Assembly (NCBI GenBank): GCA_012512265.1
Contig: JAAZEM010000054.1
Span: 32,480 to 96,479, forward strand
Source of the DNA: Armatimonadota bacterium
GTDB lineage: Bacteria; Armatimonadota; JAAZEB01
DNA: 64,000 bases
Reading direction: 5' to 3'
This document shows, in pieces, positions 1-64,000 of this stretch (positions are counted from its first letter, which is position 1; each line of letters opens with the position of its first letter). The notes beneath the pieces were generated by a model that was not told the origin of the DNA, made no database searches, and was given only the letters and a program-made list of their open reading frames with translations. A program made the position numbers and the translations under genes.

Positions 1-566
1 AGCCTGGCTGTGCGCTCGGCGACAACGGCGAGGATCCGCGGAAGCTCCAGGGTTCCAGACACCGTGCGGCAGACGTCGAAGACATACCGGAGACGATTGC
101 GCCTGCGGCCTCCTGGCCGGCCGGAGCCATCCTCGGCATCCCACTCCTCGCCAGTGCAGGCGTGCTTGCTCAGCTTGACGGTCGCGCCATGCCCATCCGA
201 CGTATACTCCACCTTATCGGTGAGCTGCATCATCAGGAGCATGCCACGGCCATGAGGGGTTTCAGAGCGGGGTTCCCAGAGGGCGCCCGGATCGAAGCCC
301 GCCCCCGGGTCCGAGACTTCCACATGGACCCCGCCTGGCTCGGTGAAAATACGAACGGTGATCTCGGCGCCGGGGATGTTACCAGCGCCATGCTGAATGG
401 CGTTGTTGCATGCCTCCGAGACAGCGAGCAGGAGATCGCCCGCTTCCACCTGCGACAGGCCGGCCCGACGCGCGGTCTCCATCACGACCCGCCGCACGCT
501 GCTCACATACTGCAGCCGGGCCGGTATCCGGATTTCACAAGGCTCACCAGATTGGTCCAGGGTCAC
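1..566 (-). CDS. Anti-sigma factor-type serine kinase (HATPase_c_2, RsbW-like), possibly continuing into a GAF domain; truncated by the window edge
   Basis: Manual translation of the minus strand from a GTG at 566 (in-frame TAG at 597-599): VTLDQSGEPCEIRIPARLQYVSSVRRVVMETARRAGLSQVEAGDLLLAVSEACNNAIQHGAG...VEVSDPGAGFDPGALWEPRSETPHGRGMLLMMQLTDKVEY..., with N-box (EACNNAIQHG) and G-box-like motifs. Open to position 1, so absent from the ORF track. Confidence 0.8.
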   Translation of the reverse strand, partial: MTLDQSGEPCEIRIPARLQYVSSVRRVVMETARRAGLSQVEAGDLLLAVSEACNNAIQHGAGNIPGAEITVRIFTEPGGVHVEVSDPGAGFDPGALWEPRSETPHGRGMLLMMQLTDKVEYTSDGHGATVKLSKHACTGEEWDAEDGSGRPGGRRRNRLRYVFDVCRTVSGTLELPRILAVVAERTAR

Positions 567-936
567 GGCATCATCCTTCGCGGCGCGCTGCGGTCGCTAG
601 TGTCTATTGGCACCCGGATTGTACCCCCTTTCCTGATCGACTGTCAAGGGGCGTTGGCCAAACAGACTCAGCCCTCGTAGACCAGAGGAGCACCTCAAGC
701 ATGCGTGCCCATGCCTCCTGATCTTGCCGTCATGCGAACCTGAGGGTGTTTCTTTTCGTCCTAAGAATACAGGCCGCAACCAAGTCACAACACCGCCGCG
801 TGAGGTGCTGCAGGCAATCCCAACAACCCGCGCGGGGCCACCACGCTTCCATCGGACAGAGTGCCGCCCCAAGAACGCCATCGTTCGGCGGCACATCGGG
901 GGCGCGTGGGCCTGGTTGAAAGGAGTCTCCGCCACT

Positions 937-1605
937 GTGAAGCGAGCGTCATCCCTTTTCGCCATCCTTCTCGCGCTTCCACTGGTACATGCCACCGCAA
1001 GCCCAACTCGGGACGCCAGGCGGAATCACCCCCTCACACCCCGCCTGGGGAGCTCCTTCGCGTACCCCTCTGCGTGGACGCAAGCCCGGCGCAAGGCAAG
1101 AACCGCCGCCAGGAATCCACGGCGCGCGAGTGTCAAGACCTATCGCAGCAGCCGATTGGCCGCGTCGGCAAAGCCGGCTCGCGTGCTGACGACGACCGCC
1201 ATTCTCTCCAGTGATGAGAAGGAATTCGTCCGCCTTGTGAACGAGGAGCGGGCGCGACGGGGTCTCCGCCAGCTGACGGTCGATCCGGTGCTCACGGCCG
1301 CGGCACGCCAACACAGCCGCGAGATGGCGGAGCTAGGCTACTTCGACCACTATTCGCCCGTGCGCGGACTGCGCTCACCGATCGAGCGCTATGCCGTCGC
1401 CCTGGGTTCCCGGCGTTTCACCTGCGCCGTGGGTGAAAACCTTTTCTACAGCTCGCGGCGCGATGTCGCCCTTGGTCACCGCTCGCTGATGAACAGCCCG
1501 GGGCACCGCGCCAACATCCTGGCCAGTGACTACCGCGCCATCGGCGTCGGGGTCTACCAGGCGCCGAGCGGCGAGTACTACGCCACGCAGATGTTCCACT
1601 CCTGA
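937..1605 (+). CDS. CAP/SCP-domain secreted protein
   Basis: GTG start at 937 with AAAGGAG upstream; N-terminal signal-like segment (VKRASSLFAILLALPLVHATA), then VRLVNEERARRGLRQLTVDPVLTAAARQHSREMAELGYFDHYSP...GENLF...SPGHRANIL, a CAP-domain signature. Confidence 0.88.
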   Translation: MKRASSLFAILLALPLVHATASPTRDARRNHPLTPRLGSSFAYPSAWTQARRKARTAARNPRRASVKTYRSSRLAASAKPARVLTTTAILSSDEKEFVRLVNEERARRGLRQLTVDPVLTAAARQHSREMAELGYFDHYSPVRGLRSPIERYAVALGSRRFTCAVGENLFYSSRRDVALGHRSLMNSPGHRANILASDYRAIGVGVYQAPSGEYYATQMFHS

Positions 1606-1752
1606 GAATGGACCCTGCGAGAGCACACACCCGACCGGGAAGCACTGAAGGCCCCGGCACATCCCCCCGGATGCTTTCCGTGCTTCCCGCTCTCTCGCCT
1701 TCTCACCAAACCGAGCCGGGAGCATCGAAGCGGACAACCGTGCCCTCGCTTG

Positions 1753-2613
1753 CTACCCGCCCCGCTTGTGCTGAAGCCACGCCGCGTACACCTCCCGTCG
1801 AGGGAGATGGCGCTCGGTAGCAACCGCGCGGATGGCATCACGCTCGCTCATACCCGCGGCAACCCGCTCCGCCACATCCTCTTCCGGGGACACCGCCGGT
1901 TCCGCTGGCGGGGGCGCCTCGCCGGGCGTCGCGCCGCCAACCACGAGAACGAATTCGCCCTGGGGCGGATGTTCACGGAAATGCTCCAGGACTTCACTTG
2001 CCCGCCCGCGCACGACCTCCTCGAAGCGCTTGGTCATTTCGCGCGCCACGGCCACCCGCCGGTCTCCCAACACCTGGCAGATCGCCTCGAGCGTAGCGAG
2101 GACGCGCGAGGGGGCCTCATAGAAGAGGAGAGTGCGTTCCTCGGCGCGGAGTGCCTCCAGGCGGGCCCGGCGCTCGCCCGCAGCGCGTGGGAGAAAGCCC
2201 TCAAACGCAAAGCGGCGCGCCGGCAACCCGGAAGCGACGAGGGTCGCGATGACGGCGCTCGGCCCGGGGATGACGACCACATCAAGGCCCGCCTCGATGC
2301 AAGCCGTAATCAACTCGTCTCCGGGATCGGAGATGCCGGGGGTTCCGGCATCGGAGACCAGAGCCACGCGCCGGCCTTCCGCAACCTGCTCCACGATCCA
2401 CTCCACCTTGCGCGCCTCCGTGTGCTGATGGTACGACGTGAGTGGCGTGTGGATGTCGAAGTGCGCGAGGAGCTTGCGTGTGACGCGGGTATCCTCGGCG
2501 GCTATCAGATCCGCCTCCTTCAGAACGCGCAACGCGCGCAGAGTGATGTCCTCCAGATTGCCGATCGGCGTCGCGACGACGAAAAGCGTTCCCGATTCGC
2601 TACTCACTGCCAC
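1753..2613 (-). CDS. rsmI: 16S rRNA (cytidine1402-2'-O)-methyltransferase
   Basis: GTLFVVATPIGNLEDITLRALRVLKEADLIAAEDTRVTRKLLAHF...VSDAGTPGISDPGDELI...VVVIPGPSAVIATLVASGLPARRFAFEGFLPR; GTG start after GAGGGG. Confidence 0.95.
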   Translation of the reverse strand: MAVSSESGTLFVVATPIGNLEDITLRALRVLKEADLIAAEDTRVTRKLLAHFDIHTPLTSYHQHTEARKVEWIVEQVAEGRRVALVSDAGTPGISDPGDELITACIEAGLDVVVIPGPSAVIATLVASGLPARRFAFEGFLPRAAGERRARLEALRAEERTLLFYEAPSRVLATLEAICQVLGDRRVAVAREMTKRFEEVVRGRASEVLEHFREHPPQGEFVLVVGGATPGEAPPPAEPAVSPEEDVAERVAAGMSERDAIRAVATERHLPRREVYAAWLQHKRGG

Positions 2614-2700
2614 GAGTTCCCCTCTCGGCCGGCGCGGATCCGGCCAGCCTGGCCATTCTACCATGCCCCCCCGGTCGCGTCAACGCTACCGCCCAAGCCC

Positions 2701-2938
2701 CTGGGATTTCGAGATAAGGAGAAGGCTGCCCGCACGCGCGGAGCTCGAAGATCCGCGCTGCTTTCCGGCAAAGCCCCCTCGGGGCTTCCCCTCCCAGCTA
2801 CCGCCGTCTTGAGACATCTGGGAGTATCCCCAACCCAGCCCGGCAGGGCTTCGCTCGCAAGCAGCGCGGTGATTTATCGCCGCTCGCCGGGTTGCGTGCT
2901 GCCTCCGAGGCTTCGGATTCCTTATCTCGGAATCCCAG
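2701..2938. mobile_element. MITE-like non-autonomous element, copy 1 (238 bp, intact TIRs, 9-bp TSD)
   Basis: Begins CTGGGATTTCGAGATAAGG and ends CCTTATCTCGGAATCCCAG (near-perfect inverted repeats). Flanked by direct repeats CCCAAGCCC at 2692-2700 and 2939-2947. Confidence 0.85.
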
Positions 2939-3015
2939 CCCAAGCCCGATTGGCCTGTGTCGTGCGAGATGGGAGGAGAAGCGGGATTCTGGCGGCATGA
3001 AAGGAGCGGCTTGCG

Positions 3016-3219
3016 ATGCCCCGGTATCGAGCACAGGTACCCTACACCGATGACCTGGGCCGTGAGCGGTGGGAGTATGTGGAGGTCACCGCCTCCATGC
3101 ACGACCCGGACGAGCTGGCGCGAGCGGCCAAGGAGGAATGGGAGAGACGCCACCCCGATCGCGTCGGGCTCTTGCCCGAGGATCTGGAGTGGGAGGAGAT
3201 GGGCGAGGACGACTGGTAG
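3016..3219 (+). CDS. Small acidic uncharacterised protein (67 aa)
   Basis: MPRYRAQVPYTDDLGRERWEYVEVTASMHDPDELARAAKEEWERRHPDRVGLLPEDLEWEEMGEDDW, preceded by AAAGGAG at suitable spacing. Confidence 0.6.
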   Translation: MPRYRAQVPYTDDLGRERWEYVEVTASMHDPDELARAAKEEWERRHPDRVGLLPEDLEWEEMGEDDW

Positions 3220-3247
3220 TCTTCGCCTGAAAGGCGCAGTTAAATGA

Positions 3248-3299
3248 AAGAGGGAAGGCCGTTGGGGTGCGCTCTGGCGCATCCGCCGCCTTCCCTCTT
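3248..3299. terminator. Bidirectional intrinsic-terminator-like hairpin between convergent small genes
   Basis: AAGAGGGAAGG...CCTTCCCTCTT 11-bp stem with a nested TGCGC/GCGCA hairpin, lying between a + gene ending at 3219 and a - gene ending at 3319. Confidence 0.7.
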
Positions 3300-3318
3300 A
3301 TGCTTGGTGGTCTTCTGT

Positions 3319-3474
3319 TCAGACCTTCTCGTGGCAGGTAAGCACGAGCCGCTTCTTGCCACCATCGAGCATGAGTACCGGCTTGCTCGGCTTGCCACAC
3401 TCGCGGCAGATGTTCGCCTTGGCATCGCCGATGCGGGAGTTCTTGCTCTTCTTGCCCTCGTCACCCTTCGCCAT
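3319..3474 (-). CDS. 51-aa zinc-ribbon-like microprotein
   Basis: Manual translation (below the ORF-track size cut-off): MAKGDEGKKSKNSRIGDAKANICRECGKPSKPVLMLDGGKKRLVLTCHEKV*; AAAGGG upstream of ATG; CxxC plus a distal CH pair. Confidence 0.65.
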   Translation of the reverse strand: MAKGDEGKKSKNSRIGDAKANICRECGKPSKPVLMLDGGKKRLVLTCHEKV

Positions 3475-3783
3475 TGCTCTACCCTTTCGTTAAGATCATC
3501 TCAAGCGGCATATCGCCGTCCGACTTCCCCCTCGGATCCCTGGCGGGATCCAGAGGTGGGTGCATAGGTGCCTGATGTAGGCCCGCGGATGACCTGCCCA
3601 GGCAAGGCCCATGCCATTTCGTTGCACCGGGCGGCCATCCCCCAGGCAAACACCCCCTGCGGTGCCTGCCTTCCGTGCTGCAGAGAGTGTGGTGGAGACC
3701 CAGTAGCCGCGCGCCCGCAGTGGACAGAAACACGCTCCCGTATCGCGGGAACGCCGTGGTGGAAGCTATCCGCTGCAGTGCAC

Positions 3784-3815
3784 AAAAAAAGTCCCGTCCG
3801 CAGTTGCGGAGGGAC
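3784..3815 (-). terminator. Intrinsic terminator downstream of tRNA-Arg
   Basis: Minus strand: GTCCCTCCGCAACTGCGGACGGGAC followed by TTTTTTT; lies 3' of the minus-strand tRNA. Confidence 0.75.
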
Positions 3816-3883
3816 CTTTGACGCGGAACGAACGTTGTGAACGCTAGAAGACTGCGACCCTTGATACCGAAGAGTCCAGATGC

Positions 3884-3959
3884 TGGCGCCCTCGGAGGGA
3901 TTCGAACCCCCGACTCAGGGCTTAGGACGCCCCAGCTCTATCCACTGAGCTACGAGGGC
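3884..3959 (-). tRNA. tRNA-Arg(CCT)
   Basis: GCCCTCGTAGCTCAGTGGATAGAGCTGGGGCGTCCTAAGCCCTGAGTCGGGGGTTCGAATCCCTCCGAGGGCGCCA; full cloverleaf, loop GTCCTAA gives anticodon CCT, encoded CCA. Confidence 0.96.
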
Positions 3960-4232
3960 ACTCAAGACTCTCCCGGCTCGCTATCCGCACCCAGCATTCC
4001 CAAGCGTCACGCTTGACCGTTCGCACTCTGCCGGCGAAAGCAGCCTGCACCCGCCGAATCAGAACCACGCACGCCAATGCGCGCACCTCTCTGCAACAGG
4101 GTTATTATAGGGCATCCCATCCAAACGTGTCAAGAGAATCAGAGAGCAAAATCCCGTGTGCGCGCTCTTCCTGCCGGGCGATCCACCTTTCATCCACCGC
4201 AGGAGCGCGTCTCTCGGGGCGCGAATCTCCGT

Positions 4233-5057
4233 ATGGCTATGGAAGAGATCGATGGCATCAAGCACCCTGCCTACAAGCACGCTCTCTCGCTGACGCGCCC
4301 CGCCGAGCGGATGCAAAGCGGACTCTACCTCGTCGAGACGGCCAATTTCGTCCGCCAGGCGCTTGCATCCCCCGAGGAGGTGCTCAGCGTCTTTGCCACC
4401 CGCGACGAAGCCAGCAGCTTCTCGGAAGAGTGCGCGGCACGAGATATTCCCCTGTACATCGCGAGCGCAGGGTTGATCCAGAAGCTGGTGGGCACCAGCT
4501 ACGAGGTGGCTGTCACGGCGATCTGCGTCGTCCGGCAGCGCCGGGTCGCCCTCGAATCGCTGGGAGGGAAGCAAACCGTGATCCTGGCGGGCGAGGAGAT
4601 CCAGGACCCGCGCAACGTCGGGGTCCTGGTGCGCACCGCCGAGGCCGTGGGCTGTGCGGCGCTCATCCTCTCCGCGAACTCTGCCGAGGCGTACTCTCGC
4701 CCGGCGGTGCGATCCTCCACCGGATCGATCCTCCGGCTGCCGGTGTGCTTGGTTCCCGATCTCCCGACAGCCCTCCGGTCGCTGCGCCAGCGCGGGTTCC
4801 ATGTGGTCGCCAGCTCGGCGCGGGCACCACGGACGGTCTATGACGGCGCGCTCTCGCGCCGGCCGCTGGTCGTGGTCGTCGGCAACGAGACAAACGGCAT
4901 GACAGAAGCCGCCCGTGCCGAAGCGAGCGAGTTTGTCTCGCTGCCGATGGCTTCAGGCGGCCCGTCATCGCTCAACGTCACTGTCGCCGCCGGCGTGCTC
5001 CTCTACGAGGCTCTCCGGCAGGCGCGCGCGGTGCGCGAGCCCGGCGAGACTCAGTAG
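4233..5057 (+). CDS. TrmH/SpoU-family RNA 2'-O-methyltransferase
   Basis: ILAGEEIQDPRNVGVLVRTAEAVGCAALIL...SSTGSILRLPV...VVVVGNETNGMTEAAR...SLPMASGGPSSLNVTVAAGVLLYEALRQ: SpoU motifs. Confidence 0.93.
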   Translation: MAMEEIDGIKHPAYKHALSLTRPAERMQSGLYLVETANFVRQALASPEEVLSVFATRDEASSFSEECAARDIPLYIASAGLIQKLVGTSYEVAVTAICVVRQRRVALESLGGKQTVILAGEEIQDPRNVGVLVRTAEAVGCAALILSANSAEAYSRPAVRSSTGSILRLPVCLVPDLPTALRSLRQRGFHVVASSARAPRTVYDGALSRRPLVVVVGNETNGMTEAARAEASEFVSLPMASGGPSSLNVTVAAGVLLYEALRQARAVREPGETQ

Positions 5058-5947
5058 ACTTCCGGCACCTTCCAGTTCTCGCGCCAGCGGCTGCTCTCGG
5101 ACGGCGGCTCCTGGTTGTTCCACGCGTCCTGGAGAGTCATAAACTCCTTCAGATGGGGGCGCACCACGTTCTCCCACAGCGTCTCCACCTGGGCAAAGGT
5201 GCGCAGCGTGTGCGCCGGCTTCTCGCGCTCATAGGCATCCAGCAGCTCGCGCGCCTTTTGCCCAAGGTAGCGCACCTCATCCTCGACCATGCGCTCGCCC
5301 GTCCGGCGGTTGGAAAGGCGCGCGGTCGCTCCCATAGCAAAGTGCGTTCCTGGCGTCCCTTCCGCGGGCATCCGCGAAAGATCCACGCACTCTGGATTGA
5401 GCGCCCACAGGAGCGAGGTCTCCACCTTGCCGGCGTGATCGCCTCCGCTTTGGTTGTTGTTATCGAAGCCGGGCACGTTGGCCTCCCAGTCCGGGAGCGC
5501 GTAGAGGCGCGTGCCCACGCAGGGCTGCACCAGCTCGACCAGCTTCTTCAGATCCTGCCAGTTGGGCCCGTAATGCCCGGTGAGGAGGATGCAGGCGTGA
5601 AACCCGTGGGAATCGGCGGTGCGGATCTGGTAGAGCACGTTCTTGAAGTGTTGCCAGGGCGGCAGCGCGGTGAGCCAGGTCCGCTCGCACTCGCCGACGT
5701 TCTTCTCCGACCAGATCGCGTAGCCGCCCAGCTCGTGGATGTGCCAGTAATCGGGCGGCGCCACGATGCCGCCATGCACGCGCGCCGCTGCACACGCGAT
5801 GCCATGCGCCTTCAGCATGTCGAGCCCGAGGGCGCAATGCGGCCCGTGCGGCTCGCACAATCCGTACGTCAGATAAAGGAGCGGGCATTCCGCGAACGCC
5901 TGCTCCAGTTGATCTGGGAACATCCGCTCCCAACGCACTTCACGCAT
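5051..5947 (-). CDS. Creatininase-family amidohydrolase
   Basis: MREVRWERMFPDQLEQAFAECPLLYLTYGLCEPHGPHCALGLDMLKAHGIACAAA...LLTGHYGPNWQDLKKLV...GGDHAGKVETSLLWAL: creatininase-type metal-binding motifs. Confidence 0.85.
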   Translation of the reverse strand: MREVRWERMFPDQLEQAFAECPLLYLTYGLCEPHGPHCALGLDMLKAHGIACAAARVHGGIVAPPDYWHIHELGGYAIWSEKNVGECERTWLTALPPWQHFKNVLYQIRTADSHGFHACILLTGHYGPNWQDLKKLVELVQPCVGTRLYALPDWEANVPGFDNNNQSGGDHAGKVETSLLWALNPECVDLSRMPAEGTPGTHFAMGATARLSNRRTGERMVEDEVRYLGQKARELLDAYEREKPAHTLRTFAQVETLWENVVRPHLKEFMTLQDAWNNQEPPSESSRWRENWKVPEVY

Positions 5948-5985
5948 CGTCTCTCTCCCTGTTCCAGCTATGACCACCGCCTCGC

Positions 5986-6771
5986 TCACGCGTCCGGCCA
6001 CCTCGCCTGCCCAGGCTGTCGTGACAGCAGCTCCACCGCCTCGAGGAGATCCCGAGCCACCGGCGCATCGCCCGGTGAGTGCTTTCCCTGGCGGTCGAGG
6101 AGGATGGGGGCGATGCCGGCGGCGCGAGCGCCCAGCACGTCGTTCTCATAAGAGTCGCCGATGTGGAATGCATCCTCCGCGGCAACGCCCGCCTGACGGA
6201 GCGCCTCGTGAAAGAGGCCCGGATCCGGCTTCTCGCACCCGCAGAGCGCTGAAATGATGACGCACTCCAGGTAGGCATTGAGACCGAGAACGCGGACCAC
6301 CTCTTGCAGCGAGCAGTCCCAGTTGCTGATAAGCCCGATACCGACTCCACGCTCCTTCAAGGCCTGGAGGGCAGGGAGCGCGTCCGGGTAGAGCTCGAAG
6401 CGGATGGCGTCCATCAGCGCGTCCACCATCTCTTCGCAGCCCACGGAGAGCGCGTGGCCTCGCTCGCGGAGCGCCTCGAGGAGCACGCCGGCGCATTCCA
6501 GGCGGAGGCGACGCAGCCGTTCGGGGTCACTTGCCTTCACGCTGTGCGCGATGTAGTAGGCGAACTCCTGGCGCATTGCCGCTTCCACGTCGCCCAGCGG
6601 GATGGAGTATCCGAGCGATTCCAGGTTCGCCTTCAGGCGCTCGAACGGGCGGTGGAGCGTGACCAGCGTGCCAAAGGCGTCAAAGAAGACGCACCGAGGG
6701 GAGGGCCTGCTGGACGAATGACAGGCCGCTGGCCGGACGGGTGTCACGCCAGGGTTTCCTCCCTCCAGCAC
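5986..6771 (-). CDS. HAD-superfamily hydrolase
   Basis: RCVFFDAFGTLVTL...GLISNWDCSLQEVV...CEKPDPGLFHEALRQAGVAAEDAFHIGDSYENDVLGARAAGI. Confidence 0.9.
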   Translation of the reverse strand: MLEGGNPGVTPVRPAACHSSSRPSPRCVFFDAFGTLVTLHRPFERLKANLESLGYSIPLGDVEAAMRQEFAYYIAHSVKASDPERLRRLRLECAGVLLEALRERGHALSVGCEEMVDALMDAIRFELYPDALPALQALKERGVGIGLISNWDCSLQEVVRVLGLNAYLECVIISALCGCEKPDPGLFHEALRQAGVAAEDAFHIGDSYENDVLGARAAGIAPILLDRQGKHSPGDAPVARDLLEAVELLSRQPGQARWPDA

Positions 6772-6786
6772 GCGATCCCCTCTCCC

Positions 6787-7422
6787 CTATTCAGCCGCCC
6801 GGCGACACGCCTCGCCCAGCGGGAGGCCCGCACGGAGGAACTCCAAGATCCGCTCCTCGCGGGCGTGGAACGCTTCCGTTTCGGCGATGATCTCGGGGGC
6901 GAGCGCCGCGGGGATCACCACGACGCCGTCGCTATCGCCGCGCACCAGGTCGCCCGGGTGGACCAGGACGCCGCCGCACTGGATCGGGATCTGCGTCTCG
7001 GACTGCTGGGAATCGCCCGTGCCGCCGCGGGGCGTTACGGCGCGCGCAAAGACGGGGTAGCCCAGCTCCCGGATGCCGGCGATGTCGCGCGCGGCGCCAT
7101 CGATGACGGTGCCACCGAAGCCCAGCTGTTTGGCGGCAGTGCTGAAGATCTCGCCCCAGAGGATCGCCTCGGTGTAGCCGCCTCCCGCGAGCACGATCAC
7201 ATCGCCCGGGCGGGCCTGCGAGAGCGCCAGGCCACTGGCGTGAGTCGCTCCCGGATAGGTGCGCGCGGTGAACGCGGGGCCACACACCTCGGCGCCTTCC
7301 CAAACAGGCTTCATCGAGGAGTGCATCGTGCAGGGGTCCATCCCCCGGCGCCGCATCACATCGCTCAACGCCGCCGTCGGCAGCGCGGCCAGACGGCGTA
7401 GCCATTCCTCAAGCATCTTCAT
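6787..7422 (-). CDS. RraA-family protein (HMG/CHA aldolase-like)
   Basis: TAALSDVMRRRGMD...GPAFTART...GDVIVLAGGGYTEAILWGEIFSTAAKQLGFGGTVIDGAARDIAGIRELGYPVFARAVTPRGGTGD. Confidence 0.88.
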   Translation of the reverse strand: MKMLEEWLRRLAALPTAALSDVMRRRGMDPCTMHSSMKPVWEGAEVCGPAFTARTYPGATHASGLALSQARPGDVIVLAGGGYTEAILWGEIFSTAAKQLGFGGTVIDGAARDIAGIRELGYPVFARAVTPRGGTGDSQQSETQIPIQCGGVLVHPGDLVRGDSDGVVVIPAALAPEIIAETEAFHAREERILEFLRAGLPLGEACRRAAE

Positions 7423-7449
7423 TCCTTTCCACTCAGCCAGCAGGTCGGC

Positions 7450-8475
7450 TCAACGCGCTGCCTGCCGGGAGGCAGGGGCACCGGCCAATTCGGGCCAGCG
7501 GGGCTTCACACCGTGATTCACCCACGATTCTGGCCACTCGCGCCGGGCGAGCGCCGCCAGCGCGCGCACCGAGTGCGCCCAGAACTCTTGCTCGAATCGG
7601 ACGGAAGACGCGGCCATGTGCGGGGTGATCACAACGTTCTCCAGGGCGAACAACGGGTGATTGGGAGGCGGTGGCTCCTGCTCCAGCACGTCCAGCGCCG
7701 CCCCGGCGATCCATCCCTCGCGCAGCGCGCGCACGAGCGCGGCCTCGTCTACCACCCCGCCGCGCGTGGTGTTGACCAGGTAGGCGGTCGGCTTCATCTG
7801 GCGCAGTTGCGCCTCGCCGATGAGGCCGCGCGTCGCCGGGATCAGCGGGCAGTGAAGCGAGAGGAAATCGACCTGGGGCAGGATCTCCTCCAGGGTTGCT
7901 GGCTCGACGCCATAGCGCGCCATCTCTTCCGCTGGCACCGCCGGATCGCTCACCAGGATCCGCATTTCGAAACCGCGGAGCTTCCGCGCGACGTGTCGGC
8001 CGATGTGCCCGAAGCCGACGAGCCCGAGGACTCCGCCTCCCAGGAGCCCGGGCACACGTGTGCCGCCCCCGCCCCACCGGCCCTCGCGGACCACGCGGTC
8101 GAGCCTGGAAGTCTGCCGGACAATCGCGAAGAGGAGCGCGATGGCATGCTCCGCGACCGCCTCGGCGATTGCCGCAGGCGTGTTCACCACCACGATGCCC
8201 AGGCGCGTCGCCTCTTCCACGGGGAGGTCGTCGGTGCCGCTCCCGGAGCGCATCATGGCGGCGCATCGGAGCAGCTGCGAGAGGCTTTCCGGCGTGATCA
8301 CGCGGTTGGCGCCAAAGAGCCAGAGCACGTCGGCGTCGCGGGCCAGCTCCACCGCTTCCTCGGTGGTGCGGCACTGCCGGGCCACGAGCTCGATCCCCTC
8401 CCGGGCGAGCTCCTCGCGCGCCCAGGCCGGCACTCGTTCCGCGTTGGCCGTCACCAACGCCACCTTTAAGCGCAT
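7450..8475 (-). CDS. D-isomer-specific 2-hydroxyacid dehydrogenase (SerA-like)
   Basis: MRLKVALVTANAERVP...GGGVLGLVGFGHIGRHVARKLRGFEMRILVSDP...LVNTTRGGVVDEAALVRALREGWIAGAALDVLEQEPPPPNHPLFALENVVITPHMA. Confidence 0.92.
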   Translation of the reverse strand: MRLKVALVTANAERVPAWAREELAREGIELVARQCRTTEEAVELARDADVLWLFGANRVITPESLSQLLRCAAMMRSGSGTDDLPVEEATRLGIVVVNTPAAIAEAVAEHAIALLFAIVRQTSRLDRVVREGRWGGGGTRVPGLLGGGVLGLVGFGHIGRHVARKLRGFEMRILVSDPAVPAEEMARYGVEPATLEEILPQVDFLSLHCPLIPATRGLIGEAQLRQMKPTAYLVNTTRGGVVDEAALVRALREGWIAGAALDVLEQEPPPPNHPLFALENVVITPHMAASSVRFEQEFWAHSVRALAALARREWPESWVNHGVKPRWPELAGAPASRQAAR

Positions 8476-8491
8476 ACCCGCTTCTCCCATC

Positions 8492-9301
8492 CTACAGCGC
8501 GCGCGCCTTCTCGATGCACCCGCGCAGGTAATCGAGGCTCTTGGCCAGAGAGGCCGCGCGGTCTGGCCCGGAGAGGCCACACTCATACGCCATGTAGTCT
8601 TGGAAGCCGATGTCGAGGAGGGCGCGCATGCCGGCCACGTAGTCAATATCGCCTGTTCCCGGCTCGAGGCGGGTGTTGTCCGCCAGGTGGCAGTGGCGCA
8701 CGTGCTTGCCGGCGGCGCGCAGAGCGTCCGGCGTGTTGGTCTCCTCGATGTGCATGTGGAAGAAGTCGGAGATGAGCGCCACGTTGGGGTGGCCGCACCG
8801 CTCGATGATCTCCACGCCATCCGCCTGCCGGCGGAGGAGGTGCTGCTCGTAGCGGTTCAGCGGCTCGAGAAGGAGGTAGGAGCCGGCTTCCGCCGCGACG
8901 TCGCCCAGCTCCTTGCACAGCTCGACCAGGAGGTTCTTCTCCAGCGTGATCGCGTCGGCGTAGGGCGAGAGGTCGGGAATCCGCGGCGGCCCGAAGATCG
9001 GGGGCACGATCTGGCCGGTGGCGCCCATCTCGCCGCAGAACCGCAGATACGCCTTGCACTGCTCGATGCTGTTGCGCCGCTTTGCCGGATCGGGATCCAG
9101 GAAGTCGAACGTCGGATTCCCGCACACCGAGCAGATGGGCACCGGACTCGACTCGAAGTCGGCGCGCGCCTGGTCGAGCCGGTCGACGGGATAGTTTCCA
9201 GCAGAGACCTCGATCCCCTCGACTCCATGGTCAGCGGCCCACTTTTGCTTATCTCTGACAGTGCTCCCGGGGAGCAGGTTGAGCTGTACCGCGATCTTCA
9301 T
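8492..9301 (-). CDS. Sugar phosphate isomerase/epimerase (xylose isomerase-like TIM barrel)
   Basis: MKIAVQLNLLPGSTVRDKQKWAADHGVEGIEVSAGNYPVDRL...LLLEPLNRYEQHLLRRQADGVEIIERCGHPNVALISDFFHMHIEE. Confidence 0.88.
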   Translation of the reverse strand: MKIAVQLNLLPGSTVRDKQKWAADHGVEGIEVSAGNYPVDRLDQARADFESSPVPICSVCGNPTFDFLDPDPAKRRNSIEQCKAYLRFCGEMGATGQIVPPIFGPPRIPDLSPYADAITLEKNLLVELCKELGDVAAEAGSYLLLEPLNRYEQHLLRRQADGVEIIERCGHPNVALISDFFHMHIEETNTPDALRAAGKHVRHCHLADNTRLEPGTGDIDYVAGMRALLDIGFQDYMAYECGLSGPDRAASLAKSLDYLRGCIEKARAL

Positions 9302-9505
9302 CTTGCAATCACCTTCCCGGCGCCGGGATTGCCGGCCCCTGGCACGCCCATGCAGTGCCAACACTGCTTTCGACGCCCGTCTCCACCTCCCTGTCGTCTC
9401 TCGCGCGTCCTGGGCACCAGGGGTGTGAGAAACAAACGTTAGGTGGGTAGAGTCTAAAGGAAGCAAGCAGTTCAACATGGCTCGACCGGCTATTGGGAGG
9501 CAACG

Positions 9506-9931
9506 ATGGCAGTACGCACATCCGAAGCAGAGTGGAAGGGCGACCTTCGCGGCGGAGAGGGGATGATGAAGTTTGGAGGCGGCGCGTTTCAGGGGCGCTA
9601 CTCCTACTCTTCGCGCTTTGAGGAGGGCCCCGGCACCAATCCCGAGGAGCTGATCGCGGCAGCGCACGCCGGGTGCTTCAGCATGGCGTTCGCCGCGCAG
9701 CTCAGCGAAGCCGGCTTCACCCCGGCGCGCGTCCAGACCACGGCCAAGGTGCATCTCGGCAAGGTGGCCGATGCCTTCGCGATCACCCGCATCGACCTCT
9801 TCACCGAAGCCGAGGTCCCAAACATCCCCGAGGGACGTTTTCGGGAGATCGCCGAGGCCGCGAAGGCGGGGTGCCCCGTCTCGAAGGCGCTCGCCTCGGT
9901 GCCGATCACGCTGGACGCGAAATTGGTGTAG
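9506..9931 (+). CDS. OsmC/Ohr-family peroxide-resistance protein
   Basis: MAVRTSEAEWKGDLRGGEGMMKFG...FEEGPGTNPEELIAAAHAGCFSMAFAAQLSEAGF...AAKAGCPVSKAL: paired Cys in OsmC context. Confidence 0.93.
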   Translation: MAVRTSEAEWKGDLRGGEGMMKFGGGAFQGRYSYSSRFEEGPGTNPEELIAAAHAGCFSMAFAAQLSEAGFTPARVQTTAKVHLGKVADAFAITRIDLFTEAEVPNIPEGRFREIAEAAKAGCPVSKALASVPITLDAKLV

Positions 9932-10126
9932 TCCCTGCCGCGCCTCTCCGGGGGGCGCGGCTTCCCACATCTGGCGCGGCGATACCGCCGATGAGGGGGG
10001 CGGGCACGGATGGGGAGTGCGGGCGGCTCAGAACCGCAGCAGCGCAGACGTTTGTGTTTGCGCCACGCCTGCCCTGCCCCGCCGGAAACAGGGCGAACAC
10101 TGAAGGCTCGCTACACCAAACAAACA

Positions 10127-10860
10127 CACCCGTTCCATTCATCTGCGTCCATGCTCGCGACGCCCGGGGGTATGCCCATCTCTGCCGGATCCTAACTCGC
10201 GCCCCCCTCATCATCCTGCCGGATGTGAACCAGAGCGAGAAGCAGTTCACCGCCGAGCCGGGCCCGGCGATCCGCGTCGGGTTGATGCAGGTGGAGGGGA
10301 TGGCTGAAGCCGAGATCGAAGCGGTCGTTGGCGAGCGCCAGCGGGAGGGCCCCTTCTCCTCCCTCGCGGAGTTCTAGCGGCGCGTGCCTATCCGGCGCAA
10401 CATCCTGGAGCGGATGATCCTCTGCGGCTGCTTCGACAGCCTGACGCCGAACCGGAAAGCGCTGATGTTCGAGCTGGACGGCGTTTCGAGCCACTCCACT
10501 CAGCTGAGCGACTATACCGACTTTGAGAAGTTCTCGCACGAGGCGCGCATCCTGGGGACAACGCCCGCTGCCACCTGATGGCCTACTACCGAGAGGAGTT
10601 GCGCCGGCATCACGTCCTCTCTACGGCGGAGGCGCACGCGATGCCGGCGGGAGCCGTGATCAACGTGGCCGGGCTGGCCATCCGGCCCCATCGTCCTCCC
10701 ACGCGCAGTGGGCGCACCGTCGTCTTCTTCAGCCTGGAGGATGAGCATGGGATGCTGGACATCACGACATTTGAGGACGTGTACCAGCGCTATGGAAAGG
10801 TAATCTACCGCCGCGATGCGCCTGCGCCTTCCGAGCGGATCATTCGTGACAACACCGCCC
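10127..10860 (+). pseudogene. Degraded DNA polymerase III alpha subunit (DnaE/DnaE2-type) remnant
   Basis: VHARDARGYAHLCRILT (PHP-domain-like) is joined directly to LPDVNQSEKQFTAEPGPAIRVGLMQVEGMAEAEIEAVV...FSSLAEF[TAG]RRVPIRRNILERMILCGCFDSLTPNRKALMFEL, then a frame change to HLMAYYREELRRHHVLS...VINVAGLAIRPHRPPTRSGRTVVFFSLEDEHGMLDITTFEDVYQRYGKVIY (OB-fold-like). Internal deletion, nonsense codon and frameshift. Confidence 0.85.
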
Positions 10861-10884
10861 GCGGGCAAAGCCCTGGCGCGCTGC

Positions 10885-11655
10885 TCAGTCGTAAGAGGTG
10901 AGCGAGCCGCCGCTGGACTCATCCGAACCGGGGAGCACCTGCTGGAGTGCAAGCCGGATACTCTGGTCCAATTCAAAGAGATCGATCGGCTTCGTGAAGT
11001 AGCCATCGAAGCCGGCCTCTCGGGCCCGGCGGATATCCTCCTCGGCCCCCAGGCCCGTGGTCGCGAAAGCGATAAGCCGGTCGGCCCCGGCCAGATTCCG
11101 CACCCGGCGCATCAGCTCCAAACCATCCATGCCGGGCAGGCCGATGTCAGAGAGGAGGACATCCGGCAGCTTCGTCTCAAGCTGACAGAGCGCATCCTCG
11201 GCCGTCTCCGCGGTTTCAACCGCGTAGCCCATCAGGCTCAGCCCATCGGCCAGCAACTCGCGCACATCCGCGTTATCTTCAACCAGGAGGAGGCGGTAAC
11301 TCTCCTCCATATCCAGCGGCTCGCCCGCCGGCATGACCGCCCCGACCAGCGTCCCCTCGAGCGCGAAGAGAGGCTGTCCAATCCCGATCCAGCTTCCCTG
11401 GCCCGGACGAGCATGCACGTCAGCGCACTCTTGGGTCACGGCCGGCCAGACATCAAGCCCTTGTTGTCGGGGAGCGTTACCTGCCTCTTCCCACGATCGC
11501 TCGGAAACGCAAGCCTGCCCCTTGGATAGGAGGCTACCACCCGTGCCACAAGAGGCAACACAGAGGACCTCCCTATCGAGAGCGGCCTGCATCTCGCGCT
11601 GGTGCGCCTCGAAGCGCGAAACCCGCCCGTCATCCTGTACACCAAGGCCATTCAT
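10885..11655 (-). CDS. Response-regulator receiver-domain protein; N-terminal extension uncertain
   Basis: YRLLLVEDNADVRELLADGLSLMGYAVETAETAEDALCQLETKLPDVLLSDIGLPGMDGLELMRRVRNLAGADRLIAFATTGLGAEEDIRRAREAGFDGYFTKPID: REC with conserved D, T and K. True start may lie near 11310. Confidence 0.8.
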   Translation of the reverse strand: MNGLGVQDDGRVSRFEAHQREMQAALDREVLCVASCGTGGSLLSKGQACVSERSWEEAGNAPRQQGLDVWPAVTQECADVHARPGQGSWIGIGQPLFALEGTLVGAVMPAGEPLDMEESYRLLLVEDNADVRELLADGLSLMGYAVETAETAEDALCQLETKLPDVLLSDIGLPGMDGLELMRRVRNLAGADRLIAFATTGLGAEEDIRRAREAGFDGYFTKPIDLFELDQSIRLALQQVLPGSDESSGGSLTSYD

Positions 11656-11866
11656 CGCCTTTCCTCGCTCCGCGGAGGCAGGACCCTCAGCTCACGCGCT
11701 TCCCCAGCGCCCCGCTCCTAAGCACCCGACCGATCTTCCCGAACGAGCGACGCCTGCTTGCTTCCCCGCCTTACTAGTCTTCCCCCAAACCGGCAAGCGT
11801 AAACATCAACCGGGGGCCACTCCCTTGAGCGCTTCAGCAACGCCTGGCCCCCGCCGCATATATACA

Positions 11867-11990
11867 AAGCCCTGCCAGGCTGGGCCGGGCCATACTCCTG
11901 GGCAACCCAACATGGCGGGAGCTGGAAGGAGGAGCCCCAAAGCGGCTTTGCCGAGAAACAGCGCATAGCTTCCAGCTCCGCGCGCGGGTG
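11867..11990 (-). repeat. Degenerate internal fragment of the MITE-like element (copy 4)
   Basis: Minus strand reads ...CGCGCGGAGCTGGAAGCTATGCGCTGTTTCTCGGCAAAGCCGCTTTGGGGCTCCTCCTTCCAGCTCCCGCC...GGGAGTATG...CCCAGCCTGGCAGGGCTT, alignable to the interior of copies 1-3; ends not recognisable. Confidence 0.65.
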
Positions 11991-12118
11991 GCCCTCTCTA
12001 TCCGTGGTATCGCCGCTACCGCGGACCATCCCCGCGCGCCCTCCCGGGAGGAGCGACCGCCGCCCCATCGAACAGGAGGGGGGAGGGATGGGCCGCGTTC
12101 CCGCGCGCGGCGAGAAGC

Positions 12119-13687
12119 ATGACAACAATGGAGATCAACCGGGCAAGCCAAACGCGCGAGTCACGTCGTTGCGCGGCCGGCGGAAAGAAGAACCGTCTCG
12201 GTCGAGCCGGGGCCGGGCGCCGGCGGCCGATAATCCAGATCGCGCTGCTCTTGCTCGTCGGCCTCGGTCCCCTTCCCCCACACGCCGGCGCGGTGACGGA
12301 GGAGGCGCTTGGCCCCGCCATCCGCGCGGCGATTGCCGTGCCCGCCCTGGAGCACGGCGTGACAGCGGTGCTTGTCCAATCGCTGCGCGACGGGCGCACG
12401 CTCTATGCCACCAACCCGAAGATGGCGCTCATGCCGGCGTCCAACGCCAAGCTGTTCACCGCCATCCTCGCCCTGGAGCACCTCGGACCCGAGTTCCGGT
12501 TTCCGACGGTGCTCGCTGCGCGCGGTAAGGTGTCGCAGGGGGTCCTGGCAGGCGACCTCATCCTCAAGGGCTTCGGCGACCCGACGCTCGTGACGGCGAC
12601 GCTGCACGACTTCGTCAACGCCGTCCGCGCGAAAGGGATCGAGCGCGTCGAGGGCGATCTGCTGGTCGATGCCACCTATTTCACCGCCCCGCGCTGGGGA
12701 AGCGGCTGGTCGTGGGACTACCTGGAGGACTACTACGCCATGGAGATCAGCGCGCTCTCGCTCAACAACAACACCATGGCGCTCGTCATCCAGCCGGGCA
12801 CGGAAGCCGGCCGGCCAGCGCTGATCTCATGGGCGCCGCCCACCCGTCATATGGAGGTGATCAACGAGACGACGACCGGTGCGCCAGACTCGCCGCGGAC
12901 GCTCCGCTACTCGCGCGAGCTGGGCAAGAACCGCGTGGTCGTGCGTGGCGCCATCCCCCTCGGCAGCCAGCCAGCGGTTCTGGACGGCATCCCGGTCGAG
13001 GACCCAGTCCTCTACTGCGGGCACGTTCTCTCCGAGCTCCTCCGCCAGGCGGGGATTCCGGTGGCCGGGCGCGTCCGCTACGGCACGCTACCGGAAAGAG
13101 AGGCGACCCGGATCTACCAGCACCACTCCGCTCCCCTCTCGGAGATTCTGCCGCTCTTCCTCAAGCCGAGCAACAACCACATCGGCGAGCAGCTCATCCA
13201 CACGATCCTCGCCGTGGAGAAGGCACGCCTGCGCCAGGCGAGCCAATCAGGCGCGCAAACCCCGCCGCCTTCCATCGAGGGCCTGGCGGACGCGCTCATC
13301 ACGAAGTCCGGCGCGGACCCGCGCGCTGTTCGCCTCGTCGATGGCTCCGGGCTGTCTCGCCTCAACCTGGTGACGGCGCTGAGCGTGGTCCAGCTGCTCC
13401 GCTACGCCTACCAGCAACCGTATCGCGACGTGCTGGTCCGGGCGCTCCCGGTCGCGGGGAATGACGGCACGCTGAGACGGCGCATGCGGGAGACGCGCGC
13501 CGCCGGGAACGTGCGCGCCAAGACGGGCACACTCAACGCCGTCAGCGGGCTTTCGGGCTATGTGACCGCGGCGAGCGGCGAGCCGCTCGTCTTCTCCATC
13601 CTGATGAACAACTTCCTCGCCGGCTCCCAGCCCGCGCGCGAAGCCCAGGACCGGATTTGCATCCTTCTCGCCGAGCTCGAGCGGTAG
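12119..13687 (+). CDS. dacB: D-alanyl-D-alanine carboxypeptidase/endopeptidase (PBP4, S13 family)
   Basis: TLYATNPKMALMPASNAKLFTAILALEHLGPEFRFPT (SxxK), SNNHIGEQ (SxN), VRAKTGTLNAVSGLSGYVTAASGEPLVFSILMNNF (KTG). Confidence 0.93.
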   Translation: MTTMEINRASQTRESRRCAAGGKKNRLGRAGAGRRRPIIQIALLLLVGLGPLPPHAGAVTEEALGPAIRAAIAVPALEHGVTAVLVQSLRDGRTLYATNPKMALMPASNAKLFTAILALEHLGPEFRFPTVLAARGKVSQGVLAGDLILKGFGDPTLVTATLHDFVNAVRAKGIERVEGDLLVDATYFTAPRWGSGWSWDYLEDYYAMEISALSLNNNTMALVIQPGTEAGRPALISWAPPTRHMEVINETTTGAPDSPRTLRYSRELGKNRVVVRGAIPLGSQPAVLDGIPVEDPVLYCGHVLSELLRQAGIPVAGRVRYGTLPEREATRIYQHHSAPLSEILPLFLKPSNNHIGEQLIHTILAVEKARLRQASQSGAQTPPPSIEGLADALITKSGADPRAVRLVDGSGLSRLNLVTALSVVQLLRYAYQQPYRDVLVRALPVAGNDGTLRRRMRETRAAGNVRAKTGTLNAVSGLSGYVTAASGEPLVFSILMNNFLAGSQPAREAQDRICILLAELER

Positions 13688-13817
13688 CTGCGGAAAGCAA
13701 GTGAGCGTGCAGGAGAGGCATGGCCCACCGCGTTGGGCTCGCGGTGAACCGCGGGGCTGTGGCGGGAGAGGCCAGAGAGATTCGGGCATTCGAGCCAGAA
13801 GTCTCGGTGCCCTCGAC

Positions 13818-13842
13818 CGGATTTCTTACCTCGGAATCCCAG
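13818..13842. repeat. Solo terminal end of the MITE-like element (copy 5 remnant)
   Basis: CGGATTTCTTACCTCGGAATCCCAG nearly matches the right end of copy 1 (CGGATTCCTTATCTCGGAATCCCAG). Confidence 0.6.
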
Positions 13843-14560
13843 GGCGCCGCCCGGTCGGCCCGCCCGCCACGCCCACGTGCAGGGTGGCCACGCCGCCCAT
13901 CAGAAGGCGAAACCGGACCTCTTCGAGGCCGGCGCGGGCCATCATCGCGGCGACCTCTTCGGGGGAGTGGAACGCGGCAACGGAATCTGGGAGATAGGTG
14001 TAGGCGTCTTTGTGACTCAGCAGCGCGGCCACGCGCGGCAGAATCCGATGGAAGTAGGTCTCGTAGACAGCGCGAAAGAGGGCGCCGCGCGGTCGGCCCA
14101 GCTCGAGCACGACCACACTGCCGCCCGGGCGGACCACGCGCGCCATCTCGCAGAGCGCGAGCTCCACGTCCGCCACGTTGCGGAGCACGAACGCCATCAC
14201 GGCGGCATCTACGCTGGTATCGCGCAGCGGAAGCGACTGCGCGTCGCCCCCTGTCAGGAGAACGCTGCCTTCGAGGCCGCGCGCGCGCAGCTTCGCTTGG
14301 CCGCGAGCGAGCATCGGCTCGCAGAAATCTACGCCGATCACGCGGCCTTGCGGACCCACCTGCCGGGCCATACCGATCGCCATGTCGCCCGTCCCGGCTC
14401 CTACGTCGAGCGCCGTCATGCCGGGGCGAAGCCGGCAGGCGCGCAGGGCTGTCCGGCGCCACCACTTGTGCGTGCCCGCGCTGAGGAGGGTGTTCAGGAG
14501 GTCGTAGCGAGGCGCGATCCGCGCGAACATGGCGCGCACGCGCCTCGGCTTCTCATCCAT
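13826..14560 (-). CDS. ubiE/menG: Demethylmenaquinone/ubiquinone methyltransferase
   Basis: VRAMFARIAPRYDLLNTLLSAGTHKWWRRTAL...ALDVGAGTGDMAIGMARQVGPQGRVIGVDFCEPMLARGQAKL...EVVRFRLLMGGVATLHVGV-type C-terminus. Confidence 0.95.
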   Translation of the reverse strand: MDEKPRRVRAMFARIAPRYDLLNTLLSAGTHKWWRRTALRACRLRPGMTALDVGAGTGDMAIGMARQVGPQGRVIGVDFCEPMLARGQAKLRARGLEGSVLLTGGDAQSLPLRDTSVDAAVMAFVLRNVADVELALCEMARVVRPGGSVVVLELGRPRGALFRAVYETYFHRILPRVAALLSHKDAYTYLPDSVAAFHSPEEVAAMMARAGLEEVRFRLLMGGVATLHVGVAGGPTGRRPGIPR

Positions 14561-14651
14561 CCCCGTTCCTCCCTGGCATGGGCCTTCCCGGTACCGAGCG
14601 AGCCCTGGCGAATGGCCCAGCTATCCGCATCCGGCCACTCGCGCGCGGGCT

Positions 14652-16247
14652 TCACCAGGTGAACCGTCCTATCAGGATGCTAAAGAGCGGCGTGGAGGTA
14701 TAGACCGCATCCTGGCTCAGCGCAAGGAACGGCTCCGCGGCGATGAGAATCGCGATTGTCGCCACGGCGCAAACACCCACGGTCAGCTTCAGGCCCAGAT
14801 GGGCCGAAATGCGCTTTTCCGCGACCGGCTCGCCCAGGTACATCTGTCGGACCACGTTCAGGTAGTAATACGCCGAGATGACGCTGTTGACGAACATGAC
14901 GACCGCGAGCGTCGTCATCAGTGGCGTGCTCGCCTTGATCGCGGCGAGGAAGAGGTAGAGCTTGGCAATGAAGCCCGCGGTGGGCGGGATGCCGATCAGC
15001 GACAGGAGGAAGATCGTCATGGCGGCCGCCAGCCAGGGCGCGCGCCGCGCCAGGCCGGCGTAGCCCGGAATCTCCTCGACGCCATCCTGGTTGGCCACAG
15101 CGATCACCACGGCGAAGGCACCGAGGTTCATGAAGAGGTAGGCCAGCACGTAGAGGAGGATGCCCGGGATGGCAAACTCACGAACCCCTTCGCCGGCCAC
15201 ACCCGCGGCGGCCACTCCGGTCAGGATGTAGCCCGCCTGCGCGATGCTGGAGTAGGCGAGCATGCGCTTGATGTTGGTCTGCCAGATCGCCGCGGTGTTG
15301 CCCCAGGTCATGGTGATCATCGCCAGGATGGCGATGAGGGCCGCCCAGTGGGGCGCGATCTGCGGCAGCGCCAGTGCCACGCCGAGGAATCGGACGGTAA
15401 CCGCGAAGCCAGCCGCCTTGGACGCCACCGAGAGGTAGGCGGTGATCGGCGTCGGCGCGCCCTCATAGGCATCGGGCACCCACTGGTGGAAGGGCGCCAT
15501 GGAGACCTTGAACCCGAGCCCAGCCAGCACAAAGAACGCGGCCGCCAGGACCACCATCCGCCGGGCGACGTCCGTCTCTCCTGCCAGGACGCCGGCAATG
15601 CCCTGAAGCAGCGTGCTCCCCGTCAGCCCGTAAAGGAGCGACATACCGTAGAGCATGACGGCGGAGCAGACGGTGCCAAAGAGGAAGTACTTGATCCCCG
15701 CCTCGGCGGAACGCGGCTCGTTCTTCAGGTAGCCAACCAGCACATAGGAGACGATGCTGAGGAACTCCACCGCCAGGAAGAGCACCACCAGCTCGGAGGC
15801 CGACGCCATGAAGAAGATCGCCAGCGTCGCCAGGGTGAGCAGCGCGTACATCTCCGGGCGGTTGGGGAAGGAGCGCCGGTAGGCGGCGGTCATCGCCATG
15901 ACCAGAAGCGTCGCCACCGCCACCGCCACCTTGAAGAAGGCGCTGAAGGGGTCGTGCATCATGCCGCCCCAGAAATGGACCATCACCCCGGGATGCAACG
16001 CGCGCGTAGACCACCCGACGGCGGCCGCGAGAAGACCCGCCACGGCCACGCCTACGATGCAGATCCACTCCGCCGCGCGCAGCACCGTGCCCTCGGCATC
16101 CTCCGGCGGCACCGCAGGGCGCGCGAAGGGATGGCGCGCCCAAGGCGTGCGCATCGCGGCCGCGAGCAGCCCGGCCAGGCCGGCGAAGGTGAGGACCAAC
16201 TCCGGCGCCACCCAGAACCAACGAATGTCTATCACCGCAGAAGACAT
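14652..16247 (-). CDS. nuoN: NADH-quinone oxidoreductase subunit N
   Basis: Antiporter-like membrane protein (KYFLFGTVCSAVMLYGMSLLYGLTG..., AYSSIAQAGYILTG...); last gene of the nuo cluster. Confidence 0.95.
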   Translation of the reverse strand: MSSAVIDIRWFWVAPELVLTFAGLAGLLAAAMRTPWARHPFARPAVPPEDAEGTVLRAAEWICIVGVAVAGLLAAAVGWSTRALHPGVMVHFWGGMMHDPFSAFFKVAVAVATLLVMAMTAAYRRSFPNRPEMYALLTLATLAIFFMASASELVVLFLAVEFLSIVSYVLVGYLKNEPRSAEAGIKYFLFGTVCSAVMLYGMSLLYGLTGSTLLQGIAGVLAGETDVARRMVVLAAAFFVLAGLGFKVSMAPFHQWVPDAYEGAPTPITAYLSVASKAAGFAVTVRFLGVALALPQIAPHWAALIAILAMITMTWGNTAAIWQTNIKRMLAYSSIAQAGYILTGVAAAGVAGEGVREFAIPGILLYVLAYLFMNLGAFAVVIAVANQDGVEEIPGYAGLARRAPWLAAAMTIFLLSLIGIPPTAGFIAKLYLFLAAIKASTPLMTTLAVVMFVNSVISAYYYLNVVRQMYLGEPVAEKRISAHLGLKLTVGVCAVATIAILIAAEPFLALSQDAVYTSTPLFSILIGRFTW

Positions 16248-16256
16248 AAGATCCGC

Positions 16257-17753
<1,497 letters not shown>

Positions 17754-17769
17754 CTAGTTGTGCCTTCCT

Positions 17770-19824
17770 CTACCGGAACCCAAAGTACAGATACAAACCC
17801 GTCGCGGCCACGAGGCCCACGAAGACGATGAGCGCGTAGCCTTGCACCAGGCCAGTTTGCAGGCGACGGAAACCCTGTCCCACCTGGCCCGCGGTCCACC
17901 CAGCCCCGTTCACGGCGCCATCGACCACCTGCTTGTCGAACTTGCCCTGGAGAATCGCGGTGAGCAGCGTGACGTGGCCCACGGCGTTGACAAAGTGATC
18001 CACCACCTTCACATCGAAGCGGTGGGCCCACCGCGAGACAACGAAGAGGGGCGCGATCACAACGCTCGCGTACAGCTCATCCAGGAAATACTTGTTCTTC
18101 ACCAGGGTGTAGACGCCCGGCGCGCGCCCCAGCCAGCCGGTAGCCCCCGGCACGAGACGCTCGCCCACCAACGGCAGCGCGATCAGCGCCCGGCGCGGGT
18201 CGGGGCTCTGGCGGTAGTAGACCAGGTAGCCCGCCAGAATGCCGAGGAGGCCGGCGCCAATTCCGAGGATCTGGACGATCCCTGCGTGCTCCACCTCAGC
18301 CGAGAAGTGCCCCGGATCGATCAGGTGGTGCAGGGGCAGCATCACGAACTTCCACCACCCAATCGAGAGCACGGCGAGCACCCACAACGGGAGGCACATG
18401 TTCAACGGGCTCTCGTGGGCATGGATCTCGGGGTTACGCGGCTCGCCGAAGAAGGCGAGGACCACCAGGCGCGTCATGTAGAACGCGGTCAACACCGCGC
18501 CGAGGATGCCGGCCACGAAGATCGGCGTCGAGACGTGGAATGCCCCGAGCAGGATCTCTTCCTTGCTCCAGAACCCAGAGAACAGCAGCGGGAAGCCTGC
18601 CAGCGAGAGCGATCCGATCAGGAACGTCCAGAAGGTCTGCGGCATTTTCTTGCGCAGGCCGCCCATCTCGAAAAGGTCCTGGGTGCCGGTGCCGTGGATC
18701 ACGCTCCCGGCCCCGAGGAAGAGGAGCGCCTTGAAGAAAGCGTGCGTCACCAGGTGGAAAAGCCCGGCGAAGAAGCCGCCCACGCCCAGGCCGATCATCA
18801 TGTAGCCAAGCTGGCTGATCGTCGAGAAGGCCAGCACGCGCTTGATGTCGCTCTGGAGCACGCCGATGGTGGCCCCGAGCACCGCCGTGATGGCACCAAT
18901 GGCGGCGACGAACTGCAATGGCGTCGCCTGGAAAAGCGTCATGCCCAGCACCGAGGGCGCCCACGGCTCGGTGGCCGCCTGGAAGGGCGGGTACATTCGC
19001 CCGACCAGGTAGACGCCGGCCGCAACCATTGTCGCCGCGTGGATCAGGGCGCTGACCGGCGTGGGGCCCTCCATGGCATCGGGAAGCCACACATGCAGCG
19101 GGAACTGCGCCGACTTGCCGATGGCCCCGCAGAAAAGGAGGAGCGCCGCCGCCGTGAGCACCATCGGCGTGGCCGCCGCGATCTCCGGCAGGCGCTGGAA
19201 GAGCTGCGCGTACTCGAACGTGCCCGCGTGCCGGAAGAGGATCAGAAGCCCTAGCAAGAAGCCGATATCGCCCAGGCGCGTTACCAGGAACGCCTTCTTG
19301 GCGGCGCGCATCGCCTCGGGGCGCTCGAACCAGAACCCGATGAGCAAGTAGGAGCAGAGGCCCACCAGCTCCCAGAAGATGTAGAGTTGGAGCAGGTTGT
19401 TCGCCAGCACCAGGCCGAGCATGGCGCAGCTAAAGAGCGAGAGATAGGCGAAGAAGCGCCAATAGCGCGGATCGCCATGCATGTAGCCGATAGAGTAGAA
19501 CTGCACGCCGGTGGCGACAATGGTGACGACCAGGAGCATGATCGCCGCAAGGCCATCCAGGCGGAAGCCCATGCGCAAGACGAAGTCGCCGGTGGGCACC
19601 CAGGCGAAGCTACGCTCGACGGCCGCGTGCGCGCCACCGAGGGCAACCGCCGCGAAAGCATAGAGCGACGCCCCCAACGAGACCACAATCCCGGGGATCG
19701 CGAAGCAGTGCGCCCGCTCGCGCAGGTGCGCCGGCCACCTCCCCGCCGTCATCAGCACGATGAAGGAGAGAAGCGGCGCAAAGATGATGACGGGCGCGAG
19801 CGCCAGTGCACTCTCAGCACTCAT
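17770..19824 (-). CDS. nuoL: NADH-quinone oxidoreductase subunit L
   Basis: RLDGLAAIMLLVVTIVATGVQFYSIGYM...GKSAQFPLHVWLPDAMEGPTPVSALIHAATMVAAGVYLVGR...AFSTISQLGYMMIGLG. Confidence 0.97.
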   Translation of the reverse strand: MSAESALALAPVIIFAPLLSFIVLMTAGRWPAHLRERAHCFAIPGIVVSLGASLYAFAAVALGGAHAAVERSFAWVPTGDFVLRMGFRLDGLAAIMLLVVTIVATGVQFYSIGYMHGDPRYWRFFAYLSLFSCAMLGLVLANNLLQLYIFWELVGLCSYLLIGFWFERPEAMRAAKKAFLVTRLGDIGFLLGLLILFRHAGTFEYAQLFQRLPEIAAATPMVLTAAALLLFCGAIGKSAQFPLHVWLPDAMEGPTPVSALIHAATMVAAGVYLVGRMYPPFQAATEPWAPSVLGMTLFQATPLQFVAAIGAITAVLGATIGVLQSDIKRVLAFSTISQLGYMMIGLGVGGFFAGLFHLVTHAFFKALLFLGAGSVIHGTGTQDLFEMGGLRKKMPQTFWTFLIGSLSLAGFPLLFSGFWSKEEILLGAFHVSTPIFVAGILGAVLTAFYMTRLVVLAFFGEPRNPEIHAHESPLNMCLPLWVLAVLSIGWWKFVMLPLHHLIDPGHFSAEVEHAGIVQILGIGAGLLGILAGYLVYYRQSPDPRRALIALPLVGERLVPGATGWLGRAPGVYTLVKNKYFLDELYASVVIAPLFVVSRWAHRFDVKVVDHFVNAVGHVTLLTAILQGKFDKQVVDGAVNGAGWTAGQVGQGFRRLQTGLVQGYALIVFVGLVAATGLYLYFGFR

Positions 19825-19950
19825 CGGCAGACCCCCTCACCAGCGGTCACGAAATCGAGCGCACAGGACGTGGGAAGCGCGCGCGTCCCACCCATCTCCT
19901 TCATCGCCCCGATACCTCTCTTTCGCTCCATCACTGACCCCGTACTCCGG

Positions 19951-20259
19951 CTACCACTTGAGCAACCGCACGTCATCCACCCGGATATGGCGCATATTGC
20001 GATAGACCGAGAGGACGAGCGCCAGGCCGACGGCCGCCTCAGCAGCGGCGATCATCATGACAAAGATGGCGAAAACCTGGCCGGTCAGCATCACCGGGGT
20101 GGTATAGCGCGCAAAGGCTACCAGGTTGATATTCACGGCGTTGAGCATCAACTCGATGCTCATCAGAATGGCGATGGCGTTGCGCCGGGCCAGCACCCCA
20201 TACACTCCGATGCAGAAGAGGAGCGCCGCCAGAATCAGATACCAACTCAAGGGCACCAC
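19951..20259 (-). CDS. nuoK: NADH-quinone oxidoreductase subunit K
   Basis: [45 protein letters not shown]...[16 protein letters not shown]. Confidence 0.97.
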
Positions 20260-20260
20260 G

Positions 20261-20755
20261 TTATCGCCCCTCCTGTTTCGCCAGCACGACCGCGCCCACC
20301 ACCGCCGCCAGCAGGATCACCGAAGCCAGCTCGAACGGCAGCACGTAGCGCTCCACCAGCGCCAGGCCCAAAGCAGTGGTTGAGTCGCGCGGGACCTCTT
20401 CCACCACGCGCCACTCGCTGCGGAGGATCAGGTGGAGCAGGAGAAAGAAGAAAGCACAGGCGCCGGCCAGCGCCCACTTCCAATGCGCCACCAACTGCGG
20501 GATGTTCTGGCCAGTGATGTGCCGCGTGAGCATGATCCCGAAGAGGAACAGGACCGTGATCGCGCCGATGTAGATCAGCACCTGCGCCACCGCCAGAAAC
20601 TCCGCGCGCAACAGCACGTAAATCCCAGCCACCCCAGCGAAGCAGAGCGCCAGAAAAAGCGCCGCGTGGACGATGTTGCGGACCGAGACCACCATCAGCG
20701 CGGAGAGGAGAATCCCCCCCGCCAGGATCAGAAACACCACCTGTTCCGTGGCCAT
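20261..20755 (-). CDS. nuoJ: NADH-quinone oxidoreductase subunit J
   Basis: [51 protein letters not shown]. Confidence 0.96.
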
Positions 20756-21285
20756 CAGGAAGTCGCCTCCTTCGCGGGCTTGGCCGGCTTCTCAGTCTTC
20801 TCGCCGGCAGCGGCTGCCGCCAGGTCACGCTCGGCCAGCTTGCGCGGCGTGGCCGCCAGATACTCCTCTTCGGGGATCTCCACCGGCTTCGTGTGCCAGA
20901 TCGCCTCCAGCTGCGGCAATTCGAGGATCAGCGACCGCTTGTTGCCGGCCGCGAGCTCGAACATGTTCGACATGCGAAGCGCCTTCACCGGCTTGGTGGG
21001 GCAGGCCTCCTGGCAGAGCCCGCAGAACATGCACCGCCCGGCCTCAATCGTGTAGCGCACCAGCTCGCGGTGTTTCGTGCCGGGGATCTTGCGGCCTTCC
21101 ACGGAGATCACCCCCACCGGGCAGGCCTTCACACACGCCCCGCACGCGATGCACAGCTCGGGATGCACCCCCGGGATGCCCCGGTAGCGCTCCGGCAGCT
21201 GTGGGCGCTCGTCCGGATATTGAAGCGTCTGCCGTTCGCGCCACATGTTGCGCCACGTCACCTGGTGGCCCTTCATGATGCTCAC
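20755..21285 (-). CDS. nuoI: NADH-quinone oxidoreductase subunit I (2x[4Fe-4S])
   Basis: CIACGACVKACPVGVISVEG...CMFCGLCQEACPTKPVKAL. Start uncertain (GTG 21285 or ATG 21276). Confidence 0.95.
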   Translation of the reverse strand: MSIMKGHQVTWRNMWRERQTLQYPDERPQLPERYRGIPGVHPELCIACGACVKACPVGVISVEGRKIPGTKHRELVRYTIEAGRCMFCGLCQEACPTKPVKALRMSNMFELAAGNKRSLILELPQLEAIWHTKPVEIPEEEYLAATPRKLAERDLAAAAAGEKTEKPAKPAKEATS

Positions 21286-21308
21286 GAACGTATTGAAGAT
21301 GTCGTCCC

Positions 21309-22646
21309 TCAGACGTGCGAGTAGGCCCAACGTTTTCTCCAACCAAACACCACCAGCAACACCAGACCGAGGAGGAACAGTCCGTTCAGGATCCACCCGG
21401 ACGGGAAGCCCGTCGCCGCCTGAAATGCGAGCGCCAGGAAGTTGAGCAGCCCGAGCGGCACCAGTACCTTCCAGGCGAAGCCCATCAGCTGATCCACGCG
21501 CACGCGCGGCAGCGTGCCTCGCAGCCACATCAGCACGAAGACGAGCATCGAGGCCTTCATCAGGGTGACCACGACGGAGATGAACCCGAGGAGGCCGGCC
21601 ACCAGGACGATCCCTGCCAGGATCGCCGCCGGGATGGTGCCCCATTTGAAGGTCCAATCCGTAGCCGAGGTCAGCCCGGCATAGCGCCGGTTGAATAGCC
21701 AGATGCACCCGAAGAAGAGGGCATAGACCACGACCGCCGCGATCCCCGCCTGCCACCCGGGAAGCTCGTCGACCACGCTCAGGCCGGGCAGCAGGTGCCA
21801 GCCGCCCAGGAAGAGCACCGAGGCCAGCAGGCAGACGGTAAACCCGTTCGCGAACTCGCCCAGGAAGAAGAGCCCGAAGCGCATGCCGCTATACTCGACG
21901 TTGTAGCCGGCCACCAGCTCCGACTCCGCCTCCGGCAGGTCGAACGGGAGGTGGCTCACCTCGGCCAGGCCGGCAATGAAGTAGATCAGGAAGCCCAACG
22001 CCTGCGGCACCACGAACCACATCGCCTTCTGCGCCTCGACGATCCCTGCCAGGGAGAGCGTGCCGGCCATCAGCGGCGGACCGAGCAGCGCCAGCGTCAT
22101 CGGCAGCTCATACGACACCAGCTGCGCCGCCGAGCGCAACCCGCCCAGAAGCGCCCAACGGTTATCTGAGGACCACCCCGCCGTGATCAGCCCGACCGCG
22201 GTGATCGACGAGATCGCCGTCAGATAGACCAGGCCAACGTTCAGGTCCTTGGTAATGAACCCGCCCTTGCCGAAGGGGATGACCACGTAGAGCATCACCG
22301 CGGGCACGAACACCAGGAAAGGCGCGATCAGGAAGACCGCCCGGTCGGCGCTCGCGGGGATGATGTCCTCCTTGTGGAACAGCTTGATGGCGTCGGCGAT
22401 CGTCTGGAAAACGCCCACAGGTCCTGTGCGCATCGGGCCCAACCGGCGCTGGATGAAACCCATCACTTTGCGCAAGAGCCAGATGACCACCGTCACGACC
22501 GGGAAGATCACCAACATGACGATGATCAGGGCGTCGAGCACGTAGACGACGAGCGGCACCAGGCCCGAGAGCGTGCCCAGGCCCAGAGCGCCTCCTACCC
22601 AGGCGAGGAGGGAGGCGACAACGTCGGTTAAAGTCGGCAGGTTCAC
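21309..22646 (-). CDS. nuoH: NADH-quinone oxidoreductase subunit H
   Basis: MGFIQRRLGPMRTGPVGVFQTIADAIKLFHKEDIIPASADRAVFLIAP...PFDLPEAESELVAGYNVEYSGMRFGLFFLGEF. Confidence 0.96.
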   Translation of the reverse strand: MNLPTLTDVVASLLAWVGGALGLGTLSGLVPLVVYVLDALIIVMLVIFPVVTVVIWLLRKVMGFIQRRLGPMRTGPVGVFQTIADAIKLFHKEDIIPASADRAVFLIAPFLVFVPAVMLYVVIPFGKGGFITKDLNVGLVYLTAISSITAVGLITAGWSSDNRWALLGGLRSAAQLVSYELPMTLALLGPPLMAGTLSLAGIVEAQKAMWFVVPQALGFLIYFIAGLAEVSHLPFDLPEAESELVAGYNVEYSGMRFGLFFLGEFANGFTVCLLASVLFLGGWHLLPGLSVVDELPGWQAGIAAVVVYALFFGCIWLFNRRYAGLTSATDWTFKWGTIPAAILAGIVLVAGLLGFISVVVTLMKASMLVFVLMWLRGTLPRVRVDQLMGFAWKVLVPLGLLNFLALAFQAATGFPSGWILNGLFLLGLVLLVVFGWRKRWAYSHV

Positions 22647-22755
22647 CAGCTACCTCCCCGGCGTCGGGCGCGCCACCCAGGGCGTGACCAGGGGGCCGGC
22701 CGATACTCAAGCCTCGCCTCGCGCTCCGAAATCCCCAATTCGCGCTCCGCGTGTC

Positions 22756-23964
22756 TCACCGGTCTACGTCTCCAAAGATCGGGTCGATGCTGCCGAGGAT
22801 CATCACCAGGTCGGCGATCTTCCAGCCGCGAGAGATGACTGGCAACACCGAGAGGTTGGCAAAGGAGGGAGAACGCCACTTCATCCGGTAGGCGGTGTTG
22901 CTCCCATCACTGATGATGTAGGCGCCCATCTCACCCCGGGGCGACTCCACGGCGGCATAGGCCTCGCCGGCAGGCGGACGCACGGCGCGCGCGCCCTTGG
23001 CCATGATCTCGCCCGGCGGGATCTCATCGAGCAGCCGGTCGCACTGGCGCAAGATCTTGATGCTCTCGCGCATCTCGTCGATGCGCACCTGGTAACGCGC
23101 CAGCGCGTCGCCCGTCTCGCGCGTGACCACGTTGAAATCGAGTTGCGGGTAAAGTCCGTACGGCTTGCTGCGGCGCAGGTCATAGGCCACGCCGGATCCG
23201 CGCGCCATGGGGCCGCTGGACCCCCAATTGATGGCAACATCGGGCGGGAGCACGCCGATGCCGCGGGTGCGCAGCAGGAAGATCTCGTTCTCGCTGAGGA
23301 GCGTGTCCTGCTCGTCCACCATGGGCGGGAAGTAGTCCAGGAACCAGCGGAACCGCTCGCGCCACTCACCCTCGGGCAGATCCTGGGCGACGCCTCCCAC
23401 GCGCACGTAAGAGTAGGTGAGGCGCGCCCCGCAGATCATCTCCAGCAGGTCGAGCACGTACTCGCGGTCGCGAAACGCGTAGATGAAGGGGGTGGTGGCT
23501 CCCAGGTCGAGGCCAAAGGTGCCCACCGAGATGAGGTGGCTTGCGATCCGCTCCAACTCCTGGACGATGACCCGGCAAAGCTCCGCGCGCGGCGGAATGG
23601 TGATCCCCAGCAGCTTCTCGACGGCGACGCAGTAGGCCGTGTTGCAGGCGATTGCCGCCACGTAATCGAGACGGTCGGTCAGGGGAAGGACCTGGACGTA
23701 GGTGCGGTTCTCGGCGATCTTCTCGACGCCCCGGTGAAGGAAGCCGATGTGCGGCTGAACATCCACAACCCACTCGCCATCCAGGCGCACCTTGAGCTGG
23801 AGCACGCCGTGCGTGCTGGGGTGCTGCGGGCCCATATAGAGCTCAATGTGGTCCGTCTCGATCTCGTGGAGCTCGCCACTGGGATCGAGCGGCACGGCAG
23901 GGCCACCCACGCGCGGGAGGGCGTCTTGCAGCTCCCCTCTCTCGTCTCGGTCAGTTTTGCTCAT
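22756..23964 (-). CDS. nuoD: NADH-quinone oxidoreductase subunit D
   Basis: ELYMGPQHPSTHGVLQLKVRLDGEWVVDVQPHIGFLHRGVEKIAENRTYVQVLPLTDRLDYVAA...; ATG at 23964. Confidence 0.97.
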   Translation of the reverse strand: MSKTDRDERGELQDALPRVGGPAVPLDPSGELHEIETDHIELYMGPQHPSTHGVLQLKVRLDGEWVVDVQPHIGFLHRGVEKIAENRTYVQVLPLTDRLDYVAAIACNTAYCVAVEKLLGITIPPRAELCRVIVQELERIASHLISVGTFGLDLGATTPFIYAFRDREYVLDLLEMICGARLTYSYVRVGGVAQDLPEGEWRERFRWFLDYFPPMVDEQDTLLSENEIFLLRTRGIGVLPPDVAINWGSSGPMARGSGVAYDLRRSKPYGLYPQLDFNVVTRETGDALARYQVRIDEMRESIKILRQCDRLLDEIPPGEIMAKGARAVRPPAGEAYAAVESPRGEMGAYIISDGSNTAYRMKWRSPSFANLSVLPVISRGWKIADLVMILGSIDPIFGDVDR

Positions 23965-24129
23965 CTGTATTCCAGGAGTCGTGAAACGGCACTCGAAAAG
24001 CGCCCGCCAACGCCCGGCGGCAACCATCCCTCGCATAGCGCGGCATGCGAACCGCGCCCGGCGTTCAGCGGGCCCACGGGGTCACTGTTGGGAGCGCGCC
24101 TTCCCGGGCAGGGGGCCGTGCCCCACTTC

Positions 24130-24651
24130 TCACTCGGTGATACTGAACTTCCCGCCCGGGCTATCCAGCTTGAACTCTTTGCGTAGCGGATGGGGATACT
24201 CGTCCCACTCTTCAGGAAGCAGGATGCGGCGCAGGTCGGGATGCCCCTCGTAGCGGATTCCCATCAAATCGTATGACTCGCGCTCGTGCCAGTCGGCTCC
24301 CGCCCAGATCGAGGTAACGCTCGGCACCTGGGGGTCGTCATACGAAACCGGCGTCTTCAGGACGATCACCCGCGGCGAGGTCATCTGGCCCAGGTGAATC
24401 ACCGACTCCAGGCCATCGCCACGGTCCACGCCGGTGACCAGAATCGGGTAGTCGAACCCCTGCTCCTCCTTCAGGTAGCGGCAGACCGCAAGCAGGCGCT
24501 CGCGGCCCACGGTCACGACGAGATCACCGCCGGGCGCGAGGGTCACCGCGACATCCTCGCCAAAGCGTTGCTGAAGCCCGCGGCGGACCTCGGAAAAGGG
24601 ATCCGCGGCCTCGTCGGACGCCGGGCGGGCTATCTTCTTCTCATCTGCCAT
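24130..24651 (-). CDS. nuoC: NADH-quinone oxidoreductase subunit C
   Basis: YLKEEQGFDYPILVTGVDRGDG...VTSIWAGADWHERESYDLMGIRYEGHPDLRRILLPEEWDEYPHPLRKEF. Confidence 0.95.
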   Translation of the reverse strand: MADEKKIARPASDEAADPFSEVRRGLQQRFGEDVAVTLAPGGDLVVTVGRERLLAVCRYLKEEQGFDYPILVTGVDRGDGLESVIHLGQMTSPRVIVLKTPVSYDDPQVPSVTSIWAGADWHERESYDLMGIRYEGHPDLRRILLPEEWDEYPHPLRKEFKLDSPGGKFSITE

Positions 24652-24671
24652 GAGCTGCGGCCTTGCTCCCC

Positions 24672-25358
24672 TCAGGCTTTCCAGGTAGCGCGGTACTTCT
24701 CGCGGCGGATCTTCTCGTGCAGCTTGATCACGCCATCCAACAGCGCCTCTGGCCGGGGCGGACACCCGGGAACGTACATATCGACCGGCACGATCTGGTC
24801 CAGGCCCTTCACCACGGAGTACGAATCATGGAAGGGCCCGCCGCAAATGGCACACGCGCCCATCGCGAGCACGTAGCGCGGCTCCGCCATCTGCTCCCAG
24901 AGGAGCTTCAGGCGCGGAGCCATCTTCTTCGTCACCGTTCCAGAAACGATCATCAGGTCGGCCTGCCGGGGACTGGCGCGGAACATCATCCCGAAGCGGT
25001 CGAAATCATAGCGCGCGGCGCCCGTCGCCATCATCTCAATGGCGCAGCATGCCAACCCGAAGAGGAGATACCACAGCGACGACTTCCGGCTCCAGTTGAG
25101 CGCGACTTCCCCCGCATCGAGCGCGCGCTCCAGATACCGGCGGAGGCTCTCCGCGTCCGTCGTCAGGACGCCGCCGTCCGGCCAGCGCTCCAACACACCC
25201 ACGGGGAGCTTTGCAGGATCGAGGGAAGCGGCTTCGCCAGCGGGCAATACCGGAAGCGCAGTGGCGTCCACCACTCGCCCCTGGCCAGCGGTTGGCTTCT
25301 CTGCCGGCCCTCCCGGCGACTGGCGATCTACTCCCACCGCAGGACCCCTTTCCTCCAT
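24672..25358 (-). CDS. nuoB: NADH-quinone oxidoreductase subunit B, with a long N-terminal extension
   Basis: [84 protein letters not shown]...[14 protein letters not shown]. Confidence 0.95.
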
Positions 25359-25729
25359 GCGTACACCAGACCGACCACCAGAATGGTCACAAAGACGAGC
25401 ATATCGAGAAAGGCAAAGAGACCGAGACCGTGCGCCTGCACCAACCGGCCGCCCACCACGCGCACCCACGGCCAGAGGAAGACTACTTCCACATCGAAGA
25501 TGATGAAGACGAGGGCATAGAGGTAGTAGCCGATGTGCATTTGCGGCCAGGACATTCCTACCACCCGCTCGCCACACTCATATGGACGAGTCTTCTGGGG
25601 TGTGGGATGCCCCGGACCAATCATCCGGGGGATGACGATCATCACCACGGAGACGACCACAGCGATGAAGAAGAATACCGCCACCGGCAACCAGTCGGCT
25701 GCCGGGCTGGCCGAGATGGGCGTCGGCAT
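25328..25729 (-). CDS. nuoA: NADH-quinone oxidoreductase subunit A
   Basis: [41 protein letters not shown]. Confidence 0.96.
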
Positions 25730-26006
25730 TCAACAATCTCCCTCTGGGGGCTATTATACTCCTGCGGCCGAGGATCGTCAAGGCTGCTGGCACTCACGCA
25801 GGTGGAATCCGGGCATCCCTTGAGTCGAATAAGGGAATACACTGATACACAGCCCCCGGCAGGCACGGGCCGCAATGCCACCGGTGCAGGGTGCGACCGC
25901 GGATGGCGAGCGCTGGGGCCCGCGGTAGCCGCCCGCCACGCGGGAACTGTTGCGGTTCACCCGGCAATACCGATCCGCGTTGGGGCCGCTCAGGCGCGGT
26001 ATCGCC

Positions 26007-27578
26007 TCACCGTTGCTCCAGGATCGTGGCGTGGAGCCGGCCGATGCTCTTCACGGCGCCGTACATCGTGGCGGCGTCGCCCTGGGTGAACTTGATATGC
26101 GTGGCATCGACGAATCCGGGGGCAACCGTGGGATCGACCGGCACCCAACAGCCCTCCGCATAGCTTTCGGCCCAGGCGTGGTAATAGAAGCGGTCGCGGA
26201 AATAGACAATGCCGGCACACACGCGCGTGGGGATCCCGACGGCGCGCGCGAGCGCGGCATAGAGGGTGGCATAGTCGCGGCACATTCCCACCGGCTCGCG
26301 CAACACATCGAGCGCCGTGCGTGGGAGACCGATGTCGCCCTGGATGCGCAGATTCCCGTGCACCCACGCCCACAGCGCCTGGATCCGCGCGTCGTCCGAG
26401 GTGGCTCCTGCCACAATCTCCGTGGCTTTCGCCTGAATATCCGGGTGGGTCACTTGAAGGTAGGCGCTGGGCGCCAGCAGCGCGGCACGCTCGGCGGGGG
26501 TAAGCGGCGCCGGGTGCGCCGCGGTGGCATCCACAGTGTACTCCACCGTGAGAGCATCGCCCTCCTCCACAATGCGCGCCACCTGCCGGGCATCGGAGAG
26601 GACAAACCGCCGCTCGGGGAGGCCGCGCAGGCGCAGGCGCAGAAACCGGGTGGATTCAGGCGCCGTGATCGATCCTTCCATCTGTACGGCGAGCTGTTCC
26701 GCCAGATCCCGGATTGGCTCGCTGGCGCGGTCATCGAAGCCGCTGAGGGCTTTCTCGCGGCTCTCGCGCACCAGGGTGATCCCGGGATGCATCACCATCT
26801 TGACCGGCTGGCCGTCGTCTAGCAGCCAAGAGGTAGCGTCCACCGTCGGTGAGGTGGTCTGCACCACAACCGTGTCGTACTCCTCGCCGTCGTGGCGAAC
26901 TCGCTCCCGGCGCACAACGCGCGCAGTCGCTTCTTCCAGCGAGAGGGTGACCGTGTTGAGGAAGAAGTAGTGAAGGCTCTCTCCAGGCGCCACCGCGTGG
27001 CCCAGGAGCGCGCTCTCCACGTCGGCAACTAGATGGGCGCCCTCTGGGATCGGCAGCGACTTTCGGACCACGTCGTCCTGTGCCCGGCGCTCGACCTCGA
27101 CCACGGTCTCGTGGAAGCGGGCTTTCACCTCCACCTGCTTGCCAGCCGAGCCCATGTGCACCTTCAGAGTGACCGGGCGCAGGTCGCGCGATAGGTGCTC
27201 ATCCACCTCGACGCGCTGTTCCTGCACGTAGCCCAGCGCCAGAGCGCGCGTCCAGGTGGTGGTGCGGATACGGTAGCCCCCGCCCCTCAAGCCTCGGGCA
27301 GGCGCCACGGTGATCTGCACATGACCGAGCTTGCTCTCGCCCAGGTAGACTCCCATCCACCACTCGCCCGCCACCGGCTTCCGTCTTGCGGGAGCAGCCA
27401 GGGAGACAGGCGGAAGCACGAGTTCACTCATGAGCAGCAGCACTCCCAGAGCGACGGCGAGGGTGGTGCGGGAGAGCGCGGGCAAAGGCAGGTGGAGCGG
27501 GCCGTGAAGCCATCCCCACCCGCTTGAGCCAGCAGCCTGGCGCGTTCTGCCCCTGCTTGCCTGTTGCCACGCGGCCAT
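26007..27578 (-). CDS. Secreted transglutaminase-like domain protein
   Basis: C-terminal EPVGMCRDYATLYAALARAVGIPTRVCAGIVYFRDRFYYHAWAESYAEGCWVPVDPT (Cys-His-Asp triad context); hydrophobic N-terminus. Start uncertain. Confidence 0.88.
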   Translation of the reverse strand: MAAWQQASRGRTRQAAGSSGWGWLHGPLHLPLPALSRTTLAVALGVLLLMSELVLPPVSLAAPARRKPVAGEWWMGVYLGESKLGHVQITVAPARGLRGGGYRIRTTTWTRALALGYVQEQRVEVDEHLSRDLRPVTLKVHMGSAGKQVEVKARFHETVVEVERRAQDDVVRKSLPIPEGAHLVADVESALLGHAVAPGESLHYFFLNTVTLSLEEATARVVRRERVRHDGEEYDTVVVQTTSPTVDATSWLLDDGQPVKMVMHPGITLVRESREKALSGFDDRASEPIRDLAEQLAVQMEGSITAPESTRFLRLRLRGLPERRFVLSDARQVARIVEEGDALTVEYTVDATAAHPAPLTPAERAALLAPSAYLQVTHPDIQAKATEIVAGATSDDARIQALWAWVHGNLRIQGDIGLPRTALDVLREPVGMCRDYATLYAALARAVGIPTRVCAGIVYFRDRFYYHAWAESYAEGCWVPVDPTVAPGFVDATHIKFTQGDAATMYGAVKSIGRLHATILEQR

Positions 27579-27631
27579 GGCCAGGAATCCCCGCTCGCCG
27601 CTTCCGGGCGAGAGCGTGCTTCCCAACGAGG

Positions 27632-27901
27632 CTAGGCAATCGGCTCGGCGGAGTCGGCCAGGACGATCGCGCGGTTATGCGATACCTCCATGAAACCGCC
27701 GCCGATCTGCATGGCGACCCGGGTTCGGTCGCTGCGGCGCGCCTCAATGACGCCGCTGCGCAACTCGGCCATCAGCGGCGCATGCCCTGCCAATATCCCC
27801 AGGTAGCCTTCCACCCCCGGAACGGTAAGCGAAACGACATCCTCGCTCAGCACCAGCTGCTCGGGGGTCACTATATCGAGCGTGAAGCTTCGTTCAGGCA
27901 T
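27632..27901 (-). CDS. atpC: F-type ATP synthase epsilon subunit
   Basis: MPERSFTLDIVTPEQLVLSEDVVSLTVPGVEGYLGILAGHAPLMAELRSGVIE. Confidence 0.95.
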   Translation of the reverse strand: MPERSFTLDIVTPEQLVLSEDVVSLTVPGVEGYLGILAGHAPLMAELRSGVIEARRSDRTRVAMQIGGGFMEVSHNRAIVLADSAEPIA

Positions 27902-27946
27902 GATCCAGATTCCCAGGCCAGAGCGCCTCGAAAGGCGCTCTGCACC

Positions 27947-30252
<2,306 letters not shown>

Positions 30253-30386
30253 CGCTTAACCCCCGGACTCCCTGCTGGGGATGCGGTGTGCGAGAGAGGG
30301 GATGCGTGGCCCGGCGCCCTCCGGGCCGTGAGTGCCGGCCCTCAGGTGCCGCACGTTCCGCTCACATCCCGCGTCTCCCGCTCGCA

Positions 30387-31895
30387 TCATACCTGGAACT
30401 GCGTCTTGAACTCGCGGACCGCCTTCTCCATCACCTGCCGCGTCTCGTCGGAGATCGCCTTCTCCTTGGAGATCCGCTGGATGATGTCTTGGTAGCGATC
30501 ATGCACAAAGGCGAGCAGCTCCTGCTCGAAACGCGCCACCTGGTCCAGCGGCAGATCGTCGATATACCCATTGGTGGCAGCCCAGATGATGACCACCTGG
30601 TCGGCAACGGACATCGGCTGGTACTGGGGCTGCTTCAGGACCTCCACCAGGTGAGCGCCGCGGTTCAGCTGCTGGCGCGTCGCCTTATCGAGATCCGAGG
30701 CAAACTGCGTAAACGCCTCCAGCTCGCGATAGCGTGCCAGGTCCAGGCGGAGGCCGCCGGCCACCGTCTTCATCGCCTTCGTCTGCGCCTTGCCGCCAAC
30801 GCGCGAGACGGAGATACCAACGTCAACAGCCGGGCGCACGCCGGCGTAGAAGAGGTCCGTCGCCAGGTAGATCTGGCCATCGGTGATCGAGATCACGTTG
30901 GTGGGGATGTAAGCCGAGACATCGCCGGCCTGCGTCTCGATGATCGGCAGCGCCGTGAGCGAGCCACCGCCGAGGGCATCGCTCAACTTGGCCGCGCGCT
31001 CCAGGAGGCGCGAATGGAGGTTGAAGACGTCACCCGGGTAGGCCTCGCGACCAGGCGGGCGGCGCAGGAGCAGCGAAACCTGGCGATAGGCCTGCGCGTG
31101 CTTGGAGAGGTCATCATAGATGACCAGAGCGTGCCGCTTCGTATCGCGGAAATACTCGCCCATCGCGCACCCGGAGTAGGGCGCGATATACTGCATCGGC
31201 GCAGAGTCGCTCGCCGTGGCGCTCACGATGGTCGTATATTCCATCGCGCCATAGTCCTCGAGCGTCTTCATCACCGAGGCAACGGTCGATTGCTTCTGGC
31301 CGATCGCCACGTAGATGCAGTAGACGTCCTGCCCCTTCTGATTGATGATGGTGTCAATCGCGAGGGCTGTCTTACCCGTCTGACGGTCGCCAATAATCAG
31401 CTCGCGCTGCCCCCGGCCAATCGGGATCATCGAGTCGATCGCCTTCAGACCCGTCTGCAGCGGTTCGACAACTGGCTGGCGCTCGACGACGCCCGGACCG
31501 CGCTCCTCGATATGCCGGCGCTGATTCGTGACAATGGGGCCCTTGCCATCGATCGGCTCGCCAATCGCGTTCACCACGCGGCCAACGAGCTTCTCGCCGA
31601 CGGGCACATCGACGATGCGGCCCGTGCGGCGCACAATATCGCCCTCTCGGATATCGCGGTCGTCGCCGAGGATGATGATGCCGACGTTGTCTTCCTCGAG
31701 GTTGAGGGCGATCCCAAAGACACCGTTTTCAAACTCCAGCATCTCGCTCGACAGACAATCGCGCAGGCCATAGGCACGCGCGATCCCGTCGCCCACCTGG
31801 AGGACGCGCCCGACCCCAACCTCCTCCAACTCCTTCTTATATCCCCGGAGCTCTTGCTCCAGTACCTGAGTGACCTCTTCGGGCCTGACAGCCAT
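30387..31895 (-). CDS. atpA: F-type ATP synthase alpha subunit
   Basis: [58 protein letters not shown]...[32 protein letters not shown]. Confidence 0.98.
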
Positions 31896-32039
31896 GGAAC
31901 CCCCCAAGCAGATTGCAGATTATCGTTCGTTGAAGTCAAGCCGCCGGGGCTTGCTCCCCCGGCTCCGCGAGACGCCGGTCTGCGGACCGCGTCCCGGGCA
32001 TTCTCACCCGCCGTGCCTCTTGCACGCCGGAACCGTTTA

Positions 32040-32588
32040 TTACAGCAGGGCTTCTTTCAGCCGGCCGCGCAGCTGCCGCAGGTAGCCCACCACCGTGCCA
32101 TCAATCACGGTGTCGCCCACGGTGACGCGCAGCCCCCCGATCAGCTCGGGGCGCACTTCGGTGCGCAACTCGATGCGCTTGCCAGTCATCGCCGCCAGCC
32201 GCGATACCAAGGCTTCCTCTTCCTCCGGTGTCAACGGCATCGCCGAGACAACCGACGCCTGAGCAACGCCGCGGTAATCGTTCGCCATCTCCGTGTAGAG
32301 CGAGTAGAGATAGGGCAGCACCTCACTGCGTCGCTTCTCCACGAGGAGATTGAGCATGCGCAGCGTGATCGGCTGCACCTCCTCGCCCAGGAGGCGGTGG
32401 ATAATCGCTTGCTTTCGCTCCACCGGCAGCAGCGGATTGTGGAGCGCCTCCAGGAATTGCGGCGTGCGCTCGACCAACGCTGAGAGCGACGCGAGGTCTC
32501 TCTCGATGGCGTTCACCTGGTCTTCGCCACGCGCCGCGACGAAGAGCGCCTCGGCATACCGCCTGGCAACCGTCTGCGAGGCAATCAT
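32040..32588 (-). CDS. atpH: F-type ATP synthase delta subunit
   Basis: VARRYAEALFVAARGEDQVNAIERDLASL...YRGVAQASVVSAMPLTPEEEEALVSRLAAMTGKRIELRTEVRPELIGGLRVTVGDTVIDGTVVGYLRQLRGRL. Confidence 0.95.
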   Translation of the reverse strand: MIASQTVARRYAEALFVAARGEDQVNAIERDLASLSALVERTPQFLEALHNPLLPVERKQAIIHRLLGEEVQPITLRMLNLLVEKRRSEVLPYLYSLYTEMANDYRGVAQASVVSAMPLTPEEEEALVSRLAAMTGKRIELRTEVRPELIGGLRVTVGDTVIDGTVVGYLRQLRGRLKEALL

Positions 32589-33190
32589 CAGGCCCTCTTC
32601 TCTCCTGCCGGCAGTGCCGCCAGGAACTCCTGGACGAGGGCGCGGTGCGTGTTCTCATCCATGGAGCGCGCGATGATCTTCCCGGCGGCGTCCACAGCCA
32701 TGTTGGCCACCGTCTCGCGCACCACGTAAACCATCTTCTCGCGCTCCTCGCGGATCTCTTGGTGGCCCTGTTGGATAATCCGGTCGCGCTCCTGTTGCGC
32801 CTGCGCCAACAGCTCCGCGCGCATCGCCTGGCCTTCGCGAATCCCGTCCTGGATCCGGTCGCGTGCCTCAGCTTCCGCCTGCGCCATCCGCGTCTCGTAC
32901 TCGCGCTGGAGCTTCAAGGCAATCGCCCTGGCCTCATCGGCATCATTATAGCGCGCGCGGATCTCCTCCTCGCGCGTGCTCAACATGCCAAGGACCGGGC
33001 GATAGAGGAATGCGCGGAGGATGAAGAGCAGGGCGAGGAAACCGACCGCCTGGGCAATAATCAGCGGAAACTGGATGCCCAACTGGGCGAGGATACTATC
33101 GCCCCCGCCGTGCGCGGCCGCTCCCGCCTCGTGGGTGGCTTCTTCCGCCGCGACCAGGCTCATCCACAATACATGATGTAGCGTACCCAT
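32588..33190 (-). CDS. atpF: F-type ATP synthase b subunit
   Basis: Single TM (QFPLIIAQAVGFLALLFILRAFLYRPVLGML), then a long charged helix; operon position. Confidence 0.93.
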   Translation of the reverse strand: MGTLHHVLWMSLVAAEEATHEAGAAAHGGGDSILAQLGIQFPLIIAQAVGFLALLFILRAFLYRPVLGMLSTREEEIRARYNDADEARAIALKLQREYETRMAQAEAEARDRIQDGIREGQAMRAELLAQAQQERDRIIQQGHQEIREEREKMVYVVRETVANMAVDAAGKIIARSMDENTHRALVQEFLAALPAGEKRA

Positions 33191-33392
33191 GCGCCCGTTC
33201 CATCTCCATCCGGTGTCTCAATTGGTGCCGGGCTTTCTCGCCCGGCGCGAAGTGGATCAACACAATGCGCAAGCGCGCCGGTTCCAGTCTCCCGCCACGG
33301 CGCGCAAGACGGGTTCGGGGAAGCGGATCACCCGCCTCTCCCATCACAGGCCCCGAACCCACCTTACGTTGCACGCACTGCGATTTCGATTC

Positions 33393-33665
33393 CTAGCCCG
33401 CTCCGGTGGTGGCCTGGATGACCTGCATCACCGCCGGCAGCTTGCCCTGAAGCATGAAGAACATCAGCAGAGCGTAGATAACCAGCGACTCGATGAGCGC
33501 CAGGCCGATGATCATGGCCGTCTGAATCTTGCCTGCCGCTTCCGGCTGGCGAGCAATTCCCTCGAGGGCGGCCGCCGCAGCGCGGCCCTGACCCAAGGCG
33601 GCACTGATCACCGCGATCGGCAGGCCCAGACCCGCGGCCAGCGCCAGCATGGCTCCGTATAGCAT
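33393..33665 (-). CDS. atpE: F-type ATP synthase c subunit
   Basis: [59 protein letters not shown]: two-TM hairpin with ARQPE loop and conserved E. Confidence 0.96.
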
Positions 33666-33898
33666 TATCGGATCTCCCTTCCCCATGCGGTGCATGCCTG
33701 TTGTGACGCACCGGCATCCGCAGCGCGTCGCGCGCGCTGCAACTTTATGACTATCCGCCTCCGCGCGCCCTCCCATTTGGGCGCGCTTCGCCCGCTCGTT
33801 CTCCCTTTGCAAACGCCGCCCACCCAGCCAACCCTGCGCCCACACACGCCACTGCCACGAAATGGGGATCGTGATGCGAGGGTGACGGGGAGAGCAGG

Positions 33899-34567
33899 CT
33901 AATGCGCTTCAGCCTCGCCCGCGGCGAGCGAGATATAGACGCAGGCCAGCATCGTGAAGACCAACGCCTGAACAAAGCCCGTGAAAAGCCCGAACACCAT
34001 CATCGGCAGCTGATATGGGATCGGCACGAACGGCAACACATAATAAGCAAGCCCGGCCAGGATGACGATCACCTGCTCCTCGCCAAAGATGTTCCCGAAG
34101 AGACGCATGGAGAGCGAGAGCGGCCGGGCCAACTCGCCGATAATTTCGATGGGGAGCATGAGCGGGGCCATCGCCGGGATCGGTCCGGCAAGGTGCTTCA
34201 GGCGCCCCACCAATCCGTGGGCACGGATACCGTGGTACTGCACGTAGAAGAAGGTGATCAGCGCCAGGGCCACCGTGGTGTTCAGGCTGCTCGTCGGCGC
34301 CATCGCCCCCGGCACGAGCCCGATCAGGTTATTAAACAGGATGAAGAGAAAGAGCGTGCCCACGAATGGGGTGTGCTTCTCTCCCTCTGGCCCGATAATC
34401 CCCTTGATGAATTCATTGAGCGTGCTAACGATATACTCCAGGGCGTTCTGTAGACGCCCGGGCACGGGCCTCATTTTTCGCGTACCCAGGTAGGAGATCG
34501 TACCAAGGAAGGCTATGATGACACCCGACCAGAGGAGTATGACCCACGGGGCGAAATGCGATTCCAC
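33899..34567 (-). CDS. atpB: F-type ATP synthase a subunit
   Basis: [42 protein letters not shown]...[29 protein letters not shown]. Confidence 0.96.
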
Positions 34568-34597
34568 GATCCGGTCCTTACCAACACCGCGACACCA

Positions 34598-35005
34598 TCA
34601 TCTTGCCGAGGTTCCTCCGGGCTGGCTGCAACGCTCCTCTTCGCGTTCCATCAAATAGATGCCGAAGGCTTTCAGCAAGATCACGGCTTGGATGAGCGCC
34701 ACCCCCCCAGCGAACGCGGGAAGATGGAACCATCCGGAGTTCACTACTAGGTAGAGCAACAGGGCCATTGCAGGCAGCTTGAGGATCAAGAGCTTGGCAA
34801 TCGTCCCCTTCGTGGCCGTTCTCTCTGGCACGAAGAGAGCGCGTACCGCCCAATCAAAGCCGCGCAACACAAGCAGTCCCAGTGCCGCACCTGCCACAAT
34901 GCTCCACGCGACGCGGAAAGCACCCAATCCGGTCGTGAAGAGCACCACCAACAAGAGCACCCCCGCGCTCGTGCGGTAGGTCCTCCCAATAAACCCTTCG
35001 TCCAA
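34598..35005 (-). CDS. atpI: ATP synthase subunit I-like membrane protein
   Basis: Four hydrophobic segments directly upstream of atpB (RTSAGVLLLVVLFTTGLGAFRVAWSIVAGAALGLLVLRGFDWAV...). Confidence 0.65.
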   Translation of the reverse strand: MDEGFIGRTYRTSAGVLLLVVLFTTGLGAFRVAWSIVAGAALGLLVLRGFDWAVRALFVPERTATKGTIAKLLILKLPAMALLLYLVVNSGWFHLPAFAGGVALIQAVILLKAFGIYLMEREEERCSQPGGTSAR

Positions 35006-35006
35006 T

Positions 35007-35240
35007 CTACTCGTCCCCTGAAATCTGCGCCGCCACTCGGAACAGCTCCAAGAACCCAGCCGCGGCGCCCAATAGCGTAAAGAGCGCGGTCAACCAGGGG
35101 TCCGTGCCCAATTTCCGATCCAGCCACTGTCCCAGGGCCCAGCCAATCAAGATCGCCACGGCCAGGAAGATCCCCACCTGGCCGGCGAGCGCCATGTTGC
35201 GAACCCACTTGCGTTCGCTATCCCCCAGTCGGTTGGGCCG
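35007..35240 (-). CDS. atpZ: AtpZ/AtpI-type assembly protein
   Basis: RKWVRNMALAGQVGIFLAVAILIGWALGQWLDRKLGTDPWLTALFTLLGAAAGFLELFRVAAQI: two-TM AtpZ-like protein at operon head. Confidence 0.8.
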   Translation of the reverse strand, partial: RPNRLGDSERKWVRNMALAGQVGIFLAVAILIGWALGQWLDRKLGTDPWLTALFTLLGAAAGFLELFRVAAQISGDE

Positions 35241-35253
35241 CATCGCGTCTCTC

Positions 35254-36606
35254 TCAGCTCGCTCCGGCAATAAACTGGGCGTGCAGCGCGTGAACCGCGC
35301 GCTGCGTATCGTTCTCATGCACCAGGCAGGAGAGCGAGAGGGGGCTATCTGCCACCTGGAGGACGCGCACTCCCACGTCGCGGAGCCTCGCGAGCACCCC
35401 CACCCCCATCCCGGGAGTCTCCCAGACGCGCGTGGCAATCACCGAGACCATGGCGCACGTCTCCACCGTCTCGGCGTCCGCCATCACCACTTCCGCGGAC
35501 GCTCCGGAGGCGGAGAGGAGCGCGCTCTGAACCTCCGAGCGCGAGCCGCCCTGCCCCACGCGCAGCAGATAGAGCCGCGTTCCACCCTGCTCCCGGGTGA
35601 CGGGCAACACCAGACCATCCAAAAGATCGGTCACCCGATTCAGCGACTCGTGCGCCACGGCGAAGCCCACCACCTCCGGACTTCCCCGCAGCAGGTGGAA
35701 CCCCACGCGCACGCGCGCCATCAGCTTGAACAGCTCCAGCTCCAGACGCCGCCGGTCCTCGCGGTAAGGCACGCGCAACGCCAGGTAGGCAACGCGCGGC
35801 ATGTGCGCAATCGCCGTCACCCGATGGGGTAGCTCTGCCGCCGAGCCGGCAATCTGGGTGCCCGGCTCCGCGGTCTCCGTGCCCTTCACCCAGAGCGGTA
35901 TCCCATACTCCATCGCGATCTCTGCCGCGCGAGGGTGGAGGACCCTGGCGCCCTGGTGTGCCATCTCCGCTATCTCTTCATAGGAGACCGTGGGGAGCGA
36001 AAGAGTTCCCGGACAGATTCTCGGGTCCGCCGTCATGACCCCAGGCACGTCGGTATAGATCTCCACCGCCTCGGCGTGCAACGCGGCTCCCAGGGCGGAT
36101 GCCGTGGTGTCGCTCCCACCACGCCCCAGCGTGGTAATGGCGCCATGCCGGCCCGTTCCTGGGTCTGTGACCCCCTGGAAGCCGGCCACCACCGGGATGG
36201 AGCCCTCGGCAAGTGTGCTGATCACGTAGTGCGGGTTGATCGAGACGATGCGCGCATCGCCAAAGACCTCATCCGTGACGATCCCCGCCTGCCCGCCGGT
36301 GAGCGCCGTCGCGCGATAGCCGAGCGCCTTCAGCGTGTGCGCCATGATCACCGTCGAGATGATCTCGCCGCACGCCATCATCAGGTCCAACTCGCGCGCC
36401 TCCGGCGCCGCCGCTGGATCGACGCTACGCAGTTCGCCAAGCAGCGTATCCGTGGCGTAGGGCGCGCCCGCCCGGCCAATGGCCGAGACGACCACCACCG
36501 GGTCGTAGCCTTCTGCGCGGGCCTGTACCACCCGCTTCACGGCCGCCTGCCGGTGCTCGGCGGTATCAACCGAAGTTCCCCCGAACTTCAGGATCTTGAT
36601 CCTCAC
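35254..36606 (-). CDS. lysC: Aspartate kinase
   Basis: MRIKILKFGGTSVDTAEHR...GRGGSDTTASALGAALHAEAVEIYTDVPGVMTADPRICPGTLSLPTVSYEEIAEMAHQGARVLHPRAAEIAMEYGIPLWVK. Confidence 0.96.
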   Translation of the reverse strand: MRIKILKFGGTSVDTAEHRQAAVKRVVQARAEGYDPVVVVSAIGRAGAPYATDTLLGELRSVDPAAAPEARELDLMMACGEIISTVIMAHTLKALGYRATALTGGQAGIVTDEVFGDARIVSINPHYVISTLAEGSIPVVAGFQGVTDPGTGRHGAITTLGRGGSDTTASALGAALHAEAVEIYTDVPGVMTADPRICPGTLSLPTVSYEEIAEMAHQGARVLHPRAAEIAMEYGIPLWVKGTETAEPGTQIAGSAAELPHRVTAIAHMPRVAYLALRVPYREDRRRLELELFKLMARVRVGFHLLRGSPEVVGFAVAHESLNRVTDLLDGLVLPVTREQGGTRLYLLRVGQGGSRSEVQSALLSASGASAEVVMADAETVETCAMVSVIATRVWETPGMGVGVLARLRDVGVRVLQVADSPLSLSCLVHENDTQRAVHALHAQFIAGAS

Positions 36607-36636
36607 CGTGCCACGCTCCTGCCCCTGGGTAGGTCG

Positions 36637-37143
36637 CTAGGCCGCCTCTTCAGGGAGGCCAAACTCGCGGCGCAACGCCTCCACCGCCTCTGCCAGTTGC
36701 CCGGCCGCGATCACGCACGAAACCGAGCTATGAGAATCCGCCATCTGGTACATGCCGACAGCGCGCCTAAACAGCACTTCCCCCATACGGGCCATGAGCC
36801 CGGGGATGCTGCGCATGTTCGGCGCCACCACGGTGATGACGGCACATCCTTCGGAAGCCTCGAACGTCACCCCCGCCCCGGCCAGGACCTCGCGGACCTG
36901 GGGCAGGTCGCCCTGTGCCACGACAAAGCTCAAACAGTCCGGGTAGATGCGCAGGAACTGGAGGGGTAACCGGCTCTCTGCCAGCGGTGAAAGCACTCGC
37001 AGCGCCTCGGAAACCCCGGCATCCGGCCCGGAGAGCTCTACAAAAACAAAGGACCGGCCAGTATCCGCCTCGAGCGAGAGCACCCCCCTCTCCTTCTCGA
37101 AGCCCACCCGGCGCGCCCGGATCGGCCGCATCCCTTCCGCCAT
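36637..37143 (-). CDS. Stand-alone ACT-domain protein (aspartokinase regulatory-type)
   Basis: ELSGPDAGVSEALRVLSPLAESRLPLQFLRIYPDCLSFVVAQGDLPQVREVL...CAVITVVAPNMRSIPGLMARMGEVLFRRAVGMYQMADSHSSVSCVIAAGQLAEAVEALRREFGL. Confidence 0.8.
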   Translation of the reverse strand: MAEGMRPIRARRVGFEKERGVLSLEADTGRSFVFVELSGPDAGVSEALRVLSPLAESRLPLQFLRIYPDCLSFVVAQGDLPQVREVLAGAGVTFEASEGCAVITVVAPNMRSIPGLMARMGEVLFRRAVGMYQMADSHSSVSCVIAAGQLAEAVEALRREFGLPEEAA

Positions 37144-37355
37144 GGCCCCTCACTCCTCACAGCGACCCAATGGCACGTTTCCGAACGCCTCCTTTTCACC
37201 GGGCAGAAGTATAGCACAGCGGTCCCGCCTTGTCAACCGATATTCACGCGCGGCGCGCCGCCCGCGGCGTCACGTTTAGCAGGCACGCCCATCGGAAAAC
37301 ACCCGATGGGGAGTGATACCGATAGCAGACTGCAAATCTGGGTCTGCGATTCGGA

Positions 37356-38012
37356 ATGGCGCCTCCATCCGGGAGGGCGGCGTTCCGGAGCTGGAACCGG
37401 TATGAGTTGCGACGCTTCCCAGGGAGGGAAACCGGAAAATGGCTGAGAGAGAGAGGCGAGGACATCCGCATCACCCCCGAAACCGGGCAGGTGGGCGGTG
37501 TGGCGCCCGCCGCCGTCATGCCGGCCGTCGGTGCTGACCGGGTTCGCTGGGGCGCAATCTGGGCAGGTCTGCTCGTCGCCATCGCCACTCAGATGATCCT
37601 GAGCTCGTTGGGACTGGCGATCGGGCTCTACTCCATCACCCAAACGGCGGCCGGGGCGCTGGGAATCAGCTGGAGCGCCGTCGGACTGTGGTCCGCTATC
37701 TGGGCGTTGATCTCGCTCTTCCTTGGCGGCTGGGTGGCTGCACGACTGGCTTCGGCAACGACGACTGCGAGCGGCGCGTGGCATGGCGTGATCGTGTGGG
37801 CACTCGCGCTGGTTCTCGGCACGCTGCTGACAGCCATTGGCGTCACCGGAGTGCTGGGCTACCTGCCATCGCGAGTGCTGACCACACCGGGGGTGACCCC
37901 GACCGATATCGCGAGCAACGCGTGGGGCTTCTTCATCGGGGCTCTGCTTGGGCTGGCCGCAGCGGCTTGGGGCGGCTCGGTGGGGAAGCGACGAGAGGGC
38001 ACCGAAGCCTAG
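37356..38012 (+). CDS. Uncharacterised membrane protein with about 4 TM segments; start uncertain
   Basis: WGAIWAGLLVAIATQMILSSLGLAIGL...AVGLWSAIWALISLFLGGWVAARL...GAWHGVIVWALALVLGTLLTAIGV...GFFIGALLGLAAAAWGGSVGKR. Confidence 0.7.
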   Translation: MAPPSGRAAFRSWNRYELRRFPGRETGKWLRERGEDIRITPETGQVGGVAPAAVMPAVGADRVRWGAIWAGLLVAIATQMILSSLGLAIGLYSITQTAAGALGISWSAVGLWSAIWALISLFLGGWVAARLASATTTASGAWHGVIVWALALVLGTLLTAIGVTGVLGYLPSRVLTTPGVTPTDIASNAWGFFIGALLGLAAAAWGGSVGKRREGTEA

Positions 38013-38188
38013 CCAGCGCGCCACACCCACGAGAGAGAAGCGGGCTGGCTGGCCGCGCGGCACCTGCGAAAGATGGCGGGGGCACGTTGGCCCCCGTTCT
38101 CCTCGCCGGGTGACGCCCGGACCAGCCCCCGCCTCTCTCCATTGCGGCCGGGGAGAGTTCGAGATTCCGAGGTCGGCGGCAGCGTGAG

Positions 38189-39130
38189 CTATGCCGTGAC
38201 CTCCAGTGCCATCAGATCGGCGGCGATCACCGTGTTTGGAAAGACGGCCTGCGCTTCCGATAGCAGGGGAGCGGGATCGCCATAGCGGGGGCTGATGTGC
38301 GTGAGCGCCAACTGGCGCGCGCCGGCGCGCGTCGCGATCTCCGCCGCCTCGCGCGCCGTGCAATGTCCTTTCGCATGGGCATCCTCGGCACGGTCGTGCG
38401 CGAAGGTGGCCTCATGGATCAAGAGATCCGCGTCCCGGGCGAGCGCAATGGCCTCATCTGAGGGCCGGGTATCGGTGCAATAGGCCACGCGCAGGCCGCG
38501 ACGGGCCGGGGCCACCACCTGAGCCGGCTCCACGGTGGCGCCGCTAGAAAGGGTCACCGACTCGCCCCGCTTCAGCCGGCCCATCATCGGCCCGTCCGGC
38601 ACGCCCAGGGCGCGCGCGCGAGCAACATCCAGAGCCCCCGGAACAGGCGCCTCGACCAGCGCGTAGCCAAGGCAGAACGCGCGATGGTCCAGGGGCCGAC
38701 ACTCGATCTGATAACCATCGCCGCGCGCCACGGTCTCCGCCGCGCCATGTTCAAAGAGACGTAGCTCGTAGCCGATGTGTGCCTCGACCAGGCGCAGGAC
38801 CGCCTGAATCAGCGCCGCGATGCCGGGTGGCCCGTGAATCTCCAGGGGAGTGGCTCGCCCGCCGAGTTGCAGGCTCATGAGAAACCCGGGCAGGCCCAGA
38901 ACATGGTCGCCATGTAAATGGCTGATGAAGACGCGCGAGAGCCGCCCCGGGCGGAGGCCCGCTTTTCGAAACTGAAGCTGGGTGCCCTCGCCGCAATCGA
39001 AGAGGAACAACTCGGGGCCGCGCCGGAGCGCGAGCGACGGCAGGCCGCGCGCCAGGGTGGGCGCGCCGGAGCTGGTACCCAGGAAGGTGATCCGGGCATG
39101 TCGCGCGGCGTGTCGGCCGGTCAACGGCAC
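38189..39130 (-). CDS. rnz: Ribonuclease Z
   Basis: RITFLGTSSGAPTLARGLPSLALRRGPELFLFDCGEGTQLQFRKAGLRPGRLSRVFISHLHGDHVLGLPGFL...YCTDTRPSDEAI...EATFAHDRAEDAHAKGHCTAREAAEIA. Probable GTG start. Confidence 0.95.
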   Translation of the reverse strand: MPLTGRHAARHARITFLGTSSGAPTLARGLPSLALRRGPELFLFDCGEGTQLQFRKAGLRPGRLSRVFISHLHGDHVLGLPGFLMSLQLGGRATPLEIHGPPGIAALIQAVLRLVEAHIGYELRLFEHGAAETVARGDGYQIECRPLDHRAFCLGYALVEAPVPGALDVARARALGVPDGPMMGRLKRGESVTLSSGATVEPAQVVAPARRGLRVAYCTDTRPSDEAIALARDADLLIHEATFAHDRAEDAHAKGHCTAREAAEIATRAGARQLALTHISPRYGDPAPLLSEAQAVFPNTVIAADLMALEVTA

Positions 39131-39222
39131 CTCCCTTGCTTCTCCCGCGTGGCCGGCCCGGCCACGGAAGCCTTCTTCAAATTGCAGCAGAACGACCGGG
39201 AGCAGAGCGCAAGCGCCTGTTC

Positions 39223-40989
39223 TCAGATCACGCCTTCCAGTTTCAGCTTGGCGCGGATCTGATCCAGCTCTTCCAGGGCAGCGTTGCGGTCGAACGTCTC
39301 CCGCAAAGACTCCGGGAGCATGCTGCGCGCGGAGCATTCGGTGAGCGCCAGGAGCTCCATGTAGCGGATCATCTCCTCGTTGCGCGCCTGGATGAAATCG
39401 TCCAGCGCCGCCAGGAGGTGTTGTTGCGTCACCGCCGGCGCCTTCTCCTCGGCAGCGAGCTCGTCGGCGCTCAGGACGATCGACTCGATATCCGCTCCGG
39501 AAAACCGATCGGTCGCGTCGATGATCGGCTGCCAATCGGAAACGTCGTAGGGAATGCCTTGTTTCTTAAAGATGGCCTGAAAGACCATCGGGCGCATCTT
39601 GTCTTCCAGATAAAGGAAAGGAATGATCTGGTCGATTCGCCCACGGCGCTTCATCGCCACGTCGATCAGATCCAGGCGGTTGCTCGTGAAGATGAAGATG
39701 ATCCGGCCGCGGTGAGCGGGATCGCCCATAAAGCGGATTTTCTGCGCCCAGAGCCGCTTATCCACCTCGGAGTCGGTGTGGTTGCCGCGCGAGCCCTCGG
39801 ATTGGTCTGCTTCATCCACGATGACGATGACGGGGGCCATCGCCTCGATCAGGCGGAAGACGTATTCCTGATTGCGCTCGCTGGAGCCCACCCACATTTC
39901 GCGTGCTTCCTTGAGGATCACGCAGTTGACGCCCGATTCCTTGGCGAAAGCGAAGGCCACCGCCGTCTTGCCCGTTCCGGGGGGGCCGCCGAAAGCCAGC
40001 GCCATTGGCACGCGCTTGGTATCGCCCTCGCGCATGTAGCGGGCGATCTTCATCAGGCGCTCCTTGATATACTCCAGGCCGCCGATGCTGTCCAGGCCGT
40101 GCTTCGGCTCCACCACCTCCAGGAGGCCCGCCGACTCATCCTGGAGAATCTCCTTCTTCGTATCGCGCACCAGCTCATAGTCGATCGCCCGGGACTCGCG
40201 CCGTGCCAGCTTGTGAATGTTATACAGATTCTGGCGGTTCAGGCCGGCGGTCAACCCTGCCAGGCGCTCGAGCGGCATCTCTGGGGAGACCGTCGCGCCC
40301 TGGCGCTCGATGAGGTAGCGCAGGTAGGCAAGACGCTCCTCATGATCCGGGCGAGGGATCTGTTGCAAGTCGATCTGGGGCGCCGAGCGGAGGTTCTCAT
40401 GCACATCGCCCAACTTCGAGGCGATGAGGATGACGATCGTATCCGACTGCTCGAGCAGATACTGATTGGAGGCCCAGCGCTGGAGCGTCGTCACGTTCTG
40501 CCGGTCCTCGGCCGAGAGGAAGGAGATCTGCCCGGCGGGCGCCACCGTCTCCAGGTAGTCGATCACCACGGCGATGCTCGCCTTAGGGGCCTTCAATGCC
40601 GTCTCGATCAGGCCAAGGACGACAGAGGCCTGCTTGGGGATCGGCTTCAACCCGGCGGCGTACTCCTCGCTGCGCAACCCCGGGAGGGAGAAGAACTTCC
40701 GGCGCATCTCCTCCGTGGCGAAGGTGAGGCCCTCGCTCACGTTGTAGAAGACGACAATCTCCTTTTTCCCATCGAAGAAGCGGTAGAAGAACTCCTTCAG
40801 GGGGACGTAATCGCCGTTGTAGGGCACCTGATCGAACACATTGAAGTGGATCAGGAAGGTGTTGGCAACTCCGGCCAGGTACTTCTGGCGCAGCTCCTCC
40901 GCCCACGGGGGCAATACGCGAGTCGTGGTATCCATTTGGCCGCGTGGCTCCTCACTCACGATTCTATCAGAGGGGTTGGGTCGAGTCAA
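39223..40989 (-). CDS. Two-module AAA+ ATPase (degenerate N-terminal and active C-terminal module; Ycf46-like organisation)
   Basis: C-terminal Walker A GGPPGTGKTAVAFAFAKES, Walker B VIVIVDEADQSEGSRGN, sensor IIFIFTSNRLDLIDVAMKRRGRID. N-terminal ~250 aa has ASIAVVIDYLETVAP and IVILIASKLGDVHENLRSA but no Walker A. Translation starts at or near MDTTTRVLPPWAEELRQKYLAG. Confidence 0.85.
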   Translation of the reverse strand: MTRPNPSDRIVSEEPRGQMDTTTRVLPPWAEELRQKYLAGVANTFLIHFNVFDQVPYNGDYVPLKEFFYRFFDGKKEIVVFYNVSEGLTFATEEMRRKFFSLPGLRSEEYAAGLKPIPKQASVVLGLIETALKAPKASIAVVIDYLETVAPAGQISFLSAEDRQNVTTLQRWASNQYLLEQSDTIVILIASKLGDVHENLRSAPQIDLQQIPRPDHEERLAYLRYLIERQGATVSPEMPLERLAGLTAGLNRQNLYNIHKLARRESRAIDYELVRDTKKEILQDESAGLLEVVEPKHGLDSIGGLEYIKERLMKIARYMREGDTKRVPMALAFGGPPGTGKTAVAFAFAKESGVNCVILKEAREMWVGSSERNQEYVFRLIEAMAPVIVIVDEADQSEGSRGNHTDSEVDKRLWAQKIRFMGDPAHRGRIIFIFTSNRLDLIDVAMKRRGRIDQIIPFLYLEDKMRPMVFQAIFKKQGIPYDVSDWQPIIDATDRFSGADIESIVLSADELAAEEKAPAVTQQHLLAALDDFIQARNEEMIRYMELLALTECSARSMLPESLRETFDRNAALEELDQIRAKLKLEGVI

Positions 40990-41006
40990 TCGCGGGCGGC
41001 GAGGCT

Positions 41007-41245
41007 CTGGGATTCCGACGTAAGGAGAAGGCCGTCCGCACGCGCGGAGCTCGAAGATCCGCGCTGCTTTCCGGCAAAGCCCCTTCGGGCCTTCTCATCC
41101 CAGCCACCGCCGTTTTGAGACATCTGGGAGTATCCCCAACCCAGCCCGGCAGGGCTTCGCTCGCAAGCAGCGCGGTGATTTATCGCCGCGCGCCGGGTTG
41201 CGCGTCACCTTCGAGGCTTCGAATTCCTTAATCTCGGAATCTCAG
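41007..41245. mobile_element. MITE-like element, copy 2 (239 bp)
   Basis: Begins CTGGGATTCCGACGTAAGGAGAAGG, ends CCTTAATCTCGGAATCTCAG; interior highly similar to copies 1 and 3. No matching 9-bp flanks. Confidence 0.8.
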
Positions 41246-41308
41246 AGGGCGAACGCCCGCGTTGACGGGGGGGAAGCGCGGGAGGTATAATACCGGTGAG
41301 GAGGGCAC

Positions 41309-42979
41309 ATGGCCACGCTGAGGCTGGAGCGCCATATCAACCGGATCAGGCGGCGCATTCGCCTGCTCCATGCCCTGCGCTGGAGTGTGCTCTTCGCCCT
41401 GGCCGGCACGCTCGCCACTGCGGTGGCTGCCAGCATCGCCTGGGCCCGCCATGCCCTCTTCCCGCTCCCGGAAGCGGTGCTCTTTCTCGCGGCGTGCGCC
41501 GGGCTGGGCGCGCTCGCCGGCTCCCTCCGCCGTGTCTCTCTTTTCCAGGCGGCGCTGGCCGCGGACCGGCGCCTGGGCCTCCAGGAACGCCTCTCCAGCG
41601 CGCTCGAGCTGGGGAAACAGGACGCACGCGACCCGCTCGTTGCGGCGCTCGTGGCCGACGCGACATCCCACGCCGCAGGGATCGATCCCGCTTTGGCTTT
41701 TCCATTGAAAATGCCTCGCGAGGTCCGCCTGCTGGCCGGCGCGTTGGGAGCCCTGGCGCTTGTTCTCCTCCTGCCCAGGCTGCCCGTTTTGCAGTCGCTC
41801 CAGCAGCGGGCCGAGCGCGCGGCGATGCGCGCGGAGGGAGAGCGGATCGTGCGCGTGGCCCGCGAGATGCGCAAAGCCGCGGAGACGCGCGATTCGGATC
41901 TCGAGCGGCAGATCGCGCGCAACCTGGAGCAGCTCGGCCGCTCGATGCGCGCTTCGCGGATCGACAAGAAGCGGGCACTCGTGAAGCTGCACGCGCTCAC
42001 CCAGGAGATCAAGGAGGCGCAAAAGCAGCTTGCTGCCGAAGGCGCGAAGAAGTCGCTGGCGCAAGCGAGCGAGGCGCTGGCGAAGGAAGCGCGCACGACC
42101 AGCGGCGAGATGGCGCGGCGCCTCCAGGAGATGTCCCGTGCTCTGGCGCGTGAGGACATGGAACAGGCGGCCCGGCTCCTGAAGGAGATGGGCGAGCGTG
42201 TCGCGAGCGGCGAGCTGGCCGCCCGCGAGCGCGAGGAGCTGGCCAGCGAGGCCGAGAAGATTGCCGTTTCACTCGCCGACACCTCCCTCCAGGAAACCGC
42301 GCGGGGGCTCCAGGAAGCGGCCCAGAGCCTCCGGCAAGGCCAGATGCAGGCGGCCGCCGAACAGATGCGCCAGGCTGCGGGCAGCTGCCAGGACGGCGGG
42401 TGCTCGCTCGCGGAGAGCGAGCTGCGCCAGGCTGGGGAGGCGGTGATGCAATCGCGCCAGCGGCTGGCTCTGGCGGGCCAGGAAGCCCCGCAGGGTGGCA
42501 AGGAGGGTCTGCCTAGCGGCCAGGGGGCGATGGCGCGCGGTGATGCACACGCTGGTGGCGCCCAGGGCGAGAAGGCGCAAGGCCACGGCACTCACCAGCT
42601 CGCCACACAAGACGGCGGCTCTGAAGCCGGGCGCGGGGTGACGAATCGGCAGGTGGCCGGCGGCACGATGGAATCGGGAACGCCGCGAGATCGCCAGGCG
42701 GATCACCGCTCCGAGATGCGCGCCCGCTTCGAGCAGGTCTACGCCCCCCATCGCGTCGACACGAACCGGCTCGACACCCAGGTGCGCGGGAAAACGCGCG
42801 CCGGAAAGAGCGACTATTCCGAGGTGCGCGCTGCACCCGATCCGGGCAGCGCCTCCCGGCCCTATTACGAGGCCTACTCTCACTACCAGCGCACTGCGGA
42901 GGAGGCGCTGGCGCGCGAGGAGATTCCCGCGGGCTATCGGAAGCAGGTTCGCGACTACTTCGACTCGCTGCGCCCGTGA
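41309..42979 (+). CDS. DUF4175-like membrane protein with a long charged coiled-coil region
   Basis: Two N-terminal TMs (LLHALRWSVLFALAGTLATAVAASIAWA, LFPLPEAVLFLAACAGLGALAGSLR), a third TM (LLAGALGALALVLLLPRLPVLQSL), then a ~350-aa E/A/R/Q-rich helical stretch; precedes moxR. Confidence 0.75.
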   Translation: MATLRLERHINRIRRRIRLLHALRWSVLFALAGTLATAVAASIAWARHALFPLPEAVLFLAACAGLGALAGSLRRVSLFQAALAADRRLGLQERLSSALELGKQDARDPLVAALVADATSHAAGIDPALAFPLKMPREVRLLAGALGALALVLLLPRLPVLQSLQQRAERAAMRAEGERIVRVAREMRKAAETRDSDLERQIARNLEQLGRSMRASRIDKKRALVKLHALTQEIKEAQKQLAAEGAKKSLAQASEALAKEARTTSGEMARRLQEMSRALAREDMEQAARLLKEMGERVASGELAAREREELASEAEKIAVSLADTSLQETARGLQEAAQSLRQGQMQAAAEQMRQAAGSCQDGGCSLAESELRQAGEAVMQSRQRLALAGQEAPQGGKEGLPSGQGAMARGDAHAGGAQGEKAQGHGTHQLATQDGGSEAGRGVTNRQVAGGTMESGTPRDRQADHRSEMRARFEQVYAPHRVDTNRLDTQVRGKTRAGKSDYSEVRAAPDPGSASRPYYEAYSHYQRTAEEALAREEIPAGYRKQVRDYFDSLRP

Positions 42980-43005
42980 GGCGCGGCGCCAGGATCAACC
43001 CAGGG

Positions 43006-44034
43006 ATGAACGAAGTGCCTATGACACCCACCACGGAGATCGCGGCGCGCGCCGAAGCGTACCGCGAGCACTATGCCGCCGTGCGCGACGAGATCCGCAA
43101 GGTGATCGTCGGCCAGGAAGAGGTCATCGACGGCGTGTTGACCAGCGTCTTTGCTGGCGGGCACGTGCTCCTGGAGGGCGTGCCCGGTTTGGGGAAGACA
43201 CTTCTGGTGCGCACGCTGGCCCGCGTCCTCCACCTGAAGTTCTCGCGAATCCAGTTCACCCCGGACCTGATGCCCGCGGATATCACCGGCACGAACATCG
43301 TCACCGAGAGTCCCTCCGGCGGCCGGCAGTTTCTCTTCCAGCCGGGGCCGATCTTCGCCAACGTCGTCCTCGCGGATGAGATCAACCGGGCCACGCCCAA
43401 GACGCAGTCGGCGCTCCTGGAGGCGATGCAGGAGCAATCGGTGACCGTGGCGCGAGAGGTGCGCCGCCTGGAGGAACCGTTCTTCGTCCTCGCCACCCAG
43501 AACCCAATCGAGCAGGAGGGCACGTATCCTCTGCCGGAGGCGCAGGTCGACCGCTTCTTCTTCAAGCTGCTGGTGGGCCCGCCCTGCCTAGAGGAGCTGG
43601 ACGCGATCATCGACCGCACGACCGGAACGGAGGAACCGGAGCTGCGCGTGATCCTGGACGGACCGGCGCTCCTGGAGATGCGCGCGCTCTGCCGGGCGGT
43701 GCCAATCGCTCCCCACGTCAAGGAGTGGGCGCTGAAGATCGTCATGGCGACGCACCCGGACTCAGAGCTTGCGCCGCCGCAGGTGAAGCGTTTCGTGCGC
43801 TACGGCTCCAGCCCGCGCGGGGCACAGGCGCTTGTGCTCGCCGCGAAGACGCGTGCGCTTCTAGACGGGCGCTACAACGTCTCTTTCGATGACATTCGGC
43901 GGTCCGCGTTGCCGGCGCTGCGCCACCGCGTTCTCCTCAACTTCGAGGGGCTCGCGGAGGGCGTGCAGCCGGATGACTTGGTCCAGGAGATCCTGGAAAG
44001 CCTCTCTCCCGCGGGAGATGGCGAGATCGGTTAG
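43006..44034 (+). CDS. MoxR-family AAA+ ATPase
   Basis: VIVGQEEVIDGVLTSVFAGGHVLLEGVPGLGKTLLVRTLARVLHLKFSRIQFTPDLMPADITGTNIV...NVVLADEINRATPKTQSALLEAMQEQSVT. Confidence 0.96.
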   Translation: MNEVPMTPTTEIAARAEAYREHYAAVRDEIRKVIVGQEEVIDGVLTSVFAGGHVLLEGVPGLGKTLLVRTLARVLHLKFSRIQFTPDLMPADITGTNIVTESPSGGRQFLFQPGPIFANVVLADEINRATPKTQSALLEAMQEQSVTVAREVRRLEEPFFVLATQNPIEQEGTYPLPEAQVDRFFFKLLVGPPCLEELDAIIDRTTGTEEPELRVILDGPALLEMRALCRAVPIAPHVKEWALKIVMATHPDSELAPPQVKRFVRYGSSPRGAQALVLAAKTRALLDGRYNVSFDDIRRSALPALRHRVLLNFEGLAEGVQPDDLVQEILESLSPAGDGEIG

Positions 44035-44046
44035 GGCTCCGAGGGT

Positions 44047-45258
44047 GTGCCGATGCTGATCCCGATCCCATACGCCACGGACCGCGAGCTGCGCCATTTC
44101 CCCATCGTCACGCTCTTTTTGGTGGGGCTGAACTGCAGCCTCTTCCTCCTCTCGCTGATGGGGGGCACGCTCACCCTCGATTACATCGTCCAGAACTACG
44201 GATTGCGCGGCGATGCCCCGGAGATCGCGACGCTCTTTAGCTCGATGCTCCTCCACGCCAGCGCACTCCACCTCCTTGTGAACGTCACGTACCTCTGGCT
44301 CTTTGGATGTTTGGTCGAGGATGTGCTGGGCCGGGTGGAGTACATGCTGTTCTATCTGGGATCGGGCATGGCCGGGGGGCTGCTCTACGTCGTCGTCGTT
44401 CAGAAGGTGCTGCCAGCCGTGGCCGCGACGCCGCTCGTCACGCCCGAGCCGGCCGTGGGCGCCTCGGGCGCGGTGGCGGGCATCCTGGGGCTTTTCGCCA
44501 TTCGCTTCTACCGGGCGAAGATCAAGATGCTCCTCTTGGTTCCCATTGCCATTCCCGCGCTCCCGGCGATTGGGTTCTGGGTGGGCATTCAGGGGGCGTG
44601 CGCTGTGTCGTCGCTCTCTACGGGCGTGAATACGGGGTGTTGGGCGCACCTGGGTGGGTTTGCCTTCGGGATTCTCAGCGGCTGTCTGATGCGCGTGGTG
44701 CCTGTGGCGGAAGAAGAGTACTTTTTCGAGGACGTGGAGCGCGACCTGGCCGAGAACAACGTCAAGAGCGCGCTGCGCCGCCTCCATGAGAAACAGGGGA
44801 GCAGCCCGGATGATCCAAAGGTCCATTGCCTCCTCGCGAAGGCCTACGAGAAGAGCGGCTCGCCCGACGTGGCCGACATGCACGCTCGCCTCTCGGTGGA
44901 GCTTGCGCTGGAGAAGGGAGACCTCGAGACGGCGGTGGCGAACTACCTTGCCGTGAAGGGGGTGCTGAGCGTCCTCGCGATGGAGGCGCAGTACCGGATC
45001 GCCTGCGCCCTGGAAAGCCAGCGCCGGACCGCCGAAGCCGCGGCAGCCTACCGCCGGGTGTACCACTACTATCCCGAGGAACCTCTCGCCGGAACGGCGC
45101 TGATCCGCTGCGTGGAGATGTTGCGCCGGCGCCCGGAGGGTGCGGAGGAAGCAGCGGCGCTGGCGCGCGAGTATCTGGAGCGCTACCCCGAGGGTGAGTG
45201 GCGCGCGCAGGCCGAGCGCTACGCGAGAAGCGCGCCGTTCCGCGATGGCAATGGCTGA
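44047..45258 (+). CDS. Rhomboid-family intramembrane protease fused to TPR-like repeats
   Basis: MLLHASALHLLVNVTYLWLFG...VGASGAVAGILGLFAIRF (GxSG), CWAHLGGFAFGILSG (catalytic His context), then a helical repeat region. Confidence 0.88.
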   Translation: MPMLIPIPYATDRELRHFPIVTLFLVGLNCSLFLLSLMGGTLTLDYIVQNYGLRGDAPEIATLFSSMLLHASALHLLVNVTYLWLFGCLVEDVLGRVEYMLFYLGSGMAGGLLYVVVVQKVLPAVAATPLVTPEPAVGASGAVAGILGLFAIRFYRAKIKMLLLVPIAIPALPAIGFWVGIQGACAVSSLSTGVNTGCWAHLGGFAFGILSGCLMRVVPVAEEEYFFEDVERDLAENNVKSALRRLHEKQGSSPDDPKVHCLLAKAYEKSGSPDVADMHARLSVELALEKGDLETAVANYLAVKGVLSVLAMEAQYRIACALESQRRTAEAAAAYRRVYHYYPEEPLAGTALIRCVEMLRRRPEGAEEAAALAREYLERYPEGEWRAQAERYARSAPFRDGNG

Positions 45259-46165
45259 AACGAGACCGACAACACCGCCCGGGAAACTGGGCGCCAGCCT
45301 CCTGGAGCCAGGCTTTCTGGCGAAGCTCGAGCGCCTGGCGCTCGTCTCCCGGCGCGTCTATGCCGGGCAGATGAAGGGCGAGCGCCGCTCCACGCGCCGG
45401 GGCGGCTCGGTCGAGTTCGCTGATTTCCGTGACTACGTGCCCGGCGACGACCTCCGCCAGGTTGACTGGAACACCTTTGCCCGCCTGGATCGCCTCTTCC
45501 TCAAGCTGTTTGTCGAGGAGGAGGATCTGACCGTCCACCTCCTCATCGATGGCTCTCGCTCCATGGCCTTCGGCTCTCCCCCGAAGGGCGACTATGCCCG
45601 GCGCGTGGCCGCCGCTCTCGGCTTCATCGCGCTCTTCGGCTTCGACCGGGTGACCGCGTCCGTGCTCGCCGAGGAGAGGGTGTACACCCTGCCGGCTGTT
45701 CGCGGCCGGCCCCAGGTGTTTCAGCTGTTCCGCTTCCTGGAGGAGGCCCGGTTCGAGGGGCGGACCAACCTGGCGCGCTCGCTGCGCGACTATGCCCTTC
45801 AAAGCGCTCGCCCCGGGCTCGCGGTGCTCCTTTCCGATTGCTTCGACCCGGGCTATGCCGAGGGCCTGAAGGCGCTCGCCGCGCGCCGGTTCGATGTCGC
45901 CGTCCTCCACCTCCTCGACCCCACCGAGGTGGCCCCCGATCTCACGGGCGATCTGAAGCTGGTGGATGCCGAAACGGGCGAAATCCGCGAGATCAGCGTG
46001 AGCCAACACCTCCTCGGGCAGTATCGGAAGGCGCTGGAGGAGTTCTGCGCTGGTTTGAAACAGGTGTGCTCCCGCTACGGCATGGAGTACATTCGCGCGA
46101 CTACGGACGTTCCGTTCGAGGAGCTGGTATTGCGCGCGCTGCGCGGGGCGGGGGTGGTCCGGTGA
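45245..46165 (+). CDS. DUF58 protein
   Basis: GERRSTRRGGSVEFADFRDYVPGDDLRQVDWNTFARLDRLFLKLFVEEEDLTVHLLIDGSRSMAFG. Confidence 0.94.
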   Translation: MAMAETRPTTPPGKLGASLLEPGFLAKLERLALVSRRVYAGQMKGERRSTRRGGSVEFADFRDYVPGDDLRQVDWNTFARLDRLFLKLFVEEEDLTVHLLIDGSRSMAFGSPPKGDYARRVAAALGFIALFGFDRVTASVLAEERVYTLPAVRGRPQVFQLFRFLEEARFEGRTNLARSLRDYALQSARPGLAVLLSDCFDPGYAEGLKALAARRFDVAVLHLLDPTEVAPDLTGDLKLVDAETGEIREISVSQHLLGQYRKALEEFCAGLKQVCSRYGMEYIRATTDVPFEELVLRALRGAGVVR

Positions 46166-48040
46166 GCGCGCTCCAGCCGATGGCCCTCCTCTGGCTCCTC
46201 TTGGCCGTGCCGGCGATCCTGCTTCTCTACCTGCTGAAGCCAAAGCGGCGGGAACACCTCATCTCGTCGGTCCTCCTCTGGGACCGGCTGCTGAAGGATA
46301 CGCAGGCGCGTACGCCGTTCCAGAAGCTCCGCCGGAGCCTCTTGCTTTTGCTCCAGCTTCTCCTCGTGGTGCTGCTGGCCATGGCACTCAGCCGGCCCTT
46401 CGTGCGCGTTCACGCTCTCGGTGGCCAGAGCATGGCGATTGTGATCGACGAGTCGGCGAGCATGCGTTCGACCGACGTGCCCGAGAGCCGGTTTGAAGAG
46501 GCGCGCCGTGTGGCCCGGCGCATGATCGACGGCATGGGCCAGAGCGATAGGGCCGTGCTGATCCTGGCCGGCGCGCGCCCACGCGGCCTGCCCCCTCACC
46601 GGCGATAAGAACGCGCTGTGCCGGGCCCTTGATGAGATCCGCCCGGCCGATACCGAAACTCGGATGCGCGAGGCCGTGCTCCTGGCGGCGTCGCTCCTGG
46701 CTGGGCAGCCCGACGCGCGCATCTACCTCCTCACCGATGGCGGCTTCGAGATGGAGGAAGGGGAGGGGGCTCAGGCTGGATTGCCGCTTGGCGAGGCGCA
46801 GCTGCACTTTGTACGCATTGGCCAGAAAGGCGACAACGTGGGCGTGACCGCGCTTGACGTGCGCCAGACGCTCGCGGACGATGGCGGTTACCAGGCGTTT
46901 GCCCGCGTGCGCAACTTTTCCGACCAGGCGCGGCGCTTCACCCTGGAGTTCTACCGCGATGACCGGCTTCTCGACGCGCGCGAGATGACGCTCGGGCCAG
47001 GAAAGGCCCATGCCGAGGTGTTCGCGCTCTCGCGAGACGCTGCCACGGGCGTCCTGCGCGCGCGAATTGACGCGGCCGACGATCTCGCGGTCGATAACAG
47101 CGCGGCGGTGGTGCTCCAGCCACGCAAGCGCGTCGAGGTCCTCCTGGTGAGCCGGGGCAACCTCTTTCTGGAGAAGGCGCTGAGCGTTGACCCGCGTGTG
47201 GCGCTCTCCAAGATCGCGCCTGGCCCAGATGCCGCCGTGGCCGCGCCCCGGTATGATCTCGTCATCCTGGATGGCAAGTCGCCTGCCGGCCTTCCCGCGC
47301 GCGGGCGCTACCTCTTCATCGGGGGGGCCGGCGAGCACGCGCCGGTCACGATCACCGGGGAAACCCGGAATCCCACTTTCCTCGATTGGGACCGCCGGCA
47401 CCCCGTCACGCGGTTTCTCGACTTCAGCAGCGTGCAAGTGGCCCGGGCGCTTGCGGCCAAACCGCTCCCCTGGGGTCAGACACTCGCCGAATGCGAAGCC
47501 GGAGCGCTCATCGCCGCTGGCGAGAAGGACGGCCTCCGCTCGCTCTTTCTCGCGTTCGATCTGACGGAATCCGACCTCCCCCTGCGCGTTGCCTTCCCGA
47601 TCCTCCTCTCGAACGCCGTCGAGTGGCTGATGGGCTCTGAGGAGGCGGCCTCCAGCCATCGCGCGCGCATGGGCGCCGTGGTGCCCGTCGAGGTGCCGGA
47701 AGACGCGCGCGAAGTGCAGGTCTTCCTCCCAGACGGCTCGCGCCGCTCGCTGCGGGTGGAGGGATCCCCGCTCCTCTTCGCCGAGACGGCGCAGACGGGA
47801 ATCTACCGCGTGGAGGGGAAGAGCCAGGGGAAGCCGTTCCGAATCCAGTTTGCCGTCAGCCTGCTGAGCGAGGCGGAGTCGGATATCCGGCCGCGCGACC
47901 GGATCGCCATCGGGCGCACGAGCGTACCCGCCGTGGATGCCCGGTCTCAAAAGGCGCCACGTGAGATCTGGCACGGGGTCGCCTTCCTGGCGCTCTGCCT
48001 GATGGCGTTCGAGTGGTATGCCTATCACCGCCGGCTGTAG
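46162..48040 (+). CDS. BatA-type / von Willebrand factor A domain membrane protein, interrupted by an apparent 1-nt frameshift at ~46591-46595
   Basis: LLWLLLAVPAILLLYLLKPKRREHLISSVLLWDRLLKDTQARTPFQKLRRSLLLLLQLLLVVLLAMALSRPF...SMAIVIDESASMRSTDVPESRFEEARR...AVLILAGARPRGL[shift]PLTGDKNALCRALDEIRPADTETRMREAVLLAASLLAGQPDARIYLLTDGG. Removing one C of a C5 run restores one frame. Confidence 0.85.
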
Positions 48041-48064
48041 GCCCGGGCATCGTCAGGCATCGGC

Positions 48065-48865
48065 TTACCGGGGATGCAGGCTGCCGGGCACCTCCAGCCC
48101 GTGGGCCTCCATCAGCTCCGCGTTCGAAAGCAGCGCTGCGGATGGCCCATCGGCGACGACGCGCCCGCGATCGAGAATCACGGCGCGCGGGCAGAGCTCC
48201 AGCACCAGCTCCAGGTCGTGAGTGGCGATCAGTTTGGCAACCGGCAGTGCCTCGAGGACGCGGATCAGCTCGCGCCGGCCGCGCGGGTCGAGCGTGCTCG
48301 TCGGCTCGTCCAGGAGGAGCAGCTCCGGCTCCATCGCGAGCAGGGCCGCGAGCGCCACGCGCTTCTTCTGCCCCGAGGAGAGGTGGTGTGGGGCGCGCTC
48401 TTCCGTGCCTGTCATGCCAGTGGCCGCGAGGGCCTGTTCGATGCGCCGGTTCACCTCCTCTGGCGGCAGCCCCAGGTTGCGCGGCCCGAAGCCGACGTCA
48501 TCGCGCACGCGCGGCATGAAGAGCTGGTCGTCCGGGTCCTCAAAAAGCAGGCCCACCTTCTGGCGCAGCATCTTGAGCTCCGGACCCGCGGGTTTCAGCC
48601 CGAACGCCTCGATCTCGCCCTCGCCATGCAGGATGCCCACGAGGTGGAGCAGGAGCGTCGACTTCCCCGCGCCGTTCGGCCCGATCAGCGCCACGGCCTC
48701 TCCCGGGGCGATCTCCAGGTTCACCCCGTCGAGCGCGGGAGTGCCATCCGGGTAGCGATACCGGAGGCCGCGCACGCGGAGCGCGAGTGGGGCGGGTTGG
48801 AACTCCGGAGCCGGCGGCGCCGGAGCGCCGACCTCTGCTCTTTGCCTGTCCTGGGGAAGTGCCAT
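48065..48865 (-). CDS. ECF/CbiO-type ABC transporter ATP-binding protein
   Basis: RYRYPDGTPALDGVNLEIAPGEAVALIGPNGAGKSTLLLHLVGIL...VGLLFEDPDDQLFMPRVRDDVGFGPRNLGLPPEEV...HHLSSGQKKRVALAALLAMEPELLLLDEPTSTLDPRGR. Confidence 0.93.
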   Translation of the reverse strand: MALPQDRQRAEVGAPAPPAPEFQPAPLALRVRGLRYRYPDGTPALDGVNLEIAPGEAVALIGPNGAGKSTLLLHLVGILHGEGEIEAFGLKPAGPELKMLRQKVGLLFEDPDDQLFMPRVRDDVGFGPRNLGLPPEEVNRRIEQALAATGMTGTEERAPHHLSSGQKKRVALAALLAMEPELLLLDEPTSTLDPRGRRELIRVLEALPVAKLIATHDLELVLELCPRAVILDRGRVVADGPSAALLSNAELMEAHGLEVPGSLHPR

Positions 48866-49043
48866 GGCATGTGCGCGGTTTCATCAGACGCGGTAGCGGC
48901 CACCTGGCCGCCGTAGCTTGTCTGGCATAGCACCGGTTCGCCGGAGAGTAGCACGCTTCCTGCCCGGCCTGTGCCCAGCGCGGCGGCTGCCCCGCATCAT
49001 TCATTGTAAGAGACTTCTTTTAAGTACTAATGAATACTTCGGG

Positions 49044-51167
49044 CTATCGGAGTACGGCGAGCGTGACGATGTAAAGCAGAGCCAAGCTGCCCGGCCCGAG
49101 GAGCAGGCTGGGGAGGAGGCGGGCCTCTTCGGCGTCCTCGCCGTCGCGGCGCCCGGCGAATCCGGCGATGGCGGAGGCCATGAGGACCACGGCATACAGG
49201 GTGATGCAGAGATACCCCGCGTAGGTGATCTGCGGAACCGGATGGTGGTGCCGCAAGGTCATATGGGCGACGAGGGCGAGCAAGAGCGAAGCCGCCGTGA
49301 AGATCGCGCTCAGGGCGACGGAACCACGCGCCGGGCGCGCGATCACGAAGAGGAGCAGGAAGAGGGCTGCGATCATCGCGAGCAGCACCACCAGAGTATC
49401 GGCGACGATGGCGGGCACGCTATGCCGGGTTTGCACCACGAAGCCAAGCGCGGGGAGCTTCCCCTTCTGCGCGCCCGCTCCCTCCCCGGGCTGGTCCGGG
49501 AGATAAGCAAAGAAGCTGCGTTCGATCTCTCGGCCGGTGAGTTGGACATCCGCCGCGATCCCCGGGCATGCGGCGGGGTGCAGCCGGTCGTAGGAAGCGA
49601 CATCAGGCACCAGGATGATCGGCGTCTCCCCCTCCGGCGGCGCCACGCCCACGACCGTTTGCTGATGGTCGAAGGGATAGTGCCGGTAATCGTGGCCGCC
49701 GCGCAGCCGGGCGCGGAACTGCCAGCGCACCCACTCCGTGTTCCCTGCTTCCTCGCGCCTCTCGTCGCTGAGCGTGTATCCCAGCGTGCCGAGCAGGCGC
49801 ACGCCGCGGGGAACGCCTTCATGCCGGATACGGTCGTACTGCTGCCAGATCTCTCCGGCCATCTCCACGTCGCTCGCGCCAGAGAAGGCGAGTGAACGGA
49901 GGATCAACCCGGTGGGGATCACGGCTGCCGGCTCCTCGCCCCCTTCACGTGCCTGCTGGAGACGCTCGCGAAGGAGCCGGCCGTGGCCGGCACGTGTGAA
50001 GACCGGCGTCAGGCGGGCATCCGGCTCCGGGGGCAGGGTGTAGGCGAGGCACCAGGCGTGGGCGATAGCGGCCGCTATCGCCAGGGACGCCACGGCGCTT
50101 CCCGTCCAGAGAAGCGCTCGCCGCCGCGCAGCGTAGGTCTCCGCCAGCCGCGCGCCGAGGAAGGTGAGCAGGAAGAGGAGCGCCGCGATCTCCATCTGGA
50201 GGAGGCGCCTTGCCGTGGTTGCTTCCGAACGCCACAGCGGCCCGGCATCGGTGACGCTGCCCAGGACCCAGCCGCTGCTCGGGATGGGTTCGCCGATGTA
50301 CCAGGCCGGCCGGCCGGTGCTCCGGTCGATGTCGCGGAAGCGGAACGGCTTGCCCTGAAGCCCGCTCGCGGCGAAGGACGCAAGCGCCGCGTCGTTCCGC
50401 TCCGCCGCGAGCGAAGCCACGCTCTTGCCATCGCGAATCCAATCACTCGCAGGCGCGCAGAGGAACCGGCCTGTGCGCGTGGTGAGGAAGGCGTAGCCAG
50501 GAGCTCCCAGGTCGAACGAGAAGAGGAGCGCCGCCAGGTCATTCGCCGAGCAGGAGATCTCCACTACGCCGATCGGCTCGCGCGCTCCGGTCTCTTTATC
50601 CTCCCGGGTGAAGGGTGCGTAGTAGGTGATGATGAGGCGCTTCGCCTCCGGGGCGAAGCGCGGCTCGCCCCAGAGCGGTCCCTCGGCGAGCGCCCGGGAA
50701 AACCACTTGTTCTCCTCGTCAGTCCCCTCTTCGCGCCAGAGGATGCTTGGCTCCTCGCCGCCGGTGCCGCGGACGATGTACGGGCTAAAGACATGCCGTC
50801 GGCTCGATCGCTTGAAGGGAGCATACCTCACGCCCGCGCTGTAGACGACCGCGTGCGACCGCTGGAGAGCGCGCAAGCGGTCTAGAAGGCGATCCTCGGA
50901 GATACGGACGCGGCTGAGATCGGCGGCCAGCGTGTCGGCAGAGTGCATCACCCGCCGGCACACGCCATCGAGGCGACTGCTGGTTTGGCGTGCCTGATCG
51001 GATGCTCTTTCCAGCACGCGATCCTGCGCGGCGCGGTTCTCCCGATAGAGGGAAACGGCCAGTGCAAGGGTGATCAGGAGAGTGAGCGCGCTCAACACGG
51101 AGAAGGCGCGTCGGATAAAAGAGATGCGCTCCCAATAGCGCTTGGGATCCACGGTCCACACGGTCAT
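49044..51167 (-). CDS. Cache-like sensor domain plus pentameric ligand-gated channel-like membrane protein (predicted chimera)
   Basis: N-terminal TM, ~260-aa extracellular region (GPLWGEPRFAPEAKRLIITYYAPFTREDKETGAREPIGVVEISCS...FDLGAPGYAFLTTRTGRFLCAP) typical of dCache. After two TMs, a second region IPTGLILRSLAFSGASDVEMAGEIWQQY...EWVRWQFRARLRGGHDYRHYPFDHQQTVVGVAPPEGETPIILVPDVASYD...FFAY, then four C-terminal hydrophobic segments (VPAIVADTLVVLLAMIAALFLLLFVIA; GSVALSAIFTAASLLLALVAHMTL; ITYAGYLCITLYAVVLMASAIAGF; LGPGSLALLYIVTLAVL). Confidence 0.6.
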   Translation of the reverse strand: MTVWTVDPKRYWERISFIRRAFSVLSALTLLITLALAVSLYRENRAAQDRVLERASDQARQTSSRLDGVCRRVMHSADTLAADLSRVRISEDRLLDRLRALQRSHAVVYSAGVRYAPFKRSSRRHVFSPYIVRGTGGEEPSILWREEGTDEENKWFSRALAEGPLWGEPRFAPEAKRLIITYYAPFTREDKETGAREPIGVVEISCSANDLAALLFSFDLGAPGYAFLTTRTGRFLCAPASDWIRDGKSVASLAAERNDAALASFAASGLQGKPFRFRDIDRSTGRPAWYIGEPIPSSGWVLGSVTDAGPLWRSEATTARRLLQMEIAALLFLLTFLGARLAETYAARRRALLWTGSAVASLAIAAAIAHAWCLAYTLPPEPDARLTPVFTRAGHGRLLRERLQQAREGGEEPAAVIPTGLILRSLAFSGASDVEMAGEIWQQYDRIRHEGVPRGVRLLGTLGYTLSDERREEAGNTEWVRWQFRARLRGGHDYRHYPFDHQQTVVGVAPPEGETPIILVPDVASYDRLHPAACPGIAADVQLTGREIERSFFAYLPDQPGEGAGAQKGKLPALGFVVQTRHSVPAIVADTLVVLLAMIAALFLLLFVIARPARGSVALSAIFTAASLLLALVAHMTLRHHHPVPQITYAGYLCITLYAVVLMASAIAGFAGRRDGEDAEEARLLPSLLLGPGSLALLYIVTLAVLR

Positions 51168-51442
51168 CTGCACTCCCACGGCGGCACGGCGAGAGGCCGG
51201 TGCCGTATCGCCGGGCTTATGCCCTGCGACGGTGCAAGATTCGCCGCGCGTGGCGGTGATTCCCGCATCGTGATCAAGGAGAACAGAAACGTCCTGGGAG
51301 CGCGCACCTAGCATGGAAACGCCCGCCGGCCTCCGATGGCGTCACCAACCGGGTGCCTGTTTCCGTGCGCCTGGAGTGAGCGCGTCGAGGTGGGAGGTGG
51401 GAGGCCGCAGGCACTCCCCCCCACACGGCATGCGCTTCCGCG

Positions 51443-52075
51443 TCACTTCTTGTTCGGATCCCACAGGTTGAGGGGGGTCACATCCGTGCCGTGGCGCAGC
51501 CATTTGGCGTGGCCGTCGCAGAAGATGTAGTTGGCACCCTCCATGTGCCGGTCGCTTACGATGCCATCGGCGACATATGAGGGATCCGGCACCTGATTGG
51601 ACGGATAGGCGGGCCAGTCCGCGCCGGTGCGGCGCTCTGCGACGGCGACGCAGTCTGCTGGGCGGGGCATGCTGGGCATATCGCTCGCCACGTTCCAGCG
51701 CATCACCAGATAGTTGCAGCCGTAGGAGCCGGCCAACGCCGGAGCGCCGAGAGCCGGGTGCGCCGCGGTGTAGCTATAGGTACCCATACTTGGGCACTTG
51801 AAGACCCCTTCGTTCTTGACATAGGGGTAGACCAGGTGGCGCCAGTGGATCTGAACGCCCTTCGTATCGAGCATCCCGCCGATTGGATAGGTCTCGCTGT
51901 AATCCTGAACATACTGCATGATCGCGAGGCCCATCTGCTTGAGGTTGCTCTGGCAGGTGCTCTTGCGCGCGTTCTCTCGCGCTCGGGCGAAGACCGGGAA
52001 GAGGATCGCCGCCAGGATGGCTATGATCGCGATCACCACTAGCAACTCGATCAGGGTAAACCCATTGCGTCTCAT
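51443..52075 (-). CDS. Type II secretion/pilin-like pseudopilin with H-X9-DG motif (DUF1559-like)
   Basis: [67 protein letters not shown]...[24 protein letters not shown]. Confidence 0.95.
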
Positions 52076-52137
52076 CATCGCCTCCCGATGCCATATCCCT
52101 ATGCGGGGACTCTGTTGCCGACCCTCTTCGTTGTCTC

Positions 52138-52149
52138 GAAACCGATTCC
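52138..52149. promoter_or_regulatory. LacI-family operator-like palindrome upstream of pseudopilin 1
   Basis: GAAACCGATTCC, ~63 nt upstream of the pseudopilin start; near-palindrome around a central CG; same motif upstream of the paralogue. Confidence 0.4.
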
Positions 52150-52324
52150 TTCACGATGGGGGCGCCACTGTTTTCGGATGCGCGGTCGGTGGCTCAGTGG
52201 GCACCCCAGTTTCCAAGGCGGGCGATCTATCTGGCGCCAGGCCTGCGACGGCGTTCTGAGCTTTCCCCTATGATCTGCGCGAAAGGGGCGGGATGCAATC
52301 GGCCCTCCCGCCCGCGCTCCCGCG

Positions 52325-52957
52325 TTACTTCTTCTTCGGATCCCACAGGTTGATCGGTGTTATATCCGTGCCGTGGCGCATCCACTTGACGTGCCCGTCG
52401 CAGAAGACGTAGTTGGCACCCTCCATGTGCCGGTCGCTTACGATGCTCGCGGCGACGTAGGAGGGGTCCGGCACCCGGTTAGACGGATAGGCCGGCCAGT
52501 CGGAAGTGCTGCGCCGCTCGGCCACGGCGATGCAATCCGCCGGGCGCGGCATTTCGGCCATGGCGACCGCGGTGCCCCAGGCCATCACCAGGTTGTTGCA
52601 CCCATAGGAGCCGGCCAGCGCCGGCGCGCCCAGCGCGGGGTGCGCCGCGGTGTATTCGTACGTCCCCATGCTCGGGCACTTGAAGACGCCTTCGTTCTTG
52701 ACGTAGGGGTAGATCAGGTGGCGCCAGTGGATCTGAACGCCCTTCGAATCAAGCATCCCGCCAATCGGATAGGTCTCGTCATAATCCTGAACATACTGCA
52801 TGATCGCGAGGCCCATCTGCTTCAAGTTGCTGGCGCAGTTCGACTTGCGCGCGTTCTCTCGGGCACGGGCAAAAACCGGGAAGAGGATCGCCGCAAGAAT
52901 AGCGATGATCGCTATGACCACGAGCAACTCAATCAAGGTGAATCCGGTTCGTCTCAT
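52325..52957 (-). CDS. Pseudopilin with H-X9-DG motif, paralogue of the adjacent gene
   Basis: [67 protein letters not shown]...[37 protein letters not shown]. Confidence 0.95.
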
Positions 52958-53018
52958 CGTCTCTTTCTGCCTCTTGGCTAGCATCACAACTCCTCCAGAA
53001 GCCCTCTTCGCCCTTCTA

Positions 53019-53030
53019 GAAACCGGTTCC
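53019..53030. promoter_or_regulatory. LacI-family operator-like palindrome upstream of pseudopilin 2
   Basis: GAAACCGGTTCC at essentially the same distance from the start as the copy at 52138-52149. Confidence 0.4.
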
Positions 53031-53212
53031 TTCCTATGCAGACGCCCGCTCCGCTGCCTGCCCGGAGCGTCATCGGTGTCGATTGTTGTTAGGGAGTGAG
53101 CGGGCAGTTGGACCGGGGCGTGGTGAGCGCCAAGTGAAATAGCACAAAGATGTGGTAGGTACCCGGTGCAGGGGTGGCGAACATGACCGCATGCAAGACA
53201 AGGCGCCTATCA

Positions 53213-53317
53213 TCAGGTGCCCGGCAGGCGTGCTTGCGCCGGGAGCACGAGGCATAGGTGCGAAAGCAGCTTGCAAGAGCCGGCGCAGATACACTGCCAA
53301 AACCACAACCGACACCG
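53213..53317 (+). repeat. 105-bp direct repeat, copy A (upstream of hisH)
   Basis: TCAGGTGCCCGGCAGGCGTGCTTGCGCCGGGAGCACGAGGCATAGGTGCGAAAGCAGCTTGCAAGAGCCGGCGCAGATACACTGCCAAAACCACAACCGACACCG; 99/105 positions match copy B. Confidence 0.9.
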
Positions 53318-53331
53318 CAATACCACAGGGC

Positions 53332-53571
53332 CTGGGATTCCGACATAAGGAGAAGGCCGCGCGCACGCGCGGAGCTCGAAGCTCTGCGCTGCTTTCCGGC
53401 AAAGCCCATTCGGGGCTTCTCCTCCCAGCCCCCCCCTGTTTTGAGATATCTGGGAGTATCCCCAGCCCAGCCCGGCAGGGCTTCGCTCGCAAGCAGCGCG
53501 GTGATTTATCGCCGCGCGCCGAGTTGCGCGCTGCCTCCGAGGCTTCGGATTCCCTTATGTCGGGATCTCAG
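53332..53571. mobile_element. MITE-like element, copy 3 (240 bp, 9-bp TSD)
   Basis: Begins CTGGGATTCCGACATAAGG, ends CCCTTATGTCGGGATCTCAG; flanked by perfect CCACAGGGC at 53323-53331 and 53572-53580. Confidence 0.88.
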
Positions 53572-53800
53572 CCACAGGGCCGGCAGGGGCGGAGCCCCCC
53601 GGAGGCGAATACTCACTCTGCCGGCGTGGCCGAACCGCAATGGGACCGGACGGACGGTTCCCTGCCAGCGCGAACCCAAACCCGTAGCAAACCCCTGTGT
53701 TCGCCCTGGCGCGTACGTTCGCCCGGGGACGGCTGGCAGGCGAGGCGCTGGTACCGCATCGCCCCCATCAGGCGGGGGCTTGGCCAGGCATGGAGTAGCG

Positions 53801-54424
53801 ATGATTGCGATTGTGGACTACCGAGCCGGGAACCTGACGAGTGTTCTCCTGGCGTTGGAGCATCTGGGGGTGCCGAGCGAGATCACCAGCGACCCGGCGA
53901 AGATTCTCGCCGCGGAGCGCGTGGTCTTCCCCGGTGACGGCGCGGCCGGGGAGTCGATGCGGAACCTGCGCGAGCTGGGGCTGATCGAGACGCTGCGCGC
54001 CGTGGTGGAGCGCGGCACGCCCTTCTTCGGCATTTGCATCGGGATGCAGATCCTCTTCGACTTCTCCGAGGAGAACGACGGCGTGGCGTGCCTCGGGTTC
54101 GTGCCCGGGCGGGTGACGCGCTTCCAGCCTGCGGAGCGGGCGGTGAAGATCCCCCAGATGGGCTGGAACGCGGTGCGCTTCCGGCAGAGCCACCCGCTCT
54201 TCGCGGGCATTGAGGATGAGAGCGAGTTCTACTTCATCCACAGCTACTACCCCGTTCCGGCGGATCCGGCGCACTGCTACGGCGAGACAGAGTACGCGGG
54301 CGTGTGCTTTGCCTCTGCCGTGGGCAAGGGCAACCTCTTCGCCACTCAGTTCCACCCCGAGCGCTCGGGACGCATCGGGCTGAGAATGCTGCGCAACTTC
54401 ACGGAGTGGGACGGACGATGCTGA
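53801..54424 (+). CDS. hisH: Imidazole glycerol phosphate synthase, glutamine amidotransferase subunit
   Basis: MIAIVDYRAGNLTSVLLALEHLG...GICIGMQILF...VKIPQMGWN...YFIHSYY...FATQFHPERSG. Confidence 0.96.
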   Translation: MIAIVDYRAGNLTSVLLALEHLGVPSEITSDPAKILAAERVVFPGDGAAGESMRNLRELGLIETLRAVVERGTPFFGICIGMQILFDFSEENDGVACLGFVPGRVTRFQPAERAVKIPQMGWNAVRFRQSHPLFAGIEDESEFYFIHSYYPVPADPAHCYGETEYAGVCFASAVGKGNLFATQFHPERSGRIGLRMLRNFTEWDGRC

Positions 54425-55197
54425 CCAAGAGAATCATCCCTTGCCTGGACGTGCGCAACCGCAAGGTGACCAAGGGCGTGAGGTTCCAGGGGAACGTGGA
54501 CCTGGGCGACCCCATTGAGATGGCCGTGGCCTACAGCGAGGGCGGCTGCGACGAGCTGGTCTTCTATGACATCACTGCGTCGGCGGAGCGCCGCCCCATT
54601 GACATCGGCATGGTGCGTGAGGTGGCGAAGGTGGTGCACATCCCCTTCGCTGTTGGCGGCGGCATCGAGACGCTCGACGATATGTACCGCGTGCTCCTGG
54701 CCGGCGCCGAGAAGGTCTCCGTAAACTCGCTGGCGGTGAAGAACCCCGGGATCATCGCCGAGGGCGCCAGGGCGTTTGGCTCGCAGTGCATCGTCCTTGG
54801 CATGGACCCCGTGAGCGTCGCCGATCGCTCCCGCTTCCCCAGCGGCTACGAGGTCACCATCCGCGGCTTCCGCGAGCGGACGGGAATGGACGCCCTGGAG
54901 TGGGCCAAGCGCGCCGAGGACCTGGGCGTGGGCGAGATCGTCGTGAACTCCGTGGATGCCGACGGTACGCGTGCTGGCTTCGAGCTGACGCTCACGTCGC
55001 TCATCTCGACGAACGTGCACATTCCCGTCGTCGCCTCCGGGGGCGCGGGCGTGCCACAGCACCTGGTGGACGTCTTCACCAAGGGGCATGCGGACGCCGC
55101 CATCGTCGCCAGTATGACGCACACCGGCGAGTACACCATCGCCGCCATCAAGGCGGAGCTGGACGCGGCGGGGATCCCTGTCCGGAAGAAGTGGTAA
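54418..55197 (+). CDS. hisF: Imidazole glycerol phosphate synthase, cyclase subunit
   Basis: MLTKRIIPCLDVRNRKVTKGVRFQGNVDLGDPIEMAVAYSEGGCDELVFYDITAS...FAVGGGIETLDD...GAEKVSVNSLAVKNP. Confidence 0.97.
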   Translation: MLTKRIIPCLDVRNRKVTKGVRFQGNVDLGDPIEMAVAYSEGGCDELVFYDITASAERRPIDIGMVREVAKVVHIPFAVGGGIETLDDMYRVLLAGAEKVSVNSLAVKNPGIIAEGARAFGSQCIVLGMDPVSVADRSRFPSGYEVTIRGFRERTGMDALEWAKRAEDLGVGEIVVNSVDADGTRAGFELTLTSLISTNVHIPVVASGGAGVPQHLVDVFTKGHADAAIVASMTHTGEYTIAAIKAELDAAGIPVRKKW

Positions 55198-55279
55198 CTG
55201 AGCGCCTCGGGAGCGCGGGCATGAGCCAGCGGCATGTTGGCCGGGTGGCGCACGCGCCCGCCCTGCGCGGGGACGTCTG

Positions 55280-55309
55280 GCCCGAAGTATTCTGGTGAAT
55301 ACTTCGGGC
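55280..55309. repeat. Perfect 13-bp-stem palindrome downstream of hisF
   Basis: GCCCGAAGTATTC-TGGT-GAATACTTCGGGC. The half TGAATACTTCGGGCTA also occurs at 49031-49046. Confidence 0.75.
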
Positions 55310-55344
55310 TAGGGCCGTGTGCCGTAGATCACATCCCGTCATGG

Positions 55345-55449
55345 TCAGGTGCCGGGCGGGTGCGCTTGCGCCGGGAGCACGAGGCATAGGTGCGAAAGCG
55401 GCCTGCAAGAGCCGGCGCAGATACACTGCCAAAACCACAACCGACACCG
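55345..55449 (+). repeat. 105-bp direct repeat, copy B (downstream of hisF)
   Basis: TCAGGTGCCGGGCGGGTGCGCTTGCGCCGGGAGCACGAGGCATAGGTGCGAAAGCGGCCTGCAAGAGCCGGCGCAGATACACTGCCAAAACCACAACCGACACCG; same length and orientation as copy A. Confidence 0.9.
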
Positions 55450-55673
55450 ATGCCGGCAAGGGCAGCCCTCCAAGGCAATCCACCGATGCAGGGCTGCTGG
55501 GGGGTGGCTGGGGAGCGTTCCCCTCACCTGGCGGCGACCGTGCGAGCGCCACAGAGAGCAGGAAGGAGCGGCCGGGCATCGAAATCGATGGAAAGCGCCG
55601 CGCACGCAGGGTGGCGCAGTGCCGGCCTGTCGCCACGGAGGGCCGGCCCGGCTCTCATGGTTCGGGGGGACTG

Positions 55674-56663
55674 ATGGCCGACGACATCACCATCCACTCT
55701 CTTGCTGAGACCGAGAGGACGCCCGCAGAGCTTGCCCAGCTGTTCAACACCGCCTTTGGCGAGTATGAGGGCGTCGTCTACTTCACGCCAGAGACAATGG
55801 CGTGGTATGTGGCGCGCCCCGGTCTTGGACGCGAACACACCTTTGTTGCGTTGGCGGGTGATCAGCTCATTGGCGGAGTGATGGTCACCTGCGCCCCGGT
55901 GGTTTTGGGGGGCGAGCCGATCTCTTGCGGGATCATCGATTCGGTGATGACTTTGCCAACCTGGCGCCGGCGAGGAGTCGCCACGCGCCTCATGGAGCAT
56001 GCGCTCGCCTGGATGCGCGAAGCGGGGCTGGAGTCCAGCCTGCTTTTCACCGTGCCCCACTCCAACGGTTACCGCATCTATTCCCGTCTCGGCTATATCG
56101 AGCGTGCCACGGTCAGCTACTACTTCGCCCTTCCGGCGCCACAAGGCGAGGCCGACCCACGCCTGCGCGCCGCCGTGCCCGGCGAGGAAGAGCGCGTGCG
56201 CGTTCTGCTCAACACCTGGCTTCGCGAGAGCGATGGCTTTGTCCCGGTGGATCCGGTGCTCTGGCGATGGCGTCGCGAGGAGCGCCCGCACGAGCTACCC
56301 TGCTCCCTCTTCGTCCTGGAAGATGCTGGCCAGATCCGGGCGACGGGAGCGGTTTGCACCACCCGGGTTCAGCTCGATGGCCGCCCGCTGGATCTCGTGG
56401 TGCTCACCGACATTGCCGGAGATAGCCCAGATGCGCGCGAGGCGATGGTTCGTGCGCTCCTGCGTCGCGTGCCGCCCGGGTTTGGCGTGGGAATGCTCGC
56501 CGGCTCGTACGATCCGGTGTTGCTTGCCCTGGGAGAGAAGCTGGGCATGTCTTGTCAGAACGAGGTCGCGATGGTGATTCCTTTTGGGCCGCGTGCCGAG
56601 GAGCTGCTGGACCGCCAGCCGGCGGGGTGGTACACGCTCGCCGAGTCGCTGATCGGCGTCTGA
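55674..56663 (+). CDS. GNAT-family N-acetyltransferase (Eis-like length)
   Basis: IIDSVMTLPTWRRRGVATRLMEHALAWMREAGLESSLLFTVPHSNGYRIYSRLGYIE. Confidence 0.88.
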   Translation: MADDITIHSLAETERTPAELAQLFNTAFGEYEGVVYFTPETMAWYVARPGLGREHTFVALAGDQLIGGVMVTCAPVVLGGEPISCGIIDSVMTLPTWRRRGVATRLMEHALAWMREAGLESSLLFTVPHSNGYRIYSRLGYIERATVSYYFALPAPQGEADPRLRAAVPGEEERVRVLLNTWLRESDGFVPVDPVLWRWRREERPHELPCSLFVLEDAGQIRATGAVCTTRVQLDGRPLDLVVLTDIAGDSPDAREAMVRALLRRVPPGFGVGMLAGSYDPVLLALGEKLGMSCQNEVAMVIPFGPRAEELLDRQPAGWYTLAESLIGV

Positions 56664-56680
56664 CGCGGAGCCGCTAAGTC

Positions 56681-58072
56681 ATGAAGATCTCCTTTCTGGG
56701 CGCAGCCCGCACGGTGACTGGGTCGATGCACCTCCTGGAGGTGAATGGCGCGCGCATCCTCCTGGATTGCGGCCTCTACCAGGGCCGCCGGGCGGAAGCG
56801 AATGAGCGTAACCGGCATCTCCCCCGGCCCGCCCTGGACGCGGACTGCCTCATCCTCTCGCACGCGCACATTGATCACAGCGGGAATATCCCCGGCCTCT
56901 GCCGCCAGGGCTTCAGCGGGCCGATCTACGCCACCCGCGCCACCCAGGATCTGTGCGCCGTGATGCTCGCGGACTCTGCGCATATCCAGGAGCAGGACGC
57001 GGCCTACCTCAACAAGAAGCTCCAGCGCCGCGGCGAGCCACTGGTTGAGCCGATCTACACCACGCTCAATGCCCAGCAGGCGATGAGCCAGTTCGTCGGA
57101 GTGGATTACGGCGTTCCTTTCGAACCCGTACCAGGGGTTTCGGCGCGTTTCCTCGATGCCGGGCATATTCTGGGATCGGCTGCCATCGTTCTCGATGTGG
57201 ACGAGGGTGGCAAGAACCACCGCTTCTGCTTCACCGGCGACGTGGGCCGGCCCAACACGCCGATCATTCGCGATCCGGAGCCGCTTGAAGGCGTCGAATG
57301 GTTGGTCACAGAGAGCACCTACGGCAACCGCCTCCACGATCCGATCGGTGATGCCGAGGCGCAACTCGCCGATACGGTGAACGAGACGGCCCGGCGTGGC
57401 GGGAAGGTGATCATCCCTGCGTTTTCCGTCGGCCGGACCCAGGAGCTGGTGTATGCCCTGGCTCGCTTGCGCGCCGAGAACCGCATCCCCGAGATCCCGA
57501 TCTTTGTCGACAGCCCGCTCTCGACCAACGTGACCGGGGTCTTTCGCAAGCATCCAGAGTGCTTCGATCAGGAGATGAATGCGCTCCTTGCGAAGCAGGA
57601 TGACCCGTTTGGCTTCAGCAAGCTCGCCTACACTCGCTCGGTGGCGGATTCAAAGCAGATCAACTTCCTGGCAGATCCGTGCATCATCATCTCTGCCTCG
57701 GGGATGTGCGAGACTGGGCGCATCCTCCATCACCTCTCGAACAACATTGGCGATCCAAAGAACACCGTGCTCATCGTCGGCTTCCAGGCGGCGAATACGC
57801 TGGGTCGGCGCCTGGTGGAGAAGTGGCCGCAGGTGCGGATCTTCGGTGAGGAGCACCGCGTGCGCGCGCAGGTGCGCGTGATCAACGCCCTGAGCGCCCA
57901 TGCCGACCGCGACGAGTTGCTCCGCTATATCGGCGCCACCCAGGAGACGCTGCGCAAAGTGTTCGTGGTCCACGGCGAGGAGAGCCAATCGCTCGCCCTG
58001 GCGGATACTCTCTTCAACCTTGGAATCCCAGAGGTCGCCGTACCCGCGCTGGGAGAGACGCACACTCTTTGA
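56681..58072 (+). CDS. MBL-fold beta-CASP ribonuclease
   Basis: MKISFLGAARTVTGSMHLLEVNGARILLDCGLYQGRR...LILSHAHIDHSGNIPGLCRQGFSGPIYATRAT...IPAFSVGRTQELVYALARL...IIISASGMCETGRILHHLSNNI. Confidence 0.95.
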   Translation: MKISFLGAARTVTGSMHLLEVNGARILLDCGLYQGRRAEANERNRHLPRPALDADCLILSHAHIDHSGNIPGLCRQGFSGPIYATRATQDLCAVMLADSAHIQEQDAAYLNKKLQRRGEPLVEPIYTTLNAQQAMSQFVGVDYGVPFEPVPGVSARFLDAGHILGSAAIVLDVDEGGKNHRFCFTGDVGRPNTPIIRDPEPLEGVEWLVTESTYGNRLHDPIGDAEAQLADTVNETARRGGKVIIPAFSVGRTQELVYALARLRAENRIPEIPIFVDSPLSTNVTGVFRKHPECFDQEMNALLAKQDDPFGFSKLAYTRSVADSKQINFLADPCIIISASGMCETGRILHHLSNNIGDPKNTVLIVGFQAANTLGRRLVEKWPQVRIFGEEHRVRAQVRVINALSAHADRDELLRYIGATQETLRKVFVVHGEESQSLALADTLFNLGIPEVAVPALGETHTL

Positions 58073-58152
58073 AGAACACCTTTCTGGTATGAGACTTGCC
58101 TTCCCGCCCGTCGGGTGGCCCGCAGGCTTGGGGCCACTCCGAGGGGTGGGGA

Positions 58153-59445
58153 ATGGCCAGGCTCTGGGTGTGGGCGTCTCTCGCGGTGGCGCTTCTTGCC
58201 ACGACTGGGTGCGGCAACGGCGACGGCGCCGAACGCCGGTCGCAGCGCGCATGGACCTTCATGGTCTATCTCGATGGCGATAACGATCTGGAGGAGGCGG
58301 GCGTCTGGGACGTGAACGAGATGGAGCGCGTGGGCTCCACGGACGCGGTCTCCATCGTGGTGCAGTTTGACCGCGGCCCGCAGGTGAATGGCGCCGGTGA
58401 TTGGTCCACTGCGCGCCGTTTCCTGATCGCGCCGGACCGCGACCTGCAGAGCATCACCTCGCCCCTGCTCATGGATCTGGGCGAGGTGGATATGGCCAGC
58501 ACGCAGGCCCTGCGCGGTTTTGTCTCCTGGGCGACGTCCGAATTCCCCGCGGACCACTATGCCCTCGTCCTGTGGAACCACGGGGCCGGCTGGCGGTCGC
58601 GCTCGCCTGGCACAGGGGCGGCTGGCGGATCGCGCGGGATTCACTTCGATGGCACGAGCGGCACGGCGATGACGATGGATGGGCTGCGTGCCGCGCTGAG
58701 CACCCTCCCCGCGCGGATCGACCTCGTTGCTATCGATGCGAGCCTCATGGGGATGCTGGAGGTGTGCTACGAGATCCACGACCAGACCGACTACATTGTG
58801 GCCTCGGAAGAGTCGCCCCCCGGAACCGGCTATCCCTATGACGTCATCCTCTCGCGCCTGGTGGCAGACCCCGAGATGACCCCCGCCGATCTGGGGCGCG
58901 TGATTGTCGATGCGCACGTCGAGGCCTACCCGAACTATGGGGTGACGCAGTCGCTGATCGAGACCGCCCGGCTGCCGGAGCTGTGCGCGCGGGTGGATGC
59001 GCTCGCGGCCTCTATCCGCAGCGTCCTGCCATCGCAGGAGGAGGCGTACTTCCAGGCGCTCGCAACCTCTCAGGCCTACGCGTTTGCTTACTACCGTGAC
59101 CTGTTCGATTTCACGCGCAACGCGCGGGCGGCTTTTTCGGATGACGGCGTGCGCCAGGCGGCAGACGCGGTGATGCAGGGCATCCCCGGAGAGAGTGGCG
59201 GACCCGTGCTCTACGAGCGACACAACCTCCCCGCGGTGATGAATTCACACGGGCTCTCCATCTATCTCCCCCGGCTGGGCGAGTTCTACGGCAGCTACGA
59301 CTCTCTCCGCTTCAACCGCGATTTCCCCAACTGGAGCCGCCTACTGCATGACACGGCCGGCTCTTCCGCCGGCCGCGTCAAGGAGCAGCGGGCAGGCCAT
59401 CGCTCCAGGTCTGGCAGCGACACTCGCGCGGAGGGGCCACTCTAA
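58153..59445 (+). CDS. Clostripain-family (C11) peptidase-like secreted protein with Ser at the expected catalytic Cys
   Basis: RAWTFMVYLDGDNDLEEAGVWDVNEMERVGSTDAVSIVVQFDRG...DHYALVLWNHGAGWRS (His motif)...LVAIDASLMGMLEVCYEIHDQTDYIVASEESPPGTGYPYD. Confidence 0.88.
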   Translation: MARLWVWASLAVALLATTGCGNGDGAERRSQRAWTFMVYLDGDNDLEEAGVWDVNEMERVGSTDAVSIVVQFDRGPQVNGAGDWSTARRFLIAPDRDLQSITSPLLMDLGEVDMASTQALRGFVSWATSEFPADHYALVLWNHGAGWRSRSPGTGAAGGSRGIHFDGTSGTAMTMDGLRAALSTLPARIDLVAIDASLMGMLEVCYEIHDQTDYIVASEESPPGTGYPYDVILSRLVADPEMTPADLGRVIVDAHVEAYPNYGVTQSLIETARLPELCARVDALAASIRSVLPSQEEAYFQALATSQAYAFAYYRDLFDFTRNARAAFSDDGVRQAADAVMQGIPGESGGPVLYERHNLPAVMNSHGLSIYLPRLGEFYGSYDSLRFNRDFPNWSRLLHDTAGSSAGRVKEQRAGHRSRSGSDTRAEGPL

Positions 59446-60680
59446 GGCGCGTTCAGGAGCGCGGCGATACGCAGCTTCCAGAAGAGATCCTGAGAGTCGA
59501 GCAGCAGGCCCGCGAGCTCGGCCTCGGCGCGCCAGTCGTTCACGTCTGCCTTCGCTTTCAGCTCCTTCACCTTGGTCAGGAGATCCGTGACTTTCGGCTG
59601 GAACGGCTTGCCATCCTCGCCGGCATCGGCGAGGCACTTGGCGGCGTCCGCTTCGAGCTGCGCCACCTGGAGAGTGCGCACCCCTTCCGGGCGGAAGTCC
59701 ATCTCCGCCAAGCGGGCCCGATCCTCAAGCCCGTGCGCTTTGAGGTAGGCTTCTGCTTCTGCGTTCTTCTTGCCGGTGAAATCGTAGAAGGCCAGGCGGA
59801 CCCGCCCGGCGTCCGGCTTGAGCGTCAGGGTGGTGATCACGGCATAGTTGCCGATGTTGACCTGGCCGCTCTGCACCCCTTCGGGGGTAAAGATCAGCGC
59901 ACACGGCCCGTCGCCCTCACCGCGGGCCACATCGAAGATGGTGTCGTAGTAGTAGAGGTAGCCATCCGCGGCGGGATCGAGCTCCAACGTCTTCGGCTCG
60001 CGCTCATCGATGCGGGGGGTCATGCAGTGGCGGTCGCCTTTGCGCTTGTGCCACGAAGTGAAGAAGCTGGGATAGCAGATCGCCTTCAGAGAGGCGCTCT
60101 TCACCGCGCCCGGCGTCCGGGGCGTCCAGGTGAGGTCCATGAGGACGTGGTTGGCGCCGGGGAGCATCAGGGCGCGCAGTCCGACGACGGCATCGGGGTG
60201 CTCGAACACCATCTGGAAGGAGCCACGAGCGCCCTTCTCCAGCACCCGGCTGTCGCTGAGCGGGAAGGCGGTCGCCTCTTTGCCGTTGATGGAGAGGAAG
60301 AGGAAGCCGCTATGATACCAGTTGGTACTCGAAGGCACCGGCATGCCGAGGGTGCCCTCTCCTGCGGGCCGCGAGTCGCCATGCGAAGGATCCACGCACG
60401 CGGAGTAGCGGAAGGCATAGCGCGCGGCTCCCGAATTGAGGTTGAACGTTCGCTCATCCCACCGATGCCCTGCATGCCCCTGGCTGGTGGAGACGCGCGA
60501 GCGAACGCCGGAGTCGTCCACGGCAACCTCCGCCTCGGCGGCGAGGGCGGTCGCGGCGCCTGGCGCAAGGAGCACCAGGGTCAGGCAGATAGCCTGGGCC
60601 CGACCGGCAAGCCGGGGCGAGAGGAACTGCCACTTCACGGCCAACGCGGAAGAGATGAGACCGAGTCTCGAGCGACGCAT
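59442..60680 (-). CDS. Uncharacterised secreted protein
   Basis: Hydrophobic export-type N-terminus (AICLTLVLLAPGAATALA), followed by a long soluble region with no recognised motif. Confidence 0.75.
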   Translation of the reverse strand: MRRSRLGLISSALAVKWQFLSPRLAGRAQAICLTLVLLAPGAATALAAEAEVAVDDSGVRSRVSTSQGHAGHRWDERTFNLNSGAARYAFRYSACVDPSHGDSRPAGEGTLGMPVPSSTNWYHSGFLFLSINGKEATAFPLSDSRVLEKGARGSFQMVFEHPDAVVGLRALMLPGANHVLMDLTWTPRTPGAVKSASLKAICYPSFFTSWHKRKGDRHCMTPRIDEREPKTLELDPAADGYLYYYDTIFDVARGEGDGPCALIFTPEGVQSGQVNIGNYAVITTLTLKPDAGRVRLAFYDFTGKKNAEAEAYLKAHGLEDRARLAEMDFRPEGVRTLQVAQLEADAAKCLADAGEDGKPFQPKVTDLLTKVKELKAKADVNDWRAEAELAGLLLDSQDLFWKLRIAALLNAP

Positions 60681-61083
60681 TTTGGACCCTCCTTCGCGGT
60701 GCACCCGCCGGGTAGGGCGAGTGACTTGCTACCGCCAGCGGCCAGAGATCCGATCGCGGCGCGCGCCGGCAACAGACTCCAGTGCGCGGGGCGCCCCATC
60801 GGAAAGTGAGGACCCGGCAGATGCGGTCTGAACCGGATTGCCTTTAGCGGAGCTTAGACACGCCTGCCCGATCTCCTGCCGCTCCGAAAGACGAGCCACT
60901 CTTCCGACGTCTCTGCTTCCTCCACGCCAGCAGCCGGGCATCCGGATTCTGGTCTGTGGAGGCTGCAGGTGGCCGACGGTTGGCGTGTCACGGCGATGGG
61001 AACGTACCAGCCGGTGGAGCTTCAGCAGTGATGCGGACGCGCCGGAGCGTTTCTCCATCAGATCGCCGTGTGGGAGCGCCGGA

Positions 61084-62814
61084 GTGAGAACTGCAACGGA
61101 GGGACAACGCGCGCGGCGGGTGAAGTGGACTGCCGTCGCTGTGGTCGCCGTGGCAATCATCGCTGCGGCGATTGTCTGGCGCTTGCGCCCAGAGGGAGTG
61201 GCCGTCGTACTCCCACAGGTGGAGCCCGTGGTCGAGTCGATCGCGGCGACGGGTCGAGTGGCCGGGGCCCGGGAAAGCCTGATAGCCCCCGAGCAGGCGG
61301 GCCGCCTGGCGGAGCTCCGGGTGGAAGAGGGAGAGCGGGTCTCTCCCGGCCAGGTGGTCGCCGTGCTGGAAGACGAGGTGCCTCGCGCCCGGCTGGAGCA
61401 GGCACGCGCGGCGGTTGCCACGGCGGAGGCGCAGCTGCTGGAGGTGCAGCGGGGCACTCCTGCTTCGGAGATCGAGCAGGCGCGCGCGGAGGTGCAGGCG
61501 CGGGTGGCGGAGGCGCAGGCGCGGCTGATGCGCGCGGAAGAGCGGTTGCGGGAGCTGCTGGCGGGGGGCACCGCGGCCCAGCGGCAGGAAGCGCAGGCCC
61601 AGGTGCGCGAAGCGGAGGCGCGTGTCGCGCAGGCGCGCCGCGATGTAGAGCAGGCGGAGGCGCTCGCCCGATCGGATGATACGGCGCGCGCGGCACTGGA
61701 GCAGGCGCAGGCCACCCTTCGCGCCGCGGAGACGGGCGTTGAGCGTGCGCGGATTGCCCTGGAGGAGGCGGAGCGCGATCAGGCGCGCTACGAGCGGCTC
61801 TATCAGCAAGGTGCCGTGCCGCGTATCCAGGTGGAAGAGAGGCGCGCGGCTGTGCGCACGGCGCGCGAGGCGTTGGAGCACGCGAACGCGGAACGGGAGC
61901 TGGCCGAGGTGGATGTCACACGGCAGCGGCGTCTCCTGGCGGTGACTCGCGAAGCCGAGCTCCAACAGGCTCGGGCAGCGCTTCAGACCGCCGAGGAGGC
62001 GCTCGAGGCCGCCCGAGCCAGGCTACGCGCGATCCGAGAGCCGGCCCGTGCCGAGACGATCGCCCAGCAGCGCGCCGAGGTGGCAGCTGCGCGCGAGGCG
62101 CTGGCGCAGACGCGCGCGGCTGGCCGGGCGCAACTGGAAACCCTCACCTCGCGCCCGCGCCCGGAGGAGCTCGCAGTGGCGGCGCGCCGCCTGCAAGAGG
62201 CGATTCGCGCGCGCGACGCCGCGCAGGCAGTGCTCGATGCCGTTCAGGTGAAGGCCCCCTTTTCCGGCGTGGTCACCGAGGTGCTCAACGAGCCCGGATC
62301 GGCGGTCGGCCCGGGGCAGCCGATCCTGCGCCTCACCCAGATCCAGAATCCAGAGGTGCGCGTGGAGATAGATGAGCGGAACCTGTCGCTTATCCGCGCG
62401 GGCCAACAGGTTGTCCTGACCGCGGATGCCTATCCGGATCGCTCGTTCTCTGGCCGTGTCGCGCGCGTCGGGGCGCGCGCGGACCCCCAGCGGGGCACCG
62501 TGGAAGTGGTGGTCCAGCCACTCTCCACTCCCGGATGGTTGCGCTCCGGGCTGACGGTGGATGCCAACATCATCGTGGCCCAGCGCCAACAGCGGCTTGT
62601 GGTGCCCACGACCGCAATCCTGCGCCGGGGCGACCGCGCGCTCGTCCTGGTGGTCGAGAATGGGATTGTCAAGGAGCGCCGGGTTGTTCTGGGCCAGGTC
62701 GGAGGCGAGAAGGCGGTCATCCTGGGCGGGCTGCGCGAGAGCGAATACGTCGTGATCCAATCGACCAGCGTTCAGGCGGGGCAGCGGGCGCGGCCTCTCA
62801 TCCGTGGGGAGTAA
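61084..62814 (+). CDS. HlyD/RND-type periplasmic adaptor (membrane fusion protein)
   Basis: N-terminal TM; AGRLAELRVEEGERVSPGQVVAVLED lipoyl half, very long coiled-coil, VKAPFSGVVTEVLNEPGSAVGPGQPILRLTQ second lipoyl half. GTG start at 61084. Confidence 0.92.
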   Translation: MRTATEGQRARRVKWTAVAVVAVAIIAAAIVWRLRPEGVAVVLPQVEPVVESIAATGRVAGARESLIAPEQAGRLAELRVEEGERVSPGQVVAVLEDEVPRARLEQARAAVATAEAQLLEVQRGTPASEIEQARAEVQARVAEAQARLMRAEERLRELLAGGTAAQRQEAQAQVREAEARVAQARRDVEQAEALARSDDTARAALEQAQATLRAAETGVERARIALEEAERDQARYERLYQQGAVPRIQVEERRAAVRTAREALEHANAERELAEVDVTRQRRLLAVTREAELQQARAALQTAEEALEAARARLRAIREPARAETIAQQRAEVAAAREALAQTRAAGRAQLETLTSRPRPEELAVAARRLQEAIRARDAAQAVLDAVQVKAPFSGVVTEVLNEPGSAVGPGQPILRLTQIQNPEVRVEIDERNLSLIRAGQQVVLTADAYPDRSFSGRVARVGARADPQRGTVEVVVQPLSTPGWLRSGLTVDANIIVAQRQQRLVVPTTAILRRGDRALVLVVENGIVKERRVVLGQVGGEKAVILGGLRESEYVVIQSTSVQAGQRARPLIRGE

Positions 62815-62850
62815 CGACCCACGGGGCCGATGCCGTCGGGGAGGGATGGC

Positions 62851-64000
62851 ATGGGGTTCGAGCTACAGCTCGCGATCCGGCATCTGCGCGCGGGGGGATG
62901 GCAGACCGTCTTGATCATGGCCGGCGTCGCCATCGCGGTCACCCTCGTCATCTTCGTGAGCGGCCTGATCTATGGCGTGCAGGAGCGCTGGCTTGGGATT
63001 CTCACCGGGTCGATCGCGCACGTGACGGTGACCGCCCCGGAGCCAGAGCCACGCACTCTTGCACAGGTGACCGGGCGTTCGGAGGACGAGGTGATCACGC
63101 GGGTGGAGCGCCGGGCACAGCAGCGCGAGGAGATCCGGCAGTGGCGCGACTTCAACCGCGCTCTCAGCAGTTTTCCGCACGTGCGCGCCACCTCGGCGGC
63201 GGTGGAGGGGCAGGGCACGCTGACTCGCGGCGAGAAGGTGACCGGCGTGCGCATCCTCGGGGCGGATCCGGACGCGCACAACCGCATCATCCGCCTCACG
63301 GAGGATCTCATCGACGGTCGCTATCTGGGCCTTGCCACTGAGGAGGTCGTCATCGGCTACCGCCTCGCCGAGGAGATGGGGCTCGCCCTGGGCGACCGCG
63401 CCCGGATCACCTCCAGCCGCGGAATCGAACAGACCTTCACCGTCGCCGGCATCTTCGATACCGGTCAGGAGGGGATCGATGCCTCCTGGGCCTTTGTCAC
63501 TCTTCGCGCGGCACAGCGGCTCTTCGCCACGGGAACCGCCGTGACGACGATCTCCCTGGCCCTGGACGATCTCTTTGCCGCGAATGAGGTCGCCGACCAG
63601 GTGATCGCTTCGCTGGGGTTGGAGGCGGATAGCTGGATGCGCGAGAGCCCGCAGGCGTTGAGTGGCCTGCGCGCGCAATCGGCGACCGCGTTTCTGATCT
63701 CGGCGTTCAGCCTCATCGCGGCGGGCTTCGCTATCGCCAGCGTGCTCATCGTCAGCGTGTTGAAGCGTTCGCGCGAGATTGGCATTTTGAAGGCGATGGG
63801 CGCGCGCGAGCGCCAGATCCTCCGTGGCTTCACCCTGGAAGGCCTGCGGCTAGCCCTCCTTGGCGCAACCGTGGGCGCGGCGCTCGGGATCGCCCTGATT
63901 CTGGCGGCGCGGCAGATCCCCCAAGTTGGCGTGCGCCCCGGCCAGGTGCCGGAGCCGCTCCTCCCTGGCGTCGTCCGGTGGCAGACCGTCCTCGGCACGA
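62851..64000 (+). CDS. MacB/FtsX-like ABC transporter permease (truncated at window edge)
   Basis: MGFELQLAIRHLRAGGWQTVLIMAGVAIAVTLVIFVSGL...SAFSLIAAGFAIASVLIVSVLKRSREIGILKAMGARERQILRGFTLEGLRLALLGATVGAALG; open to the edge, so absent from the ORF track. Confidence 0.9.
   Translation, partial: MGFELQLAIRHLRAGGWQTVLIMAGVAIAVTLVIFVSGLIYGVQERWLGILTGSIAHVTVTAPEPEPRTLAQVTGRSEDEVITRVERRAQQREEIRQWRDFNRALSSFPHVRATSAAVEGQGTLTRGEKVTGVRILGADPDAHNRIIRLTEDLIDGRYLGLATEEVVIGYRLAEEMGLALGDRARITSSRGIEQTFTVAGIFDTGQEGIDASWAFVTLRAAQRLFATGTAVTTISLALDDLFAANEVADQVIASLGLEADSWMRESPQALSGLRAQSATAFLISAFSLIAAGFAIASVLIVSVLKRSREIGILKAMGARERQILRGFTLEGLRLALLGATVGAALGIALILAARQIPQVGVRPGQVPEPLLPGVVRWQTVLGT

Follow-up and report, generated by a model that had tools for sequence, protein, structure and literature searches.

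Bacterial pentameric ligand-gated ion channels (pLGICs) serve as models for nerve receptors, and their physiological ligands are mostly unknown. It was reported in 2004 that pLGICs (ART-LGICs) of Methanosarcina, Cytophaga and Microbulbifer occur as fusions with Cache and MCP-N domains, the extra domains being placed between the signal peptide and the ligand-binding domain (LBD), and multi-ligand allostery together with a role in chemotaxis was proposed for such proteins (PMC549065). The word Cache is absent from PMC4795631 (2016). One gene in the 64-kb stretch of DNA analysed here (the window, meaning the stretch at its full length) was originally predicted to encode a chimera of a Cache sensor and a pLGIC-like module. 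The fusion of these two halves has stood up to analysis, while its newness has been weakened: with the Cache-pLGIC fusions of the 2004 paper (PMC549065) the kind was already known.

The gene and its predicted topology

The gene is encoded on the minus strand, which the original prediction had left unstated, and, according to the open reading frame list and its translation, forms an intact frame of 707 codons. Its GC3 (0.826) is like that of the four adjoining genes (0.836-0.904), which, together with a GGGAG string 5 nt before the ATG, supports a real gene with its start at 51167; GC3 is 0.633 in a possible upstream extension (51168-51314) to an alternative ATG at 51314. Hydropathy places a transmembrane segment (TM) at residues 22-40, then a region of ~280 residues, two TMs at 321-339 and 351-369, a second soluble region, and C-terminal TMs at 592-610, 616-634, 653-671 and 688-706. 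This is the order first read from the sequence, namely one TM, a Cache-like region, two TMs, a second region and four hydrophobic segments. The features, in window coordinates, are as follows.

49044-51167, minus strand: whole gene, Cache plus pLGIC-like receptor of 707 aa (intact ORF, GC3, GGGAG)
51173-51177, minus strand: putative ribosome-binding site GGGAG (read directly)
51048-51104, minus strand: TM1, residues 22-40 (hydropathy)
50244-51032, minus strand: periplasmic dCache sensor domain, residues ~46-308 (Pfam, PDB matches PctB/PctA, Foldseek 3lib)
50151-50207, minus strand: TM2, residues 321-339 (hydropathy)
50118-50150, minus strand: short Arg-rich TM2-TM3 loop RLAETYAARRR, residues 340-350, predicted cytoplasmic by the positive-inside rule
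50061-50117, minus strand: TM3, leading into the LBD, residues 351-369 (hydropathy; model helix 351-377)
49926-50036, minus strand: TM3-LBD linker with one helix, residues 378-414 (model helix 392-408)
49428-49925, minus strand: pLGIC-type ligand-binding (extracellular) domain of about ten strands, residues 415-580 (profiles, hhalign, model, Foldseek)
49668-49679, minus strand: Pro-loop motif YPFD, residues 497-500 (aligns with GLIC Y119-P120-D122)
49425-49427, minus strand: pre-M1 Arg R581, candidate counterpart of GLIC R192 (one column off in the MAFFT alignment with GLIC)
49338-49418, minus strand: M1, residues 584-610, lacking the conserved M1 proline (model, alignment)
49245-49322, minus strand: M2, predicted pore-lining helix, residues 616-641, preceded by RPARGS (model, alignment)
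49230-49250, minus strand: M2-M3 loop HHHPVPQ, residues 640-646 (hydropathy, alignment)
49155-49229, minus strand: M3, residues 647-671, starting ITYAGY where GLIC has MTYTGA (model, alignment)
49050-49127, minus strand: M4, residues 681-706 (model)

The gene had been described as encoded alone, and this is a fair account of its setting, with pilin-like genes upstream and an ABC ATPase gene (48065-48865, same strand) beginning 178 bp downstream. An operon with this ATPase was considered and set aside, as all that speaks for it is the shared strand and the 178-bp gap. The pilin-like genes are a tandem pair encoding similar DUF1559 proteins (51443-52078 and 52325-52987, minus strand), and no RNA elements were found near the gene by Rfam.

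The Cache and pLGIC-fold halves of the protein

The assignment of the N-terminal half to the Cache family finds support in several searches. Pfam dCache_1 matches it with an E-value of 1.4e-7 and 31.8 bits, below the curated cut-off of 45; PctB matches at 4.4e-6 in a PDB sequence search, with PctA also among the PDB matches; and Foldseek with the full-length model retrieves the Cache structure 3lib, a dCache histidine-kinase sensor, at a TMt of 0.70. In the dCache_1AA motif of PctA, R126 and D173 are the key AA_motif positions, accompanied by W128 and Y129 (PMC10104139). The window residues that align with R126, D173, W128 and Y129 are N153, S205, W155 and F156, and since the key Arg and Asp are replaced, this domain probably binds something other than a plain amino acid of the dCache_1AA class. 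Two Cache-only matches in the phylum, one joining a Cache to a phosphatase-like output (L002) and the other a Cache-MCP protein (L004), were set aside, neither being related to the C-terminal half.

The C-terminal half alone has no match in Pfam or NCBIfam, including Neur_chan_LBD and Neur_chan_memb. No significant match came from single-sequence Pfam and PDB searches in which this half or its nearest relative was the query, and a single-sequence scan of genome contigs with the window protein recovered no relative. A profile of 25 homologous C-terminal halves searched against the PDB reaches GLIC at 4e-9, the best 60 rows being all GLIC, and in this alignment, which extends through M3, YPFD falls on YPFD. 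With a leave-one-out profile of 24 relatives the window sequence scores 174 bits, whereas none of 2000 shuffled copies exceeds 2.9, so that the resemblance to its relatives is not due to chance. The canonical reference consisted of eight canonical bacterial pLGICs, whose profile matches GLIC at 3e-52; hhalign of the clade profile against the canonical pLGIC profile gives 99.4% with an E-value of 1.5e-21, spanning the LBD to M3. In the opposite direction, the canonical profile A7, built without the clade, finds this locus and no other in the 5-Mb window genome (E 4.6e-7), and elsewhere recovers other clade members at ~1e-11 to 1e-21, as well as the Vibrio member at 1.4e-6.

The original prediction had been staked on a beta-sandwich and four-helix bundle in this half, and this test did not refute it: in the AlphaFold model ten strands are followed by four helices, as in pLGICs. 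Confidence in this model is low (pLDDT 53; pTM 0.44, and 0.38-0.44 over the models made), because the alignments were shallow, with only seven sequences. The 50 best PDB matches of this model in Foldseek are all pLGICs (best E 8e-12). Significant homology across both the LBD and the channel domain, which is one mark of the pLGIC superfamily, was found, and a beta-sandwich extracellular domain (ECD) followed by four TM helices, which is another, is seen in the low-confidence model. The string HYPFDHQQ, singled out at the outset as a Pro-loop feature, lies where it was first placed, at residues 496-503 (window 49659-49682), and follows the strand WQFRARLR; the metazoan Cys-loop cysteine pair flanking the Pro-loop is absent, with no Cys in residues 480-520. 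On the strength of the single-sequence Pfam and PDB searches and the low model confidence, it could be argued that this half belongs to some unrelated family of 4-TM membrane proteins whose YPFD-like loop arose by convergence; such a reading is already disfavoured by independent profile evidence both ways and by the fold match, and we regard it as highly improbable. Taken together, the homology of each half, its predicted fold and the TM order establish that one chain combines a Cache sensor with a pLGIC-fold module, the latter distantly related to the ion channels of animal nerve receptors.

The divergent clade and its gene neighbourhoods

As judged from its sequence, the window gene is a member of a divergent pLGIC clade, apart from canonical pLGICs. 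In the tree this clade splits from the eight canonical pLGICs with 100/100 support, and the window protein is its most divergent member, sitting on the longest branch (2.34) without a firm position inside the clade. The clade is found in cyanobacteria, gammaproteobacteria and Armatimonadota and goes unrecognised by those Pfam and NCBIfam models that were tried; its members are therefore probably left annotated as 'hypothetical protein'. Relatives of the window C-terminal half occur in two genomes of Armatimonadota (G050, G126) and in Acaryochloris and Vibrio plasmid records, while matches were obtained in 16/292 cyanobacterial genomes, two of them (G488, G550) with canonical pLGICs only, and in 9/321 gammaproteobacterial genomes, one of which (G673) has a canonical pLGIC only.

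A survey of homologues for the fused architecture, which had been proposed as a check, found the layout in Vibrio (full length, at 21-23% identity), cyanobacteria and gammaproteobacteria, and the order TM1-Cache-TM2-TM3-LBD-M1 to M4 is that of most clade members. Three TMs precede the LBD in all complete long members (19/19). A domain of ~280 residues lies between TM1 and TM2 in 14 of the 25 modules, the window included, and is a Cache by Pfam in the relatives scanned (L038, L021 and L026); a domain of ~160 residues, the size of a single Cache, is present in five (L032 being without a Pfam match), two (L003, L006) keep the TM hairpins with the domain absent, three are short modules with a single N-terminal TM, and one (L044) is cut by a contig end. 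The TM2-TM3 pair is missing beside the LBD in the PBP-I-fused canonical pLGICs L037 and L045. In Armatimonadota, L003/L012 and L006/L011 have three N-terminal TMs and no Cache, with a ~290-aa protein bearing a hydrophobic N-terminus encoded upstream.

The Pro of the pLGIC Pro-loop, [F/Y]PxD, is 100% conserved (PMC4795631, Table 1), the pre-M1 Arg that pairs with the loop Asp is found in 94% of pLGICs, and frequent but non-defining residues are the beta9 Trp (71%), the M1 Pro (77%) and the M2-M3 Pro (88%) (PMC4795631). The window protein has YPFD, and Pro is present in 25/25 clade members; R581 stands one column off GLIC R192 in MAFFT, with Arg in 23/25 members and invariant in the clade alignment A8. 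At GLIC W160, P204 and P247 the aligned window residues are Arg, Val and His, although the M2-M3 loop HHHPVPQ has prolines near the P247 position, and across the clade the beta9 Trp is kept in 23/25, the M1 Pro in 18/25 and the M2-M3 Pro in 0/25. Judged from these alignments, the window copy has degenerated at sites through which, in known pLGICs, the ECD is coupled to the pore, and the missing beta9 Trp and M1 Pro lower confidence in its channel function, not in its homology. The string PAR before M2 resembles the anion-selective motif of glycine and GABA receptors; it was rejected as such, being three common letters in a GC-rich protein with no counterpart in other members, and no ion selectivity is claimed.

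These losses, the longest branch and the absence of the M2-M3 Pro throughout the clade would fit a pLGIC-fold receptor that no longer conducts, in which ligand is sensed by Cache and LBD and the signal is passed on by the cytoplasmic loops or by a partner protein. We consider this unlikely, given that the protein retains its four helices and Pro-loop, has very short cytoplasmic loops and has no output domain.

In three gammaproteobacterial genomes a Cache-pLGIC gene is followed 27-95 bp later, on the same strand, by a standalone canonical pLGIC gene (G787, L084:1549-4794; G657, L085:2897-6195; G828, L086:2891-6159). Such adjacency suggests heteromeric bacterial pLGICs, and it lends itself to the reading that the window protein is one subunit of a heteromer in which the Cache-bearing subunit regulates a canonical one. 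On the other hand, neither profile finds a second pLGIC in the window genome (219 contigs, 97% complete); a single pLGIC implies a homomer here, and a heteromer at this locus is quite improbable.

Other features of these neighbourhoods may be recorded. G787 has a third pLGIC gene (5568-6740), and G828 has one in-frame stop in each of the two adjacent genes. Proteins with eCIS_core (PF13699) adjoin pLGIC genes in three places (L084:6746-7387, L085:1959-2825, L090:2181-3371), and in L084 and L085 the Cache-pLGIC gene comes after genes for TPR proteins. In Vibrio (L014:696-5831), genes for a methyltransferase-like protein, an SBP_bac_3/membrane protein, a small membrane protein and the Cache-pLGIC follow one another with 4-bp overlaps; PBP-II neighbours of bacterial pLGICs were noted in 2004 (PMC549065). 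Three very long ORFs (G763, L070:184-3612; G870, L076:1-3519; G819, L082:1342-3345), with similar lengths seen in G618, G702 and G826, have an LBD region matched by the pLGIC profile before an MscS pore domain (PF00924), and L070 and L076 additionally start with a PBP-I domain and end with a cNMP-binding domain. They resemble mechanosensitive-type channels on which the ligand-binding domain of a pLGIC has been mounted, an arrangement for which no paper was found in the open-licence literature.

Candidate mechanism and relation to known receptors

Pfam and NCBIfam scans found no output domain in the window protein other than the C-terminal module, in agreement with the original prediction, and because the cytoplasmic loops are also short, the four-helix module is the only candidate output. 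A Cache-gated pentameric channel is likely; the pentamer, conduction, gating and ligand are what we infer. As in chemoreceptors, TM1 and TM2 would anchor a periplasmic dCache sensor. TM3 would lead to the pLGIC ligand-binding domain and M1-M4, and five subunits would be arranged around an M2 pore. Binding of a small molecule to the Cache domain could displace TM2, TM3 and the Arg-rich loop between them, thereby biasing channel opening, with the LBD as a possible second input site; an ion channel may, in other words, be under the direct control of the Cache sensor, which would open or close it. As a rule Cache domains form dimers; this is a poor fit to a pentamer and counts against this explanation. 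The whole of it, a seven-TM pLGIC-type subunit passing Cache input to a channel, nevertheless seems to us reasonably probable.

A wider proposal, that a distinct clade with three N-terminal TMs uses an anchored Cache to gate through the membrane and in some bacteria forms two-gene heteromeric receptors, is put forward tentatively and is open to considerable doubt. Such a clade, with anchored Cache domains that can be screened in isolation, offers a way of finding natural ligands and of learning how a pLGIC is controlled by an accessory domain.

Among known systems, the dCache_1 chemoreceptors PctA and PctB share with the window protein a membrane-anchored dCache and the ligand-motif Trp and differ in that the latter has no MCP output and has the Arg and Asp of the amino-acid motif replaced. 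GLIC, the proton-gated channel of Gloeobacter (PDB 3eam, 6zgd), is the best profile and Foldseek match, sharing the Pro-loop YPFD, the four helices and probably the pre-M1 Arg, which stands one column off in alignment, but it has neither a sensor domain nor N-terminal TMs. The N-terminal domain of DeCLIC is of the jelly-roll type, not a Cache, and is not known to have intervening TMs. DeCLIC (PMC9897478) is alike in being a bacterial pLGIC with an additional N-terminal domain. The 2004 fusions (PMC549065) are the same in kind, with a Cache N-terminal to the pLGIC LBD and four-TM channel domain in one chain, and may belong to this clade; according to their published description they differ from the window protein, whose Cache is anchored by TM1 and TM2 and whose LBD comes after a third TM. 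Compared with these fusions as described, the apparent novelty lies in the clade itself and in the membrane anchoring of its Cache, with three TMs ahead of the LBD.
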